A DNA stretch of 64,000 bases from positions 311,126-375,125 of the forward strand of contig BGKB01000009.1 in NCBI GenBank assembly GCA_003116975.1, read 5' to 3'. The notes beneath the pieces are model-generated. The model was not told the origin of the DNA and made no database searches. It was given only the letters and a program-made list of their open reading frames with translations. The DNA comes from Aurantiochytrium sp. KH105. Lineage: Eukaryota > Sar > Bigyra > Thraustochytrida > Thraustochytriidae. Shown here piece by piece: positions 1-64,000 of this stretch (within the stretch, counting starts at the first letter, position 1; each line of letters starts with the position of its first letter). The translations under genes were made by a program, and so were the position numbers.

Positions 1-894
1 AACCTTGAGGTTGACCTGCCCTTTCGAGGGCTTTCGAACGCGTCTCCAGCGCTCACGATCGTTAATGGCTCAGAGGTCGACTCGGAAGACAGCTGGGGAG
101 ACTTTGTCTCCTCAAAGAATCGTCTCTCATTTGATGCCACTCCAGATAATGCGACCGAGCACAGCGCCTTTTCACATCGAACAATGCTGGAAACGACTTT
201 TCACCGGGTTGCAAATAATTCATTGCACTTTCTCGATCAGAATGGCTGGTTGCAAGTGGCATCTGAGCATGGTTGGGATCTTCGCGGTGCTTCGCAGGCC
301 TTTCGGCACTTTGCAAGCATGAGACATGGGCATCTTGGTCTCGATTTCGAGGCATTTACTAATGCTATTGAAATGCTTGCCTCGGATGCGCAAAGAAGCC
401 TCGAAGATTTTTTGCTCAATACAAATGGGGAGGACAAACCTGCGCACGTGGACACAGAGCCCAAGGCTTCGCTGAGCAGCAGCGACAGTAAGAACACTCC
501 ACAAAACAATGCAGAAAAAATGGTGAATCAAGTCATGACGGGGCGGCAGCAGCAGGCTGCGTTGCGGTCTCTCTTTCGGACATACGCTACTGTCCGTGGT
601 AATGCATCATGTCTCACAAATGCACGCTTTGCCAAAATGTGCCGGGACTGTGGTGTTGCCGATCTCGTGCGGAGCGGGCGCTTACGACACGCTGACATCG
701 ACCTGGCCTTTACCAAAGCAGTCAGCAAAGCACAGAATCATCAAGTTGCAGACTTTAACACAATCTGCCGGGCTATAGGCATGTTAGGCCATCGCGCATT
801 TGTTTGCGCCGAGTCCGACACGCTCTCTTATTCGGATACCGGTTTTTTCCGCTTGCGAGCGCACATTATCGCCACCTCCGTCGAAGGAATCTGA
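1..894 (+). CDS. p25-alpha (TPPP-like) protein, 3' part
   Basis: The reading frame is open from the first base of the window to the stop at 892-894, so the gene begins upstream; the ATG at 184 is only the first internal Met. The C-terminal part, about bases 540-790, matches the p25-alpha/TPPP pattern: an FRTYA-like helix, then a CRDCGVAD segment, then a DIDLAFTKA segment and an N-T-I-C-R-A-I-G end. An earlier stretch at about bases 205-390 (LHFLDQNGWLQ to FEAFTNAIEML) looks like a second, weaker p25-alpha-type helical unit. Family members bind and bundle microtubules and are common in flagellated protists, so an axonemal or cytoskeletal role is inferred. The gene lies tail to tail with the CPC1-like gene, 277 bp apart. 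Confidence 0.72.
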   Translation, partial: NLEVDLPFRGLSNASPALTIVNGSEVDSEDSWGDFVSSKNRLSFDATPDNATEHSAFSHRTMLETTFHRVANNSLHFLDQNGWLQVASEHGWDLRGASQAFRHFASMRHGHLGLDFEAFTNAIEMLASDAQRSLEDFLLNTNGEDKPAHVDTEPKASLSSSDSKNTPQNNAEKMVNQVMTGRQQQAALRSLFRTYATVRGNASCLTNARFAKMCRDCGVADLVRSGRLRHADIDLAFTKAVSKAQNHQVADFNTICRAIGMLGHRAFVCAESDTLSYSDTGFFRLRAHIIATSVEGI

Positions 895-929
895 AAACGA
901 ACGTCTTTTACATATTTATCGCTCTTATG

Positions 930-956
<27 letters not shown>
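930..956. repeat. (CT)n microsatellite
   Basis: A pure CT dinucleotide run lies in the short spacer between the two convergent genes, just after the stop codon of the p25-alpha gene, probably in its 3' UTR. Confidence 0.9.
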
Positions 957-960
<4 letters not shown>

Positions 961-1171
961 TCTTGATGTGTTTGCAAGTATGCCGGGCGTATGAATGACG
1001 ACGGAATTCCCTTTCCTTTTCCACACGTGCCCTTTTTGAATGCAAGGATGATTACTTTGAACAACTTTTTGTAAAATTCAAGTCGCGAGTCAATACATTC
1101 TGCTCCGTCAGCCAGGTTGAATTTACAAAGCTTGGCTTCAAGTGAGTCATTGCCACACAACATATTCTTCT

Positions 1172-2472
1172 TTAGTGAGTATCATAAGAGAAGCAAACCC
1201 CTACAAGTTCGGTATCAGCGGCAAGCGGCTTGCAAGCCTCAACTTGCGTTGCGGCATAGAACGCCAAGGCTTCTACAGCAACCTGCTCCGCTTGAAAGCG
1301 CTCGACAATGCGAGAACGATATAAGGCACGTTGCTCAACTGCCATTTGTGCGAGCCGATTCGTATGTTCTTCGAGTTTCGCCTCGATTCGATCGAGGTTC
1401 TCGAGGAAATGTGCCCGCAGCGCGCGCACGGCACGATCGACTGCATCGGTCTCTGCCTCACGTGGAACAGGAACGGAGTCATCTTCTTCAGCGTCCGGAG
1501 AAGAGTTAGTAGCATCCGCCAAGTGAGAAGGTGACGCTGCGCGAGCAATGGCAAACGCCTTTTCCACACGAGGAACCTCAGGTGCAGCATTCTTGCCCGC
1601 TTTGGCGGGAGCATCCTCAACGTCGCTAAAGATGGATGAAATGCACGCAAGCTCGGGTCTATCTCCAGGCTCCTTGCCCTGCAGCGCACTGTCCAGACGT
1701 ACAAGCACCCAATGCAGCACCTGAAAACGGCTGACTTCGAGCTGAACGAGCTGAAGATACGTATCTTCTGCAAGGGCAGTCAAGGTTGGCACTGCCAGAC
1801 TTTCCTCGAGTTCCTGTACGAATGCAGACAGGGTGGCATCTCGTGTGGAGGACTGCGTCCAGAGCTTGGCGACCAGATCTTCAATGCGCGCATGAAGCTC
1901 TGCGCGAGTTCGAGGATCATATCGTGCGTCCTCTGCAATGCAGTTGACGCTCTCCCGAAAGCTCACGACTTCTTGAGCACGCTCTGCGTCGCTTGTGGAA
2001 TCGATAAGCTTAGCATCAATCGTTGCCCGCTCTTTCAGGAAATGATCGACCCAGCGAGTTCGCAAGCGCCGCATCTCAAGCAAGACTTCTTTAACGCCAG
2101 AGATGTAGGCCTTGTCGCAGGTGTCGACCTCAGTGACGATTGCTCTTGCAAGTTCAGGGTCCAGAGTCTCAAGGGAAAGTGGCGGCGCTGAGCTGTCTTC
2201 CTCATGGGTTGCATCTTCCTCTTCTTCCTTGCCAGCTTTCGCAGCGCTCTTCCCCTTGCCTTTGGCAGCCTTCTTTTCTTGTTCCAGAACAGCCGCGCGA
2301 TGCGCTGCAATCTGCTCTTGGGCCATTGCGCGCACGTGGTCGAGCACAGTGGCCAGAGGGTCCGGCATGGAGAACTCTGGATCCGACGAGTTTTCGGGAG
2401 TCGCTTCATCACCACCCTGAAACTCTTCCTTCTCTTCTGTTTCGTCTTCTTTCGCTCTTTCTTGTCGTTCTT

Positions 2473-2503
<31 letters not shown>

Positions 2504-5500
2504 TCGCTGCTGCTTTTGGCTTTTCTGCCGCGCGTTGAATTTTTCGCATCGTTTTAGTATGTGTCGAACTGCCTTTTCAACGTGGCGTGAACGCCTGTTA
2601 TTCTCCGCGAGACGTAAAGTATCCGAATCACTTTGACATTCGTGCGAATTCTGGTCCCCGTCCGCAGCTTCAGTGACTTCTTCCTTTTCTTCTTGTGCAA
2701 TGGGAGAATTTCCTTCCTCTTCATCCTCCTCCGTCTCCTCTTCACTTTCCTCTTGCTTGTCGACAGCCTCAGTGTCCCGCAACGCAGACGTGACGAGCTC
2801 ACGAAGATGTGAGAAGTCGACGTCGATGCCCTCGACGTCAAAAACTTGAACAAAGCTCAGGACGACGCCTCGTGCTCGACCTTCGATACCTTCGCGGTAT
2901 TGAGCTGCCATGTCGAGACAGGTGTCGACGTCGGCACAGCTGAGTAGCTCGCAATAGGTGACGGGATCGTTCAAGTCCACCGCGGTCTCATCCGCGTCTT
3001 GGCGGAGAACGCCTGCGGCCTTGAAAGCTCGGACATTTAGAGGAGGCACGTCAGCAATCGCAAGACTAGGCGAGGGATTTTCGTCATCGACCGCTCTTGC
3101 AGTTTCATCATCGCCGATAGCCTGTGGTGGCGTCTTTCGTCTGGCTCGTGCATCGAGGGCCTCGAGCCAATCGGTGGTAAGGCGGCGACACTTTTCTAAA
3201 TGTGCTTGCCGCTCGGCGAAAGCCTTCTCGCTGGCCTCTCGATCTAGCTTTTGCTGTAACTTTCTCTCCACGCTGGTCTCAAGGAGCGTAAAAATGGAAT
3301 CCGACAAGCATCCAGTCGTCTCAAAACTTTCAAAGACTCCGAATGGCGTGTACCATGACGCGAGCTCTGGCAAGTTCTCTTCGGTGATATAGACTTGCGG
3401 AGCCACGCGAAATCGCTCACTCGCATCAGCAAGAGTGTTCGCCGCTGCTTTTCGAAAGGTGGCGGTGCGTTCACACTTGAGATGAAGGACAATGTCAAGG
3501 CCTCCGGCGTCAAGTCCTTGAAATTGACTCGGATCCACAGGACGGGGCGCGTCGCAGGGCAGCGACAGAGCAGGCTGGGGCTGGTACTCGCACGCCTCTA
3601 CATCCTTTCCACTGAGTCGAGCCTCAAGAAGGCGAGCTTGCGCACGGTTAAATGGAAAGCCATCCATGACCCAGCCTTGGCATGTGTGGACTTGGCCAGA
3701 TGAGTGGTGCAAGAGGTTGATGACGACTTGCTCGGTGTGATCCCCAAAGACACACTCAAAGTAGCTTTGGAATTCTTCCCAGGTGATACGACCGTCCATG
3801 TTGAAGTCCATTTGCGCAAAAGCCTCAAGGGCCTCGGCTTCGATGTCACTCTGCGACTTGCCTTCGCAGTGCGCGCGCATGGTGGCCTTTAGGAGCTCTT
3901 GCGCATCGAGATCTCCAGAGCCATCGAGATCCCAAAAGTCAAAGAGCTGGCGGAGGCGATCAAGCGCCGTCACGAATGATACTCGAGGCTGAGATCCGAC
4001 AGCAGCCCGGGCGTGTGAAGATCGTTGTACCGCTATGTCCTGAGCCTCCGCGTCAAGCTCAAGACGCTGAATCGCTTGCACGCACGCTTCTACATAGTCC
4101 TCATCCGAGTAGCTTCCGTCTGCAAGCTTGTTCACCTTGCCTTTGGAGACGAAGGTTCGCATAAAGGCCTCGGGCTGCAAAATACGTAGACCAAAGCGTG
4201 CTGCAATACGAATCGCCATTGCAGTCTTGTGCGCGAACGGAGGCCCGAGAAGAGCAAGCTGCAGCCGAAAGCGCCGACTTACTGCAGGTATGGGCGCGGG
4301 TGGAGCAGGCTGCGAGGTGATGCGAAGAGGCACGAGAAGATTTCCCACCGCGCATCGATCGGATGTGCGTTCCACTCCAGCCCAGAGTCGATTGTCTGCC
4401 AGGTAATCGTCTACTTCCGCGTCCAGCCTCGCAGGATTTTGGACAAAGTCGACTTTCGTTTCCGTGATTGTTTCAGGCATGCCTGTGGAAGTGCCTTCAC
4501 GGCGCCTTGCGTCAATTTGAGCCAAGGTAAGGTCAACGAGATCGAGAGCAATTTGCTTGCAAGTTCTCTGCGCGTCTGCATGTGCAGCGCCTTTCACGGA
4601 ATCCCGCAGCGCTGTGATTTGCGTTTCGAACCACATTGCGTTTTTCTCGACGCGCAAATCACGATCGGCGAGCACCTCGAGACGCCTTTGCTCAAATCTT
4701 TCGGCTTCCAGGCGCTCTTGTTCATCATCCATTTGCTCTCGGTGCTTTCGGTTGGCACGAATGACGCTTTCAAATTTGTCCTGTTCTGCAAGTGCGTCTG
4801 TTAGTGTTTGCTCGGCCCTGGATGAGCGTAACAGAGAAGATTGCAAATGCTTGATGCGCCGCTCGTGGAGAATGTCCTTGGTTTCGAGCCGCATTTGGTC
4901 CAAAAAGCGAACGCGACGACTTTCGCGCGCTTCCTGCTCTTCGCGGGACGATTGCCGACGAAGGCGATGCTCTCCAACGCTTTTGGCATTGTTGGACGTG
5001 TCCGGATGGCCAAGGCCACCATTCACAATGGCCATGTCGCGCCGGTGCGCTTCGACGCGCTGTTCCATTTGGGAAATTTCCTCAATGGTGAGCTGGCGGT
5101 CTGCTTCTTTGGCCATGACCTTTGCGTCAAGCTGCTTCTGAATCTTTCGCGACTCATGACGCGCGCGAACCTCGTCAATATACTTGCGCCTCCGCTGATT
5201 TTCGGTCCAGATCCCGATTCCCTTTTCATTCCAGTCATTCAGGTATTCGAGTTCTGCCTTTTTATCCATCATTCGACGCCGTCGAATTTCGTTAAAGTAC
5301 ATGGCAAGCGTGTCGCGATCATTTTGCTTGCAAAACTCAATGTAGGCGTCTTGCCGAGCACGCTCATCGTAGAAGGGCTGAAGGTGTTTCTCCATATCGA
5401 CCTGGTTCTGACTGGTGATCTGCTGTCGCAGCGTCTTGACGAAAACGTCGCTCTTGGCATTGTCGTAGCTCGGCTTTCTTGTGTGCGCGGGAAGATTGGT

Positions 5501-5890
5501 GAGCGCAATGAAATTGCCGGGCATGAAGCCTTCGTCCCGGTGCCGGCCCACCTCCACGGTGATCTGCTTGAGCGCCTTGCGAACTTTGTAAAGCACATCA
5601 AAGCAGGTCTTGTCATCGCCGTTGATCATGCGCAGCGCAACGCGTGCGTCGAAGTTTTTCACGTTGAGTCGTGTGAGCGTGCGCTCGATGCGGATGAAGT
5701 TTGCTACCTTTTTTTGCACGCGTTGGCTATCGTGAAATTCGTCAAAGTCGTCCTGCTGGTTGTGACGATATAGCAGCTCGCCTAGGAGGTAGCCACTGGA
5801 AAAAGCGCTGCCGAGGCTCTCACTGGCGCCGCCAACGCGCTTCGTGAGCTGCACCTCATCATTGAGCCAGTCCTGCAAGAGGCGGCTCAT
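1172..5890 (-). CDS. CPC1/SPEF2-like central-pair protein
   Basis: This is a single 1,572-aa frame. Its ATG sits in a strong GCCACCATG context. Residues 1-110 form a CH-like (CLAMP/DUF1042) domain starting LLQDWLNDEV. A long charged coiled coil follows (about 170-520). An adenylate-kinase-like domain starts near residue 545 with a P-loop-like LLGPPFAHKT. Two EF-hands lie at about 640-705 (DLDGSGDLDAQEL and DFNMDGRITWEEF). After that come more kinase-like sequence (GWVMDGFPFNRAQA), a Glu-rich stretch and a short poly-Gln run, then C-terminal helices. This order is that of Chlamydomonas CPC1 and vertebrate SPEF2, which belong to the C1b projection of the axonemal central pair. The P-loop is degenerate, so nucleotide binding is uncertain. 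It implies a motile 9+2 flagellum. Confidence 0.88.
2476..2502. repeat. (CTG)n run encoding poly-Gln in the CPC1-like gene
   Basis: About nine GCT/CTG units on the plus strand read as CAG (Gln) codons in the minus-strand gene. They sit inside a charged low-complexity linker and are likely length-variable. Confidence 0.85.
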
Positions 5891-7042
5891 GGTGGCGACC
5901 GCTCCCCGCGAAGAACCTTCGAGACAACGACGCGACTCTGGCAGACGCGACTCTGTCAGTCAGCCTTGCGATCGCTTTGCCTCTCAAGAGCGCTCTTGTC
6001 CTGACTGATCCGTGCCCATTAATCAAGCAAAGAATCCAGCAATCGAGCAAGCAATCGAGCATTCAATCGAGCATTCAATCATGCAATCAAGCAATTGATT
6101 AATCGGGCAATCAATACGTCGACGCAACCTTGTTTACTATCGCAAGGCCTGCTGAAAAAGTAAAGTAAATCAGGCAATCAGGCAAGCAAGCAAGAAGCGA
6201 CCGCGAAGGCACGATAAGCGTCGCGCATAGATTGCGTAATACCAGAATAAAGCCAAATAAATCATTATACAACTACAAAATATAAAGTCTGGTATGTTGC
6301 GTCTCAACGGATAGCTTGCTCTTGTGGCATATGTGAAGATGATAATGTTTTGGAGCGGTTGGGCGGCCGCACAGAAATTGTCAAGAATTGATCGGCTCGT
6401 TGGACGACATGACGTATCAGCTGCAGCAGTGACTCCGCGAAGACTCGAACACCCCACTCAAAACGAGGTGTCCTTTTGGTCGCTTGAAAAGGAAAAATGC
6501 GGTTACTTTTTGGTCAATAACAAACACAGTATAGGTGGGAAGTGAGCCTGAGATTCCGTTGGCTGCGGCTACTGACAGTGATGGCCGTGGTGACTCCTCA
6601 GCAGCGAGTGCGAAAATCATGGTTCAACCTTTACACAGTCAGAGAGCATCCTTAGTTCTTTTCACTCTTGCCAATTGACCAACTGTGAAAACAAGGGGCG
6701 CCCAGGGCGAGTCTGCTCCGCAAGCGTGTTTTGAAACGTATGCGGGAGAAATGTGGAGTCTAGATATCTCGAGCGTAGGGACGCAACCAAATCTGCAACG
6801 CGGAGCAAAGGCCATCCTTGAGATGAAAAGGAAGACTCTCTCGAGTGAACACGAAAGCAAGAGAGCGAGCGAGCAGGTGACCTGGACCCTGACGAGGAGG
6901 ATACCAACAAGCACTTTGTAGGTGGGCCGATCACTGCCACGACCTCTTTCGTTTCTTCGGGACAGAGACTACGCCTCCACGGGAAAGAATCGCCGGCGTG
7001 ATTCGAAGGTGATCAAGTTCCTGAGAATCGCCACGAAACAAG
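5891..7042. other. Intergenic, shared 5' region of divergent genes
   Basis: This 1.15-kb spacer lies between the divergent CPC1-like gene and the first EGF/6-TM gene. It holds the ATCAATCG-type degenerate repeat at 6020-6112. Only short ORFs without recognisable domains are present. Both promoters must be here, but I cannot assign any element. Confidence 0.6.
6020..6112. repeat. Degenerate AATCRAGC repeat upstream of the CPC1-like gene
   Basis: There are about ten imperfect 8-12 bp units of the type CAATCGAGCATT or CAATCAAG. On the coding strand of the CPC1-like gene this reads as TTGATTG-rich sequence, 130-220 bp before its ATG. Similar tracts precede the RPC6 and IF2 genes. Confidence 0.75.
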
Positions 7043-8185
7043 ATGAGGGCCTGGATGGAACTCTGCGCCGAAAAGGGCCACGGGACGTGGAACTCAACCT
7101 CGAAACGCTGCGAATGCGACGAGTGGTGGTCGGGGAAAACCGACATGCTTAACTTCGACGGCTATGCATGCCTAACATACGAGCCTGTGAACATGGCAAT
7201 TTGGTGTCTCCCGTTGATCGCCATTACAATATTGCAGGTGCGCATTGTCAAGGCATTTCGGACGCAGATCTCAGCATTTTGGAAAATGCGCGCCCGGCAG
7301 GCCAAGCGAGGTATTAAGCTCAGGTGGTGGCAGCACAAGCCGCTGCGGCTCGTGCTTATCGCTCAGATTTCCCCCATTCTCATCTTCTTTGCGGTACCTT
7401 TCAAGGTAGCCTTGCACGAAAACCGGGTGGTGGGTTATGACGTGCACATGTCCGTAGCATTTTTCCTTGCCGCTGCAATCCAATTTGTGGGCAATGTTAT
7501 GGCAGAAGAAGTTGCACTCGGGGCTCTTTTACAGGGATTTGCAGGGTCAAACGGAAAGGAGGTGGAGAGGATTCAGCGGCGCATGTTTCGCACTGCATAC
7601 GTTGCCATTTTTATCTATTGCTGTCTTTCTCTTCCAACCTATTTTACGGGCGCTATTGAAGGCAAGCCATACAGGTTTCCATACGATTCGGAAATGCGGT
7701 ATATGCTCATTATTCGCAACTTTGGCATGATCTCGTATCTTTTGTGGATGGCACTTTTGGCGAAACAAACCACATCGCAGACCGCGCGCTTGCTCGCATT
7801 TCATACCTCAACTGCCACAAGCGAGAAGACGCGAGAAGTTAACGAGATTTTGAATCACCTTCGCGGGTCTGCAAAGGCCAAGATGAAGACTGCGGTGATG
7901 GCGGCTCTGATTTATGGCACCTTTTCGATCAAGCCGCTTTGGCCCTATCAGGGCATACCGATGGCATTTTTGCTCTTTAAAGTTGCCTCTTCCCGCGCAC
8001 ATTACATTTGCGATTTTATGGGTTCGTCGAGACGAGGGGCTTATAGTAGTGCAACGCAGTCGGTGGTTCCTGAAGGCGAACGTGCTTCGCAGACTGCCGT
8101 CACAGATGGATCGGTCATTGCCGCTCAGACAGACGGCTCGGTAACAACTGCTCCAGCACATGGATCCATCGTTGCCGAGCAATGA
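7043..8185 (+). CDS. EGF-like plus six-TM membrane protein, paralogue 1
   Basis: This 380-aa protein belongs to a three-gene local family I do not recognise. Residues 1-45 form an EGF-like module ending in CECDEWWSGKTD and a final Cys before TYEP. About six hydrophobic segments follow, with conserved family motifs: AKRG after TM1, an ENRVVGYD loop, RYMLIIRN, and PLWPYQG before the last TM. The start is the ATG at 7043, because an in-frame stop lies at 7022-7024; it aligns with the MR start of paralogue 2. Two of six EGF cysteines are replaced by Trp (residues 4 and 16). The tail carries three degenerate TDGSV repeats. No signal peptide is visible, so the EGF module may be exported by TM1 or an upstream exon may be missing. 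Function unknown. Confidence 0.8.
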   Translation: MRAWMELCAEKGHGTWNSTSKRCECDEWWSGKTDMLNFDGYACLTYEPVNMAIWCLPLIAITILQVRIVKAFRTQISAFWKMRARQAKRGIKLRWWQHKPLRLVLIAQISPILIFFAVPFKVALHENRVVGYDVHMSVAFFLAAAIQFVGNVMAEEVALGALLQGFAGSNGKEVERIQRRMFRTAYVAIFIYCCLSLPTYFTGAIEGKPYRFPYDSEMRYMLIIRNFGMISYLLWMALLAKQTTSQTARLLAFHTSTATSEKTREVNEILNHLRGSAKAKMKTAVMAALIYGTFSIKPLWPYQGIPMAFLLFKVASSRAHYICDFMGSSRRGAYSSATQSVVPEGERASQTAVTDGSVIAAQTDGSVTTAPAHGSIVAEQ

Positions 8186-8680
8186 ATAAAAACAAGATAC
8201 CTTTGTGCGGGCGTGTGTTTATTGTGTGTGTCTTTTCCCCCATTCCTCTTCTTTGGGATGACTCGTTCTCAAAGACTTTTTACCGATTTGCCCAATGATT
8301 TGCCCGTTACTTTTTTTTTTTAATCCGAGTACTACATCAGGCTTTGAAGTACTAGTATTAGGCCTAATACCAATTACTTCATGGCATGGAGCTCGAGTCC
8401 TGACAGTGCGTCATTGCACTGGCAACGAACAACGTAAATAGATGACGAGCTACAATTCGTGCGTAAAGAATCAAGGAGAGTCGATTTCTATTTTTTATTT
8501 TGTACAATGTCGAGCTATCGAAGCATTGGCGAGTCAAAATGCATCTGTCTGTGACTGTGACAGTGAGTTGACCGCTCATAAAAATTGGAAGCTTTTTTTC
8601 TTCCGCTGTCAAAACAACGCATCCTCGATGGCTCATTGCGACAGCCGGACGGCAAGTCGTGCAGATCACGAGATCATCTC
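8186..8680. other. Spacer between EGF/6-TM paralogues 1 and 2
   Basis: This is about 500 bp of AT-richer sequence between tandem genes, with a poly-T run near 8310. The paralogue 2 frame is open upstream of its ATG to about 8585, but no ATG lies there. That stretch may be 5' UTR or part of a missed exon. Confidence 0.5.
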
Positions 8681-10132
8681 ATGAGAATGTGCGTGGACAC
8701 TTGCGGCGCCCACGGGGAGTGCAACGCAGATGGGGTCTGCGAGTGCGACGCGTGGTGGTCGGGGCGTACGGACTTTGTCTTGTACCAGGGCTGGGCATGC
8801 AATACACCCGAGCCATTTATTGTCGCAGTTTGGTCGGCCGTGCTTCTCGCGTGCGTGTATTTGCAAGTGCAAATCATCCGCGCGGGTTTAGTACAATTGT
8901 CCAAGTTTTCGCAAAGGCGTCGATTCCAAGCGAAGCGTGGTCAAACTCTCAAATTGTATCGTCAACCTTTTGTGCTTCTTGGTATCATCGCCGAGCTCTC
9001 GCCGCTGTGCATGGGCATAGTGGCTTGGAAAAAGGTGACCCGAGCTGAGGATCGCACGATCGGCTACGATGTTCTCGTGTCGGTATTCTTTGCTATTGCC
9101 ACCGTTTCTGGCTTTATTGGTAATTTTTTAGCCGAAATGGTTACGTTTGAAGCCCTTGCAAAGGGTATCAAGACCAACTCTGCTCATGAAATGAGTATTG
9201 TGCGACGTAAGCTGTCGCACGCTGCGTTTGCCGGCATTTTCGTATATATTGTCACGCTAGCTGGCTCCATTGTGCCGGGATGTTTGATTGAAGAAGGGGA
9301 GATCGGGGATCCTCGGGAGTCCGTGCAGCGTTGGCTCCTGATTGGCCGAAACATGGGCACAATCGCGTACATGCTGCTTACCATGCGGAGCGCGCAACAA
9401 GCTTATGCGCGCGCCCAAGAATTCAATGAGTCTTTGCTGATCACAAGTGTTCTTGCGCAAAATGAGTCCAATAAGGCTCTGCAAAGATTCGTGGAGAACT
9501 TGGAGGCGCTATCGCGAGAGAAAGTAAAGACTGGCAAGACTGCTTTGGTCGTGTACACTGTGTTTTCGCTACCCTGGATGTGGCCGTACCAGTCCGTGGC
9601 AGCAGGCTTAGTGACTGTAAAGGTCTTTACCTCACGATTGCATTTTGTCCATCAATATCTTGGTGCTGTGAAGGCTGCCAAGACGAGGGCCAAGAATGCA
9701 AATGAACCTCACGAGCGCGACTTTAATCGTAGTACAGTGTGCTCACAAAGCAAAGTGAGTCCATTTGAGGATCAACTCGATGACTGCGTGCAGCGTAATG
9801 AAGGCGAACATCAAGGCAAAGTAGCTCACCAAAGGGGGTCCGAGCTTTCGAGCCCAGACGTGCTTTCAAGCGGAAAAGTGCTTTCATCGAGTATGTTGAA
9901 TGCACAGGGAACGTTGATTCGGGCACTTTTGAACGAAGATTGCGCTCAAAGCGATGCAGATCTCGTTCAAGAGGATGCAATGGATGTGTCTATGAAGCAC
10001 TCGAAAGATAAGCTGTCCTCGGCGAGTGCGCGTTGCTCACTGGCAGGAATAGATTCTGCCGATTCGAACGGTAAAGACGTTCAGGGCGAGGCAGACACTA
10101 CGAAAAGCGTAGAAACAAAGCTGTCTCTCTAA
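8681..10132 (+). CDS. EGF-like plus six-TM membrane protein, paralogue 2
   Basis: The frame gives a 483-aa protein from the ATG at 8681; the open frame further upstream begins only at a TTG codon. A complete six-Cys EGF-like module comes first (CVDTC, GEC, GVCEC, then GWAC after DAWWSGRTD). About six TM segments follow, with the family motifs QAKRG, EDRTIGYD, NFLAE, a WLLIGRN segment and VFSLPWMWPYQ. The hydrophilic C-terminal tail of about 150 residues is longer than in the paralogues and rich in Ser, Asp and Glu, so it is probably cytosolic and regulatory. It lies head to tail with paralogue 1 and converges on paralogue 3. Family and function are unknown to me; a surface receptor, sensor or adhesion role is only a guess from the EGF module. 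Confidence 0.8.
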   Translation: MRMCVDTCGAHGECNADGVCECDAWWSGRTDFVLYQGWACNTPEPFIVAVWSAVLLACVYLQVQIIRAGLVQLSKFSQRRRFQAKRGQTLKLYRQPFVLLGIIAELSPLCMGIVAWKKVTRAEDRTIGYDVLVSVFFAIATVSGFIGNFLAEMVTFEALAKGIKTNSAHEMSIVRRKLSHAAFAGIFVYIVTLAGSIVPGCLIEEGEIGDPRESVQRWLLIGRNMGTIAYMLLTMRSAQQAYARAQEFNESLLITSVLAQNESNKALQRFVENLEALSREKVKTGKTALVVYTVFSLPWMWPYQSVAAGLVTVKVFTSRLHFVHQYLGAVKAAKTRAKNANEPHERDFNRSTVCSQSKVSPFEDQLDDCVQRNEGEHQGKVAHQRGSELSSPDVLSSGKVLSSSMLNAQGTLIRALLNEDCAQSDADLVQEDAMDVSMKHSKDKLSSASARCSLAGIDSADSNGKDVQGEADTTKSVETKLSL

Positions 10133-10594
10133 AGTGCTGTGTGTGAGAGCGGCAAGCTGCTAGTGATGCACTCACAAGATTGGTGTGAGCGTACCAAGTA
10201 CAACTGACGTTATGGACGGGGAAAGGGTTGAAAGTCCAAAAGTTGTAGAGAGTCAACGATACGACATTTGGTCATGTTGAGTGACACTTGCAGCTCTTAC
10301 TCTTCATACAGATGGCATGACCACATCGAGTTTGCTGTTCAAGGAAAAGAAAAGACTTCCTTGCAAGTCGTGTACACGCGCGTCCTAAAGAGGGTGTCGA
10401 AGGTGCGTTCATCTGCCTTCCTCTCTTTTTGAAGAAAAGTGGCGATGCTTGTCAGTAGTTGCACTCTCTGACAGTGTCACTTCACTTTTGGCTTTCGGTT
10501 GAGAGAGAGAGAGGAGATGCATTAAGCGAGATTGTCATCCGATTCGTTGTTCTGGTGAGAAATGAGCATTATACATGATATTATTATTCTTTTT
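10133..10594. other. Convergent 3' spacer
   Basis: The spacer between the stop codons of paralogues 2 and 3 has no ORF of note. A short GA run lies near 10501-10515. Confidence 0.5.
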
Positions 10595-11722
10595 TCAATC
10601 TTTGACTGATTCGACGTTTGATGCTGGTGGATGTTGAGACCGGTTTTGATAATTCGTTTGCTGATTTGCATGTGTTGTTGCGGCACTTGCAACCGAAGAA
10701 GGGAGCACCGAGTTGACTTTGATTGATGCGTACTTTGATCGTTGAGGTAAGCTGAGAAAGTTGTGGACAAAGTGGGCTTTGCCTGTGATTTTGATAATAA
10801 CAATGGCGATGGGATATGTTTGATAGGGCCAAAGCCACGGCAAAGAAAAGACGACATAGATGAGCGTGGACACCTTGGCAAGTTTGATCTTTTCGTGGCT
10901 CATGTCCTCGAGGTGTTTCAGGAAAGCCTCGACCTTGCGCGAGCTTTTGCTTTGCGTCTGCGCTGTTGCTGACATCGAATGGAGTAAATGCTGTCCCTGT
11001 TCTGCTGCTGTCCGCGCAATAAGCCCAAGCGCTTGCATAAAGACGATGAGACTGCAGTTGCGAATCACTAGCATGTATCGCATGGGCGAGTCTTGTGGAG
11101 GGGTGTCCTCTAAGTGGCATCCAAAAAGGACGGTGACAGCTGTAATGCCCGCATAGAGTGAGACCGCGGACCAGTTTCGAAAGCGAAGGTTGCGGCGCAG
11201 CTTGGCGATGTCCTCCGGACGAGTATTTGTCAGATTTTTGAGAAGAGTATCAAGTGTGTTCATCTCGGCCAAGAAGTTTGTGATAAATCCATAGGGGACG
11301 GCGATCACGAAGAGGACACTGACCGACCATGTGCGTCCGAGCTCTCGGTCCTCCAGCAAAAACGCCTTGGGTGCCGCGATGGCAATAAGTACAGGCGGCG
11401 CAAGGATGCCACTGAAGAGGATGCGGAAGGGAACAAACTTCCACGGTGGTAGCGTACTGCCCTTTTTCACTGCGCGCGCTCTAAGCCCAGCGTAGCTCCT
11501 CGCCTGCAGGCGAAAGGCGCGAATAATGTTGAAGAATAGGCGTATGGAGCTGAGTAGCGCCACAGCCCAGATTGCCGCCTCTGTAATTTCGAAGTTTGTG
11601 CATCGATATCCATCGTAGCTGAGCATGTCGGCCTTGCCTGTCCACCACGTGTCGCAGATGCATGTGCCTTGCTCGCAGCTGCCATGGCGGCCGCAATCAG
11701 CGCTTGTTTCGCATGCGCCCAT
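10595..11722 (-). CDS. EGF-like plus six-TM membrane protein, paralogue 3
   Basis: The protein has 375 aa from the ATG at 11722; a longer frame to 11752 would need a GTG start. Residues 4-41 form a six-Cys EGF-like module (CETSADC, GSC, GTCIC, then DTWWTGKAD and YRC). Six hydrophobic segments follow at roughly 48-70, 96-120, 131-155, 185-210, 225-250 and 295-330. Family motifs are VKKG, EDRELG, NFLAE, RYMLVIRN and VFSLPWLWPYQ, then HFVHNFL. It is inverted relative to paralogues 1 and 2, so the cluster arose by duplication plus inversion. All three start immediately before the EGF module. The family is unrecognised; function unknown. Confidence 0.8.
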   Translation of the reverse strand: MGACETSADCGRHGSCEQGTCICDTWWTGKADMLSYDGYRCTNFEITEAAIWAVALLSSIRLFFNIIRAFRLQARSYAGLRARAVKKGSTLPPWKFVPFRILFSGILAPPVLIAIAAPKAFLLEDRELGRTWSVSVLFVIAVPYGFITNFLAEMNTLDTLLKNLTNTRPEDIAKLRRNLRFRNWSAVSLYAGITAVTVLFGCHLEDTPPQDSPMRYMLVIRNCSLIVFMQALGLIARTAAEQGQHLLHSMSATAQTQSKSSRKVEAFLKHLEDMSHEKIKLAKVSTLIYVVFSLPWLWPYQTYPIAIVIIKITGKAHFVHNFLSLPQRSKYASIKVNSVLPSSVASAATTHANQQTNYQNRSQHPPASNVESVKD

Positions 11723-12520
11723 GGTGTCGCCGGGCTGGATACCTGTCTGCACGTCGCTCGCCTGCCCGCCGCGTAGGTCCCCCTTTGCCTGGAAGGCCAG
11801 TCACTAGATAGCTGCAGCTGCTTTGCACTTCGACACTAGGCCCCTCCTCCCACTGGACGCCCGTACTATAGATTGTAAAGTCTTTTATACCTCCCCTAAC
11901 CTTTTGACACCTTGGTTCCTTGACTGTAGTCTGGCCGCACTGGGGAGGCATTCTAGAAGAGTTTGTATCAAGAGTTCCGTTAACTGCCAAGTCGCACATG
12001 GCACAGGCAAGCATCGCGGCTTAGATTGCGAAGGATCCGTGTGATCGCAAAGGAAGGATTTGCTTTGTGCCACTCATGGCCGGACTTGCCTTATTTTTTT
12101 AATGCCCGCATTGCTCCGCTCCCCTCCCCTGCCCTGCGGCTCAAATCAATGCCACCGCTCGGGTCTTGGCGGACCTCTCTCCTCACCCTTTCTCCGCACG
12201 CTTCGTCGTCTCGTTGTCGTTTGCCGTCACATTCGCACTCCCACGTCAAGGGAGGTGGAGCGAGCTCTCCTTCTGGCTAGCGCTCGGGTCGACAAAGCTT
12301 CTTCCTCTACGACCTCCCCACCAGTGGCCGGGCCGTGTCTTGCCCACCATCCGAGAAAACCGGGCCTCCGAGTCGCTCGCATCCGTTGCGCTCCTATTTC
12401 TTCCAAGCTACAAGGCCGGCTCCCATGGCTGCGGCCTTGCTCGCTTGCTCTCTTGCTTAGCCTGGCGTCTGCCACGTATGGACTTGAACTACGGTGGCGG
12501 ATCGAATCTTGTTCCCAAGT

Positions 12521-12553
12521 CTGCTCTGCTCTGCTCTGCTCTGCTCTGCTCTG
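12521..12553. repeat. (CTGCT)n pentanucleotide array
   Basis: About six and a half perfect CTGCT units. The same pentanucleotide recurs at 36816-36852 in another gene-poor GC-rich spacer. Confidence 0.9.
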
Positions 12554-12775
12554 TTTCGCGCCATCAGTGGTCTGCAGCGGCCACGGACAGCGGCCACTGG
12601 ATGGGAGTGACCACTGCCGGGTGCCCGCGCCCTACCTCGCTCCGCTCCCTCCTCCGCACGCCGCCGCCCTTTCCCTGCTCAGGCCGCGTCCCCCGGCTCG
12701 CCGTCTCCTCTTCTCGCCTTTCGCGCTCCGAGCAGATCTCTCGCGGTCTCTTCGCTCCGCCTGGCCATCTCCCTG

Positions 12776-12801
12776 GCCTCGCCTCGCCTCGCCTCGCCTC
12801 G
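12776..12801. repeat. (CCTCG)n pentanucleotide array
   Basis: Five perfect CCTCG units lie in the GC-rich spacer. Confidence 0.88.
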
Positions 12802-13068
12802 AGGCCCCGCCTGCCCGCGGAGGCGCGCCCGGAGCGGCTTGCGGGCGGCGAGGCCGCGAGCTCGGGCTCGCGAGCCGCAGCGCGAGGGCTTCCCGGCACG
12901 GGGTTGAGAGATCCTGGCCTCGGCCACCGCGCGCGGGACTCGGATTCGATATGATACGATGGAGAGGCAGGCGTCCAGGCAGACGTCCAGCTCACACAGA
13001 CGAAGCAAGCGCCATGGCCATTCATCAGCCGCAATGCAGCTGCAGCTCCGACGTGCTCACAAAGGAAA

Positions 13069-13109
13069 GCATGCATGCATGCATGCATGCATGCATGCGT
13101 GCATGCATT
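13069..13109. repeat. (GCAT)n self-complementary array
   Basis: About ten GCAT units with one G substitution (GCGTGCAT). The unit is self-complementary, so the array can form hairpins or cruciforms. It is followed by a CG/TG-alternating stretch to about 13130. Confidence 0.9.
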
Positions 13110-13854
13110 GCGCGCGTGCGTGCGCGCGTGCATCAAGATCTGGGATGGCTTTGAAGAATTGGAGCGGGGAGTTACTCGTGGTCGGTGAGACTTCCTCCGC
13201 AGCGTCTCGCGTCACCACTGCGTCCAAGCGCCCTCGTGCCACTGCCACCTGCTCCACTGCCTGCTACGCCCTCGTCTTTCCTCCACCCAGATCGAAAAAA
13301 ATAACCCAATCCCCACCAACCCTGGGCGTCACGGCCAACAACCCGCCGCAGCTGTTGGCGTTCGCGCAGTCGCGTCCACTGGGAGCGGCCAGGCGCCGCA
13401 GCAGGGCTGCCAGGCGACCAAAGCGCAGTCCCGGGTGGAAGGGCCGGCAGTGGCGGCGGGGACAGAGCAGCGGGCCAAAGGGGCGGTCGGGGCTCCTTGC
13501 TTGGGCGATTTTCGTGACACAGGCCGCACGTGCCGAGCTCCTAACTTAACCCGCGGCGCCGCGCAGACAAGCAGCAAACACTATTCTGCTGCGCGAGGCG
13601 AGGCGAGGCGAAGCGAAGCGAGACCACTCCGCGCGGCTCGGATTGGCGCGGCGCGAGGCGGCAGGGAAGGGAGGGCTGTGAGCGCACGCGAGAGCGCACG
13701 TGAGAGCGCGAGAGCGGCGCGGAGCAGATCTTCAGGCGCGCAGACCGGGAAGATTGCGGGCGACCTTCTCCCCGCCACGCCCGCCGTGCGCGGCGGGCGC
13801 AAGCGGCAGCGGGAGCAGGGCGCCTGCGACTCTCCTCGAGAAGGCAGAGGGGTC

Positions 13855-14568
13855 ATGTGCGCCATGCGTCTTGCCACAGGCGCCACGGCGCGGCGGGCGC
13901 GGCACGCTGGAGAACGTCCCGTTTCGATCGAGGGCGACGTCCTCGGCATCAAGAAAGCCTGCGCTATGATCAATAGCTCAGGCCAACTCGTTGTCAGCCT
14001 GATCATGGAAGGCAACCATGACTTGAGCAGCGATGGCAGCGATCTTCGAATGGACGTCGTTGTTGTCGATGGTCTTGCCAAGGCGACAGTCGTGCACAGT
14101 GTTAAGATTAACATGAGCAGACAGTGCGCGGTAAGCGTGCCTACCGCTCGTTTGGTACTTTCCGACCTACACATTCAGCTGCAGGAAGGCTTAACGGCAA
14201 TCTTTCGGGCATCAGTTGCTCTTGACTTTCTCAACATGCCATTTCATCTCAACCTGGCGCGTGCGTCGAGCAACAGGATCGTCATCTCGAGCGACACTAA
14301 GGAGTGTCTCCAAGCTTTGGGCGCCTTGCATCAAGATAAATCGCCTCCAGATGGCTTCTCTTATTCGCACTCAGATGACCATCAAGAGAACTCAAATTCT
14401 GTTGCGCCGAAATTCGAGGCGCTGTCGTGCCTTTTGAGTGATTCTGCTTTTCAAAACTTGGAAGCAGTCTTGATAACAGCGTCGAATGAATTCACGCATA
14501 CAGACACGGAATCGGACGGCTCTGCGTCACAAAATTCGATGCTCAATGCCTCTTCCTTTTCTTTCTGA
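13855..14568 (+). CDS. Hypothetical protein
   Basis: A 237-aa frame runs from the ATG at 13855; the open frame extends upstream to a GTG, but that part is Arg/Ala-rich GC-biased sequence and is probably 5' UTR. The first 20 residues are basic. Residues 25-160 show alternating beta-like hydrophobic segments (QLVVSLIME, MDVVVVDGLAKATVV, CAVSVPTARLVLSDLHIQL, IFRASVALDFL) and the base composition drops to normal coding levels there. The C-terminal third is Ser/Asp-rich and probably disordered. No family recognised. It may be a beta-sandwich protein, but that is a guess. Confidence 0.5.
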   Translation: MCAMRLATGATARRARHAGERPVSIEGDVLGIKKACAMINSSGQLVVSLIMEGNHDLSSDGSDLRMDVVVVDGLAKATVVHSVKINMSRQCAVSVPTARLVLSDLHIQLQEGLTAIFRASVALDFLNMPFHLNLARASSNRIVISSDTKECLQALGALHQDKSPPDGFSYSHSDDHQENSNSVAPKFEALSCLLSDSAFQNLEAVLITASNEFTHTDTESDGSASQNSMLNASSFSF

Positions 14569-14867
14569 GCTCGAACCTCTTCGGTCTATTCCAATTTTCC
14601 ATTCTGACATCTTATCTCGAATTCGGCAATCTAGAGTCAAGCTCAAAGTTTGCGATACCGACATCGGCGGCAAGAATCGGGCTTGGCTCTGATACCTGGC
14701 ATGAAGCCAAGTTCAATTGGATCATTGTCTCCGAACATCCAAACGTGATCGACCAAGCTCTAAAAAGGCGACGCTCAGCTAGCGTAGTCGAAGCCGAGAC
14801 TTATGCAGTTGCACGAACGCGCGGCAGTCGCAAGCAAGCCTGACCGAAATCGTATGATCTCTTTGAT

Positions 14868-15321
14868 CCACAATTATGAAGTGGGCATTTCCAAAGACCT
14901 GATGCCAGGCGGGAAACTGCTATAAGAGAGGTAGACACCCGATGACAAACGTCGGAGGGACACGACGCAAGTACATTATGTCGCCGCGTGCACAACACGC
15001 CGGGTGCATTCGGTGTGTACACCCAAAATAACCTTAGTACATTCAAAGACCTACATAGCAGAAATGGACCAGGGTCACGACCCTGGGACCACTGAGCCGA
15101 ATAGACCTGGCAGCGACCAAACCCGATGCCAGAAGCCGGCAGAACCGAACCCCACCCGAATATTGAATACACCAAAGCTTTCTCCGAGCAGCAGCGTGAG
15201 AAGCAAACAAATTACTTTCCCGTTTCGTGCTAGCCACGGAACGGAATTTCTACTACGTTTATTGAAATCAACTTCTTCTTTCTACTCTTTCATATCTCTG
15301 AGGAATTTCCGTCGGCAAAAT
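14868..15321. repeat. Dispersed ~460-bp repeat, copy 1
   Basis: This stretch aligns end to end with 18327-18790 in the same orientation. I judge identity to be around 90% by eye, with a 6-bp indel near 15000. Similarity starts at CCACAAT and ends at CAAAAT; outside that the flanks differ. No terminal inverted repeat or target-site duplication is evident. An imperfect palindrome lies at 15069-15086. The element has no long ORF on the plus strand. A minus-strand frame of about 100 codons is shared with copy 2, but its amino-acid differences do not look constrained. Confidence 0.85.
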
Positions 15322-15967
15322 CTCTTTGGTATCACGTAGTGTGATTATACCCTAATGGCAGTCGATTTTGCTGGCTATACTTATCGATGATGCATAATCA
15401 GTCACGAGCGTCACGGACGGTTCAAGCAAGCAGCCATCATGGCCACGATTCGCTCTGAGAACAGTCCTGCGTCCCTGGTTGATGGATGTTCTCCTTTGCC
15501 AACTTGCACGACGCAGCACTCTCGTTCTCCACTCGCTGTGTCCTCTTCCCCCTCTGTTCCGCCTCTCAACAACGGCAAAAAGACAAGTAACCAACGCGCG
15601 GTGTCCATCTCAAGATCCTTTCCGATGTGTGCTGGCTCGCGCCCCACCGAGTCGAGCCGACCCATGTATGGCAGCGGCCTCATCCCCGCGAGCAAGCTCT
15701 TGCGACTCAAACCCGGAGAACGATTAAGAATTATTTTGGAAGTTAAACGTTTTTCATCCCCTCTGCAGCAAGCTCCAGGGGGAAGGGGACACCCGCGTGC
15801 CGTCTCAACGCGGAGAACATGAAAATCGTGACACCGTGTTGTCCTGTGCAGCAAACCCGAATCCCGCGCAAGAACAGAGACGTGTATCCACGTCGTCCCT
15901 GGGCACGTCAACGCAAGAGAATCGAGCATCGCCGTCTCCACGCCGCTCCTGACCGCGTCCACGCACG

Positions 15968-15990
15968 CCGCCGCCGCCGCCGCCGCCGCC
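15968..15990. repeat. (GCC)n trinucleotide run
   Basis: About seven perfect GCC units upstream of the hypothetical gene at 16282. Confidence 0.85.
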
Positions 15991-16281
15991 AGCAGCGCCA
16001 AGCCGCGCTTCGCTCGTCGCCTGCATTGCCAAATTTCATTCTCAGGAGCATTTTCCTTCTCATCTAAGGGGAATAAAGAAGCAAGCAGCATGTTTTCCAT
16101 GGTAAACCACTTTCGAGAGAGTGACTGCTTATCAACGCGCAGGGCGATCGCCGGCTTGGAGACGAAGCCCGCGCGGTCCCCGCTGCCCACGCGCAGCCCG
16201 CGAGCCCCGGGCGCCCACCGCAAGCAGCCGCTGGGCCCGAGTGGATTCTACCCGGACGAGCGCAAGCGCCGAGCCGTCATC

Positions 16282-16971
16282 ATGACCGAGGAGCAGCAGC
16301 AACAGGCGGCGTCGGCGGCGCCAGCAGCCGCGCGGCTGGAAGAGAGCACCGAGCAGCAGCCGCTGCCCGCGGGGAACAAGAAGGCAAGCGCCGACGCCGA
16401 TGCCGCCGCCGCGACTGTAGCCGCGCGACCCGCAGCGAAGGGCGCAACGAAAAGCCGCTACGTGCTCGTCCTGGAGTCAAGAGCAGGGCAAGACTTGGAG
16501 TCAGTCCTGATCTGCATAATGGACACCACCAATAAAGTCATCGTGCAGCAGTTCATGTGCACGCGCAATCCCGAAAAGGAAGGTATCCTTCTCCGTGAAT
16601 TGCCGGGCTTTGACCAGAAGAAGAAAATTTTTTCAAAGGTGTCGGTCATCCAGCATCATGCCAACAAGGGAAAGCTCGTCTTTCTCTTTATGAGCGAGTT
16701 CGAGCATCTTGAAAAGAATCACCAATTTCGTGCCGTTTGCAATGGATCCTTTGTCGACTCCGTGCTGGTCCCAAGCTCGATCCTCACAGGCTCGATTAAC
16801 GCTGCTGCTCCCGCTCCGCCGTCAGAGCCTGCGGACGCTGCTCGCGACAGAGATGCAACGGCCACTCTTGTGAGTCTTCAAGCAGGAGGAAATGGCGTCG
16901 GATCAAAGAGAGGGCCAGACAGCCTTGATGCTGGGCTCGGTTCTCCCAAACGATCACGTCAGTCACTGTGA
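16282..16971 (+). CDS. Hypothetical protein with C-terminal nuclear-localisation-like motif
   Basis: The preferred start is the ATG at 16282 (MTEEQQQQ), which gives 229 aa. The frame is also open from an ATG at 16090, adding 64 basic, Pro/Arg-rich residues. After an Ala/Gln-rich disordered stretch, residues 55-170 form a compact domain: KSRYVLVLE, SVLICIMDTTNKVIVQQF, GFDQKKKIFSKVSVIQHH, GKLVFLFMSEFEHLEKNHQF. This beta-rich pattern is not one I recognise. The end carries SPKRSRQSL, a plausible basic nuclear signal. A nuclear or nucleic-acid-related role is only inference. Confidence 0.55.
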   Translation: MTEEQQQQAASAAPAAARLEESTEQQPLPAGNKKASADADAAAATVAARPAAKGATKSRYVLVLESRAGQDLESVLICIMDTTNKVIVQQFMCTRNPEKEGILLRELPGFDQKKKIFSKVSVIQHHANKGKLVFLFMSEFEHLEKNHQFRAVCNGSFVDSVLVPSSILTGSINAAAPAPPSEPADAARDRDATATLVSLQAGGNGVGSKRGPDSLDAGLGSPKRSRQSL

Positions 16972-17271
16972 TGCGCACATAATGTATCGACTTCCAACTC
17001 CTGGAGGAATCTCGTGAAGAATTGGCGAATGACGAGAACAGGAATGATCAAGACCATGATGGTAATATGAACCTGTCCACATCACCAGCGATCATACGAG
17101 CCTTGCTGGGCATGATTTCTGGTGTGGGAGTGATGATTGTGCTTCATGCTGTGGAGTACGTCATTCACTGCATCACTTTTGGCAGAGAAAGCCAGGTTCT
17201 GTTTCTCCTAATGAGGAACGGCGAGTCATCAAAGGTCGTGAATTGGTACAAAGGAAATTGAAAAGATCGCC

Positions 17272-17296
17272 AGAGAGAGAGAGAGAGAGAGAGAGA
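17272..17296. repeat. (GA)n microsatellite
   Basis: About twelve perfect GA units. Confidence 0.9.
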
Positions 17297-18038
17297 AGAA
17301 AAACGGTCTTGTACTTTGGTGTGTCTGTGGACTGTCTTACCACGCTGATCAATGATGGATTGGTCTGTCTGGGTGAATTAACAGTCTGGAGACTCACTGA
17401 ATTTTAATAACTCCATGACCGCGCTCATGAGAACACGAAGTACATTATTGCAGTGTACAAAGCGCGTGGCTTCATAGTTCTGTACCACTTAAAGAAGTCG
17501 GTGTATCACGGTCGGTATTCAAAGGGATGGATGCCAAATCAGAAAAATGAAGATAGGACAATACCTGATGAAGTGCCATGTGTTCGCTATCCTGAATGGC
17601 AAGCGGGCACTATCGCTTTCCCTTACTATTTTCTAGGCCTTGACGAGCGTTCCATGCGAGGCAATTGTCAAGGCCAACCCACTAAAACGGATTTTTCCCA
17701 TGACAGAAACGAGAAGAAAACGAACGCCGCCTGGTCGAAGAACGAGCACGACCTGGTCATGTGTGACGTTATCTACTGCCTCTTTTTGCATCCCTTGTTT
17801 GATCTTCCGATCCAAACCCCCCCAAAAAATCCATCAAGTCGAGCGACTTGCAAGAATGTCGCAGAGTGTTGCACGGTGGCCGGTGTCTCTGCGTCGATTA
17901 CAACTGATCCGCCATGGACCCTGGACTGCAGATGAATGAAGAGAAAAAGTACCAAAGACTTGCAAGTATGTCTCACAAGGTCACACCTGCGGTCGCACGA
18001 CGAGTCAGCAAGTTCGACCTGGCCTCAAGGTGAAAATT

Positions 18039-18082
18039 TGACGAACAAAAAAGGAAAGACTGACGAACAAAAAAGGAAAGAC
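18039..18082. repeat. 22-bp tandem duplication
   Basis: Two identical, directly abutting 22-bp units, each starting TGACGAAC and ending GGAAAGAC, at 18039-18060 and 18061-18082. Confidence 0.92.
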
Positions 18083-18326
18083 CGCCTAGGGATGATGTCT
18101 CTCTCTCTCATGACTCATATATTTTATTTATTTTTGCCGGAATTGCTGAGCGTTTTTTTTTTCTTAAATCAGCCCGGGCGTCTCATGGCACGGTCAACGT
18201 CATTAATGTCATTTGCTTTCGTTAAGGCACTTGGGAGAAAGGAAAAGTTTCGTAGGTATAAGTTGACCCCGCATCAGCTGTGAATTCACACTCACGGCAG
18301 GATGCAACAACTCTATTGACAGTGAA

Positions 18327-18790
18327 CCACAATAATGAAGTGGACATTCCCAAAGACCTGATGCCAGGCGGGAAACTGCTATAAGAGAGGTAGACACCCG
18401 ACGACAAACGTTGGAAGGACACGACGCAAGAACATTAAGTCGCCGCGTGCACAACACGCCGGTGGCGGGTGCATTTGGTGTGTACACCGAAAATAACCCT
18501 AGTACAGTCATAGACCTACATAGCAGGAATGGACCAGGGTTACGATCCTGGGACCACTGAGCCGAATAGACCTGGCAGCGACCAAACCCGATGCCGGAAG
18601 CCGGCAGAACCGAAACCCACCAGAACATTGAACTACACCAAAGCTTTCTCCGAACAGCAGCGTGAGAAGCAATCAAACTACCTTACCGTTTCGTGCTAGC
18701 CACGAAACGGAATTTCTTTTGCGTTTATTGAAATCAACTTCTTCTTTCTAGTACTCTTTCAGACCTCTGAGGAATCTCCGTCAACAAAAT
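18327..18790. repeat. Dispersed ~460-bp repeat, copy 2
   Basis: Second copy of the element at 14868-15321, in the same orientation and 3.5 kb away. It includes a 6-bp insertion relative to copy 1. The palindrome at 18534-18551 is changed at two positions that keep G-U pairing in plus-strand RNA and gives a UACG loop. Confidence 0.85.
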
Positions 18791-19240
18791 TCACCCCAAG
18801 CTTCTTCATTTGTACGAATGTCAAACATTTCAATAAAATAAAGGCAGAAAGACCTCGTTTCTCCGTCTTGCCCTAAAAGCAGCAAACCGTCTAAAAGGGG
18901 ACCACTTCGGAAGCAGGCTCCGGCTTGGAGAGTTACTTGCGGCCTGCGCGTCTGCATGCGACATTCCGCTTGCGAACATGAGCAAATAAAATGCAAGGGG
19001 CATGGTCACGATGCTAAGAGGAAGAGTGAATCAGTGCTTGGCTTTGCGAGCCGCTACAGCCAAAAGGAACCCGTCGAGAGGTCTAGCTCGCTTCTTTCAC
19101 CTATCCCCTACCCCCCCTCAACACCCCTTTTTTCCCAAAGAAAGACACGCGGCCAGAAGATCTGCGATAGGCCTACGAAAAAAAAACTCAAAAAAAAACT
19201 CTCTCTAGTAGCCCTACTACTTTCTTTGCATGGAGTCCTT

Positions 19241-22200
19241 TTAGGTGAGCTCAATGTGAACATGGGGAGCCCGACGCGGCTGGAGGTCGTGATCCTCGAG
19301 TCGCTGCGAAGATGACATTCTCTGCAATTGTTCAAAGCGGCGTCCAGAGGCAGCGTTGCCGCGTGCTTGTCGCTGGGCATCGACTTTGGGGCCAAAAAGG
19401 TCCTCTTTTCGAGGAAGGGGACGCCCATAGGCCAAACACTCTTGCAGAATGTGGTAGAGGCGCGGATGAAAAGCACGTCGCCAACCTTTAGCAGCAAAGT
19501 CGCGTAAGAGGCAGGTCACGAGCACAAAGAGGACAGTGTACCAGGAAGAGTGATTGTGAATGACTGATGAAAAGACGCCGAGCCACACAAACCCCCACTC
19601 CGCACCTACAAAGAGCCAAAAGGGCAACTCGAGCAGACTGGCAGCCAAGGGCCAGAGAAAAGCTGTGATCCACCACGCGGCATGGTCCACGAAGCGCCAC
19701 TTGGACAGCTCAAAAAAGATCTTGCAGTTTGCGACAAGAATGACCAATGACAGAATCATACAGCCGGCTTCCCAAAGGTCGTGCTCCCGCGCCCGCCACA
19801 AACACATGACCGAGGTGAATATAATAGCGGCGTGCCAGACGCCGTTGCAAAGCCACTGCCAAAAGACGCGGCTTGTAAAGAGCGCGTTGCGCACGCCTAA
19901 CTCCCTGTACAGCGCCGGAAAGGAGAGCACGAGGCCATCGGGCAAATCTTGATCAAGCACGGCGAGTAGAAAGGAAGGCGCCATGGTGAAGATGAGATTG
20001 AAGCTCTGCAGTCCCAGCTCGAGGTAAAATTTCTGCCCTGACCAGCCGTTCACGAGCGAAAAGAGAAACTGCGCGCTCGTGAGCATAATGTTCTTGTAAA
20101 AAGTAAAGAGAATGAGCTTGCTCATGCGCCGATAATTTGCGCGACCATGGACCAGAACTAATCGCGCCAAAAAGCGAAATTGGCCAATCGAGTAATCGGC
20201 CGAGTTGGCCGCTTGCATGCCGTCTGCTGCCTGGATGCCGACGCCAATATGCGCAGCTTGGATCATTGGCACGTCGTTGGCACCATCGCCGATGGCCAGC
20301 GTCTGGCCGTCGAGACCCGCAGCACGTTTACTCTGCTTGACAAATTTCACGAGTGCGGCTTTTTGCAAGGGCGAGCTACGACACGCCACCACGGCGCGGC
20401 AGCGCCACAAAGCAAGGTCACGAAGCGCATCTGGGGCATCACGCAAAGCGGCCTCGATGGCTCGTCCCTCGAGCACGAGCGCAAGATCTTCCGTTCCCGA
20501 ACCCGCGGCGAGCGCGCGAAGCTCCTGGCCTACTTCGTGAGCCATGCCGCTCGAAAAGCTCACCACGTCAATATCGTCGGGAAAAAGATTGCATGCGTAG
20601 CCGATATTAAGCGCCGTCTCAAGTTTGTCGCCTGTGAGCATCCAAATGCGCATTCCAGCCTCCCCCAGCTGCTGCAACGTCTCAGGAACGCCATCTTGAA
20701 GACGATCTTCGATAGCCACTGCGCCTAAAAGTCGCAAATCTGTCTCGAGCTCGTCCATGAGAGCATCAATGGCGTTAGGCTCCTTGCGCTTCCGCTTGCC
20801 TAGCTCGTGCACGTCCGATTTCACAGTAGCCAAACGGAACTGCCAACGCTCGAATTCTTCGAGCTCAAGTTCTCGTTGTGCCACCACGAGCGTGCGCAAG
20901 CCTTCTTCAGCAAAGCCCTTGAGATCGGTCTCTGTCGAGGCGCGGTGATTGCAGGGAGCGCGAACACGCTCAAACATGACGTCATCGCCGCCCTTGCAAA
21001 TGAGGAAGATCCGGCGGGTCTCGGCGTCACGAACCACGACGGACATGCGCCGCCGCGCCGAGGTGAATTCGAGAATGTCAAGTACTTCAAATGTTCGCAC
21101 ACGCGAGGTCGCTTCTCCACGGTACGAGAGAACCATGAGCTCCGACTCGCCGGATTGATTCCGCCCGCGAAACTCGACACCAAACTCTGAAGCAGCGCTC
21201 ACAAGCGCCTGGTCCTCGGGCGAGGCCGCGGAGAGGCGAATCTCACCCGTGGACCGGCCGTACTCGTCATGGACACGCTCCAAGAGGACTTGATGGCAGA
21301 GCGCAAGCGCCGTAAAAAATTCATACAAAACACCTTCGCCGAATTCGTTCTCGCGGCGCATTGCGGTGACCAGCGAGCGTTCCGGATCGTCGACAAAGTG
21401 GAAAAAGTCCGCGCGCAGAGGTTCGAGCGTCTCCATTTGTCTTCGAACCGTGGCGGCCTCGTCGAGACGGCCGCTGCGCTCGAGAGACTTGAGCCCGATG
21501 GTCGTGCTTCCGAGGCCGTACGCAGATCCTGCAATGCTACATTTGCGGAACTCCATGAGATTCGTCGTGAGGGTTCCCGTCTTGTCCGTAAAGAGATGGT
21601 CCACCTGGCCAAGTGCGTCGTTCAGGTCCATTGTTTTCACGCGCATGGGCACGACCATGTCTGGGTCATCGTCCTTGACGAGCCACATGGTCTGGTCCAT
21701 CATCATGAATTGGGCTTGAAAGAAGCGGGCAAACTTCATGGCCACATAGAGGGCGATAGGGATCATGTTGGCGATGAGAAGGAAAAAGGTAAAGACGCGC
21801 TGCACGAATTTCGACGTGGCAAAGCCACCTAGGTGCAAGTAATAAGCGTGTTTGCCCGAGACAACAAACCATTCGCGACTCAGGACTGTGCAGAGAACGC
21901 AGAGAAGAATCTCAAAGACGAGGAATCGACGCAAGTAGCGATTCACTTTAATATCGAGACTACTGAGCTTGGCGCGCGTGCCCGAGGAACTCATCATGAT
22001 TTTCGTGTCATGGCCACAGTTGAGCACCATGCCACAGACGACGTTTGTGTTCCGGAGCACGCAGCCCCGCAAGAGAAGATGATCGACAGTCACGGTTCGC
22101 TCCACAGAGACGCCATCAACCGTTTGGACAGACACATAGCCGTCGAAGGCGTCGATTTGGGCATCTGGGTTCTGAAAGTCGACCGATCCACGCAGCGCGA

Positions 22201-22948
22201 GCAGCTCGAGGCCAGACATGCCAATGGCGCCTGCCGAGATTGCGTGGCGTAACTTGAGGTTGGTTTCGCCATCGAGAGACTTGGTCTCCACAAAGCACTG
22301 GCCGTCTTCGTTGGAAGACGCAAGGATCATCACGTCCGCGGGAATTGCCTCGCGATTCTTAAGGCACACGATGTCGCCTGCGCGTAAGTCGGCCCATGCG
22401 CACTTGCTGAAGCCGCCGTTTGGCTCAAGACGCAACGTTTCGGATGTGTTTGCAATGCGATCGTCGCGATACCGCTGACGATCCTCGAGAATGAGGGCTA
22501 CAGCTTCGACAAAAAGCACGGTGAAGAGTGGCAGCGCATTATAGGGAACGCCGTTGGTGATGGAGATGGACCTGATTCCCTGCAGAAAACAGACCACAAG
22601 AAAGTATGTGTTGGCGAACTTTGACAGCGCTTCGAGCGTGAATTTGGGCAGAAACGAGTACCACGTGTACTTTGCCGTGGTGACGAGGTTCGAGGCGTGC
22701 GCTTTGGATGCATGCGTGGCCTCGAGGTCGTTCACCTGGATCGACCGCGAGCCGCCGTCGTCCACGTCCCCGAGGTCTCTGCACCCACAGATCCCGCGGC
22801 ACGCTCTGGCGCTGCGTTTTCGCGCCCACGCCCGCAGCCGCTTGAAGGCGCCGCCCTCCGCGCCGCGCGAGACGCCCACGAAGCCGTCCTCGCCGAGCCC
22901 GCGCTCGAGGCCATCCTCCCCGCGTCGGCCCGCGCCGAAGTTCTCCAT
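19241..22948 (-). CDS. P4-type ATPase, phospholipid flippase
   Basis: The 1,235-aa frame has all landmarks of a P4-ATPase alpha subunit, which moves aminophospholipids to the cytosolic leaflet. An Arg-rich N-terminus precedes NLVTTAKYTWYSFLPKF and TM1-2. The actuator domain has KSLDGETNLKLR. The phosphorylation loop is DKTGTLT, with the acceptor Asp at residue 455. Later come LTGDKLETALNIGYACNLF, GDGANDVPMIQAAHIGVGI and FTFYKN, and the C-terminal TMs begin with the P4-typical VLDQDLPD segment region. Length is normal for the class. Such proteins usually need a CDC50 partner, which is not in the window. The start is an ATG, and a GC-rich 1.7-kb spacer separates it from the divergent neighbour. 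Confidence 0.95.
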   Translation of the reverse strand: MENFGAGRRGEDGLERGLGEDGFVGVSRGAEGGAFKRLRAWARKRSARACRGICGCRDLGDVDDGGSRSIQVNDLEATHASKAHASNLVTTAKYTWYSFLPKFTLEALSKFANTYFLVVCFLQGIRSISITNGVPYNALPLFTVLFVEAVALILEDRQRYRDDRIANTSETLRLEPNGGFSKCAWADLRAGDIVCLKNREAIPADVMILASSNEDGQCFVETKSLDGETNLKLRHAISAGAIGMSGLELLALRGSVDFQNPDAQIDAFDGYVSVQTVDGVSVERTVTVDHLLLRGCVLRNTNVVCGMVLNCGHDTKIMMSSSGTRAKLSSLDIKVNRYLRRFLVFEILLCVLCTVLSREWFVVSGKHAYYLHLGGFATSKFVQRVFTFFLLIANMIPIALYVAMKFARFFQAQFMMMDQTMWLVKDDDPDMVVPMRVKTMDLNDALGQVDHLFTDKTGTLTTNLMEFRKCSIAGSAYGLGSTTIGLKSLERSGRLDEAATVRRQMETLEPLRADFFHFVDDPERSLVTAMRRENEFGEGVLYEFFTALALCHQVLLERVHDEYGRSTGEIRLSAASPEDQALVSAASEFGVEFRGRNQSGESELMVLSYRGEATSRVRTFEVLDILEFTSARRRMSVVVRDAETRRIFLICKGGDDVMFERVRAPCNHRASTETDLKGFAEEGLRTLVVAQRELELEEFERWQFRLATVKSDVHELGKRKRKEPNAIDALMDELETDLRLLGAVAIEDRLQDGVPETLQQLGEAGMRIWMLTGDKLETALNIGYACNLFPDDIDVVSFSSGMAHEVGQELRALAAGSGTEDLALVLEGRAIEAALRDAPDALRDLALWRCRAVVACRSSPLQKAALVKFVKQSKRAAGLDGQTLAIGDGANDVPMIQAAHIGVGIQAADGMQAANSADYSIGQFRFLARLVLVHGRANYRRMSKLILFTFYKNIMLTSAQFLFSLVNGWSGQKFYLELGLQSFNLIFTMAPSFLLAVLDQDLPDGLVLSFPALYRELGVRNALFTSRVFWQWLCNGVWHAAIIFTSVMCLWRAREHDLWEAGCMILSLVILVANCKIFFELSKWRFVDHAAWWITAFLWPLAASLLELPFWLFVGAEWGFVWLGVFSSVIHNHSSWYTVLFVLVTCLLRDFAAKGWRRAFHPRLYHILQECLAYGRPLPRKEDLFGPKVDAQRQARGNAASGRRFEQLQRMSSSQRLEDHDLQPRRAPHVHIELT

Positions 22949-24636
22949 CGCGTCGCCGAGCGAGCGGGCGCGCGCCGCCGAGGCGGGTCCTCCGCGCGCC
23001 GGGCGGCCGGCGACGCCGACGCGTCGAGCAGGCGGCCCGCGCGCCGCCCGAGCTCCTGCTGCCGGCCTCGAAGCTGGTCTGCCGGGCTCGGCGCGGCGCG
23101 GCTCGGCGGCGCGCTGAGTCTTACGAGAGAATCGCGTTCAACGTCGGCAAGGGCGACTCATGAAAGGCCTCCTTCATCTCTGTCGATTCGTCAATTCATT
23201 CATTCATTCATTCATTCATTCATTCATTCATTCATTCATTCATTCATTCATTCATTCATTCACGGTCATTCATTCATTCATTCATTCATTCATTCATTCA
23301 TTCATTCCATTCCTTCGTCACTCGGCATTCATTCCTCCATCCTTCATGCTCGTGCGTTCACGAACGTGCGACGGCGACCAGCAGCAGGTCGTCCTGTGCA
23401 GGCAGCGGGCGGGTGTGCAAATGCAGGAGCGGCAGCGGCCGCGTCGCTCTGGATGGATAGAGACGGACATCGCGCGGGAGGGATTCTCGCGTTAGCCTCT
23501 CGCTTGCCTCATGCCAGCAGCAGGAGGATACGAAGGGGCGGGCATCTCGAGCTCGACGAAGGCGCGAAATGAAGCAGTGAGTGAACGACGAGCGAATCGT
23601 TCTGCGAACAAAAGGAAAGAAAGGTGAAGAGGACACGGCTGGGGACTCGAAGTTTCTCGCTCTGTCATTTGCCCTTTGTATGTCCGCAGCGGGCGCTGCA
23701 GGTGGTCTGGTCCTATTCTTCACGACTACAAGTGCTTCTTCTCGTATTCACCAAAGTCTCCACAAGATGCATCTTGGTGTTGGCCATGGTGGGTCGTGCA
23801 GATGGCCGGCCTCCTTTCGCGCGCTGCAACGCCGCCACGTCCCAGTGCCGCCGCTTGGTTTGCTTGGTTTTCTATCTTCGTTCCTTTCCAGAGGCCGTGC
23901 AAAACCAAAAGAACGAACGCCGCCACCCTCGACGACTGGATCTGATCATTCGCGACAATAAACAGCTTGCTCGTTCCGTTTGGTTCTGATCGGGCCTCCC
24001 CATCGAGGAGGGTTTTCTATTTCGAGACCCCGTATCGTCAGGTGGGTTGCGGTCGGCCAGAGGCTGCAGCATGCGGCAGCGGGCGGGTAAGAGATAGCAG
24101 ATAGCGATGGCCCCGACGTGGCTTGGAGCCGTCTGTGCGTTGCCGCGCACGTCGGCGCGCGTGGCGACGGCAGCTTCACTGGACGGGAGAGGGGTGCGCG
24201 AGACTCCCTAAAGTTGCATATTTCTGCGTTTCCGCGCGTTGCCTTTGTGAGCAACTGCATCCCCAGCAGCCGTTTGTATTGGTCATCGTCGCTTCGACCT
24301 CCTTTCCACGCTTCGCTATCGTTGTCGTCGCGAAAGCAAGCAAGTGCTTCACCTCTGCGGAGAAGACTATCTACGTGCTCGTGCTCGTGCCCTTACCCGC
24401 GCGCATTCCACCTCAGCAGGCGACACTACGGGTTGAGCCAGGCCNAGCCGCGTGGAAAACCTTCCAACGAGAAAAAAAATAAAAATAAAAATGACAAGTA
24501 TTGTCGCGAATTTTGCGCGTCACTCGACGACCGTCTGACCGTGATCGTGACCGTCACCTCGAAGTAGAAGAAGAAGAAGAAGAAGGGAGGGGCACATTCG
24601 GAACGGCAGGACGCGGCCGGATAAGGCCTGGGCAGC
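22949..24636. other. Divergent GC-rich spacer
   Basis: The spacer between the P4-ATPase and the cyclotransferase-methyltransferase gene contains the long (ATTC)n array. It also has one ambiguous base (N at 24445). The frames seen here are GC-bias shadows. Both promoters should lie here. Confidence 0.6.
23194..23307. repeat. (ATTC)n tetranucleotide array, interrupted once
   Basis: About 27 units with one interruption (ACGGTC) near 23262. The array lies about 250-360 bp upstream of the P4-ATPase ATG. Confidence 0.92.
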
Positions 24637-25794
24637 ATGGCAGAGTCGCGCGCAGGGGCCGTTGTAGGGCGCGTCTTTGTGTATGGAACGCTAAAGCGCG
24701 GATTCTACAATCACCAATTCCTGTCGTCGGCAAGCCTCGCGAGGCGTCTTGGCCAAGGCGAAACGTGCGAAAAGTACCACCTTGCAGTCGGTGGAGACTT
24801 TCTCGTCCCGTTTCTGCAGCAGCCAGGGGGCGCAGGCGACAAATGTGGAGAGAAAGGTGACGATGATGCGACTGCGATTGCCGTCAAGTCCGTGCGAGGC
24901 GAAATCTACGAGGTCGACGCGCCGACGCTTGCCATGTTGGATCGAATCGAAGGCGTCCCGCACTTTTACAAGCGCTGCGAGGCGAAAGTGCACTTGCGAC
25001 CCGAGGCTGGTGCGAGCACGGATTCTTCCGAGACTCAAGTGCAACCCGAGGCTGGCGCGAGCACGGACTCTTCCAAGACTCTGACTTGTTTCGTATACGT
25101 GAAGACTGAGCTCGCTCGAGATCTTCTCCAACACGAGCCGCTCGAGGCGTATACGCAGGCTCTACACCACACGTACGTGCCCCCGCCGCTTCGTCCAGAT
25201 CATGAATTGCACGTGGATCTCGCCGAAGATCGAGCAGAAGCTGTTGCATTCGATGCTGACGCGTGTTACGGAGCTGAAGCGAGTATCTGGCGCGCTTTCA
25301 TGGACGCCTTGCCCAAAGAAGGCGAGCAGGAGACTTGCGCGCTTACCGTTCTTGAAGTAGGGTGCGGAACGATGGCGCCTGCGATGCAAGCGCTACGATC
25401 CACCCACAGCGACGCAAAGGTGACGTGTGTTGATGTCTCTGAAAGAAGACTCGAAGCTGCGCGGTCAAAGTTTGCATCGCAAACTGACGCGGTGCGCTTT
25501 GCACGTGTGAATCTGGCTCAGCTGTTCACGGAATATTCTTTCAAGAGCTTTGATGGCGCCGTTTGTCTTGGTGTCTTGCGTTCCGTCCCGGAGGCTCTAC
25601 AATTTCACTGCCTGCGACTGCTCGTATCCTTGACGCGCGGGCCGGTTCTCGTCGACTGGCCTGGAGACCTCGATGTTTTTGTGCGTCATTTGCGGGATAT
25701 TGATGTGCAATGCCTTGTGAGTCAGGATGTTGAGGAGACACAAGATGGAGCGAAACGACAAACGCGAGTACATGTTTTGAGTCCTTGTCCATGA
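24637..25794 (+). CDS. Gamma-glutamylamine cyclotransferase-like / SAM methyltransferase fusion
   Basis: The 385-aa frame joins two domains. Residues 11-185 are a GGCT/AIG2-like fold of the GGACT subgroup: VFVYGTLKRG (13-22), then GEIYEVDAPTLAMLDRIEG, where Glu105 fits the family's catalytic acid, then PHFYKR. GGACT enzymes release 5-oxoproline from gamma-glutamyl-amines such as transglutaminase cross-link products. Residues 235-370 look like a class I methyltransferase: motif I is VLEVGCG (238-244), followed by VTCVDVSE with an acidic residue at 266 and FDGAVCLGVL. Motif IV is poorly defined, so activity is uncertain. The cyclotransferase domain has a 15-residue tandem duplication (120-149). 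I know no standard family with this pairing. Confidence 0.75.
   Translation: MAESRAGAVVGRVFVYGTLKRGFYNHQFLSSASLARRLGQGETCEKYHLAVGGDFLVPFLQQPGGAGDKCGEKGDDDATAIAVKSVRGEIYEVDAPTLAMLDRIEGVPHFYKRCEAKVHLRPEAGASTDSSETQVQPEAGASTDSSKTLTCFVYVKTELARDLLQHEPLEAYTQALHHTYVPPPLRPDHELHVDLAEDRAEAVAFDADACYGAEASIWRAFMDALPKEGEQETCALTVLEVGCGTMAPAMQALRSTHSDAKVTCVDVSERRLEAARSKFASQTDAVRFARVNLAQLFTEYSFKSFDGAVCLGVLRSVPEALQFHCLRLLVSLTRGPVLVDWPGDLDVFVRHLRDIDVQCLVSQDVEETQDGAKRQTRVHVLSPCP
24994..25083 (+). repeat. 45-bp coding tandem duplication
   Basis: Two 45-bp units encode PEAGASTDSS-containing 15-mers. They lie in the loop after the GGACT catalytic region and differ by only a few bases, so the duplication is recent. 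Confidence 0.88.
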
Positions 25795-26240
25795 CCTTAC
25801 TCTTCTATTTGTTTTATCATATCGGTGTAGGCCTACTACTGCCGGCTGCAACTGTCTGATTGTATGTTACATAAGGTTGAGGTTGGTGATTTTACATTCG
25901 AATTCAGCTTTTGAGTCCGAAAGATGTGTAGTAGAGGAGGGTCTGGAGAATTCAGAGTGGAGACCGGCCTCATTCACTCTGGACACAAAAGGTTCTGAAT
26001 GCTCGTGTGTGTTGTGAGGGTAAAAGACACGATTCAGGCAGTTGTCAAGATGGAGGAAAAGAAAGAGAATGAGCGCAGCTTTCGCAGGTGTCATTTGTGA
26101 GAACAATATACTAAACGAGTGTAATAATGTGAACAAATGGATGAATGCTGGGTGAGATTTGGGAAACAGAAAGAAGATGTGGTCTCAGTTATATGGTTGT
26201 ACATTTGACTCGACGTTCGAAGCGGGCGAGCTATATTTGT
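25795..26240. other. Convergent 3' spacer
   Basis: An AT-rich spacer between the stops of the fusion gene and the first GltS paralogue. No gene seen. Confidence 0.5.
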
Positions 26241-27911
26241 TTAGTGGATCACATCAAGCGTAGGATCGAATGCGCGACGGAACATGGGACCCTCCTTGCG
26301 GAAGCGCAAGACAAAGAACCAGAGGCACATGAAGAAGACCATGACACCTCCCGAGATGCCAAAAACAACCCAGTTGCCAACCGAAGCGATGAGCGGGAGC
26401 GCCAGCGAAGTCCAGACACCGCCACCGAGGAAAGGCTCAGTGATGAGCTGTTTGGCGGCGAAAGCCTTGGCGGCAGGGGTCTCATACTGCGGGTCAACAA
26501 TACGCAAAAGCATGAGGCCAATTGAGGTGGTGGCGGTACTCGTACCAAACTCGGGGAGAGCGCGCTCGACCCAAAAGTCAGGGAGCATGAGCGGTGCGAG
26601 GAAGAAGAAGCAGACCAGCTGGTAGGCGAGAATGACAAAGAGAACAATCATGAGCGGGCCAATGTTGTCGGCAACAACCTGAAGGTTGGTGGTGGCGACG
26701 GCCGTAAGCACAAGGACGTCAAGGGCAAAGCCGGAAATGCGCTCCATCATGCCGCGGTCAAGAGGAGAATCCTCGAGGTACTTGTCGAAGATGACCTGAA
26801 GCACGAGACCCCAGAGCAGACACATGGGGAAGAGGGGGAAGCCGGAGAAGAACGAGTACTCGGTGAGCCAGTCGTTGAGGGTCTCGAAGGCAATGAGCAT
26901 GCGCTTGGTCCAGTAGGCGAGCATGAGCACGACGCCAAGGTACGAGACATGAAGCGCAAGGGTTTCGATGGCATCACCAGAGACGGTAAGGTAGGCACCG
27001 GGAATACGCTTCTCCGTGGGGATGAGAGCGCGGTCACGCCAGGAGCGGAGCTCTTCGCCGTGCTCGATGGGGGTCTCATTGCGCGGGTCAGAGGAGCCAT
27101 TGTCGGAACTGGAGGCAACGCCAACGTGGGCGTCCTCGCCGTGGCGCTTGTCCTCAATAGCCTCCGGGTTGACGTGCGAGGGGTCCGCCTTGGTGACCTC
27201 GGCGTCACCGCTGTTGTTGCTACCGATGCCAGCGTAGGCCTCGGTGTCTTTGTCCTCCTTGCGGCGGGCCAGGTACGACATGCGGGACCATCCAAAGTAG
27301 TTCGCGATGTTGCAGAGGATGGTGCCAACGATGACACCAAAGAGGATACCGATGGTGGCGGCGGTGATGCCGAGATCGCCACCTTCGGGGAATCCGAGCG
27401 AGGTATACGAGGCGGTGACACCTGCCGCGGTACCGTGGCCACCCTGGGTGCCTACGGGTCCGAGGGATCCGAAGAGCGGGTTGGTGTCCCAGACGGGCAT
27501 GAAGAGGATGGGGGTGAGGAGGCAGGCGAAGAACCAGTTGCCCCAGGCGATGACCCAGCCGTAGGCAATTTGCGGCGCAGCGGTCTCCCAGATCTCGCGC
27601 GCGCTCGGCACGGCCTTGCCCATGAAGAGCGTGGCGAAGATAATGTTGATGAGGAAGCCCGGCATGGAGCTCCATCCATCGATAAAGTCGCTCTCGACGA
27701 CAGCGTAGACGGTGTCATTTAGGGTACAGAGTTGGACGAACATGAGAGCGAGGAGGCCGCCGATAAGTGATGCGGGCAGCATGAACTTGCGCGTGCAAGC
27801 GACGTACTCGCGTACGATGTGTCCGATGTACATGAACACAAAGAGGGTTGAGAAGGACGACACGAGTGCCATGCTTCCGCCCAAGGCGAAGGGCGGGAGC
27901 TCCTCCGACAT
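26241..27911 (-). CDS. GltS-type sodium/glutamate symporter, paralogue 1
   Basis: The 556-aa multi-pass protein resembles the bacterial ESS (GltS) family, which imports glutamate with Na+. The family hallmark is the pair of re-entrant loops. The first is GTQGGHGTAAGV. The second is probably FGTSTATTSIGLMLLRI, which replaces the bacterial TPTA-type sequence. The order is an N-terminal TM repeat beginning LPASLIGGLLAL, a long hydrophilic central loop of about 90 residues rich in Asp, Ser and Asn, then the second TM repeat. Bacterial members are about 400 aa; the extra length is mainly this loop and the C-terminus. The ATG is preceded by a CAAG-rich leader. It is clearly more diverged from the other two paralogues than they are from each other. 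Substrate in this organism is inferred. Confidence 0.8.
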   Translation of the reverse strand: MSEELPPFALGGSMALVSSFSTLFVFMYIGHIVREYVACTRKFMLPASLIGGLLALMFVQLCTLNDTVYAVVESDFIDGWSSMPGFLINIIFATLFMGKAVPSAREIWETAAPQIAYGWVIAWGNWFFACLLTPILFMPVWDTNPLFGSLGPVGTQGGHGTAAGVTASYTSLGFPEGGDLGITAATIGILFGVIVGTILCNIANYFGWSRMSYLARRKEDKDTEAYAGIGSNNSGDAEVTKADPSHVNPEAIEDKRHGEDAHVGVASSSDNGSSDPRNETPIEHGEELRSWRDRALIPTEKRIPGAYLTVSGDAIETLALHVSYLGVVLMLAYWTKRMLIAFETLNDWLTEYSFFSGFPLFPMCLLWGLVLQVIFDKYLEDSPLDRGMMERISGFALDVLVLTAVATTNLQVVADNIGPLMIVLFVILAYQLVCFFFLAPLMLPDFWVERALPEFGTSTATTSIGLMLLRIVDPQYETPAAKAFAAKQLITEPFLGGGVWTSLALPLIASVGNWVVFGISGGVMVFFMCLWFFVLRFRKEGPMFRRAFDPTLDVIH

Positions 27912-28149
27912 CTTGCTTGTCTTGCTTGCTTACTTTCTTGCTGCTTGGAGGCAAAGACTTGGCTGGGTGAATATAGGTTTGGCTTTGACCTCAGCGTCCG
28001 CGTTGGCCTCGCGGTTGTTGCAGGTTTGTTTGTTTGCAGGTTGGGGTTTTGCTCGCCAGCGACGCTTGCTGTTGCTCGTCCGGGCCCGTGCAGGTGCTGC
28101 GCTGCGCCGATCAGGTCTGGTCTTGACCGCTTTTCTTCCGCTAGAGGAG

Positions 28150-28233
28150 GCACAAGAAAGAAAAAGAAAAGAAAAAAAAGAAAAGAAAAGAAAAGAAAAA
28201 GAAAAAGAAAAAGAAGGAAAGAAGGAAAGAAGG
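28150..28233. repeat. Polypurine GAAAA/GAAG tract
   Basis: About 80 bp of pure A/G sequence on the plus strand, in the 5' flank of GltS paralogue 1. Confidence 0.85.
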
Positions 28234-29736
28234 AATATAAAAATCAAATAAAAAAAGAAGTGCGGGAGGCAGGGCACGCGGGCAGGCGTTCGTTCGCCTC
28301 CGGCGGGCGGGCGGCTCCCGAGGAGGCTGGCTGCTGCTGGCCGCACCGCTGCCGGCGGGCGTTGCAGCTGCAGCTTCAGCAGCTTTCTCTCGCGTCTTGG
28401 CGGCCGCGGCAGCGGCCACTGGCGGCTTCTTTCCTCCCTCCCTTGCTTCCTTCCTTCCTTCCTCGCTCGCTCCGGCTCCGGCGGCGTTTTCCTGCTTGGC
28501 GTCTCCTCCCTTCCCGGAGCCTGCCCGCCCCGCAGCGGCCCAGCTGTGGCGGAACTAGTACTCGCACTGCAGAGAGAGCGTGCGGAGCCAGCACGCACGC
28601 GGCGCGGCCACTGGGAAACTTTCAACTGTTTCTACAAGCTCCCAGCCCATGCTTTATACAGGGCGGAGGCGCAGCCGCGTCGGTTCGGGTGGCGATAGAT
28701 AGCACGCATAAGAAAACAATGAAGCGGCATCGAAGGAAAGAAGCGGCATCGAAGGAAAGAAGGAAAGAAAGAAGGCCGTTCGCGCGCGCGGCCGCCGCCA
28801 GGAACGAGAAGGCGGTCGCGCGGCGGTCGCGCGGCCGGTCGCCTTCCTCGTGCGCTTTCTTGGTTTCTCTCTCGCTTGGATTCCTTCTTGGCTTCTTCCT
28901 TGGCTTCTTTTTCCTGCGCTTTCTCTCCTTCCGCTGTGCGTGCGGCCAGTGCGGAGCGGAGGAGGCGTGGCGAAGCCGCCTGCCGCGCCACGCCGTGCGC
29001 GCCGAGCTGCAGCAAAGCGCGCGGTTTCGAGGACGCGTGGGCCGAGGGCAGGCGCGAGCGGCGGCGAGCGCGCGAGCACGGCAGAGGTGCTCGGCGCGGC
29101 GGCGAGCGGCGAGGAGAGCGAGAACGGCCTGGGCGGCGGTTCAGGGGCCAGGGACCGCGGGGGGTGCTCCAGGGACCTCGCGCGGGCGCGTTCTCGGCGC
29201 GCGCGGCGACGAATTCCGTGCCGCGGATCAAGCGCCGCAACCGAGCAGGCAGCTGCAGCGGGGCCGCGAGCTGCGCGGCGGCAGGCAGAGGTCGCCGCGG
29301 AGAGCGCAGCGCAGCGCAGCGAGCGGGAATGCACTCGCGTTGGGTGCGAACGAGAGGCCTGGATGAGGCCCAGAGCGGCCGCCTGCGCAACGCCTCGCGC
29401 GGTAGCAGCCGCACGGTGGCGACGCAGGCGGCGCAGAGACACACGAGGGGCGTGCGGGCGATACCGGACCGCGCGCGAAAGTGCCCAGGGATCCAGGCGG
29501 GGAAAGAAAACAGAAACAAGGAAAAAGAAAGGTGGAGAAACGAGGCGGCCGTCGCCATCTTGATCATAGTCGGGGCAGGTACGTAGGCAGGTCGTCCGTG
29601 GTGGCTGGCTGCAGACACTCGAGATGCGTGGCTGCGGCGCATCGCGGCGCGGTTGCAAGGGAGCCGGCCGGGCCGTTCGCGCGCCCGCCGTCCGCGGCGC
29701 TGAAGCCGCTCGGCGCTGGCCTGCGGAAGCGGCCTG

Positions 29737-29764
29737 CGAGAGAGAGAGAGAGAGAGAGAGTGAG
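29737..29764. repeat. (GA)n microsatellite
   Basis: Perfect GA run inside the gene-poor spacer. Confidence 0.85.
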
Positions 29765-30127
29765 AGAGCTGATGAAGGAGTAGAAGAAAATGAAAGATAA
29801 AAGGAAAGGAAAGAAAGCCTTTTTGTTCTTGCAGAGATCTCGAGTTGAGTTGGGCTGAGCGGCGAGGGTGGATTTTCTACCTGTGTATAGCTGAGAAATG
29901 CGAGCTACGTGCATGTCATCGCCAGCGCCTGTCTGGCCACATACCGCATGGCGCCGATGCACCGACCAAACTTGAACTTGATGATGCAAGAAGCGATTTT
30001 TTTTTCTTTCAAAAATCTGGCCTCGCGTGCGAGAAATCCCGGATGGGACGAATTGACTCGCCAGCGCAGCAGGCGCGAGTTTCCAAAAAGGGAGGATCGA
30101 TGTGATGCGGATTAAGCACCTGCACCT

Positions 30128-30181
30128 GCAGCAGCAGCAGCAGCAGCAGCTGCTCCGATCGATCGATCGATCGATCGATCG
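30128..30181. repeat. (CAG)n followed by (GATC)n
   Basis: About eight CAG units end at 30150, then a self-complementary GATC array runs from 30156 to 30181. Both are hairpin-prone. Confidence 0.88.
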
Positions 30182-30211
30182 CGCGCTTGAGACGGGGAAG
30201 CTTCCTCCCCG

Positions 30212-30246
30212 TCGTTCGTTCGTTCGTTCGTTCGTTCGTTCGTTCC
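30212..30246. repeat. (GTTC)n tetranucleotide array
   Basis: About nine GTTC units; a shorter array of the same unit lies at 32325-32345. Confidence 0.88.
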
Positions 30247-31054
30247 TCCGGTCGCCCGTTTGATCGTGCGGACAACCGTTCGCAGCCGCCAGCCTCCGGC
30301 AAGAGGCATCGCTGTACTGCGCTGCGCCCGCTCTGGAGGAGAGGCGCGCCTCGTGGCAGAGGCTGACGCCGCACCGCCAAGGGAAGCCTTTTCGCGCGGT
30401 CTCCTTTTTTTGAGCAGTGGGCCCTAGCGACGATATATCGAAGACTAAGCGTTCTCCCTCAGTAGGACCCTCACTTCCCACATCATCCGAACGCTCTTGC
30501 CTTCGCGACTTCCTCAGAAGTCTGGTAAGAAATTGACATCCTTTATATATTATAGATGAGAAACAAGACCCGGCGCAGAGCTGAGCGTCAGGGGACCTCG
30601 GTGCGAATTTGCGGAGTAGACAGCAGCGCGCAGTCCCGGCGCTGCTGTTCCTTTTTTTTTTCTTTTCTTATCTTGTTGTCCTCTCCATTGTTCTCTTGTT
30701 TGCTGCTTTTTACAGGCTATTCGCACTGCGCGCATACTCGCTGCCGCTGCCGCCACCGCTCGACTAAGTTGCAGCACGCGCACGCGGACGGCGCCGCGAG
30801 GCCGCTTCGTTCCTTCGGAAAATCGTGACGACGCGGCGAAGGAGGAGGAGCGCGAGCAGGGTTGGAGCGATCCTCCTTCCCCTTCGTCCGGTGCAGCAGC
30901 AGCCACAGCAGCAGGAGGGAGGCCGGGCCGCGGCCCGCGTGCCGCAGCCGCTGCCGTTGGCTGTGTGCTGCAGCGGCCGAACAGACGAGACGAGACGACG
31001 GAAACGAAAGAGCTGGAGTGGCTGCTGCGGTTTACAGCCAACTTGGCCGTGCCA

Positions 31055-31093
31055 GCGACCAACCGACCGACCGACTGACCGACCGACTGACCA
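31055..31093. repeat. (GACC/GACT)n array
   Basis: About nine alternating GACC, GACT and AACC units. Confidence 0.8.
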
Positions 31094-31147
31094 ACAGACA
31101 GTCCGCGCGGAAGCCGATCGAGGGATTCTTCGTCGCGTCGCTTCGGT

Positions 31148-31184
31148 CGCATCGCATCGCATCGCATCGCATCGCATCGCATCG
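31148..31184. repeat. (GCATC)n pentanucleotide array
   Basis: Seven perfect GCATC (ATCGC) units. Confidence 0.9.
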
Positions 31185-32195
31185 ACCGATCTGCTTCCGA
31201 AGCACAGTTCGTTAGTTAGCCTTATCTTTGCACGCTTTTATTGGCACGAGCTTTTCACGGATCGACGTGGTGCGGCGGGACGGGATGCAGCGCGACTCGT
31301 CACTGTTCCCGTCGCTGAGCAGCCAGCCGACCGCTTACTTGCTTGCTTGCTGTTGCTTGCTCGCTTACTTGCTCAGGTGGGACGAGGCAGCAAAAGTTGC
31401 CGCGATTCCGACTCCAAAAGGGCCAAGGCGCGCGTACGTGCAAGCGGGTCCGAATAAAGAGGCGAAAGGAAGCCAAGACGAGCCATACACGGCAGCCGGC
31501 GCCTTCGGCCAGCTCCAGGTCAAGTCTCATTTTGTCTCATCTCGTCTCGTTTCATCTCGTCTCGTTGTCGCGGCTCCGGCGACTCATGGCCGGCCACCAA
31601 CAGCAACTAGCTGCATCGCCTCGCCGCCGAGCGTCGCGCGTGCGCCGCTGAGCGCAGTTGCGGGCGTAAAGCGGGACCCGATTGGCGGCGCCGGAGGAAG
31701 GCACGGGAGGCCAGGCGGGCGCCAGCCGTGTGGCCTCCAGAAGAAGAATTTCGCACGTCAAAGCGGGCAGCAGAGCGGGCAGGGTTTCACGCTTGGGGAT
31801 GCAGGCGCATGACTGAGGCCCCGCTGGCTCCAAAGGTTAAGGGCCATTCATGCGATAGGTCATCTTGATCGCCCCTTCCAGCCTGCCACGACGGCTCAGT
31901 CCTCCTCCATCGACGCCGGCCCGCAGCCAATCAATCATCTGTCGCGCCGACGGATGGACGCAGGCAGCGAGCTCGGCTGCTGACTGCCGGCTGCAGCTGG
32001 CTGCTGCTGCAACTGCGATGCGACGCGGCAAGGTCCATGCGATGCGATAGGACCCGACACTCGGGGGACGACTGCGAGTTGGGAGCGGAGCTGGCACGGC
32101 GCTCCCCGGCTCTGAACCGCAGATCCCGCAGCGGACCACCAGCCAGTCAATCCTAGTTAGGAGCAGTGGGGCCACAGTAGAAACTGCGAGCCGAG

Positions 32196-32247
<52 letters not shown>

Positions 32248-32249
32248 TC
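32196..32249. repeat. (CTTT)n tetranucleotide array
   Basis: About thirteen CTTT units, continuing into a T-rich stretch to about 32278. Confidence 0.9.
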
Positions 32250-33385
32250 ATTTTTTCATTTTTCTTCTTTTTCTTTCTGGCTCTCTCTCTCTGTCTGTAG
32301 CAGCTGCAACACGCCTTTCGATCGTTCGTTCGTTCGTTCGTTCATTCAATCTTGCCCTCTCGCTCTCGCTCCGATCCTGCGTCCCTCCGGGCGGCCCCGT
32401 TCGCTGCCAGGACTGCGCTCGCTGCCGCCGCTACTGTGGCCGTCGCGAGGAAGCGAAGAAGTGGACGCGACGCGGGCGGCACGAGTATAGTATACCGCAG
32501 GTGGTAGTTAGGATAGAGGGCGTGAGAGGAATTTGAAAAGTGGACCTTGCGCAGGATGCCGCAGCGGCCACCGCTGCCCCCCCGAGCCATTCCATTCCAT
32601 TCAAATGCCATTCATTCCACTTCTATAAATTCAAAACACGCCATGCCGTATACCACGCCTCGTGGCGCCACGACGTTGCGCGAACTCGCCTCCAGGCCTC
32701 GCTTCCTTGCGTCTCCACGTGACGGCCGCTCCGGAGCGAGATCGAGGCTGTCGTCCCCCTCACTTCGCGCATGTCTGTCAGGTCACCTGCGATCGACGCG
32801 ACGGCGAGACGAGTTCGCTGCTGCGCGCCACGCATATGATATCACCATGACATGCATACGTGCGCGCGGCCAGCACCCATGCCGCCGCCAGGGGCAGGAT
32901 AAATACCTGTGGCAGTGGACACCCCGCGCCTTGTACCGCGCGCAGCAGCAGCAGCAGAGGCTGCAGCGAAGCGGCGCGTCCTCTGAGGAGGATCCGAAGG
33001 AAGAGGAAATAACAACTTGAACTTGAAGGAAGGAGGGAGAAAAGAGCGGATGTCGCGTGCCGCGCCACGCGCGTCTCGACCAGAGAAAAAGAAGGGCGAC
33101 AGACGCGAGGAGCGGGACGCCCCGGTCTCCTTGTCGCGGAGCGTGTCTTGAAAAGCCCATACCGCCGCTGCAGCGGCCGGCCTCGTGACGTGCTGCATCG
33201 CGGCGGGCGCGAGCATCTTGCGAGGAAGCGAGCGGCAGACAGTCGTGCGACGGGCTGCCCGATAGCGCGCGCACGTCGGTTGGTCAACCGGTATGCATGC
33301 ACCCTGCGATAATGCGGCCATGTTGGCCGCACATACCGCAACGAAAAACTGGGAACTCGACTGGGTGTGTAAGGTGGCACGCGCG

Positions 33386-33735
33386 GCGCAAGCTTGGCGG
33401 CGACAAGGCGAAGAAATTGGCTCGCGGCGCGACGCGAGGCGACGCGACGCAATTTGACTTGGAGTTGCAACTGGGAAAAATGAGCAAGCCGTGCCGCGCT
33501 GCGGGTTTGGCGGGGCCGGGATGCCACTCGAAGACCGACCATGATGCTTCCCTTGCGCGTGTTCTGCCCCCTGGCCGCTTCCGCGCGAGTTTGGCGGCAA
33601 CAAGGCGAAAACATTGCGCGGCCCGACGCGGCCCGCCGCCGATGCAACCCAACGCAACTCGACTCGGACTCGGAGCTGCAAATAAATAAAAAGAGCGGAC
33701 CGCGCTGCGGGTTTGGCGGGGATCCGAACGCCGCT
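33386..33735. repeat. Diverged ~200-bp tandem duplication
   Basis: Unit 1 begins at 33386 and unit 2 at 33583. Both contain GTTTGGCGG or CTTGGCGGC starts, an ACAAGGCGA segment, a CAACTC/AACTTG middle and the shared GCGCTGCGGGTTTGGCGGGG block (about 33496 and 33702). The spacing varies between 197 and 206 bp, so indels have accumulated. Confidence 0.7.
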
Positions 33736-33895
33736 TGTGGACCGTTTTGGCTGGCCTCGCTGGCGCACACTTGCATTGCTCGTTCGCGAACGATCTTGCG
33801 CTTAGCTCGCAATGAACTTGAGTGAAGACGGGGCTGAAAGATTCGAGAAGATTGCATTTTATGATGTTTAACTTTGAAGGTGATCTCTTTGGAGC

Positions 33896-33953
33896 ACCGA
33901 GGACAGCAGCAGGCTAGACGAATACCTGACAAAAGTTTGAGACACACGACGCT
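33896..33953 (-). other. Conserved 3' UTR segment of GltS paralogue 2
   Basis: The 58 bp after the stop match the segment after the stop of GltS paralogue 3 (41343-41405) almost completely. This marks the 3' edge of the duplicated block. Confidence 0.75.
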
Positions 33954-35516
33954 TTAGTTGTCGATGACATCGTAAGCGGGGTTGAAGCCGCGACGGAACA
34001 TCGGGCCCTCCTTGTTCTTGCGCAGAACGAGGAACCAGACGCCAAAGAAGAACGCCATCACACCAGCAGAGAGACCAACGACGGCCCAGTTGCCGACAGA
34101 GGCAATGAGCGGGAGCGCGAGCGAGGTCCACACGCCACCACCAAGGAAGGGCTCAGTCACGAGCTGCTTGGCAGCAAAAGCCTCGGCAGCAGGCGTCTCG
34201 TACTCGGGGTCCACAATGCGCAAAAGCATGAGACCAATCGAGGTGGTCGCGGTACTGGTGCCAAACTCCGGAAGAGCACGCTCAACCCAGAAGTCCGGAA
34301 GCATGAGCGGCGCGATGAAGAAGAAGCAGATGAGCTGCCAGCCGAGAATGGCAAAGAGAACAATCATGAGGGGGCCAACGTTGTCAGCGACGACAGCAAG
34401 GTTGGTCGTGGCGACGGCAGTGAGCACGAGCACATCGAGCGAGAAGCCGGAGATGCGCTCCATCATGCCGCGGTCCAGAGGCGAGTCCGTGCAGTACTTG
34501 TCGACAAGGATCTGGATGACAAGACCCCAGAGAAGGCACATGGGGAAAAGCGGGAAGCCGGAAAAGAAGGCGTACTCAACGAGCCAGTCGTCGAGGGTCT
34601 CGAGGGCGATAAGAATGCGCTTGGTCCAGTACGAGAGGAACAGCACGACGCCAATGTACGCCATGTGCAGGGCGAGGGTCTCGACGGCATCGTTGGAAAC
34701 GGTAAGGTAGGCGCCAGGGACGCGCTTGGCCATGGGGATGATCGCCTTCTCGGTCCAGGGGCGCACCTCAAAGCCGTGCTGGGCGGGAACACCAGGGACG
34801 TTGTCAACATCGGACATCGGGTTGGCCTGCTCCTTGGAGTACGAGTCAACGGTGCCGTTCTCAGCATCCTCGGCCTCCTTGAGCAGAAGGGACATGCGGG
34901 TCCAGCCAAAGTAGTTGGCAACGTTGCACAGAATGGTACCGACAATGACACCAAAGAGGATACCGATGGTGGCGGCAGTGATACCGAGATCGCCACCCTC
35001 CGGGAAGCCGAGCGCAGCGTACGAGGCAGTCACGCCAGCAGCCGTACCGTGGCCACCCTGGGTACCAACGGGGCCGAGGGAGCCAAAGAGAGGGTGAGTG
35101 CCAAAGGCAGGGATGAAGAGGATTCCGGTGAGCAAGCAAGCCCAGAACCAGTTGCCCCATGCGATCACCCAGCCGTAGGCGATCTGAGGGGCAGCAGTAT
35201 CCCAAATGTCGCGGGCGTTGGGCACGGTCTTGCCCATGAAGAGGGTGGCAAAGACGATGTTGATGAGGAATCCAGGCATGTTGCCCCAGCCAGAGATGAA
35301 GTCGCTTTCAATCACAGTCGTTGCGTCGTCGTCGAGGGTGCACATTTGCACAAAGAAGAGGGCAAGGAGACCGCCAATGAGAGAGGCCGGCAGCATAAGC
35401 TTACGCGTGCAGGCGAGGTGCTCGCGGATGACATGGCCAATGTACATGAAGACAAAGAGGAGCGAGAAGGACGAGACTCGCGCCATGCTGCCTCCGAGAG
35501 CAAAGTCGGTCGCCAT
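33954..35516 (-). CDS. GltS-type sodium/glutamate symporter, paralogue 2
   Basis: The 520-aa protein has the same architecture as paralogue 1 but a shorter central loop (about residues 207-260). Landmarks are LPASLIGGLLAL (42-53), GTQGGHGTAA (151-160) and the second-repeat loop FGTSTATTSIGL. It differs from paralogue 3 at about 19 residues by eye, or roughly 96% identity. Several differences lie in the central loop and none in the two re-entrant motifs. The start is an ATG followed by ATDFALGGS, as in paralogue 3. Its 5' flank is also duplicated, so both copies should share regulation. Plasma-membrane amino-acid uptake is inferred from the family. Confidence 0.82.
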   Translation of the reverse strand: MATDFALGGSMARVSSFSLLFVFMYIGHVIREHLACTRKLMLPASLIGGLLALFFVQMCTLDDDATTVIESDFISGWGNMPGFLINIVFATLFMGKTVPNARDIWDTAAPQIAYGWVIAWGNWFWACLLTGILFIPAFGTHPLFGSLGPVGTQGGHGTAAGVTASYAALGFPEGGDLGITAATIGILFGVIVGTILCNVANYFGWTRMSLLLKEAEDAENGTVDSYSKEQANPMSDVDNVPGVPAQHGFEVRPWTEKAIIPMAKRVPGAYLTVSNDAVETLALHMAYIGVVLFLSYWTKRILIALETLDDWLVEYAFFSGFPLFPMCLLWGLVIQILVDKYCTDSPLDRGMMERISGFSLDVLVLTAVATTNLAVVADNVGPLMIVLFAILGWQLICFFFIAPLMLPDFWVERALPEFGTSTATTSIGLMLLRIVDPEYETPAAEAFAAKQLVTEPFLGGGVWTSLALPLIASVGNWAVVGLSAGVMAFFFGVWFLVLRKNKEGPMFRRGFNPAYDVIDN

Positions 35517-35613
35517 GGTCTTGAGAAGCTTTAGAAGCTTTCCTTGAAGTTCTTGCTTGTTCTTGTTGCTTGTTGCTTGTCTTGTTCTTTTGTTGCCAAG
35601 TTGAGGTCTCGGC

Positions 35614-35671
35614 GGAGTTGCGGATCTGCTGCCAGCCCGATCGCGCCGGCCGAGGTCCGCCGTCCCCTATT
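35614..35671 (-). promoter_or_regulatory. Conserved 5' block, GltS paralogue 2
   Basis: This 58-bp block lies 98 bp upstream of the ATG. It is matched by an equally long block upstream of paralogue 3 (43028-43085) with about five differences, while the sequence on either side has diverged much more. It contains a GATCGCG core and two GATC/GGTCCGC-like arms. A core promoter or transcription-start element is likely but unproven. Confidence 0.55.
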
Positions 35672-36230
35672 AAAGCAAGAGACCCATGCTACATCCCTTA
35701 TCTTTCAAGGCTAAAGATTTTTAGCCCGCAAAGGCGATGCTAGCGGTAGCTACGAATTTGCGTAAGACTCTATTTTTTTCCCTCTCTCCTTCGAGCAAGG
35801 CACAGAGACGGGCTGCGTTGTCATTATTTTCGATCCGCACCGCTCAGAGTGTTCGCTCGCTCATTCACTAACTCACTCACTCGCCCACGCGCAGGGATGC
35901 AACTGCGCTTTTGTCCCGTCCGTGCGGTCCTATCCTCAAGTGCACCCAAGAAAGCGCCAAAGCGCTGGAAGCAACGAGCCCGCTTGCCCTCTTGGACATT
36001 CCCTCTGGCTGGTGTTGTACGAAACACGGTCGAGCATACTGCGTCCCTTGCCCGTCTGCGCCAATTCTCCACACCTCGCACACTGAGCAGGCAGCGCTCC
36101 TTCTCTCGCTAATGGCAAGCCGTGCACCGTGCACGGTTGGACGAATCCGTGCGCGCGCGCGCGCTCTATTTCTTGCGCGCGCGGTCCATTCTCCAGGGCG
36201 GGCTAGCTAGCTGGCTCGCTCGCTACATCT

Positions 36231-36259
36231 AGCGAGCGAGCGAGCGAGCGAGCGAGCGA
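36231..36259. repeat. (GAGC)n tetranucleotide array
   Basis: Seven perfect GAGC (AGCG) units. Confidence 0.9.
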
Positions 36260-36815
36260 AATGTCGACGCGGCAAGGCGTCGCGGCACGGCGTTGTGGCA
36301 ACCGCGGGGCGCGCGCGGCTGCGGCTGCGTCGCGCGCTTGGATTTTGCCGCACGGGGAGGAAGGAAGGAGGCCTGAGTTGTCGCGCGCCCGAATTGCGTC
36401 TCCACTCGCAGCGAGGAGCACGCGACGGATACGAGCACGCGGCTGGGAGTTGACCCGAGGATGCTCGGACGCACGGGGCGACCCTCTGCCCTCCTTTCTC
36501 CCCGTGCGAGCATGCGAGCGAGCGCGAGCGACGGCGGGCGAGGAGCCCGAACACGCACCGCACGCACGCAAGCATGCATGACGCTCGCACGCGCCCACCC
36601 TCGCGCGTCCGGTCCTCGCGACGAGGCCGCACCCACCGAGCACCCGCCCACCTTTCCTCGCCCCGGGGCCGGGCGCGCGCAGGCGGGCGCGAGCGCGAGC
36701 GAGCCTGGCAAGCGAGCACGCGAGCGGATAGGGCCGGGCGCGCGCCCTTTTTGCCCGTGCATGCACGCGCGCCCATATTCGCGCAGCCGGGATCCGTTGG
36801 ACATGCACGCGCTGC

Positions 36816-36852
36816 GCTCTGCTCTGCTCTGCTCTGCTCTGCTCTGCTCTGC
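36816..36852. repeat. (CTCTG)n pentanucleotide array
   Basis: About seven CTCTG units; same unit as the array at 12521-12553. Confidence 0.9.
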
Positions 36853-37851
36853 TTAGCACGGTCTGCAAGGCAGAAGACGGACGAAGAAGAGACGACGGAG
36901 AAGACGACGGAGAAGATGAAGGAGACGGAGACGGAGACGGAGACGGACGAGCTCGAGGGGACGAAGTCGAGAGGGCGGCGAGGAGGAGGGGCCGTAGTCG
37001 CCAGAAAGTGGACCCGGTCGACGCGCGGGGGCGCGGCCCGGCCTCGTGCGCCGCGGGCCGCGCGGCGCGCGCGCAGCGGGCGGCCCGGGAGGAGGCCATC
37101 GCGCGGGCCGCGGGCCTGCCCTTGGCTTGGCCTGGCCTGGTCTGCGCTGCTCTCGGCAAAGAGGGCGCAGCAGTGCGGGCGCAGGCGGGAGGGTGGAAGA
37201 GGCTGCGCGCGTAGGGTCCGGCAGCAGCTGCGAGCGGCGGTGCGCCGCGCAAGGGCTCAGGGTCGCGGCGACGAGAAGCCTTCGTTGGAGCAAAGCTGGA
37301 CCAGTTCTTGCGAGACACACACCCACATAAGATACCGGCTGTGGGCGCGCCTTGAGAGAGTGAGTATAGGCTTGCTTTCTTGAATGAATGCTGGTCAGCT
37401 TGCCATCGCTCGTTGTTAGCTTGCCGTAGCTTGCCATGCGCATGCAGGCAAGCTCGCCATATGGTGGCGGAGGCTGCGCTCGCGGTCGCCATCCATTGAT
37501 CCATTGATACGCGTCGCGCCCTCCTCCTTCGCGCCCTCCTCCTTCGTGTTGATGCGATGCCCCGTGTCTTGACTGATATGATGATAACTTGTGCCTGGTT
37601 GCCGTGTGCTTGCTCACAGTCAATCAAGTAAACCTTCCGTCGCGCCGCGACGCAATGGGACGCGCGCCAGGAAATGGGCCTCGTACGCCAGCAAATGATG
37701 CAGCGCGCGTGTTTTCCTGAAAGCCCGGAGAAAAAGCCGCGGTGTCTCGCGAGGCGCACGCCGCTCGATCCTACTCGAGCGCTCGCGGTCTCAGATCGTG
37801 CCGAGCAAACACGACGAAGAGCAGCCAGGCTGCGGCTTCCGTTGCGGGTTG

Positions 37852-37886
37852 GCGAGCAGGAGCAGGAGCAGGAGCAGGAGCAGTAG
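37852..37886. repeat. (GGAGCA)n hexanucleotide array
   Basis: About five AGCAGG-type units. Confidence 0.88.
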
Positions 37887-38125
37887 TAGCGCACGACACG
37901 AGCAGACGCAGCGAGCAGGCGCCGGAAAGTTGTGTGGCTGGCCGCGCGCTCGCTTCTTCCCGCAGAGCAAGGAGCGCACGCTCAGATTTTCGCGGACCGG
38001 ACCCACTTGCGTAGTTCTAGCAGACGTGGAAAGGAGAAGGAAGAAGGGATTAGCATAGGAGCAAGTGGCCCGGTCAGCCTCTTCGAAAATTGACTTGGAC
38101 TCAATGCGAGCATGACTGACAAAAC

Positions 38126-38153
38126 GACAGACAGACAGACAGACAGACAGACA
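38126..38153. repeat. (ACAG)n tetranucleotide array
   Basis: About seven ACAG units. Confidence 0.88.
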
Positions 38154-41100
38154 CAGGCAAGTAGACAGGCAAGTGGGCCAGTGTGAAATGCACAAGTCTT
38201 CGAGGCGCTACGAAGGACGGCCGATCCCTCTCTTGGGGTTACCACGAGATCACGCGCGCGCTCACTTAAGCCCAACACGAACGATCAATCGAGCCATCCT
38301 CTAGATGCGCAGAGTTCCCGTGCCGGCAACTGAGGCGAGGATGAGTGTTGGAGGCGGTCAATTGGGCCATTGTAAGACGCCATCAACACCAAGGGACGGA
38401 AATATTCATGACCTCGGCCTTCTTCCCATTGGCAGGACAGCCGCCAAGAGCCGTGTGTTCACGGAAGTGCGCACGCGACTTTCTGATCAAGGCGGCGACA
38501 TCCGCCGGCGGGACAAACCGCGCGTGCGCACGAAGTCCAGAGAGCACGAGTCCAGGCTATTATCTTTCCGCAATCAAGAGGAAAATTCAATGCGTCGTTC
38601 CAGACAAGCACGCGGCAAACCGGCCGCAGGTCGATTTATCGTGTCCTATTTCCCATCAAGCAACGGGGACGCAAGCGCACTTTGGCTCGCTGAGCGGTCA
38701 GGATCATTGTCACACGTACGCGTCGGCGATCGAGATCACATTCCTGACTACTCAATTTTGCACATGCGCAGAAGCTGGTTGCCAAATGCATCGCGCGCGC
38801 CAAGTGTGTTTTGGCCCACTCGGGCAATCGGTGTTCGTTCACCTCTCCAGGACGGCACGCCCACACAATGGCAAAAGATGGGCCGTGGCCCAAAATTGGG
38901 GGATGGGATGGGGGGTAGGCGGCTGCAAGACCCGTCGCTTCAAAAGCCGCCATCCTCCATGCTCCCACCCAAAGTCATCGTGGTTGCCAAAAGCCCACGC
39001 GACACAGGATAAGCCCACTACCTTGGTTGACGGGCAGCGCTGATCCATTTATTCACGTCCAAGCCCTTCGCGTTCTCGCCTGAGCGATTTGATTAATAGT
39101 AGCTCTCCGCGCCGCCAGCAAATCAGCGAGGTATTGCAAGCTCTCGCTATTGATCAATTGTGCAGAAAAGGGGCAGCCTTTAGAAATCTTACGCTTTGTT
39201 TGCTGTTCTCGATGGGCCAAGTTCTGCAAAGCACCATGTCGTGAGAATTGACTCTTGCCGACTTGACTTTAAGTTGTATGGCACTTTGCGAAACCTGTTG
39301 AGTCAAATGTTGCTGTCCTTGGCACTCTTGAATCCCGAACGGCACGCTGCACCTGCACAACTCCATGTTGCATTCATAACGGCGTTCCGCGCTTCCTGAG
39401 TTACCGCGCTTGCACCTCGTAAAGATGTGTCGATCGAGAAACCTTTTGAAAACCCTAAAATCTGGATTGGCTGAAGCTTCGTCTTCTCTCCAGAGACATC
39501 ATTATTGAAGGGCGCATGGCAGACGGTCATGCGATAAGAGACCCTGCGTTCTCCACATTCATTGCTCGAGGATGAAAACAAGCTATTCAAGCCAGGACGT
39601 TTTGATTTTGGGGGCACATTGGATACTTCAGGCGAGACATCTGGCAAGGATCATCGACATTCAACATGCACTTCTTTTCCAGAGGGTGCACCTCATCAAG
39701 TGGAGCAATGTTGTTGACGGTAGACCAGAAACGAACGGGAAGAAAAACCAGACTTGCTTGAACGTAAAAGAGACTTCGCTCCGGGGCTGACACGAGTCGG
39801 TGATGACGTTTGCCAGATTCTGTCGCTGCTACTCGGAGAGCTTGTTTGATAGTTGAGTATTCGGGTCCGCGGGCCTCCGGCAGCAATTTTGGTCGCAGCC
39901 TGGCTTGCTCGGCACAGTAGTCCCAGCACGGAGACCTGGTCCAGCTGATCTAGTTTGGTCCTGAACTCATTCATTCATTAATTTTTTAAAAATTAAAATC
40001 ATAAAAGGAGTTCATGTACACTGATAACGTCAGGATATATGTTGGGTTTGATGCCTGCGATTGCACCGGATGGGAGGCGATTGCATCAGTGGGCCTAGTT
40101 GATGCATTTGTGAACCAACTTACCTCCCGGCATTAGATTCGTTGCTGCGATCAAAAGCGAGAGGCTCTTTCCATTTGCAGCTTCTTAGCCGGATGATCTA
40201 TATCGCATCTAGTTTTGAAAGACGGATTGTGTTTTTCCACTGTTGTATACCGACATTGCTTGCGTAATCAAAGCGCATGGTGCTTCTCTGAACATTTCAG
40301 GGCCTGGCATGACCTAATGATGACAAGAACATGGCTGGCACCCCTACTGCAATCAACTCTCGTATTCAATTGATCCTGGAGAAAAGGATGCAGCACGCAT
40401 TCCTGATGCCTAGTGCACACCGTTGAAGAGCGTCTATGATTTTGCCAACCACATCAGTGCAAATCCTTTGGGATGTCACTTGCACGAGCTTTGGACTCGT
40501 CCAGCGCGAGCTTCTTCTCTATTTCCCAAGCTAAAAGATGAAGAACTGATGCTCTGCGCATTTCATTGAATATTCGAAAGAAAGACTTGGCCTTGTCCCT
40601 TCGTGCTTATCAAAGACTTGTGGGAAATGGAAATTACTCGAGCATACAGCAGCGCTACAGAAGCGGCAATATCAACCTGGCAACTATGGGAAGTCTCTTG
40701 TTTTCTTGCCGTGCCCAATACCGTCAAATCTTGGCAGCCACTAGCTCATGCGACATTAAGTGTAACAGCGTTCGCAACATAAACCAACACGGTCAAGAGA
40801 TTTGTGATCCCTACAAACCTCCAAGGTAGCGAGAACATCGAACACCATTAGCTAATCGGTTTATCCTGCCAGATCGAAACTAGCTCGGCGATCCTAGCAT
40901 ACGTAACCATACAGGCAGTCCATCTCCACTTGCAACTTCAACAAAGGCCTTCCCGTTGCACCGCGTGTCCAGCTTCTCGCAGGAATCATGACGCGACGCA
41001 AATCGCTGCTCTTGTTTCAAGAGAGCGAGCCGGCCTCGCAGTCAAACGCTTCTTCCTCCGTCCTTCCACAACCACGCAACCCAGTTTGTGCACTTCGACT

Positions 41101-41342
41101 TTGATCGACATGTATGTGACGGACTGAACGGCATGGCCGAAAACACAGCGAAGTCTAAGTGTGGGGTCGTCTGTGCCTTGTCCGCCTCGAGATTTTGCGG
41201 TTTAGCAAATAGTATGCAGGTCCGCAATGACAAGATCGACGTGGCCAAAAGGAGAAGTGAATGAGAATTCGATGCTGGCTTTCGACATGGACCCGGACCC
41301 GGAAAGTTTGATTGTGAGAATTGATTGGTAACTTTACTACAC

Positions 41343-41405
41343 TACCAAGAACAGCAGCAGGCTAGACGAATACCTGACAAAAGTTTGAGACACATACGAC
41401 GCTGT
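41343..41405 (-). other. Conserved 3' UTR segment of GltS paralogue 3
   Basis: Counterpart of 33896-33953; the 3' edge of the duplicated GltS block. Confidence 0.75.
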
Positions 41406-42968
41406 TTAATTGTCAATGACATCGTAAGCGGGGTCGAAGCGGCGACGGAACATCGGACCCTCCTTGTTCTTGCGCAGAACGAGGAACCAGACGCCAAAGA
41501 AGAACGCCATCACACCAGCGGAAATACCAACGACGGCCCAGTTGCCGACAGAGGCAATGAGCGGGAGCGCGAGCGAGGTCCACACGCCACCACCAAGGAA
41601 GGGCTCAGTCACGAGCTGCTTGGCAGCAAAAGCCTCGGCAGCAGGCGTCTCGTACTCGGGGTCCACAATGCGCAAAAGCATGAGACCAATCGAGGTGGTC
41701 GCGGTACTGGTGCCAAACTCCGGAAGAGCACGCTCAACCCAGAAGTCCGGAAGCATGAGCGGCGCGAGGAAGAAGAAGCAGATGAGCTGCCAGCCGAGAA
41801 TGGCAAGGAGAACAATCATGAGGGGACCAATGTTGTCAGCGACGACAGCAAGGTTGGTCGTGGCGACGGCGGTGAGCACGAGCACATCGAGCGAGAAGCC
41901 GGAGATGCGCTCCATCATGCCGCGGTCCAGAGGCGAGTCCGTGCAGTACTTGTCAAGAAGGATCTGGACGACAAGACCCCAGAGAAGGCACATGGGGAAA
42001 AGCGGGAAGCCGGAAAAGAAGGCGTACTCAACGAGCCAGTCGTCGAGGGTCTCGAGGGCGATAAGAATGCGCTTGGTCCAGTACGAGAGGAACAGCACGA
42101 CGCCAATGTACGCCATGTGCAGGGCGAGGGTCTCGACGGCATCGTTGGAAACGGTAAGGTAGGCGCCAGGGACGCGCTTGGCCATGGGGATGATCGCCTT
42201 CTCGGTCCAGGGGCGCACCTCAAAGCCGTGCTGGGCGGGGACACCAGGGACGTTGTCAACATCGGCCATCGGGTTGGCCTGCGCCTTGGAGTACGAGTCA
42301 ACGGTGCCGCTCTCAGCATCCTCGGCCTGCTTGAGCAGATGGGACATGCGAGACCAACCAAAGTAGTTGGCAACGTTGCACAGAATGGTACCGACGATGA
42401 CACCAAAGAGGATACCAAAGGTGGCGGCAGTGATACCGAGATCGCCACCCTCCGGGAAGCCGAGCGCAGCGTACGAGGCAGTCACGCCAGCAGCCGTACC
42501 GTGGCCACCCTGGGTACCAACGGGGCCGAGGGAGCCAAAGAGAGGGTGAGTGCCAAAGGCAGGGATGAAGAGGATTCCGGTGAGCAAGCAAGCCCAAAAC
42601 CAGTTGCCCCATGCGATCACCCAGCCGTAGGCAATCTGAGGGGCAGCAGTGTCCCAAACTTCGCGGGCGTTGGGCACGGTCTTGCCCATGAAGAGGGTGG
42701 CAAAGACGATGTTGATGAGGAATCCAGGCATGTTACTCCAGCCAGAGATGAAGTCGCTTTCAATCACAGTCGTTGCGTCGTCGTCGAGGGTGCACATTTG
42801 CACAAAGAAGAGGCCGAGGAGACCGCCAATGAGAGAGGCCGGCAGCATAAGCTTACGCGTGCAGGCGAGGTGCTCGCGGATGACATGGCCAATGTACATG
42901 AAGACAAAGAGGAGCGAGAAGGACGAGACTCGCGCCATGCTGCCTCCGAGGGCAAAGTCGGTCGCCAT
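41406..42968 (-). CDS. GltS-type sodium/glutamate symporter, paralogue 3
   Basis: The 520-aa near-twin of paralogue 2, 7.5 kb away on the same strand. The re-entrant motifs GGHGTAA and FGTSTATTSIG are unchanged, and both coding ends align codon for codon. Among the roughly 19 differences are I184F, several in the central loop and two near the C-terminus (FRRRFDPAY versus FRRGFNPAY). A 242-bp stretch (41526-41767) is identical to 34074-34315, silent sites included. The complementary strand is open for over 550 codons because of strong codon bias; that frame is a shadow. Both copies look intact and functional. Confidence 0.82.
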   Translation of the reverse strand: MATDFALGGSMARVSSFSLLFVFMYIGHVIREHLACTRKLMLPASLIGGLLGLFFVQMCTLDDDATTVIESDFISGWSNMPGFLINIVFATLFMGKTVPNAREVWDTAAPQIAYGWVIAWGNWFWACLLTGILFIPAFGTHPLFGSLGPVGTQGGHGTAAGVTASYAALGFPEGGDLGITAATFGILFGVIVGTILCNVANYFGWSRMSHLLKQAEDAESGTVDSYSKAQANPMADVDNVPGVPAQHGFEVRPWTEKAIIPMAKRVPGAYLTVSNDAVETLALHMAYIGVVLFLSYWTKRILIALETLDDWLVEYAFFSGFPLFPMCLLWGLVVQILLDKYCTDSPLDRGMMERISGFSLDVLVLTAVATTNLAVVADNIGPLMIVLLAILGWQLICFFFLAPLMLPDFWVERALPEFGTSTATTSIGLMLLRIVDPEYETPAAEAFAAKQLVTEPFLGGGVWTSLALPLIASVGNWAVVGISAGVMAFFFGVWFLVLRKNKEGPMFRRRFDPAYDVIDN

Positions 42969-43027
42969 GGTCTTGAGAAGCTTTAGAAGCTCTTCTTGTT
43001 GTTTTTCCTTTCTTCTTTTGGTTTGGA

Positions 43028-43085
43028 GGAGTTGCGGATCTGCTGCTAGCCCGATCGCGCCGTGCGAGATCCGCCGTCCTCTATT
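43028..43085 (-). promoter_or_regulatory. Conserved 5' block, GltS paralogue 3
   Basis: Counterpart of 35614-35671, lying 60 bp upstream of the ATG. The different distance to the ATG (60 versus 98 bp) shows that the intervening leader evolves freely while the block is kept. Confidence 0.55.
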
Positions 43086-44647
43086 GTCTTATTTTTTCAA
43101 AGTTAAAAAAAAGAGAGGAGGCCCATACTTTGTCCCTTATCATTTCCAAAATGAAAATTTTTAGCCCGCGCGTACGATGCTAACAACAACTAGCGTTTCG
43201 AGTAGGGCTCTTCCTTTTCTCTCGCCCAAGGCCCTGAGCAGTCTGTTTTGGAGGCTGCGTCGCTACAATTTTCGATCCGCACCAGCTCAAGGCCGTCACC
43301 CACTCACGCATCCATCCACCACGACAGCCAGCCACTGCCAGCCTTTGGCAGCACCTGCGCCTCGTCTTGTCGAGGTGCCGGTCCTATCCCCAGTGCTCCC
43401 GTGAAAGCGTCAAAGCGCTGGAAGCAACGAACCCCTGCCGTTTGCTCTGCTGGACATCCCATCTGTCCCCGGCCTTGTAGTAGTCCACATAAGATCGACA
43501 CATTGTCGAATACGCTACCGCCACCCTGGCCGCCCCCCTTCAGATCGTCCTCAGCTGGCAAATGTTACTAACGAAGCGAAATCTCGGCAAGCTGGAAGAG
43601 GGCTGTAAGCGGGTGGACGCGAGCCAGTCGCCGACGATCTCATCCGCGCTTCTGTTCACTGCTTTCTGCCTCTCCGTCTTCATCTTTTTGCAAGATGGCC
43701 CATTTCCAAGCACGGCTGGCCAATCAATGCGCAGGCTGCTGCAGCCACGTCGCATCGCATCGCACCGCACCGCTCCGCATCGCGTCACCAAGCGTCGCGA
43801 CCTGCGCCCTCGCCGCTTTCCGGCACGCGAGCAAACATGCCTAGGGTGTTGTGCGCCAGCTCTGTCGCGGTGCCTCTCCCTCGTCGACGCTCGCGAGACC
43901 AGAAAAGGCCGTCGGTCGACACGCCGGGGCGGGCGGGCGTGCGGCCGAGCTCGAGCGGGGGCGATCTGTGCCGCGCGCTTGCCTCGCTGTGCCAGCTGCA
44001 GCTCGCGCGCAGGCGCCACACACGCAAAGGTGCCGCAGACATCAGAAGCGGCCGGGAATGTACCTTCAACCCGAGTCACTCCGCTCGCGAGACCTGCCCT
44101 GCCCCGCCTCAGCCTGCCTTGCCACGCCTCGGCCTGCCTCGCCGCTTTGCGCAGCACGCGCGCCGGCCTGCGCGCGCCTGGGCGCGCGCCCGCTTTGCGC
44201 AGCGCGAGCTCGCACGCGCTCTTCGTCAGCGCGTGCAGCCGCACATTGTGGCGAGAGTCGCCACTGTGTGGGCCAGCCTCCATGTATCCGTTGAGCATCC
44301 ATCTGTTCAAGCCTTGCCTTGCTGAGCCTTGAGCCTTCTGAGTTCGAGTTTAAGTCGAGTTCAAGCCGGCCGCAGCCGGGATCGAGGGGAGGGAGAAGTC
44401 GAGCGAGGGCCGCGCGGCCCAAGCGCCTCCCCCGCGTCATGGCCGCGCGGTCCTGGGCGCGTAAGGCCACGGCCCCGCGGGCGAGAGAAATCTGGATTGC
44501 CGAGAAGCTGGACCGAGTGACACGCGACTGTGGGTGCCAATGACGGCTGCATGCATGCACGGGAAGACCCCCAGGGGGGAGGGGGGGGCGCACGCACGTT
44601 TTCCTGCTATCTTCGATGACGGGGCCTGCGATCCCATTCTCGATTGC

Positions 44648-44741
44648 AATCGTGCGCGCATGCCTGGCTGCGTCGCCACCACCATCGGCTCGACAATCGT
44701 GCGCGCATGCCTGGCTGCGTCGCCACCACCATCGGCTCGAC
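44648..44741. repeat. 47-bp perfect tandem duplication
   Basis: Two identical 47-bp units start at 44648 and 44695 (each AATCGTGCGCGC ... GGCTCGAC), followed by further partial CTCGGCTCGAC repeats to about 44756. Confidence 0.9.
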
Positions 44742-47311
44742 CTCGGCTCGACCTCGGCGCGGGCCCAGACTGCAGAGCGTCGCGTCGTGGCGCGACGCAA
44801 GATGACGCGCGCCAGAAAATTAGAAAAAGAGGAGCCAGGGCCTCGTGTGCGACGCGGCGTACGTGTGGTTCTCCTCGATAGTGAATAGCGAAGGCCTAGG
44901 AAGAGACGCCCGCGCAAGTCTCTCGCCCCGCCTCTTGATCGCGCGGTCGATCGATCGGTCGGTGGGCCGATCGAGCAGCGCGCGCCGCACGTTTGAGCTT
45001 GCCCAGCAGACCGCTCGAGGCTGCTCGCGCGCCGCTCGAACTGGAAACTTCAAGCACGCGAGCGGTCTCGGTACGACGAGAGAGCCCCCCCGGGCTCCGG
45101 CTTCTGCAGCAGCCAGCAAGTCCAGCAGTCTTGCAGCCAACCAGCTCTATTTCCACAAATACGGACAGGCTGACGCGGAAGCGGCCTTTAGAAATTCACC
45201 CACCGCTAATCCGGGCCAGCTTTTGAGTGAAGTTGCATCAGGCATTGTTTACGTATTCGACTCATTTCGACTCGATTCGATTCGATTGCGCACGTGGGAC
45301 CGGTCAGCACAGATTCGAGCGTGCGCATATCTCTTGCCTCAACTGGAACAAGCGAGGGGCGGAGCGAGCGGAACGGACGATCGATTATTCACTCGGAAAC
45401 TCCTGCACGTCATGCTTGCGCGCGCTCGCTTCGGCGTGAAAAGATTAATCGGTTGATCGGCCGGCAGAGGGGCGCACGTGAAAGTTGGCGAGGCGGCGGC
45501 GGATGCCCGAGTAGGTGGATGATTCATGCGTGATGCGCGTTGCGAAAGAAAATTAACGTCTCAGGCCTAAAAGCCTGGCCGAGAGAGATTGTCCTACTCT
45601 GGCCAGTTATGCGTGGACGTGCCCCGGAAACAGCGCTAGGGTGGGCGCTGGTAACGATTTCTTGCGCGCGGTCTCCGATCGTCGACGGGGCAATTCGCAA
45701 GAAAATGTCATCTCCATATCCGTGGCGTGCGCGCTTCGTGCGCGCGAACGCTTCGTTCGATTAAAAAAGCGCACACTCGCATTGTCTCCTACGCAGTCCT
45801 TGTTCTTGTCGCCATCCTCCCACGTGTACGCCAAGTTGTTGATTTTTTATCCCAGTCCCAGTCATGCGTATGACGCAATCTTCTCCTTCGCGCCACCAAT
45901 CGAAGACCTTGTGCCTGAGGGAAAGATGCTACGTGGGTGGATGAATGCGCGCGTGCGTCCTGTTGTTTCTGTGCCGCTTCTTTCGAGTGAGACGAAATGA
46001 CTTTGTCCTTCTCACGAAGTCCAAGAGAGCACGGACCCAAGCAAGTCACCGTGGTTCTGTGCCAATCAAGGAGGGGCTGGCGAAAATTGTGCGCTGAACA
46101 AGCACGAGGCAATCGCATCGTCCTCGCTTAGCCCGGACCGTGCATCAAGGGTCTTCCCCGCTGCGCAGTTTCTTCATATCTACCTTGTGCGCGCACAAAA
46201 GGTTTCGAGTTAGCCAGGTTTAGCAAGCTCGTGCACATTTGTTCCTTCGCGGACAGATTAAAACTGTCTGCGAGGGACTGCCGACTCGAGCTCGGCCCAC
46301 ACAATCTCAAGAGTGGGCCATGGCCCAGATCCCGATGCTTTGCGCGGCTCCAGGACCGCTCGGTTGGTATAACGTCTCGCCCACTTTTGCTTGCGGTAGT
46401 GGAAGAGGTCAGCTCGTGAGAAAAAACACGGGTAACATCATCTCCTTCTTGGATTTGAGCTGCAAAGGGCGACTGTGCTTAGATCCTCAAGGGCGCCTGC
46501 TGCTTCTTGGCCCATTCCATTTGAGCGGGAAGATCATCACGAGCAGACGAGCGAGAAGGTTGAGCTTGCCGCTTTCAAGCACTTTTGTTCGCCTCCACGA
46601 CCGCGTTTTCTTGAGTTTGCCACACTCAAGCACTTTAATTGCCTGCTGCTTGCTTGTTTTACTTGAATCTATACAAGTCTGTCAGATCTTGTCGGGGTCC
46701 GTTCTTACTTTTGCTTTGCGGACCACTGTGCAATTCTGACTTGCTTTACCTCTTGTCGGAAAACTCTTGTTCATATAAAGTCGAGCGACTCTGGCTTAAA
46801 TATCCCAAACTTGCACCTTCAAGAATGTTCAGCAGCTTAGCGTGAGTTATTGACAATGAACTAACTTGGACCGTGTTGAGTCGATTGTTCATCGTTTGCA
46901 TGGTGCGCTTTCCAAGATCGAGCGAGCTAGACTCGATCTAGCTTTGCCTCGCTCATTTTTTTCAAAAATTTATCCCCGCTTCAAGCAAGAACTTCTCTGT
47001 GAGCAAAACGTATCAGCTTCAGCCTGGGGACGCTGCATGCTCTTACTTCGTTTGGCGCGAGCCCGTTCGACTCTGACTTGAATGCGAGCACAAACCGTCA
47101 GGACTGCCAATCAAATCAATCTTCCTCTTGCCATGACCTAGCAACGACAAGCAAACCTTGGGCCATCTCAAGCAGGAAAACAACTCTTGATTTTCATGGC
47201 CCTGTCTGATGATGTCGAGCAACGATGCTGTGCGTAGGATCGTTGATCACGCTGTGCCATATTTCCTTCAAGTTGATCGGCGCCATTGAATAAATGATTT
47301 TGACTCGTGCC

Positions 47312-47373
47312 ATTGATTGATTGATCGATCGATTGCTGGTTGATCGATTGCTGGTTGATCGATTGATCGATTG
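47312..47373. repeat. TTGATTG/GATCGATTG repeat upstream of RPC6
   Basis: A degenerate tract with GATTGCTGGTTGATC repeated twice and several GATCGATT units, about 130-190 bp before the RPC6 ATG. Similar in motif and coding-strand orientation to tracts before the CPC1-like and IF2 genes. Confidence 0.75.
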
Positions 47374-47499
47374 TGAAGAAATAAAAAGAAAAGAATTGAA
47401 TGGCAAAGAGACTATTGTATCGCAGCGCGGGGCTGCGCGGTGCGGCGAGGCGCGGCGTGGCGCGACGTGACGCGTTGCTTGCAAGGGGGCGCCGAGACG

Positions 47500-48444
47500 A
47501 TGGCCACCATGTCTCTCGAAGCCAGTGAGGGCAACCCGATGTTGCGGGTTGCCGAGACGGACGCGCAGCGCGATCTAGCTGCCTGGTTGCTGGAGCTGCC
47601 CGAGGACCAGGAGATCTCGCTCAAGGACCTCAAGGACAAGTTCAACCCGGAACCGCTCCGCGAGCAGGCGCTCATCGAAGCATGCAACCACTTTCAGGCC
47701 TCCCACTTTCTTGTCATGCTCGCGCGGAACGGCGAGGTCTTTTGGGTCAAGCGCGATCTCGAGGAAGCCAAGATGCTCGAGGGCGCCAATCAGGAGAACA
47801 TGCTCGTTTTCCAGGAGGTCCGCAAGGCTGGAAACAAGGGCATCTACAAAAAAGACCTCAAGCGGTCCACGGGACTTCCTCAGGGCGCCCTCACACGCTC
47901 GCTCCGCTGGCTTGAGAACCGTAAACTCGTCAAGGCCGTCAAGACGATTGCGAGCAAGACCATGAACCTCTATGTCACGCACGATATCACGCCCCTCCGC
48001 GAGCACACCGGAGGGCCTTGGTATGAAGATCAGGAGTTTGACTCCGACTTTGTAAACTTTGTGCAGCAAACCTTGATCATCCTTATTGATCGCGGCGCAT
48101 CAGGCGACGGCGAAACTCTCCGAAGCATGCACGAGACGATCCTCGCGTCTGGGGCTACAAAGCAAGAGCTCGAGCTGCCCGACCTTCGTAGCGTGTTGCA
48201 AACTCTCTTCTGGGACGGTCGAATCGAGCTCCATCGCAAAGAGACGCGACCGCTTAATGAGTTCACGATTGATACAATTCGTTGGCAAATTCCCCCTCCT
48301 GTACGAGCCAATCAGTTCACCACGGAATCGCCTTGTGGAGGCTGTCCGGTACGCGACAAGTGCACGCCCTATGGCGGCGTTGTGAGCCCTCTTTTGTGCA
48401 AGTACATGGATACCTGGAATGGGTCCGACGGCGTTCTCTTTTAG
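47500..48444 (+). CDS. RPC6: RNA polymerase III subunit RPC6 (RPC34/POLR3F)
   Basis: The 314-aa frame starts at the ATG at 47500; a longer frame would need GTG at 47440, and an in-frame ATG at 47509 sits in a GCCACCATG context. Length equals yeast Rpc34 and human POLR3F (about 316 aa). Winged-helix 1 and 2 cover roughly residues 15-165, including NKGIYKKDLKRSTGLPQGALTR. The linker has the family signature GGPWYEDQEFDSDFVN. The C-terminus carries four cysteines (CGGC, DKC, LLC) that bind an Fe-S cluster in other eukaryotes, within a PCGGCPVRDKC ... GGVVSPLLCKYM context. RPC6 is part of the Pol III-specific RPC3-RPC6-RPC7 subcomplex that opens promoters with TFIIIB. Confidence 0.95.
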   Translation: MATMSLEASEGNPMLRVAETDAQRDLAAWLLELPEDQEISLKDLKDKFNPEPLREQALIEACNHFQASHFLVMLARNGEVFWVKRDLEEAKMLEGANQENMLVFQEVRKAGNKGIYKKDLKRSTGLPQGALTRSLRWLENRKLVKAVKTIASKTMNLYVTHDITPLREHTGGPWYEDQEFDSDFVNFVQQTLIILIDRGASGDGETLRSMHETILASGATKQELELPDLRSVLQTLFWDGRIELHRKETRPLNEFTIDTIRWQIPPPVRANQFTTESPCGGCPVRDKCTPYGGVVSPLLCKYMDTWNGSDGVLF

Positions 48445-48875
48445 CTTCAACATCTTTTCTTTTTTAATGATGATTTGCCTGTACACTGGCTTTGCAACTT
48501 GTTTTTCTATCCTTTCATCCTACGATAAGACGACCGATCAGCGAACGAATCGACTGACCCAATGAAGAATCAACAAATTAAAATGAACTAAATACTCGAT
48601 TGATCCTTTATGGAATCCTGCTCAGTCTGCGCACGACACAAGCAAAACTCCTGCTCTTTAGGAGATGGAAGCGCTCACTGGCCCGCCCGCTCTATCTGCG
48701 CGCATCTAACCTGCACGACGTCTCTTTCTTCACTTCTAATTCACAGACCGTGGCAGTAGCACGCCCAAGAATCGAAAGCAGCTGCGAGCGGGGAGCGGGA
48801 AAGAACATAAACAAAAGGGAACAAAGGACATGCGTTTGCTTATGCGCTCGAGAACGAAAGTGGCAGAAAGAGACC
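48445..48875. other. Convergent 3' spacer
   Basis: The spacer between the stops of RPC6 and IF2. No gene or recognisable element. Confidence 0.5.
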
Positions 48876-51475
48876 CTAGGTCTCAATATAAGCCTCGATA
48901 ATGTCTCCTTCTTCGAACTCCTGGAATGCGGACAACGTGATGCCACACTCCTGGCCCTGCTTCACCTTGCCAACATCATCCTTAAAATGTCGAAGCGAGT
49001 CCAGACCACCGCGGTGAATAATCTCGTCGCCGCGTCGTACGCGCATGCGGCTTGACTTGGCGACCTCGCCGCTCTCCACGCTACAGCCAGCAACGATCCA
49101 TTCACCCTCGCGCCTATTGCGCGGATTCATCTTGAAAATCTTCAGAACCTTGGCGCTTCCGAGGACTTGCACATTATCCTTCTCCGTCAGCTCCTCACTC
49201 ATTATCTTGCGCATGTCGTCGAGCAAATGGTAAATCACAGATTGCGTCACGATTTCAACGCCGCCCTGCTCAGCGACGCGAACCACCGAGTTGGGCGCAC
49301 GCACGTTGAATGCAAAGATTCGCGCCCCAAACGTCTTGGCCAGCTCCACATCAGACGACGCAATCGGCCCGACACCACGCCGAATTACCTTCATGCCAAA
49401 TTCGCTTGGATCCTCGATCTCTACACCGCTCGACTCTTCGTACTTTTGGAGAAACTCGAGAGAAAGACCCTCCACAGAGTACCGGAGCGCCTCCAGAGAA
49501 CCATCTGTATCGGCCTTGAGCACGATCGGAACCACATCAGGGAGAGGCATCGGATGCTCATCCGCGTCCTCTTCCTCATCCGCAGGTTTGCCTTTCTTGC
49601 CCTTGGATTTCTCAACCGTTTCACTCGCCTGTCGAGCTGCGGCGCGTTGTTCCGCCTCAAATCTGAGACGCTCCGCGGCCTCCGCCTCAATATCACGACG
49701 GCGACGCGCGCGAAGGTCCGCGACTTCGCGCGCGCGCTTGGTGGATGAAACAGCAAGAATATCCGAGGCTGGTGCGGGCGGCTCCTTAAAGCCCACGAGG
49801 CGAACGGGTGTCGCAGGACCTGCCTCCTTCAATGGTTTACCTGTGACTGTGTCGAGCAACTGTCGCACACGGGCATGCTGCTCGCCACACACGACATTGT
49901 CACCAACCTTGAGCGTGCCCCATCGCGTCACGATATCCGCAACTCCGCCCATGCCCTGGTCCAGGCGCGACTCGAGGACCACGGCCTCGCCGCGGCTCTT
50001 TGGATCGGCAACCAGGTTCATCTCTGCAGATTGCAGCAAGATGGCCTCTGAAAGATCGTCGAGCCCTCGTCGCGAAGGTGCAGCGATCGGGATAATCTGC
50101 ACGGCACCCCCATGCAAATCCGTCAATACGTCGTGTCCAGTGAGCTCGCTCGAAATGCGATACATGGCATCATCCGCGTCGATGCCCGGCATATCCACCT
50201 TGGAAACGGCCACGATGATGGGCACATTGGCTGCACGCGCCATTTCGATCGACTCGACTGTCTGCGGCCTCACGCCATCCGTCGCCGCAATGACCAGCAC
50301 AACCACATCGGTGAGCAGCGTGCCGCAGCGCCTCATGCTTGTGAAAGCCTCGTGGCCGGGAGTGTCCAGGAAAACAATCGACTGCTCGTCCAAGGCAAAC
50401 TTAAAGGCGCCCACGCTCTGGGTAATGCCGCCCGCCTCGCCGCCCGCAACGTCGGTGCTGCGCAGCGCGTCGAGTAGCGACGTTTTGCCATGATCAACGT
50501 GGCCCATCACCGTAACGATGGGACTCCGCGTCGGAAATTTGGCGACCGCGTCCGCGGACAACGTTTCCAGATCCGTTCGAAATTCGTCCTTGACGCGATT
50601 CTTCTCGTGCTTAGTCTCAATACCGAACTCCATCATTAGGAGCTCGGCGACCTCTGTGTTGATTGTCAGCGCCTCGGCGACGGCCGAGACTTCCTGATTG
50701 GCAATCCGCGACTTGCGTCGACGTCCGCTCTTTTGCTCAAACTTGAGCTGACGCAAGAGGTAGCTCGAGACGTTTGTCCGCACACGAACGCCCGTCTCCT
50801 TCTCGGCTTCGGAATCCATCTGTGACGAATTCGAGTCCAGACCGCCCACCTCAACCAGCTTCGTGATAATGCGACGCGTAGGGATTCCGCTTCGCAGCGA
50901 GAGTTCGCGCACAGTCAGGCTCTCGGGAAGTGAGACGACAACGCGGACTGCCGGTGGCGCGGGCGTACTTTGCGCATTCTTAGCTTTTTTCTTTTTCGCC
51001 CCATCGGCGCCGCCAAAGCGGTCCTTCTTGCCTCGGCCGGCACCGTTCTCGTCGCCCTGCGTGTCGCTGTACTTGCGTGAGTACTCGCGCTTCTTCTTCT
51101 TCGCAAATTTGTCCTTGGACGATCGACCATCCGAACTAGAGTTGTCGTTCATCAGAAGATCGTCAGCATCATCGTTGCTGGAGGGCATCTCATACGAGAC
51201 ATTGTCCAGGGGAACCTCCTCTTCTTCATTATCACCTGCGCGCAGCGCCTGCCCAGCCGCGCGGCCGTTTCCAGGGGTATTTCTCGCATTGAACTTCTTT
51301 TGATGACCCAATCGATTTCCCGACGGAGTTGGCGTCTGGCCGCCGCCGCCCTTTCCGCGCTTGTTGTTGCTGCTGTTGTTGTTGTTGTTCCTGTTGCTTT
51401 GATTCGAGTTTTGGTTGCCCTGATTGTTGCGAGAAGATCCATTGGCTTGGTGGCCATTGTGTTGATGCTGCCTCC

Positions 51476-51509
<34 letters not shown>

Positions 51510-52007
51510 GTTGTTGTTGTTGTTATTATTCCTGTTGTTGTTAATTCTATTGTTATTCCTGTTGTTGTTGTTGTTGTTGTTATTCCTGTTGTTGTTGTTG
51601 TTGTTCCCGTTGTTGTTGTTGTTGTTCCCGTTGTTGTTGTTGTTATTGTTCCTGTTCTTGTTGTTGTTATTCCTGTTGACAGATTTGCCTTTGGGCCCAT
51701 TGCTCTTGCCGGTGCCGCCTCCGCCGCGCCCACCGGCCCCGCCAGACCCTCCAGGCCCGCCGCCACGCGAAGGCGTTGCCTCCACCGCCAAAAGCCGCCT
51801 CTGGATCATCACCAGGTCCTTCGGTGGCCAGGAATCCTTGGCTGTGCCAGCCAATGGCTGCCAGCGTCGACCCTCGGCAACCCGCGAGAGAAGCCGCGAG
51901 TGGGCCCATGCGGAGGCCCCCAGCGACGCCCGCGGCGCGGGGCCGGCGCCCGCCGGCACGGCCCGCGCCGCGCGCCGCGCGCCACTCGCCACGACCCGCG
52001 CGAGCAT
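48876..52007 (-). CDS. MTIF2: Mitochondrial translation initiation factor IF-2
   Basis: The 1,043-aa frame starts at an ATG. Residues 1-60 are Arg/Ala/Ser-rich with few acidic residues, as in a mitochondrial targeting sequence. Residues about 109-216 form a poly-Asn tract with Gly, Thr and Arg interruptions. An IF2-N helical segment follows (VRELSLRSGIPTRRIITKL). The GTPase domain starts near residue 495 with PIVTVMGHVDHGKTSLLDALR, switch II DTPGHEAFTSMR and VSKVDMPG in place of the usual NKxD. Domains II to IV complete the factor, ending EEGDIIEAYIET. IF-2 brings initiator tRNA to the mitochondrial small subunit. It is longer than human MTIF2 (727 aa), mainly through the N-terminal insertions. 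Confidence 0.93.
51361..51680 (-). repeat. Poly-Asn coding repeat in IF-2
   Basis: A GTT/ATT-rich trinucleotide tract on the plus strand encodes mostly Asn (AAC preferred) in the IF-2 N-terminal region. It is probably length-variable and disordered. Confidence 0.9.
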
Positions 52008-52445
52008 CCTTTCTCAGTTTGCATTCTTCAATCAATCCATCGATCAAGTCGGATCAATCAATCAACCAATCGATCAAATCGCAAATGCCAATCATCGACA
52101 GTGGCGGGGGTGCGAGAGAGAGCGAGTGCGTGCCAATGTCGCGCATAAAATCTCCATCCGTGATTTATATCAAGTTTAAGGTAAGGCGTTTGTAGATTAC
52201 ACCACGGGATCTCCACGCAGAACTCTGTTCAATCTCGTCGTTTCTCCCGATGGTCTTCGCCCGCCCGTCATGTATTCAGATTGCCATTGCATGGCCCAGC
52301 AGCCTCCTCTCAGATCGAACCTTGTATAGCTGGTGGGCTGATTATCTTTTTTCCCCCATTTTCTTTGCGCTCGTCGAGCATAGCAAGTTGCGGCCTCGTG
52401 CCATCTTCATCAAAGAAAGAGGATGCCTACAACAACTAGGTGGTG
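52008..52445. other. Spacer between SHIPPO gene and IF-2
   Basis: Contains the IF-2 5' region with the ATCAATC tract at 52028-52082, and the 3' end region of the SHIPPO-repeat gene. No further gene seen. Confidence 0.5.
52028..52082. repeat. AATCAATC/ATCGATC repeat upstream of IF-2
   Basis: A degenerate 4-8 bp repeat lies 21-75 bp before the IF-2 ATG. Read on the IF-2 coding strand it is TTGATTG/GATCGATTG-rich, as in the RPC6 and CPC1-like 5' regions. Confidence 0.75.
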
Positions 52446-53522
52446 TTAGCGGCCAATGTAAGAACGCTCAGGATAGTATTCGGAGGGTCCTGGAAGGTCG
52501 CGCGCGTTGTAGATGATGGTGTCGAGTTCGGACTTGGGGTTCTGGTTTCCAAAACGAACGCCGCCGCCTCGACGCTGGGCGTCGGCACTGTACTCGCCAG
52601 GACCAGGAAGGTCCCGAGCACGAATGACTTCCCAGTCAATGTACGTCTTGCCGCGCGACATGCTCACCCGGCCCACGCCTGATTTCTCCAGCGTTGAGGG
52701 AATTTGACCCGTCGCAGATACTGGACCTGGCAAGTCGCGGGCGCGCGCAATTGCGAGATCTAACGCCGAGGGTGTGCGCGCAGCATTGAACTTTCCTCCC
52801 TATGGGCACAAAATTGAACAATGCGGGTTGTGAGGAAGATGTTGACAGAGCGCCGCATGTACAGAGAAGAGGTTCAAAATGCAAAATCACAAAACGTCAA
52901 GGTGTCGGTCAGCATTCATTCTACAGCAAGCGCAAATTGAACTCAACCCCTTCACCATCCAGGCGCAAACTTCACTTACCTTGGGAAGATTTGGTGCAAG
53001 ATGTGGAGCATACGCGGCAGGGCCGGGTTGACCCTTGGTGAGATACACATTCCACTCAATCCAGGATTTGGGTCTGGATTCGTTGAACTTTCCGCCAGAA
53101 GGTTGGCTCCATGCGCTCCTATCTTGCAGGTACACGATCGGCTCGTAGCTGTCGCGATCGCGAGGTTTCTTTGGTTGCGCTCGGCGCTCGACCCAGGCCA
53201 TGCTCGGTCCGCATTTTTTTTTAATGGGCTTAATGTCCTGATTCACAAAACCGGCGCTCCCGGGACCCGTGCGCGGTCGGGCCAGCGTCTCAATGCGCTT
53301 CATGTCGGGCGGTCGAGCGCGACGCTTCGAATCTTGCGCAGTCCCCGGCCTAGCATTGTTGAGATCGCCGTACGAGAAAGATGTGTGCAACTCAGAACGT
53401 GCGCCATTTTTCTTGGTCTTTGCTTTTCGATCACCAAGTTTCTTGGCCACAAGCGCGTCGTCGCTCTCGAGCTCTGCCAAAAAGGCCCTTACGTCCTGCG
53501 CCACTTCAGTCGCAGGTCGCAT
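52446..53522 (-). CDS. SHIPPO-repeat (STPG/ODF3-like) flagellar protein, two exons
   Basis: Exon 1 is 53522-52980 and exon 2 is 52799-52446, giving 298 aa. The split is phase 0 and supported by repeats across the junction: exon 1 carries GGKFNESRPKS and GQPGPAAY, exon 2 begins GGKFNAARTPS and continues with LPGPVS, LPGPGEY and LPGPSEY. These Pro-Gly-Pro units are SHIPPO repeats, typical of microtubule-inner or axoneme-associated proteins. The start is the first ATG; the frame runs open 60 codons further upstream to a GTG, so an additional 5' exon is possible. It supports motile flagella together with the CPC1-like gene. Confidence 0.75.
52800..52979 (-). other. Spliceosomal intron, 180 bp
   Basis: The donor is AAG|GTAAGTGAA and the acceptor is CCCATAG|GGAGG on the coding strand. 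Joining keeps the frame and reconstitutes tandem GGKFN/PGP repeats. Translation without splicing stops inside the intron. Confidence 0.88.
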
Positions 53523-54450
53523 GGTCTTGGCGTCGCTCGCTCGCTCGCTTCTTGCTGTCTTTTCGACGTCCCAGGGTACGCGCAGCTCTTCCCAGCTCCG
53601 CTCGGCTCCGCCAGGGGCCGCTGGCGGACACCTCCCGCCTGGAGATGCCAGTTTGCCAGCGCGCCACTCGCCAGGTCGCTCTTGCGCGGCCGCAGCGCTC
53701 ACTCACTCACTCACTCCCTGTGCAGCCAAGCAAAACGTGGACGCGCACGAAGCGATCCGGTGGGGCCGAGAGCGGGGGGTCCCCGGTCGCCGCGCGGAGT
53801 ACACACTGGGGTCCTCGCTCGTCCATGAGCACTTGTGACGCGCCACAGTGCCGGCAGTAGCAGGCAATGACTCGATTCGCTCCGCGGGCGATCGAGGTAA
53901 CGGAACAAAGCTGCGCGGCAGGCTTCCGTTCGGTTCTGTCCTTGATGCGTGCGGCGCGAGATTTTTTCTTAATCTTCCTCCTCGCTTCTTCCCAGCAATG
54001 CTGGGAGGGAGGAGGGACCGCGTGGAGAAAGTTGCGCTTTCGCGGACGCGCGCGTCGCAAACGTTGGATTCTGCACATGGGACTTCATTTCGCGTCGAGT
54101 CGTCTTGATGCAGACGTAGGAGACAATCAAAGGCCAAAAATACTCTTTCCAGTGAAAAAAAAATTAGCGAGCGGCACAGATGTCTCTTATTTATTCCCCG
54201 TTACTAGCAGAGCCGAGCCACTCAGACAGACGCTGTCCAATTGGCCAGAATTCATCTGACTTGACAATCAAAGGCAAGCATATCTCCTTTCAGCAATTGA
54301 TTTACTTAGAAAACAAATGTATGGGGCTGTGCTCGACGATTGGTCGCTTGCTTTTCGGTCTCCGTCCATTTTCATGTCTGTCTAACTTTTTTCTCTTTTT
54401 TTGTTATTTTACCATGTATGACCTCCTTTGTTGCTACCAGCCGCTTGCTG
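53523..54450. other. Spacer between TmcB-like and SHIPPO genes
   Basis: The first 180 bp keep the SHIPPO-gene frame open without an ATG. The rest has only short ORFs. The promoter of the SHIPPO gene should lie here. Confidence 0.5.
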
Positions 54451-57400
54451 CTATCCCTTTTCCATCTTTAATATGGCAAACATCGACGGAACATGCGTAA
54501 AGACATCAGAGGGAAGTCCCAAGACGAGGCTTTTGATGTTTGTGAGCTCCTCGTCCAGCTCCCGAAAGACGCGGCCCGCCACAAGTCGACCCGCGACCAA
54601 AAGGCTTGCCAAAACGAAAAGAGAAGAAAGCTTTTCCCAAAAGATCGATTCCACCTGCGTGTCGATTGAGTTTGTGTAGATACGCATGGCCTGCTCAAGT
54701 TGCTGACCAAGGAGTATATTCCCTTGAAAGTCGCGCAGTATTACCTGCGAGTCTTCAACGTCCGCCAGAGCGTTCTCCATGCTCGCGCCCTCGGCCTGCA
54801 GAGCGAGAAAGATCTCCATAGCACTTGACACCCGTCGTGCTCGATCCAAGAACTGCCTGAGTGCAAACGAAAGCCCGAGGCGTAGATCGAAGGCCAAGCA
54901 TTCCGACGTTGTGTTCGACGTCAACAATAAACTTTCGTGGGCAACGCAGTCCGTCCCGCAAGCGTCAACGAAATTGAGGTCGAAAAGATCTCCATCCGCG
55001 TCTGCGAATGGTTTGACGCCCAATGAAGAGTTCCCAAAGTTGAGCGCACGATCGTAAATTTCCACTTGTGCAGTGTGCTCGTTGAGCTGGCGCAGCGATT
55101 CCTCAGAGGGGGGCTGCACGGCATAAAACATGATCGCATGTGTATGAACAAAGCGCAAACCAGCAACATGCACGGATGCCGCCATCGCTGGCATGCTCGC
55201 CAAATGCTGCCCGTCTTGGGTCATAATGTAGATGAAGTGACCGAGCATACACCAATACGTGAAGCCAATGCGGGCTGCTGACCTCAGACGCTTCCATAAA
55301 CGCTTCATGAACAAGAGCGCATTTTCTTCGAAAACTTCGAGCATGTCGCGCTCGGGATACTGTAGCTTCGCTTCCGACTGCGTCGAAATTGCCGTCGACA
55401 TTCGCACGAGTGCTTGCCTCGCAGTGTCGATTGACGACCTACGGCTCAGTCTCGAGCTCTGCGACACCTTGTGCGTTAGTTCATCCTCCTCTGGCCCAGC
55501 ATGCTCTTCGGCCTTGCCATTGTGCCCGTGCTGATCCGAAGAAAGACTCTTTTTGCTCCCGCTAATGTTCCTGAGACTCGCACCGATACTGTCTCGAGCC
55601 AGAGGATGACCCAAACGTGAGGCCGACGGCGAACGCTGTAGAATTTCAGCCACATCGCAAGAGATGGAAGTCGCCCCCGACATGGCTCGCGATATCTGCG
55701 TCTCCGGTGCAAGCCAGACGTTGTCATCGGCTTCCTCAGCGAGAGGCGTAACCTTTGCCTTGGCCGAAGCAGAGAGCTGCCCTAGAGACCGTTGGCTCGG
55801 CCCCATTAGTGGCGTGCTGGCCATGCGCTTTTTGCTACGAAACTTGCGTGTCCATGCCCCGGACTCGAGCTTGCTTACGCCGCCAGACATGTTGGAGTTT
55901 CCGCTTTGGTGGCTAAATCTCTCACGAATGCTCGACATCTGCGTGCCGTCATTGTTCATTTCTGCTTGGTCGCTGTGCAAGCGGGCCACCGTGGGTGTCT
56001 TTCCTTCCTTGATGGCGACGTGGCGTTCTCGCGTTTTGGCTTGAAGAAAGGAACACATGTAGTGAGGAATGCTCAGAAACGCGAGTCGCAATCTTGCTCG
56101 TTGGCTTGCAACGTTCATGATGAGAGGCAAGTACCCGAGAAAGAAAGCGAGCGAAAGTAGCACGCTTGTCACGACCAAGTATGTGAGGTCGATCAAATCC
56201 AGACGCTCGAGCAATGCGCTGCTCCGACTGACATACAACGAAGCAATGCGTTGCGCAGCAGGGATTGGATCCATCGTAACTAAACTTTCAACAGCAGCAC
56301 AGTTCTCTCCGCATTGGATTGTGTCTGCACTAGCATCGACCAGGATATCCTCAATGTGTTCCAAGGCGTCGAGGATGGCAATGTAAAAGCTCGTGCCGTC
56401 GAGCTCAGCATTTCCTAGGTCTAATGGAGATCGCAGCGTCGGAGCATACAGCATCGCTTCGAGAGCCGGTTCCAGATTGTTTTGCGCTTTGGCAATAATC
56501 GACAAATGCAAATCAAACAGTCGTGACGCAGTTGCCGACAGCAGATCTACAACGTTTGCAAATGGAAAGTGATTTGCAAAGAAAACGTATGTTGGGACCA
56601 GCGCGAGTAGGTGGGCTTCCTCAAGAATCAGGTCTACGTTGTCCACTTCAGACTTGTACTCTCGATAGGTTCGTGAGACCCAGATGGTATTGACCGCGGC
56701 GACGACAAAGCAGCAAATGTTAAAGCGAAAGAGAAAGCGGCTGAAGGCAGCAACGATGGGGTCTTGTACGCGCAAATTTGAAGCCAGTTTGCGCCGAAGG
56801 ATTTCAATCTGCCTGCTTCCAGGAACGCTTGCCTCTTGCGCCCCAGAGCTTAGACTGTCGGTGTCAAACGGCACTCCAGGAGAAGAGTTCGAGCCACGAT
56901 TGGCATTTTGGACAGTCGTCTTGCCCGTCGACGCTTCAGCGCTTGTTCCTGAGCTGAACATGCTAGGGCTGCGCTGCACGCTGGAAGTCAGTGGTGCGCG
57001 GAAGCGCCCACGTGACGGACTCTGCGAAATAGCGCGCGAGGCAGCGTTGGTGGGCACCTGAGCCATTCGGTCTCGCGACTTGCCTGAATTGAGAGACGGT
57101 GTTTTCTGCGAAAAGGAGAAACGGTTGCTCGGACTTGCTCGAATCGTCGAGAAATGCGCCAAATCCTCGGCGGTAACATTTTCTCTCAAGGTAAAACTGA
57201 CCATGTGGGTTGCCACATTATATTTTGCCACACTTCCAGGTCGCGACGCAAATTCAAGTCTGCGCGAACGTAGCCCATATGGCTGGCCTTGGTAGGTGAC
57301 GTCGCGCTCTACACTATACCGGGGCGACTTGTCTCGATGAAGAAAATTAGGAATGACGTCCGTGATGCGTAAATTCCCAGAGTACAGCTCCTCGTGATTA

Positions 57401-59544
57401 AGGCGCAAGGCTTCAACGGCGAATTCGCTGACGCCAGTAATGACAAGAGACGCCGCATTGACCATGAGCAAGTGTGTACCATCTTGCAAGGGACGCTCGA
57501 TAAAAGTGCCAATAAGAATGAGATTGCTCTCTAGTGTCGTGCTGGGCGTGATGACAAAGTCGACAGGGATAATGTGGCCGTCTTTGTTCCGTCCATAGAT
57601 TCGTCTTGTTTTTGTGCCAAACGAGGTGTCCGATTCGAGAAAATGGCGCAGGAACTGGTCGTGCACTGCATCGAAGGGTTCCGGACAGAGCATCTTGACG
57701 TTTCTCCCGACGATCTCGGAACGTTCGTAGCCAAAAAGCTGGCAGAGAGCCTCTGTGACCTCCAAGACCTTGCCGAGGCTTGCCGCGTCTGCAGAGATTG
57801 TACAGACAGCGTATCCGGTGCGGGTGTTCATATTCGATTCCGTGCTGCATCGCGACATGATGTTGATCGCTGCTGGTATATCGTTGAGAACGTACGCAGT
57901 GAAGGTGGCCTGCCAGCGCATTGCGGCGGACGAAGACTCTGACATGCGTAAGAGCTTACGAATTGTCTGTCGACACTCTGTAGACGCCTTATTGATGGAT
58001 CTCCCACTCTGGATGAGGTCCTCGATTCCTGCGCCGTTCTGCACGCTTTCCCAGAAACAGCTCATGAGCTTGAGTGAACGCAAGATGAGGTCCTTTGCCT
58101 TGTGTAGCTGCCTGTCAAACTCCATGTACGAAGCTGCGCCCCCTACCGAGACCTGCCGCTCTCGGATGTTCATGTTCAGGCAAAAAAGCACAAAGTCCTG
58201 ATCGGCCAGGCGACCGTGATCCTTCGCCGCCTTGATGCGCTTCAGACCATAGATCATCTTCTTCCTTGACATAAGCGTCCATGAGGCGAGCAAGAGCTGG
58301 AAATACGCACTTTCGGAAAAGTGGTCGATGAGAGCATCATTATATGCGTCAAAGACCGGGCCGTCCATAACAAACTCTTCGACACGCGGAAGACGACCGC
58401 TGAGACTTGCACACGAAGTCACGTGCTGCAAGCGCAGCTGGACCTCTGCTATATAGGGATTACTCGAAAGCGGCGTCTTTGATGAGGCCAGACTCATCAT
58501 TCTCGCTCTGACTCGTGCTGCGGCAGTGTAGCAGACAAACGGAAGTCCGATGATCCAAAGATAGATCGAGCTGCTGTCGCTCGGGTCGCGTACAGCGTGA
58601 GCGCACAAAAGAGCGATTACGGTCCACAAGAAAGCTGAGTAGCTCGTGGCAGCCAGGTGGTTCCAGCTCATGTTATAAAAGGGTAGATACCATGCATACG
58701 GCACCGCCACACCAAGTGCGGAGACTCCAAGTGCAGAGAGCATGATGATTTCCTCGGCAGCCGACGAGGTCCCAGAAACCATCGAGGTACCTTTTACGTC
58801 GATGCTAATCACCGACATTATCACGAATGCACGAAGCATGGTGACAAGCCACTCGATGCGACCATGGGAGGCACGGTAGCCGTCGACGCGTATTCGACCG
58901 GAAGCTGACGTGGAAAAGGGTTCAACCTGAATGACAAATAGGGCATGACTTGTCGATAAGAGAACGACAATGGGCAGCGAAAGGCCAAGGACGGAGCGTT
59001 TCACATGTTCAAGTGGCGTTCCACATGTAATGAGTGCCGCGCTTGTCTCGGAGCAGGGCCAAGCGCGCACTAATATCGTGAGCACGGGCTGCAAAAGAAC
59101 TGTTTGCAGGAGACGAAGCGTGATGCCAAGAAATGTTAGAACTCTGCCCATGCTCTTCTTAGCGTGCACATGGCGACGAGAAATGATGACGAGGCCAATC
59201 AAGGGCAGCCAAGTGAAGCAAAGGGCGAACGTCACTGCGCAGATAAAGATGGGCACGCTAGTTGTCGCGAGTACGACTTCCGATACCGGTCTGAGAATGC
59301 GAATGACAATTTGCGCGGCTCCATTTGTCCAGAGCCCACGATCTCCTAGCACAAAAGCCAAATAGATTAGCTGTAAGGTCTGCAATAGAACGGAGAACTG
59401 AAAGAAGGACTTGCCAAAGAAATTCTTCTTCCAGACTTCGTACAGGCCGGCGAACAAGTAGATGCGCAGGCTGCTGAGTGTGACGCCCACGCCACCCGGC
59501 CCTGGCGCGGCCCCGGGCCTCGCGGACAGCAGGCTCTCGCCCAT
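54451..59544 (-). CDS. TmcB-like multi-pass membrane protein with PAS domain
   Basis: The protein has 1,697 aa from the ATG at 59544; the open frame to 59613 begins at TTG. The N-terminal ~390 residues contain about nine TM segments. A helical region follows (about 395-575), ending with YVLNDIPAAINIMSRC, as in Dictyostelium tiny macrocysts (TmcB/C) proteins. A PAS domain lies at about 578-690 (LGKVLEVTEALCQLFGYERSEIVGRNVKMLCP, then the NKDGHIIPVDF core). The second half carries further TM segments near residues 940, 1130-1150, 1430 and 1650, separated by Ser-rich linkers. Such proteins are abundant in ciliates, amoebae and other protists and are thought to sense signals at membranes; ligand and output are unknown. 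Confidence 0.8.
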   Translation of the reverse strand: MGESLLSARPGAAPGPGGVGVTLSSLRIYLFAGLYEVWKKNFFGKSFFQFSVLLQTLQLIYLAFVLGDRGLWTNGAAQIVIRILRPVSEVVLATTSVPIFICAVTFALCFTWLPLIGLVIISRRHVHAKKSMGRVLTFLGITLRLLQTVLLQPVLTILVRAWPCSETSAALITCGTPLEHVKRSVLGLSLPIVVLLSTSHALFVIQVEPFSTSASGRIRVDGYRASHGRIEWLVTMLRAFVIMSVISIDVKGTSMVSGTSSAAEEIIMLSALGVSALGVAVPYAWYLPFYNMSWNHLAATSYSAFLWTVIALLCAHAVRDPSDSSSIYLWIIGLPFVCYTAAARVRARMMSLASSKTPLSSNPYIAEVQLRLQHVTSCASLSGRLPRVEEFVMDGPVFDAYNDALIDHFSESAYFQLLLASWTLMSRKKMIYGLKRIKAAKDHGRLADQDFVLFCLNMNIRERQVSVGGAASYMEFDRQLHKAKDLILRSLKLMSCFWESVQNGAGIEDLIQSGRSINKASTECRQTIRKLLRMSESSSAAMRWQATFTAYVLNDIPAAINIMSRCSTESNMNTRTGYAVCTISADAASLGKVLEVTEALCQLFGYERSEIVGRNVKMLCPEPFDAVHDQFLRHFLESDTSFGTKTRRIYGRNKDGHIIPVDFVITPSTTLESNLILIGTFIERPLQDGTHLLMVNAASLVITGVSEFAVEALRLNHEELYSGNLRITDVIPNFLHRDKSPRYSVERDVTYQGQPYGLRSRRLEFASRPGSVAKYNVATHMVSFTLRENVTAEDLAHFSTIRASPSNRFSFSQKTPSLNSGKSRDRMAQVPTNAASRAISQSPSRGRFRAPLTSSVQRSPSMFSSGTSAEASTGKTTVQNANRGSNSSPGVPFDTDSLSSGAQEASVPGSRQIEILRRKLASNLRVQDPIVAAFSRFLFRFNICCFVVAAVNTIWVSRTYREYKSEVDNVDLILEEAHLLALVPTYVFFANHFPFANVVDLLSATASRLFDLHLSIIAKAQNNLEPALEAMLYAPTLRSPLDLGNAELDGTSFYIAILDALEHIEDILVDASADTIQCGENCAAVESLVTMDPIPAAQRIASLYVSRSSALLERLDLIDLTYLVVTSVLLSLAFFLGYLPLIMNVASQRARLRLAFLSIPHYMCSFLQAKTRERHVAIKEGKTPTVARLHSDQAEMNNDGTQMSSIRERFSHQSGNSNMSGGVSKLESGAWTRKFRSKKRMASTPLMGPSQRSLGQLSASAKAKVTPLAEEADDNVWLAPETQISRAMSGATSISCDVAEILQRSPSASRLGHPLARDSIGASLRNISGSKKSLSSDQHGHNGKAEEHAGPEEDELTHKVSQSSRLSRRSSIDTARQALVRMSTAISTQSEAKLQYPERDMLEVFEENALLFMKRLWKRLRSAARIGFTYWCMLGHFIYIMTQDGQHLASMPAMAASVHVAGLRFVHTHAIMFYAVQPPSEESLRQLNEHTAQVEIYDRALNFGNSSLGVKPFADADGDLFDLNFVDACGTDCVAHESLLLTSNTTSECLAFDLRLGLSFALRQFLDRARRVSSAMEIFLALQAEGASMENALADVEDSQVILRDFQGNILLGQQLEQAMRIYTNSIDTQVESIFWEKLSSLFVLASLLVAGRLVAGRVFRELDEELTNIKSLVLGLPSDVFTHVPSMFAILKMEKG

Positions 59545-60327
59545 GGCGCAGGCCTCCCCGCTTTGTCGCGAAGGCTTTGCTTGTAGACACTGCTTGCTCC
59601 TCCGCAGTCCCAAGCAGTCCGTCCGTCAATGAATCAAACAAGCAAATAAAACAAACAAACAAGACAAGCAATCAGCATCTCATCTTCGCATTGGCTTGTG
59701 TATACGTTTATAGCTTTCCTTCGATTCACAGCTACCACCTTCTCGGGTTCCCCCATGCTTTGTAGGGGCGAAAGAGGGCTAACAGGAAAAGGGGACTAAC
59801 GGCCATATTTTCGCGATTGGTGACAGTCTCCGCAGGTGGGTCACCCATTATTTGTTCCTTTGCTGTCGTCTTGCCTTCGACTGCGATTGCCCTTGCTTGC
59901 TTGATTGACTGGGGACGATGGATTGGTCACGAACTCGATAGGCTGTGACGCTCGGCTGGTCAAGTGAAAGAAATGAAGCAAGTACGTGTGTGGGGGGGGG
60001 ATAAAGGGAAGAAAAAAACGATCATTTGAGTGGTTTTGAGTCCAACAAACCAGCCCCAAGTCTCTGTGTGTGTTTGAATAAGCAGTAAGCAAATGTGCTA
60101 GGTCCAGCAGAGTAGACAGGCCTAGGCACTAATTGTCTCCAAAATTCCATCCTTGTCAGGTGGGTGTCTCTGACAAAAGGAAATGAGGCAAGTTCGTTTG
60201 TTTGTTTGTTCGTGTTTTTGGTTTTCTCGTCATAAATACAGGTAGGCTACGCGCCTGCAAGCAATTGCATTTATTGCGGCGCAAGCGTGCAGCTTCCATG
60301 TGCATGTCATGTCTATTGTACGTAGTC
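59545..60327. other. Spacer between F-box and TmcB-like genes
   Basis: Contains an ACAAACAAGC-rich tract at about 59630-59672 upstream of the TmcB-like ATG and a G9 run near 59991-60000. No gene seen. Confidence 0.5.
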
Positions 60328-63300
60328 TCAGAAAAATGGCACAACGTCGAGAAGAGTATCAGAGTCGAGCCCTAATTCGAAAGCAGATCTAGTCGTGTCG
60401 AGAATCTGAACATCGTCACCAAAGAGCGTCTCGATCTCTCTCGCTGCATCTGCAAAGGAGAGTGAGGGACTCGCATCTTCTCCTTCTGCCGTGGTTCCTG
60501 CAGCAGAGGTTCTGCTCGATGCGTCAGTTGCGGATGAGGGTCGCGCAGCCTGCGCAAGAGAATGGAGCACGCGATCATCAGCTTCGTGGAGGAGGCCAAG
60601 GTGGTCGTCCGCCATGGCCATCGGTGCTTCAAGGTGGTGAGCGCTGTTCGAAAGAAGAACATGCTCGTAAAGGGCAAAAACTTGCTCAACGTGCGTGAGC
60701 AAGTTATGCTCGACGTCCATGTATCTCTGAAGTTGGGCTTGGCCGCGCGAACGCGCGTCTTCGGAGAAACCAGGTGTGTCGAGATCCTCGGGATCCCCAA
60801 AGATTCCCGCCTGAAAGTAGCGAAGAGCCAGATTCGTGTCAAAGGACTCGCGATTGTTCAAGCGCACGACAAGGGCCCCTCTCGCGACGCTTGATCGTGC
60901 CGAAGTTGCATTGAATGATGCTGTGACACGAAGATACTCCTCCACGATCTCGCTAAGGGGCTGGCTGCGATCCGTACAAAAGTATATAAGTGGGCGCCCC
61001 AGCGCGCAAAGCTTGATGGTAAACGCCTGGTTGTCGGCATATGCGATGTCCGGTCTTCTTCGTGACCTATGAACGGCTGCGCTTAGCTGCGAATTATTCA
61101 GTGAGGTAGGTGCGATGCCTCCAGCCTGAGCTCCAGAGCCACGTGCGGTCGGAGAGAGCACAAATGCAGCGTTTTGTAGGCCCTCCACGATGGCACGTCG
61201 CTGTCTTTTGGTCTTGCGAAGAAGCACCGAGCGTGTCAGAACTTCAGGACGGCTTGTTGTTGTGAGTCCCGCAGGCGCCTGGTCCGTAAGGGTGTGCGTG
61301 CGAAGTGGCGCGAGCCGTTCAAGCGCGCTCATGTGGTTGGGTACAACCTCATCCCATTTTGCGGAATAGCCATCGAAACACACGACCCATTGCGAGGAAG
61401 CAGATGCAGGGAATTCGCCGGTTGGATGATCGCGAGACCTGCGCGCAAGTCTGCCTGCGTACCAATCGCCCCTCGAATCCTTGATGTCAACACGTGACCC
61501 GTGCGAGAGATTCGACATGAAGCTTGCACCGATTTTCATGCGCACCAGGCTTCCCAGTACGAGCTCTTCAACCGGAGTGGTCGAACCTGACAAGTATCGC
61601 TTGAGGAGTCGCGCCTGGAGCGTAAGCTTCTTGAGAGCCATAGAGAGTACGAAAGCAACGTGCGTGTCTCCCACGCGGTAGATGCGGCTCATGTTGCGCG
61701 CGAGAAGATCGCGAACAGCCAGCAAGGATGGTGGATGGTCTTGCTCCGTTTCCTCATTTCTCGGGTCTGCATGCTCGTGCAGGAGAGGAGCACGAGCATC
61801 GCCAGCTAGCCCATGACGCGGAGGTGCCAACATCCACTGCAGCGGTGGATCGCCTTGAGCCTCGGCACCTTGACCAAGGGCGGCGTCCTGTGCTCCGATA
61901 AGGTCGAGCGTTGGAAAATCAAAGGGATCGAGAAGATTCGTGCGCACATCCAGTTGTCGCCGCGGCGGGCCGTTTTGTTCCAGGGGCCTTGGTGCAGGTC
62001 TTCGATCCGGGACTCCTTGCGCCACCCTTTGACGACTGTCATCGTCAGCGGCGGACCGATGTAAAAGTGCTTGGGTACGTGCTGCAGCGCCCGGGGCAAC
62101 TCGCGCAGGTGGTGTTGCGTCATCCTGTCCGACCAAGAGTCGCTCCAAATTGGGCCTTCTCAACGAAGAGGATGAAGAGGACGAGCTCATACGACGGCGG
62201 CGCGCAAATCTCGCGCCTGTGCCTTGGGGTCCTACATTTGGTGTCTCGTGCTGTCGGTCATTCGAAACGCTTGTCTCCACGTTCTGTTCGAATGGAGCAG
62301 GTGCTTCTTGAGGGTCCACGACAAAAGTATTACGGCTTGCGTCCCCTTCCGCAGTAGCGCCCGTAGTTGGAGGTCGATCCGCATTTCGTCTCGTGATTGG
62401 GCCAGGCACTGTGCCAGCGTTTTCAACGGGTGGTTCTTGCATGACAGTTTCCGTAGTGATCCACGGTTGTGCGAATGGAGGCGTTCTGCGCTCTGCTGGC
62501 TGGGCTCCCGGGCCCGCGGTCTCTCGAGCGGGCGCCGCCGCTCCACCAAGGTGTGTTCGGGCCGCAAATCCAGGAAAGAGTGCGGCAGCGATGTTATTTC
62601 CCTCGCCGACATCGTTTGTTCTCGGTTCGGCGAAGTTGTTATTGTTCTCACGATCAGCACGAGGCGGGAATGCGGCTGTTTGAGGATGAAATCGCGGGGC
62701 TAAGAGTGGGGCCTCGGGTATCTGCGCACGATTTCCGTGAGAGGCCTGCAAGTTAAACATACGTCTGCGGTTGTGGGACCTCATTCCATTCATGCGCATG
62801 GCGCGTTGGAGATTCCGCTGCTCCTGAGAGATGTCTCGCGTGCGACGATAGGCAATACGAGCCTTTGCTACCGCAACCACAGCTTGGTCGACGTTCTGCT
62901 CGGAATCAATCTCTCTTTGACGATCTACGTCATCTTGTTGAAGCTGGCTCAGGGCAAGCTGCGCACTCAGTTCATTCATCTCCGGGATTGTGAGTGATTT
63001 TACAAGACTCACTTCGTTTGCAAGTCGAGCTGCCACTTGGCTCACCGCAGAAACGCGGCGGGTCTCGAGACGATTCGCCATTTGAACGAGATTTTCAAGA
63101 CGAGTAGCGTTGTGAGGATTCGGGTCAGTCCTGAGACTTTGCGAAGTAACACGAAGATACTCGGCGCCCTCGCGAATACGCCGGGTCAACACAGCGTCTG
63201 TGACGCCGCTCATGACCGTACCTGCGTTGCGCATATCAAAGTCAAGAAGGCTTGGTACATCGGATGGAGGACTGCAGAGTATCCGAAGCTTGACGATGGC

Positions 63301-64000
63301 ATTAAGGACTTGCGCAGTGTCCTCCTCGAGAGAGTCGTACGAAGCCGTAAGAAGCGAGGCAGCTGGCAAAGCACGCGCAAGCTCGACAGCTCGCTTGTAG
63401 GCGGCACGAGCGCCGTCCCATTCCCATTTTCCCGGACCAACCCAGACCCGAGAGGGTCCCAGGCCGCCGCCCCACGCAGAGAGAGTGTCGGAGATGGGGG
63501 GTTGTAAAAAGTATAAGCGCGCCCAGAGCACTTCAGAGTCGCAGATGTCAGCAAAGGCCTGTGAGGTCGTCGCGAGCCGCCCAATATCGCGCACAGGTAA
63601 ATAAACAAGCACATAGGAAAGAATCTCTTCCGTGAGTAGCGAGGGCTCCATTCTGTCGCTGCGCCTGTCTCGACGGTTGCGGCGGCCGTAGGAGCGTGGC
63701 ATCATCGAAGATTCGGTCGGTGCCCCGCGCCCGTTTGCCCTATTGTGCGGCTCGAGCGCTCGCATGTGCACTTGATTGGTATGCGCAGCATCATTATTAA
63801 AGTTTGCGTGGGCGCCCATAGCCGGCGTCGACGCTGCGAGGCGTTCTGTGGGGGGAGCATCTGGATGGAGACTTGGCGACGGGAGCTGGTTTTCGCCAGA
63901 TTGTGAGGTGACTGGGACTTCGCGCACCGTGCGCAAGAGTTCATCAATGACGTTACCAACAGATGTGATGGGTACCCAGCTGTCTTGGGCAAAGGCACGG
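60328..64000 (-). CDS. F-box and Tudor-knot protein, 3' part
   Basis: The frame is open to the last base of the window, so the N-terminus is missing; at least 1,223 residues are present. An F-box (LTEEILSYVLVYLPVRDIGRLATTSQAF ... VLWARLYF) lies at about 63510-63640, which points to an SCF ubiquitin-ligase substrate adaptor. A chromo-barrel/Tudor-knot-like domain lies at about 61330-61540 (GSRVDIKDSRGDWYAGRL, then WVVCFDGYSAKWDEVV). Between them is a long low-complexity region, and the C-terminal ~300 residues are helical without a family I recognise. The pairing suggests a ubiquitin-ligase adaptor reading methylated or charged ligands, which is inference. Confidence 0.75.
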   Translation of the reverse strand, partial: RAFAQDSWVPITSVGNVIDELLRTVREVPVTSQSGENQLPSPSLHPDAPPTERLAASTPAMGAHANFNNDAAHTNQVHMRALEPHNRANGRGAPTESSMMPRSYGRRNRRDRRSDRMEPSLLTEEILSYVLVYLPVRDIGRLATTSQAFADICDSEVLWARLYFLQPPISDTLSAWGGGLGPSRVWVGPGKWEWDGARAAYKRAVELARALPAASLLTASYDSLEEDTAQVLNAIVKLRILCSPPSDVPSLLDFDMRNAGTVMSGVTDAVLTRRIREGAEYLRVTSQSLRTDPNPHNATRLENLVQMANRLETRRVSAVSQVAARLANEVSLVKSLTIPEMNELSAQLALSQLQQDDVDRQREIDSEQNVDQAVVAVAKARIAYRRTRDISQEQRNLQRAMRMNGMRSHNRRRMFNLQASHGNRAQIPEAPLLAPRFHPQTAAFPPRADRENNNNFAEPRTNDVGEGNNIAAALFPGFAARTHLGGAAAPARETAGPGAQPAERRTPPFAQPWITTETVMQEPPVENAGTVPGPITRRNADRPPTTGATAEGDASRNTFVVDPQEAPAPFEQNVETSVSNDRQHETPNVGPQGTGARFARRRRMSSSSSSSSLRRPNLERLLVGQDDATPPARVAPGAAARTQALLHRSAADDDSRQRVAQGVPDRRPAPRPLEQNGPPRRQLDVRTNLLDPFDFPTLDLIGAQDAALGQGAEAQGDPPLQWMLAPPRHGLAGDARAPLLHEHADPRNEETEQDHPPSLLAVRDLLARNMSRIYRVGDTHVAFVLSMALKKLTLQARLLKRYLSGSTTPVEELVLGSLVRMKIGASFMSNLSHGSRVDIKDSRGDWYAGRLARRSRDHPTGEFPASASSQWVVCFDGYSAKWDEVVPNHMSALERLAPLRTHTLTDQAPAGLTTTSRPEVLTRSVLLRKTKRQRRAIVEGLQNAAFVLSPTARGSGAQAGGIAPTSLNNSQLSAAVHRSRRRPDIAYADNQAFTIKLCALGRPLIYFCTDRSQPLSEIVEEYLRVTASFNATSARSSVARGALVVRLNNRESFDTNLALRYFQAGIFGDPEDLDTPGFSEDARSRGQAQLQRYMDVEHNLLTHVEQVFALYEHVLLSNSAHHLEAPMAMADDHLGLLHEADDRVLHSLAQAARPSSATDASSRTSAAGTTAEGEDASPSLSFADAAREIETLFGDDVQILDTTRSAFELGLDSDTLLDVVPFF

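Follow-up and report, generated by a model that had tools for sequence, protein, structure and literature searches.

EGF-capped, probably seven-helix membrane proteins of a thraustochytrid as candidate GPCR-like receptors

What kind of protein is encoded by three neighboring genes of Aurantiochytrium sp. KH105, each of which places an EGF-like tip ahead of a membrane domain, and do these genes belong to a family that has already been described? The genes are located in a 64,000-nucleotide stretch of contig BGKB01000009.1, referred to here as the window. They had been predicted to sit side by side as two direct copies and one inverted, and the open reading frames (ORFs) bear this out. In detail, genes 1 and 2 are on the plus strand, the adjoining gene 3 is on the minus strand, and each is a single ORF which runs uninterrupted from ATG to stop. 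The three are paralogues, with pairwise identities of 33-34%. The genes and their parts are as follows.

7043-8182 (7043..8185 with the stop), plus strand: gene 1, 380 amino acids, with EGF-like tip, membrane domain and short tail
7064..7171, plus strand: EGF-like module of gene 1, from alignments, with a Trp in place of one Cys
7184..8032, plus strand: membrane domain of gene 1, from six hydropathy peaks and profile comparison
8681-10129 (8681..10132 with the stop), plus strand: gene 2, 483 amino acids, with EGF-like tip, membrane domain and long tail
8690..8800, plus strand: EGF-like module of gene 2, Pfam EGF_2 at E 0.0065, under the curated cut-off
8816..9679, plus strand: membrane domain of gene 2, from a model with seven membrane-length helices and fold searches
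9680..10129, plus strand: tail of gene 2, predicted cytosolic from the sequence, the membrane side being judged from charges
10598-11722 (10595..11722 with the stop), minus strand: gene 3, 375 amino acids, with EGF-like tip, membrane domain and short tail
11600..11713, minus strand: EGF-like module of gene 3, Pfam EGF_Teneurin at E 0.00046 and EGF_2 at E 0.0024, both under the curated cut-offs
10748..11584, minus strand: membrane domain of gene 3, from a model with seven helices and fold searches

Only short tandem repeats occur close to the cluster, all of them outside the ORFs, and an Rfam search of the window gave no match. Elsewhere in the window, the minus strand carries a SPEF2/CPC1-like flagellar central-pair protein (1175-5890), which contains CH-like and EF-hand domains and weakly matches adenylate kinase. 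Two ORFs matching Pfam Glt_symporter, perhaps paralogues, are found on the same strand (26244-27911 and 33957-35516; one match at E 3.3e-7 over the cut-off and one at 9.7e-6 just under it). On the plus strand, a single ORF (24637-25791) joins a gamma-glutamyl cyclotransferase-like domain to a methyltransferase domain.

The EGF-like tip is one module with a long last loop, located directly ahead of helix 1, and its cysteine framework, with Gly-x-Cys and C-x-C, assigns it at the level of sequence to the EGF-like domains. In Pfam, EGF_2 matches 14 of 15 family members at E<=0.5 (best 1.4e-6) and two of three further members at E<=0.1. The window genes stay under the Pfam EGF cut-off (17.2 and 18.6 vs 22.1 bits), and gene 1, which reads HGTW with a Trp where one EGF Cys is expected, has no EGF match up to E 5. 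The core C-x-C-D-x-W-W-[ST]-G-[KR], originally regarded as invariant, is present in all three genes, but its W-W is particular to the trio; C-x-C-[DE]-x-G-[WF]-[ST]-G is found in seven of the 12 other family members aligned. The motifs proposed as shared within the trio likewise hold in a loosened form. A-K-R-G becomes V-K-K-G in gene 3; the R-N said to follow L-I is kept, but the residues preceding it are L-I-I, L-I-G or L-V-I; and W-P-Y-Q is kept at a looser spacing from its Pro, that is, P-x(1,2)-W-P-Y-Q rather than P-x-W-P-Y-Q.

The trio does not make up the whole family. At least 19 loci were found in the 76 Mb assembly (367 contigs), a count which is a lower bound obtained from searches with five members as queries and from inspection of ORFs. 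The assembly apparently holds two haplotypes, with each of the 19 loci found on two contigs. The window cluster is on contig C9 and its twin on C35, where the allele of gene 1 is 97.8% identical. Thirteen loci, including the trio, compose subgroup A and six compose subgroup B. In the tree of the 19 members, the trio forms one branch (100/100) and subgroup B another (100/99 as drawn). The EGF pattern precedes the membrane part in all 19 ORFs, partly by construction, since the ORFs were chosen by this pattern and the search queries also contained the EGF.

The relationship was read only from the membrane part, which follows the EGF. Between the trio and the remaining ten members of subgroup A, the profile probability is 97.6% (E 3.6e-12, 247 columns), against 0.5% in the respective column-shuffled control. 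Subgroup B is matched by these ten at 92.7% and by all 13 members of subgroup A at 95.8%, and by the trio alone at just 8.0%, while each of the nine column-shuffled controls (five plus four) remained at or below 0.5%. The profile matches, set against the shuffled controls, show that the membrane domain is one family, in which the trio is linked to subgroup B via the other members of subgroup A. EGF plus multi-helix proteins are also encoded at C53:177500-178639 / C180:8920-10059 and at C22:924-1751 / C105:192958-193788, which are two loci if the contigs are haplotype pairs. They are not counted among the 19 because, in spite of the same layout, a relation of the membrane domains is undetectable (0.2-1.0% probability for the C53 group against the window family).

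The family is under purifying selection. The pooled allelic pN/pS is 0.16 for 18 of the 19 loci, and dN/dS is 0.15 for gene 1, 0.19 for gene 2 and 0.21 for gene 3, with all pairs between 0.04 and 0.38. Locus L071 is outside the allele comparison because its allele on C107 (20061-21089) contains one in-frame TAG, either a null allele or a sequencing error. At another locus (L020 on C254, L018 on C20), one allele has a perfect in-frame duplication of 16 residues in the third helix; the locus holds one N, and the duplication may be an assembly fault.

The six membrane segments of the original prediction agree with the hydropathy averaged over the 19 members, which shows six peaks, but the membrane domain probably has seven helices, as both structure models do. 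A separate seventh peak, 20-30 residues past the sixth, is discerned by eye in eight of the 19 members and in none of the three window genes. The charges of the loops alternate as expected with the N-terminus outside; six helices would then leave the tail outside and seven would bring it inside. A tail inside is favoured by a basic stretch past the last helix and by the Ser/Asp-rich character of the tails, both judged by eye, and seven helices with an outer N-terminus are the probable arrangement. The two AlphaFold models, each built from only three sequences, represent gene 3 with its EGF (mean pLDDT 52.6, pTM 0.45) and gene 2 without it, as the membrane part (mean pLDDT 59.5, pTM 0.54); both show seven helices. 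The Foldseek matches listed for both of these low-confidence models are mostly GPCRs, with best E-values of just 0.036 and 0.050, and only suggest a GPCR-like helix bundle. The proline of helix 6 is identical in 19 of the 19 members.

The expectation that the membrane part would match no known family has held up: in the Pfam scan of 18 members (all but L071; E limits 5, 0.5 and 0.1), no membrane family reached its cut-off. The sequence of gene 3 found no match in the PDB up to E 5. A profile of 15 members retrieved mostly EGF-containing chains from the PDB and, for the membrane part, no relative, with three weak unrelated matches (E 0.29 to 1.3). The query of six members against viral contigs produced 87 pattern matches and no relatives. 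Among the literature matches listed, none deals with an EGF plus membrane-helix family in this group, within a library that has few subscription journals and no bioRxiv preprints.

The layout, on the other hand, is not without precedent, although it had been thought to occur in no described family. The animal EGF-TM7 adhesion GPCRs ADGRE1 and CD97 (PMC6174849, PMC8191316) likewise carry an EGF tip on a set of seven helices. The likeness lies in the predicted layout, with the EGF-like module outside and seven helices, and the difference in the single EGF module of the family, the long last loop of which abuts helix 1. EGF-TM7 adhesion GPCRs have a GAIN domain with a GPS between the EGF and helix 1, and helices of class B2. 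In the gene 3 model, helix 1 starts three residues past the last EGF Cys, which leaves no room for a GAIN/GPS region, and neither GAIN/GPS nor, at the E limits given above, 7tm_2 matched any of the 18 members scanned in Pfam. Membership of the adhesion GPCRs thus fails on GAIN/GPS and on 7tm_2. Class A GPCRs are recognised by [DE]RY, CWxP and NPxxY at their helices. Patterns resembling CWxP or NPxxY occur in none of the 19 members, among which [DE]R followed by an aromatic residue is found just in L023, in the tail, and in L069, ahead of the EGF. Gene 3 matches Pfam 7tm_1 at E 1.1, and membership of the rhodopsin-like class fails on the sequence hallmarks. The mGlyR/GPR179-type glutamate receptors with Cache and EGF, as presented in passages of PMC12716839, also have an EGF-like domain beside the 7TM domain; the family shares this arrangement but has no 7tm_3 or Cache match (Pfam, 18 members).

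With a confidence slightly above even, we read the family as EGF-capped, GPCR-like seven-helix receptors. The surface sensor that had been suggested at the outset is the reading which fits the topology and the genome context best, and we infer ligand binding, G-protein coupling and a sensing role for these proteins. The EGF-like module would be located outside, seven helices would follow with the N-terminus out, and the Ser/Thr/acidic tail would lie inside. A cue, soluble or surface-borne, would be met by the EGF tip and the outer loops, the putative elements of which are R-(x)-[VLI]-G ahead of helix 3 and W-P-Y or N-K-H-D-Y ahead of helix 7. The cue would shift the helix bundle, perhaps about the invariant helix-6 proline, the inner loops would activate one of the many G proteins of the genome, and the tail of the receptor would be regulated.

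The genome shows a large G-protein apparatus, of which the family would make use. G-alpha exceeds the curated cut-off at 27 places, or ~14 loci if score and position are used to match the two haplotypes, and class C GPCR domains exceed theirs at 69. These numbers fit the enrichment of both domains in thraustochytrids that is reported in passages of PMC6050695, a survey which counts class C receptors. Clusters of three G-alpha genes are found on C38/C160 and on C245/C314, and at one G-alpha locus (C245:49750, C314:13060) the copies on both contigs contain a TGA in frame. Another pair of contigs has a G-alpha gene and a class C GPCR domain separated by ~18 kb on each (C27, 33471/52233; C56, 29863/48482).

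A further proposal, which we put forward tentatively and with less than even confidence, is that the at least 19 loci, in two old subgroups of 13 and six, form an undescribed class of their own among the GPCRs, capped by an EGF and expanded in the lineage, which works with the ~14 G-alpha proteins in chemosensing or in the sensing of contact. Such a class would escape surveys of thraustochytrid GPCRs that rely on domains, since no profile for it exists. If the proposal is true, G-protein signalling in this group has more receptors than domain surveys report, Pfam being blind to the family at its cut-offs; the proteins become candidates for cue sensing by settling and feeding cells; and an EGF tip on a seven-helix bundle occurs outside the animal adhesion GPCRs.

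The proteins could alternatively serve surface adhesion or as a scaffold, in which the EGF tip binds surfaces (settling, ectoplasmic net) and the helices mainly anchor, with no G-protein signalling. EGF modules often serve adhesion, the hallmarks of GPCRs are missing in the family, and a group-specific structure could consist of proteins without known relatives; in passages of PMC12221091, three candidate net proteins are described as too divergent for classification. We nevertheless consider this role unlikely. By region, pN/pS is 0.11 in the EGF (37 differences), 0.14 in the membrane part and 0.23 in the tail, so that the membrane part is nearly as constrained as the tip. Its conserved columns include Arg, Asn, Gln and several Pro, which exceed the needs of an anchor, and the outer part of the proteins comprises just ~40 residues.

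It is improbable that the family consists of seven-helix ligand-gated channels like the insect odorant and gustatory receptors (7TMICs/GRLs), or of another channel or transporter. The chemoreceptor-like channels also have seven helices, but their N-terminus is inside, opposite to the orientation that the charge pattern of the family points to. Their motif TY-x5-QF is found in none of the 19 members and 7tm_7 in none of the 18 scanned (L071 left out), and membership of the GRLs fails on both. The C53 protein, a layout analogue whose membrane part has seven peaks of hydropathy, matches 7tm_7 under the cut-off (E 3.5e-5). This match is out of register, with residues 152-319 (helices 2-5) placed on profile positions 17-191 of 370, and the C53 group has, as given above, no detectable membrane-part relation to the window family.

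The interpretation of the family as highly diverged class C GPCRs (7tm_3) is very improbable. Receptors of this class share the seven helices and are abundant in the same genome, where one member of the family (L023/L022; C29:168167-171104, C39:198178-201128) is located ~1.4 kb from an opposite-strand class C domain in both haplotypes. In the profile comparison with class C, the E-values (0.015-0.089) are slightly lower than in two shuffled controls (0.51 and 0.54). However, the probabilities against 16 class C domains reach just 0.9% for the trio, 3.0% for the ten core members and 0.6% for subgroup B (2.1% with the EGF included), compared with 99.8% in the positive control. The ORFs have no large ligand-binding outer domain, the Cys pair present in 16 of the 16 class C domains here has no counterpart in the conserved columns of the family, and 7tm_3 matches none of the 18 members scanned in Pfam, so that membership of class C fails.

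The CREST-type membrane hydrolases (TMEM8/PGAP6), which have the same layout of an EGF-like domain paired with seven helices, can hardly be considered, as these enzymes need conserved His, Asp and Ser, on which membership fails: in the aligned membrane parts of 13 members, His, Asp and Glu stay under 60% at every column. No such family is among the Pfam matches (18 members). The fold-search matches listed, which need not contain every similar fold, include no CREST fold.

The tails show one further feature. In four members (L008, L011, L017 and L025), a mostly acidic stretch leads up to a C-terminal Y-V, as D-Y-V in three cases and G-Y-V in one, which we take to resemble a PDZ ligand. The tails of L008, L011 and L025 also contain an S-F element, a possible docking motif.
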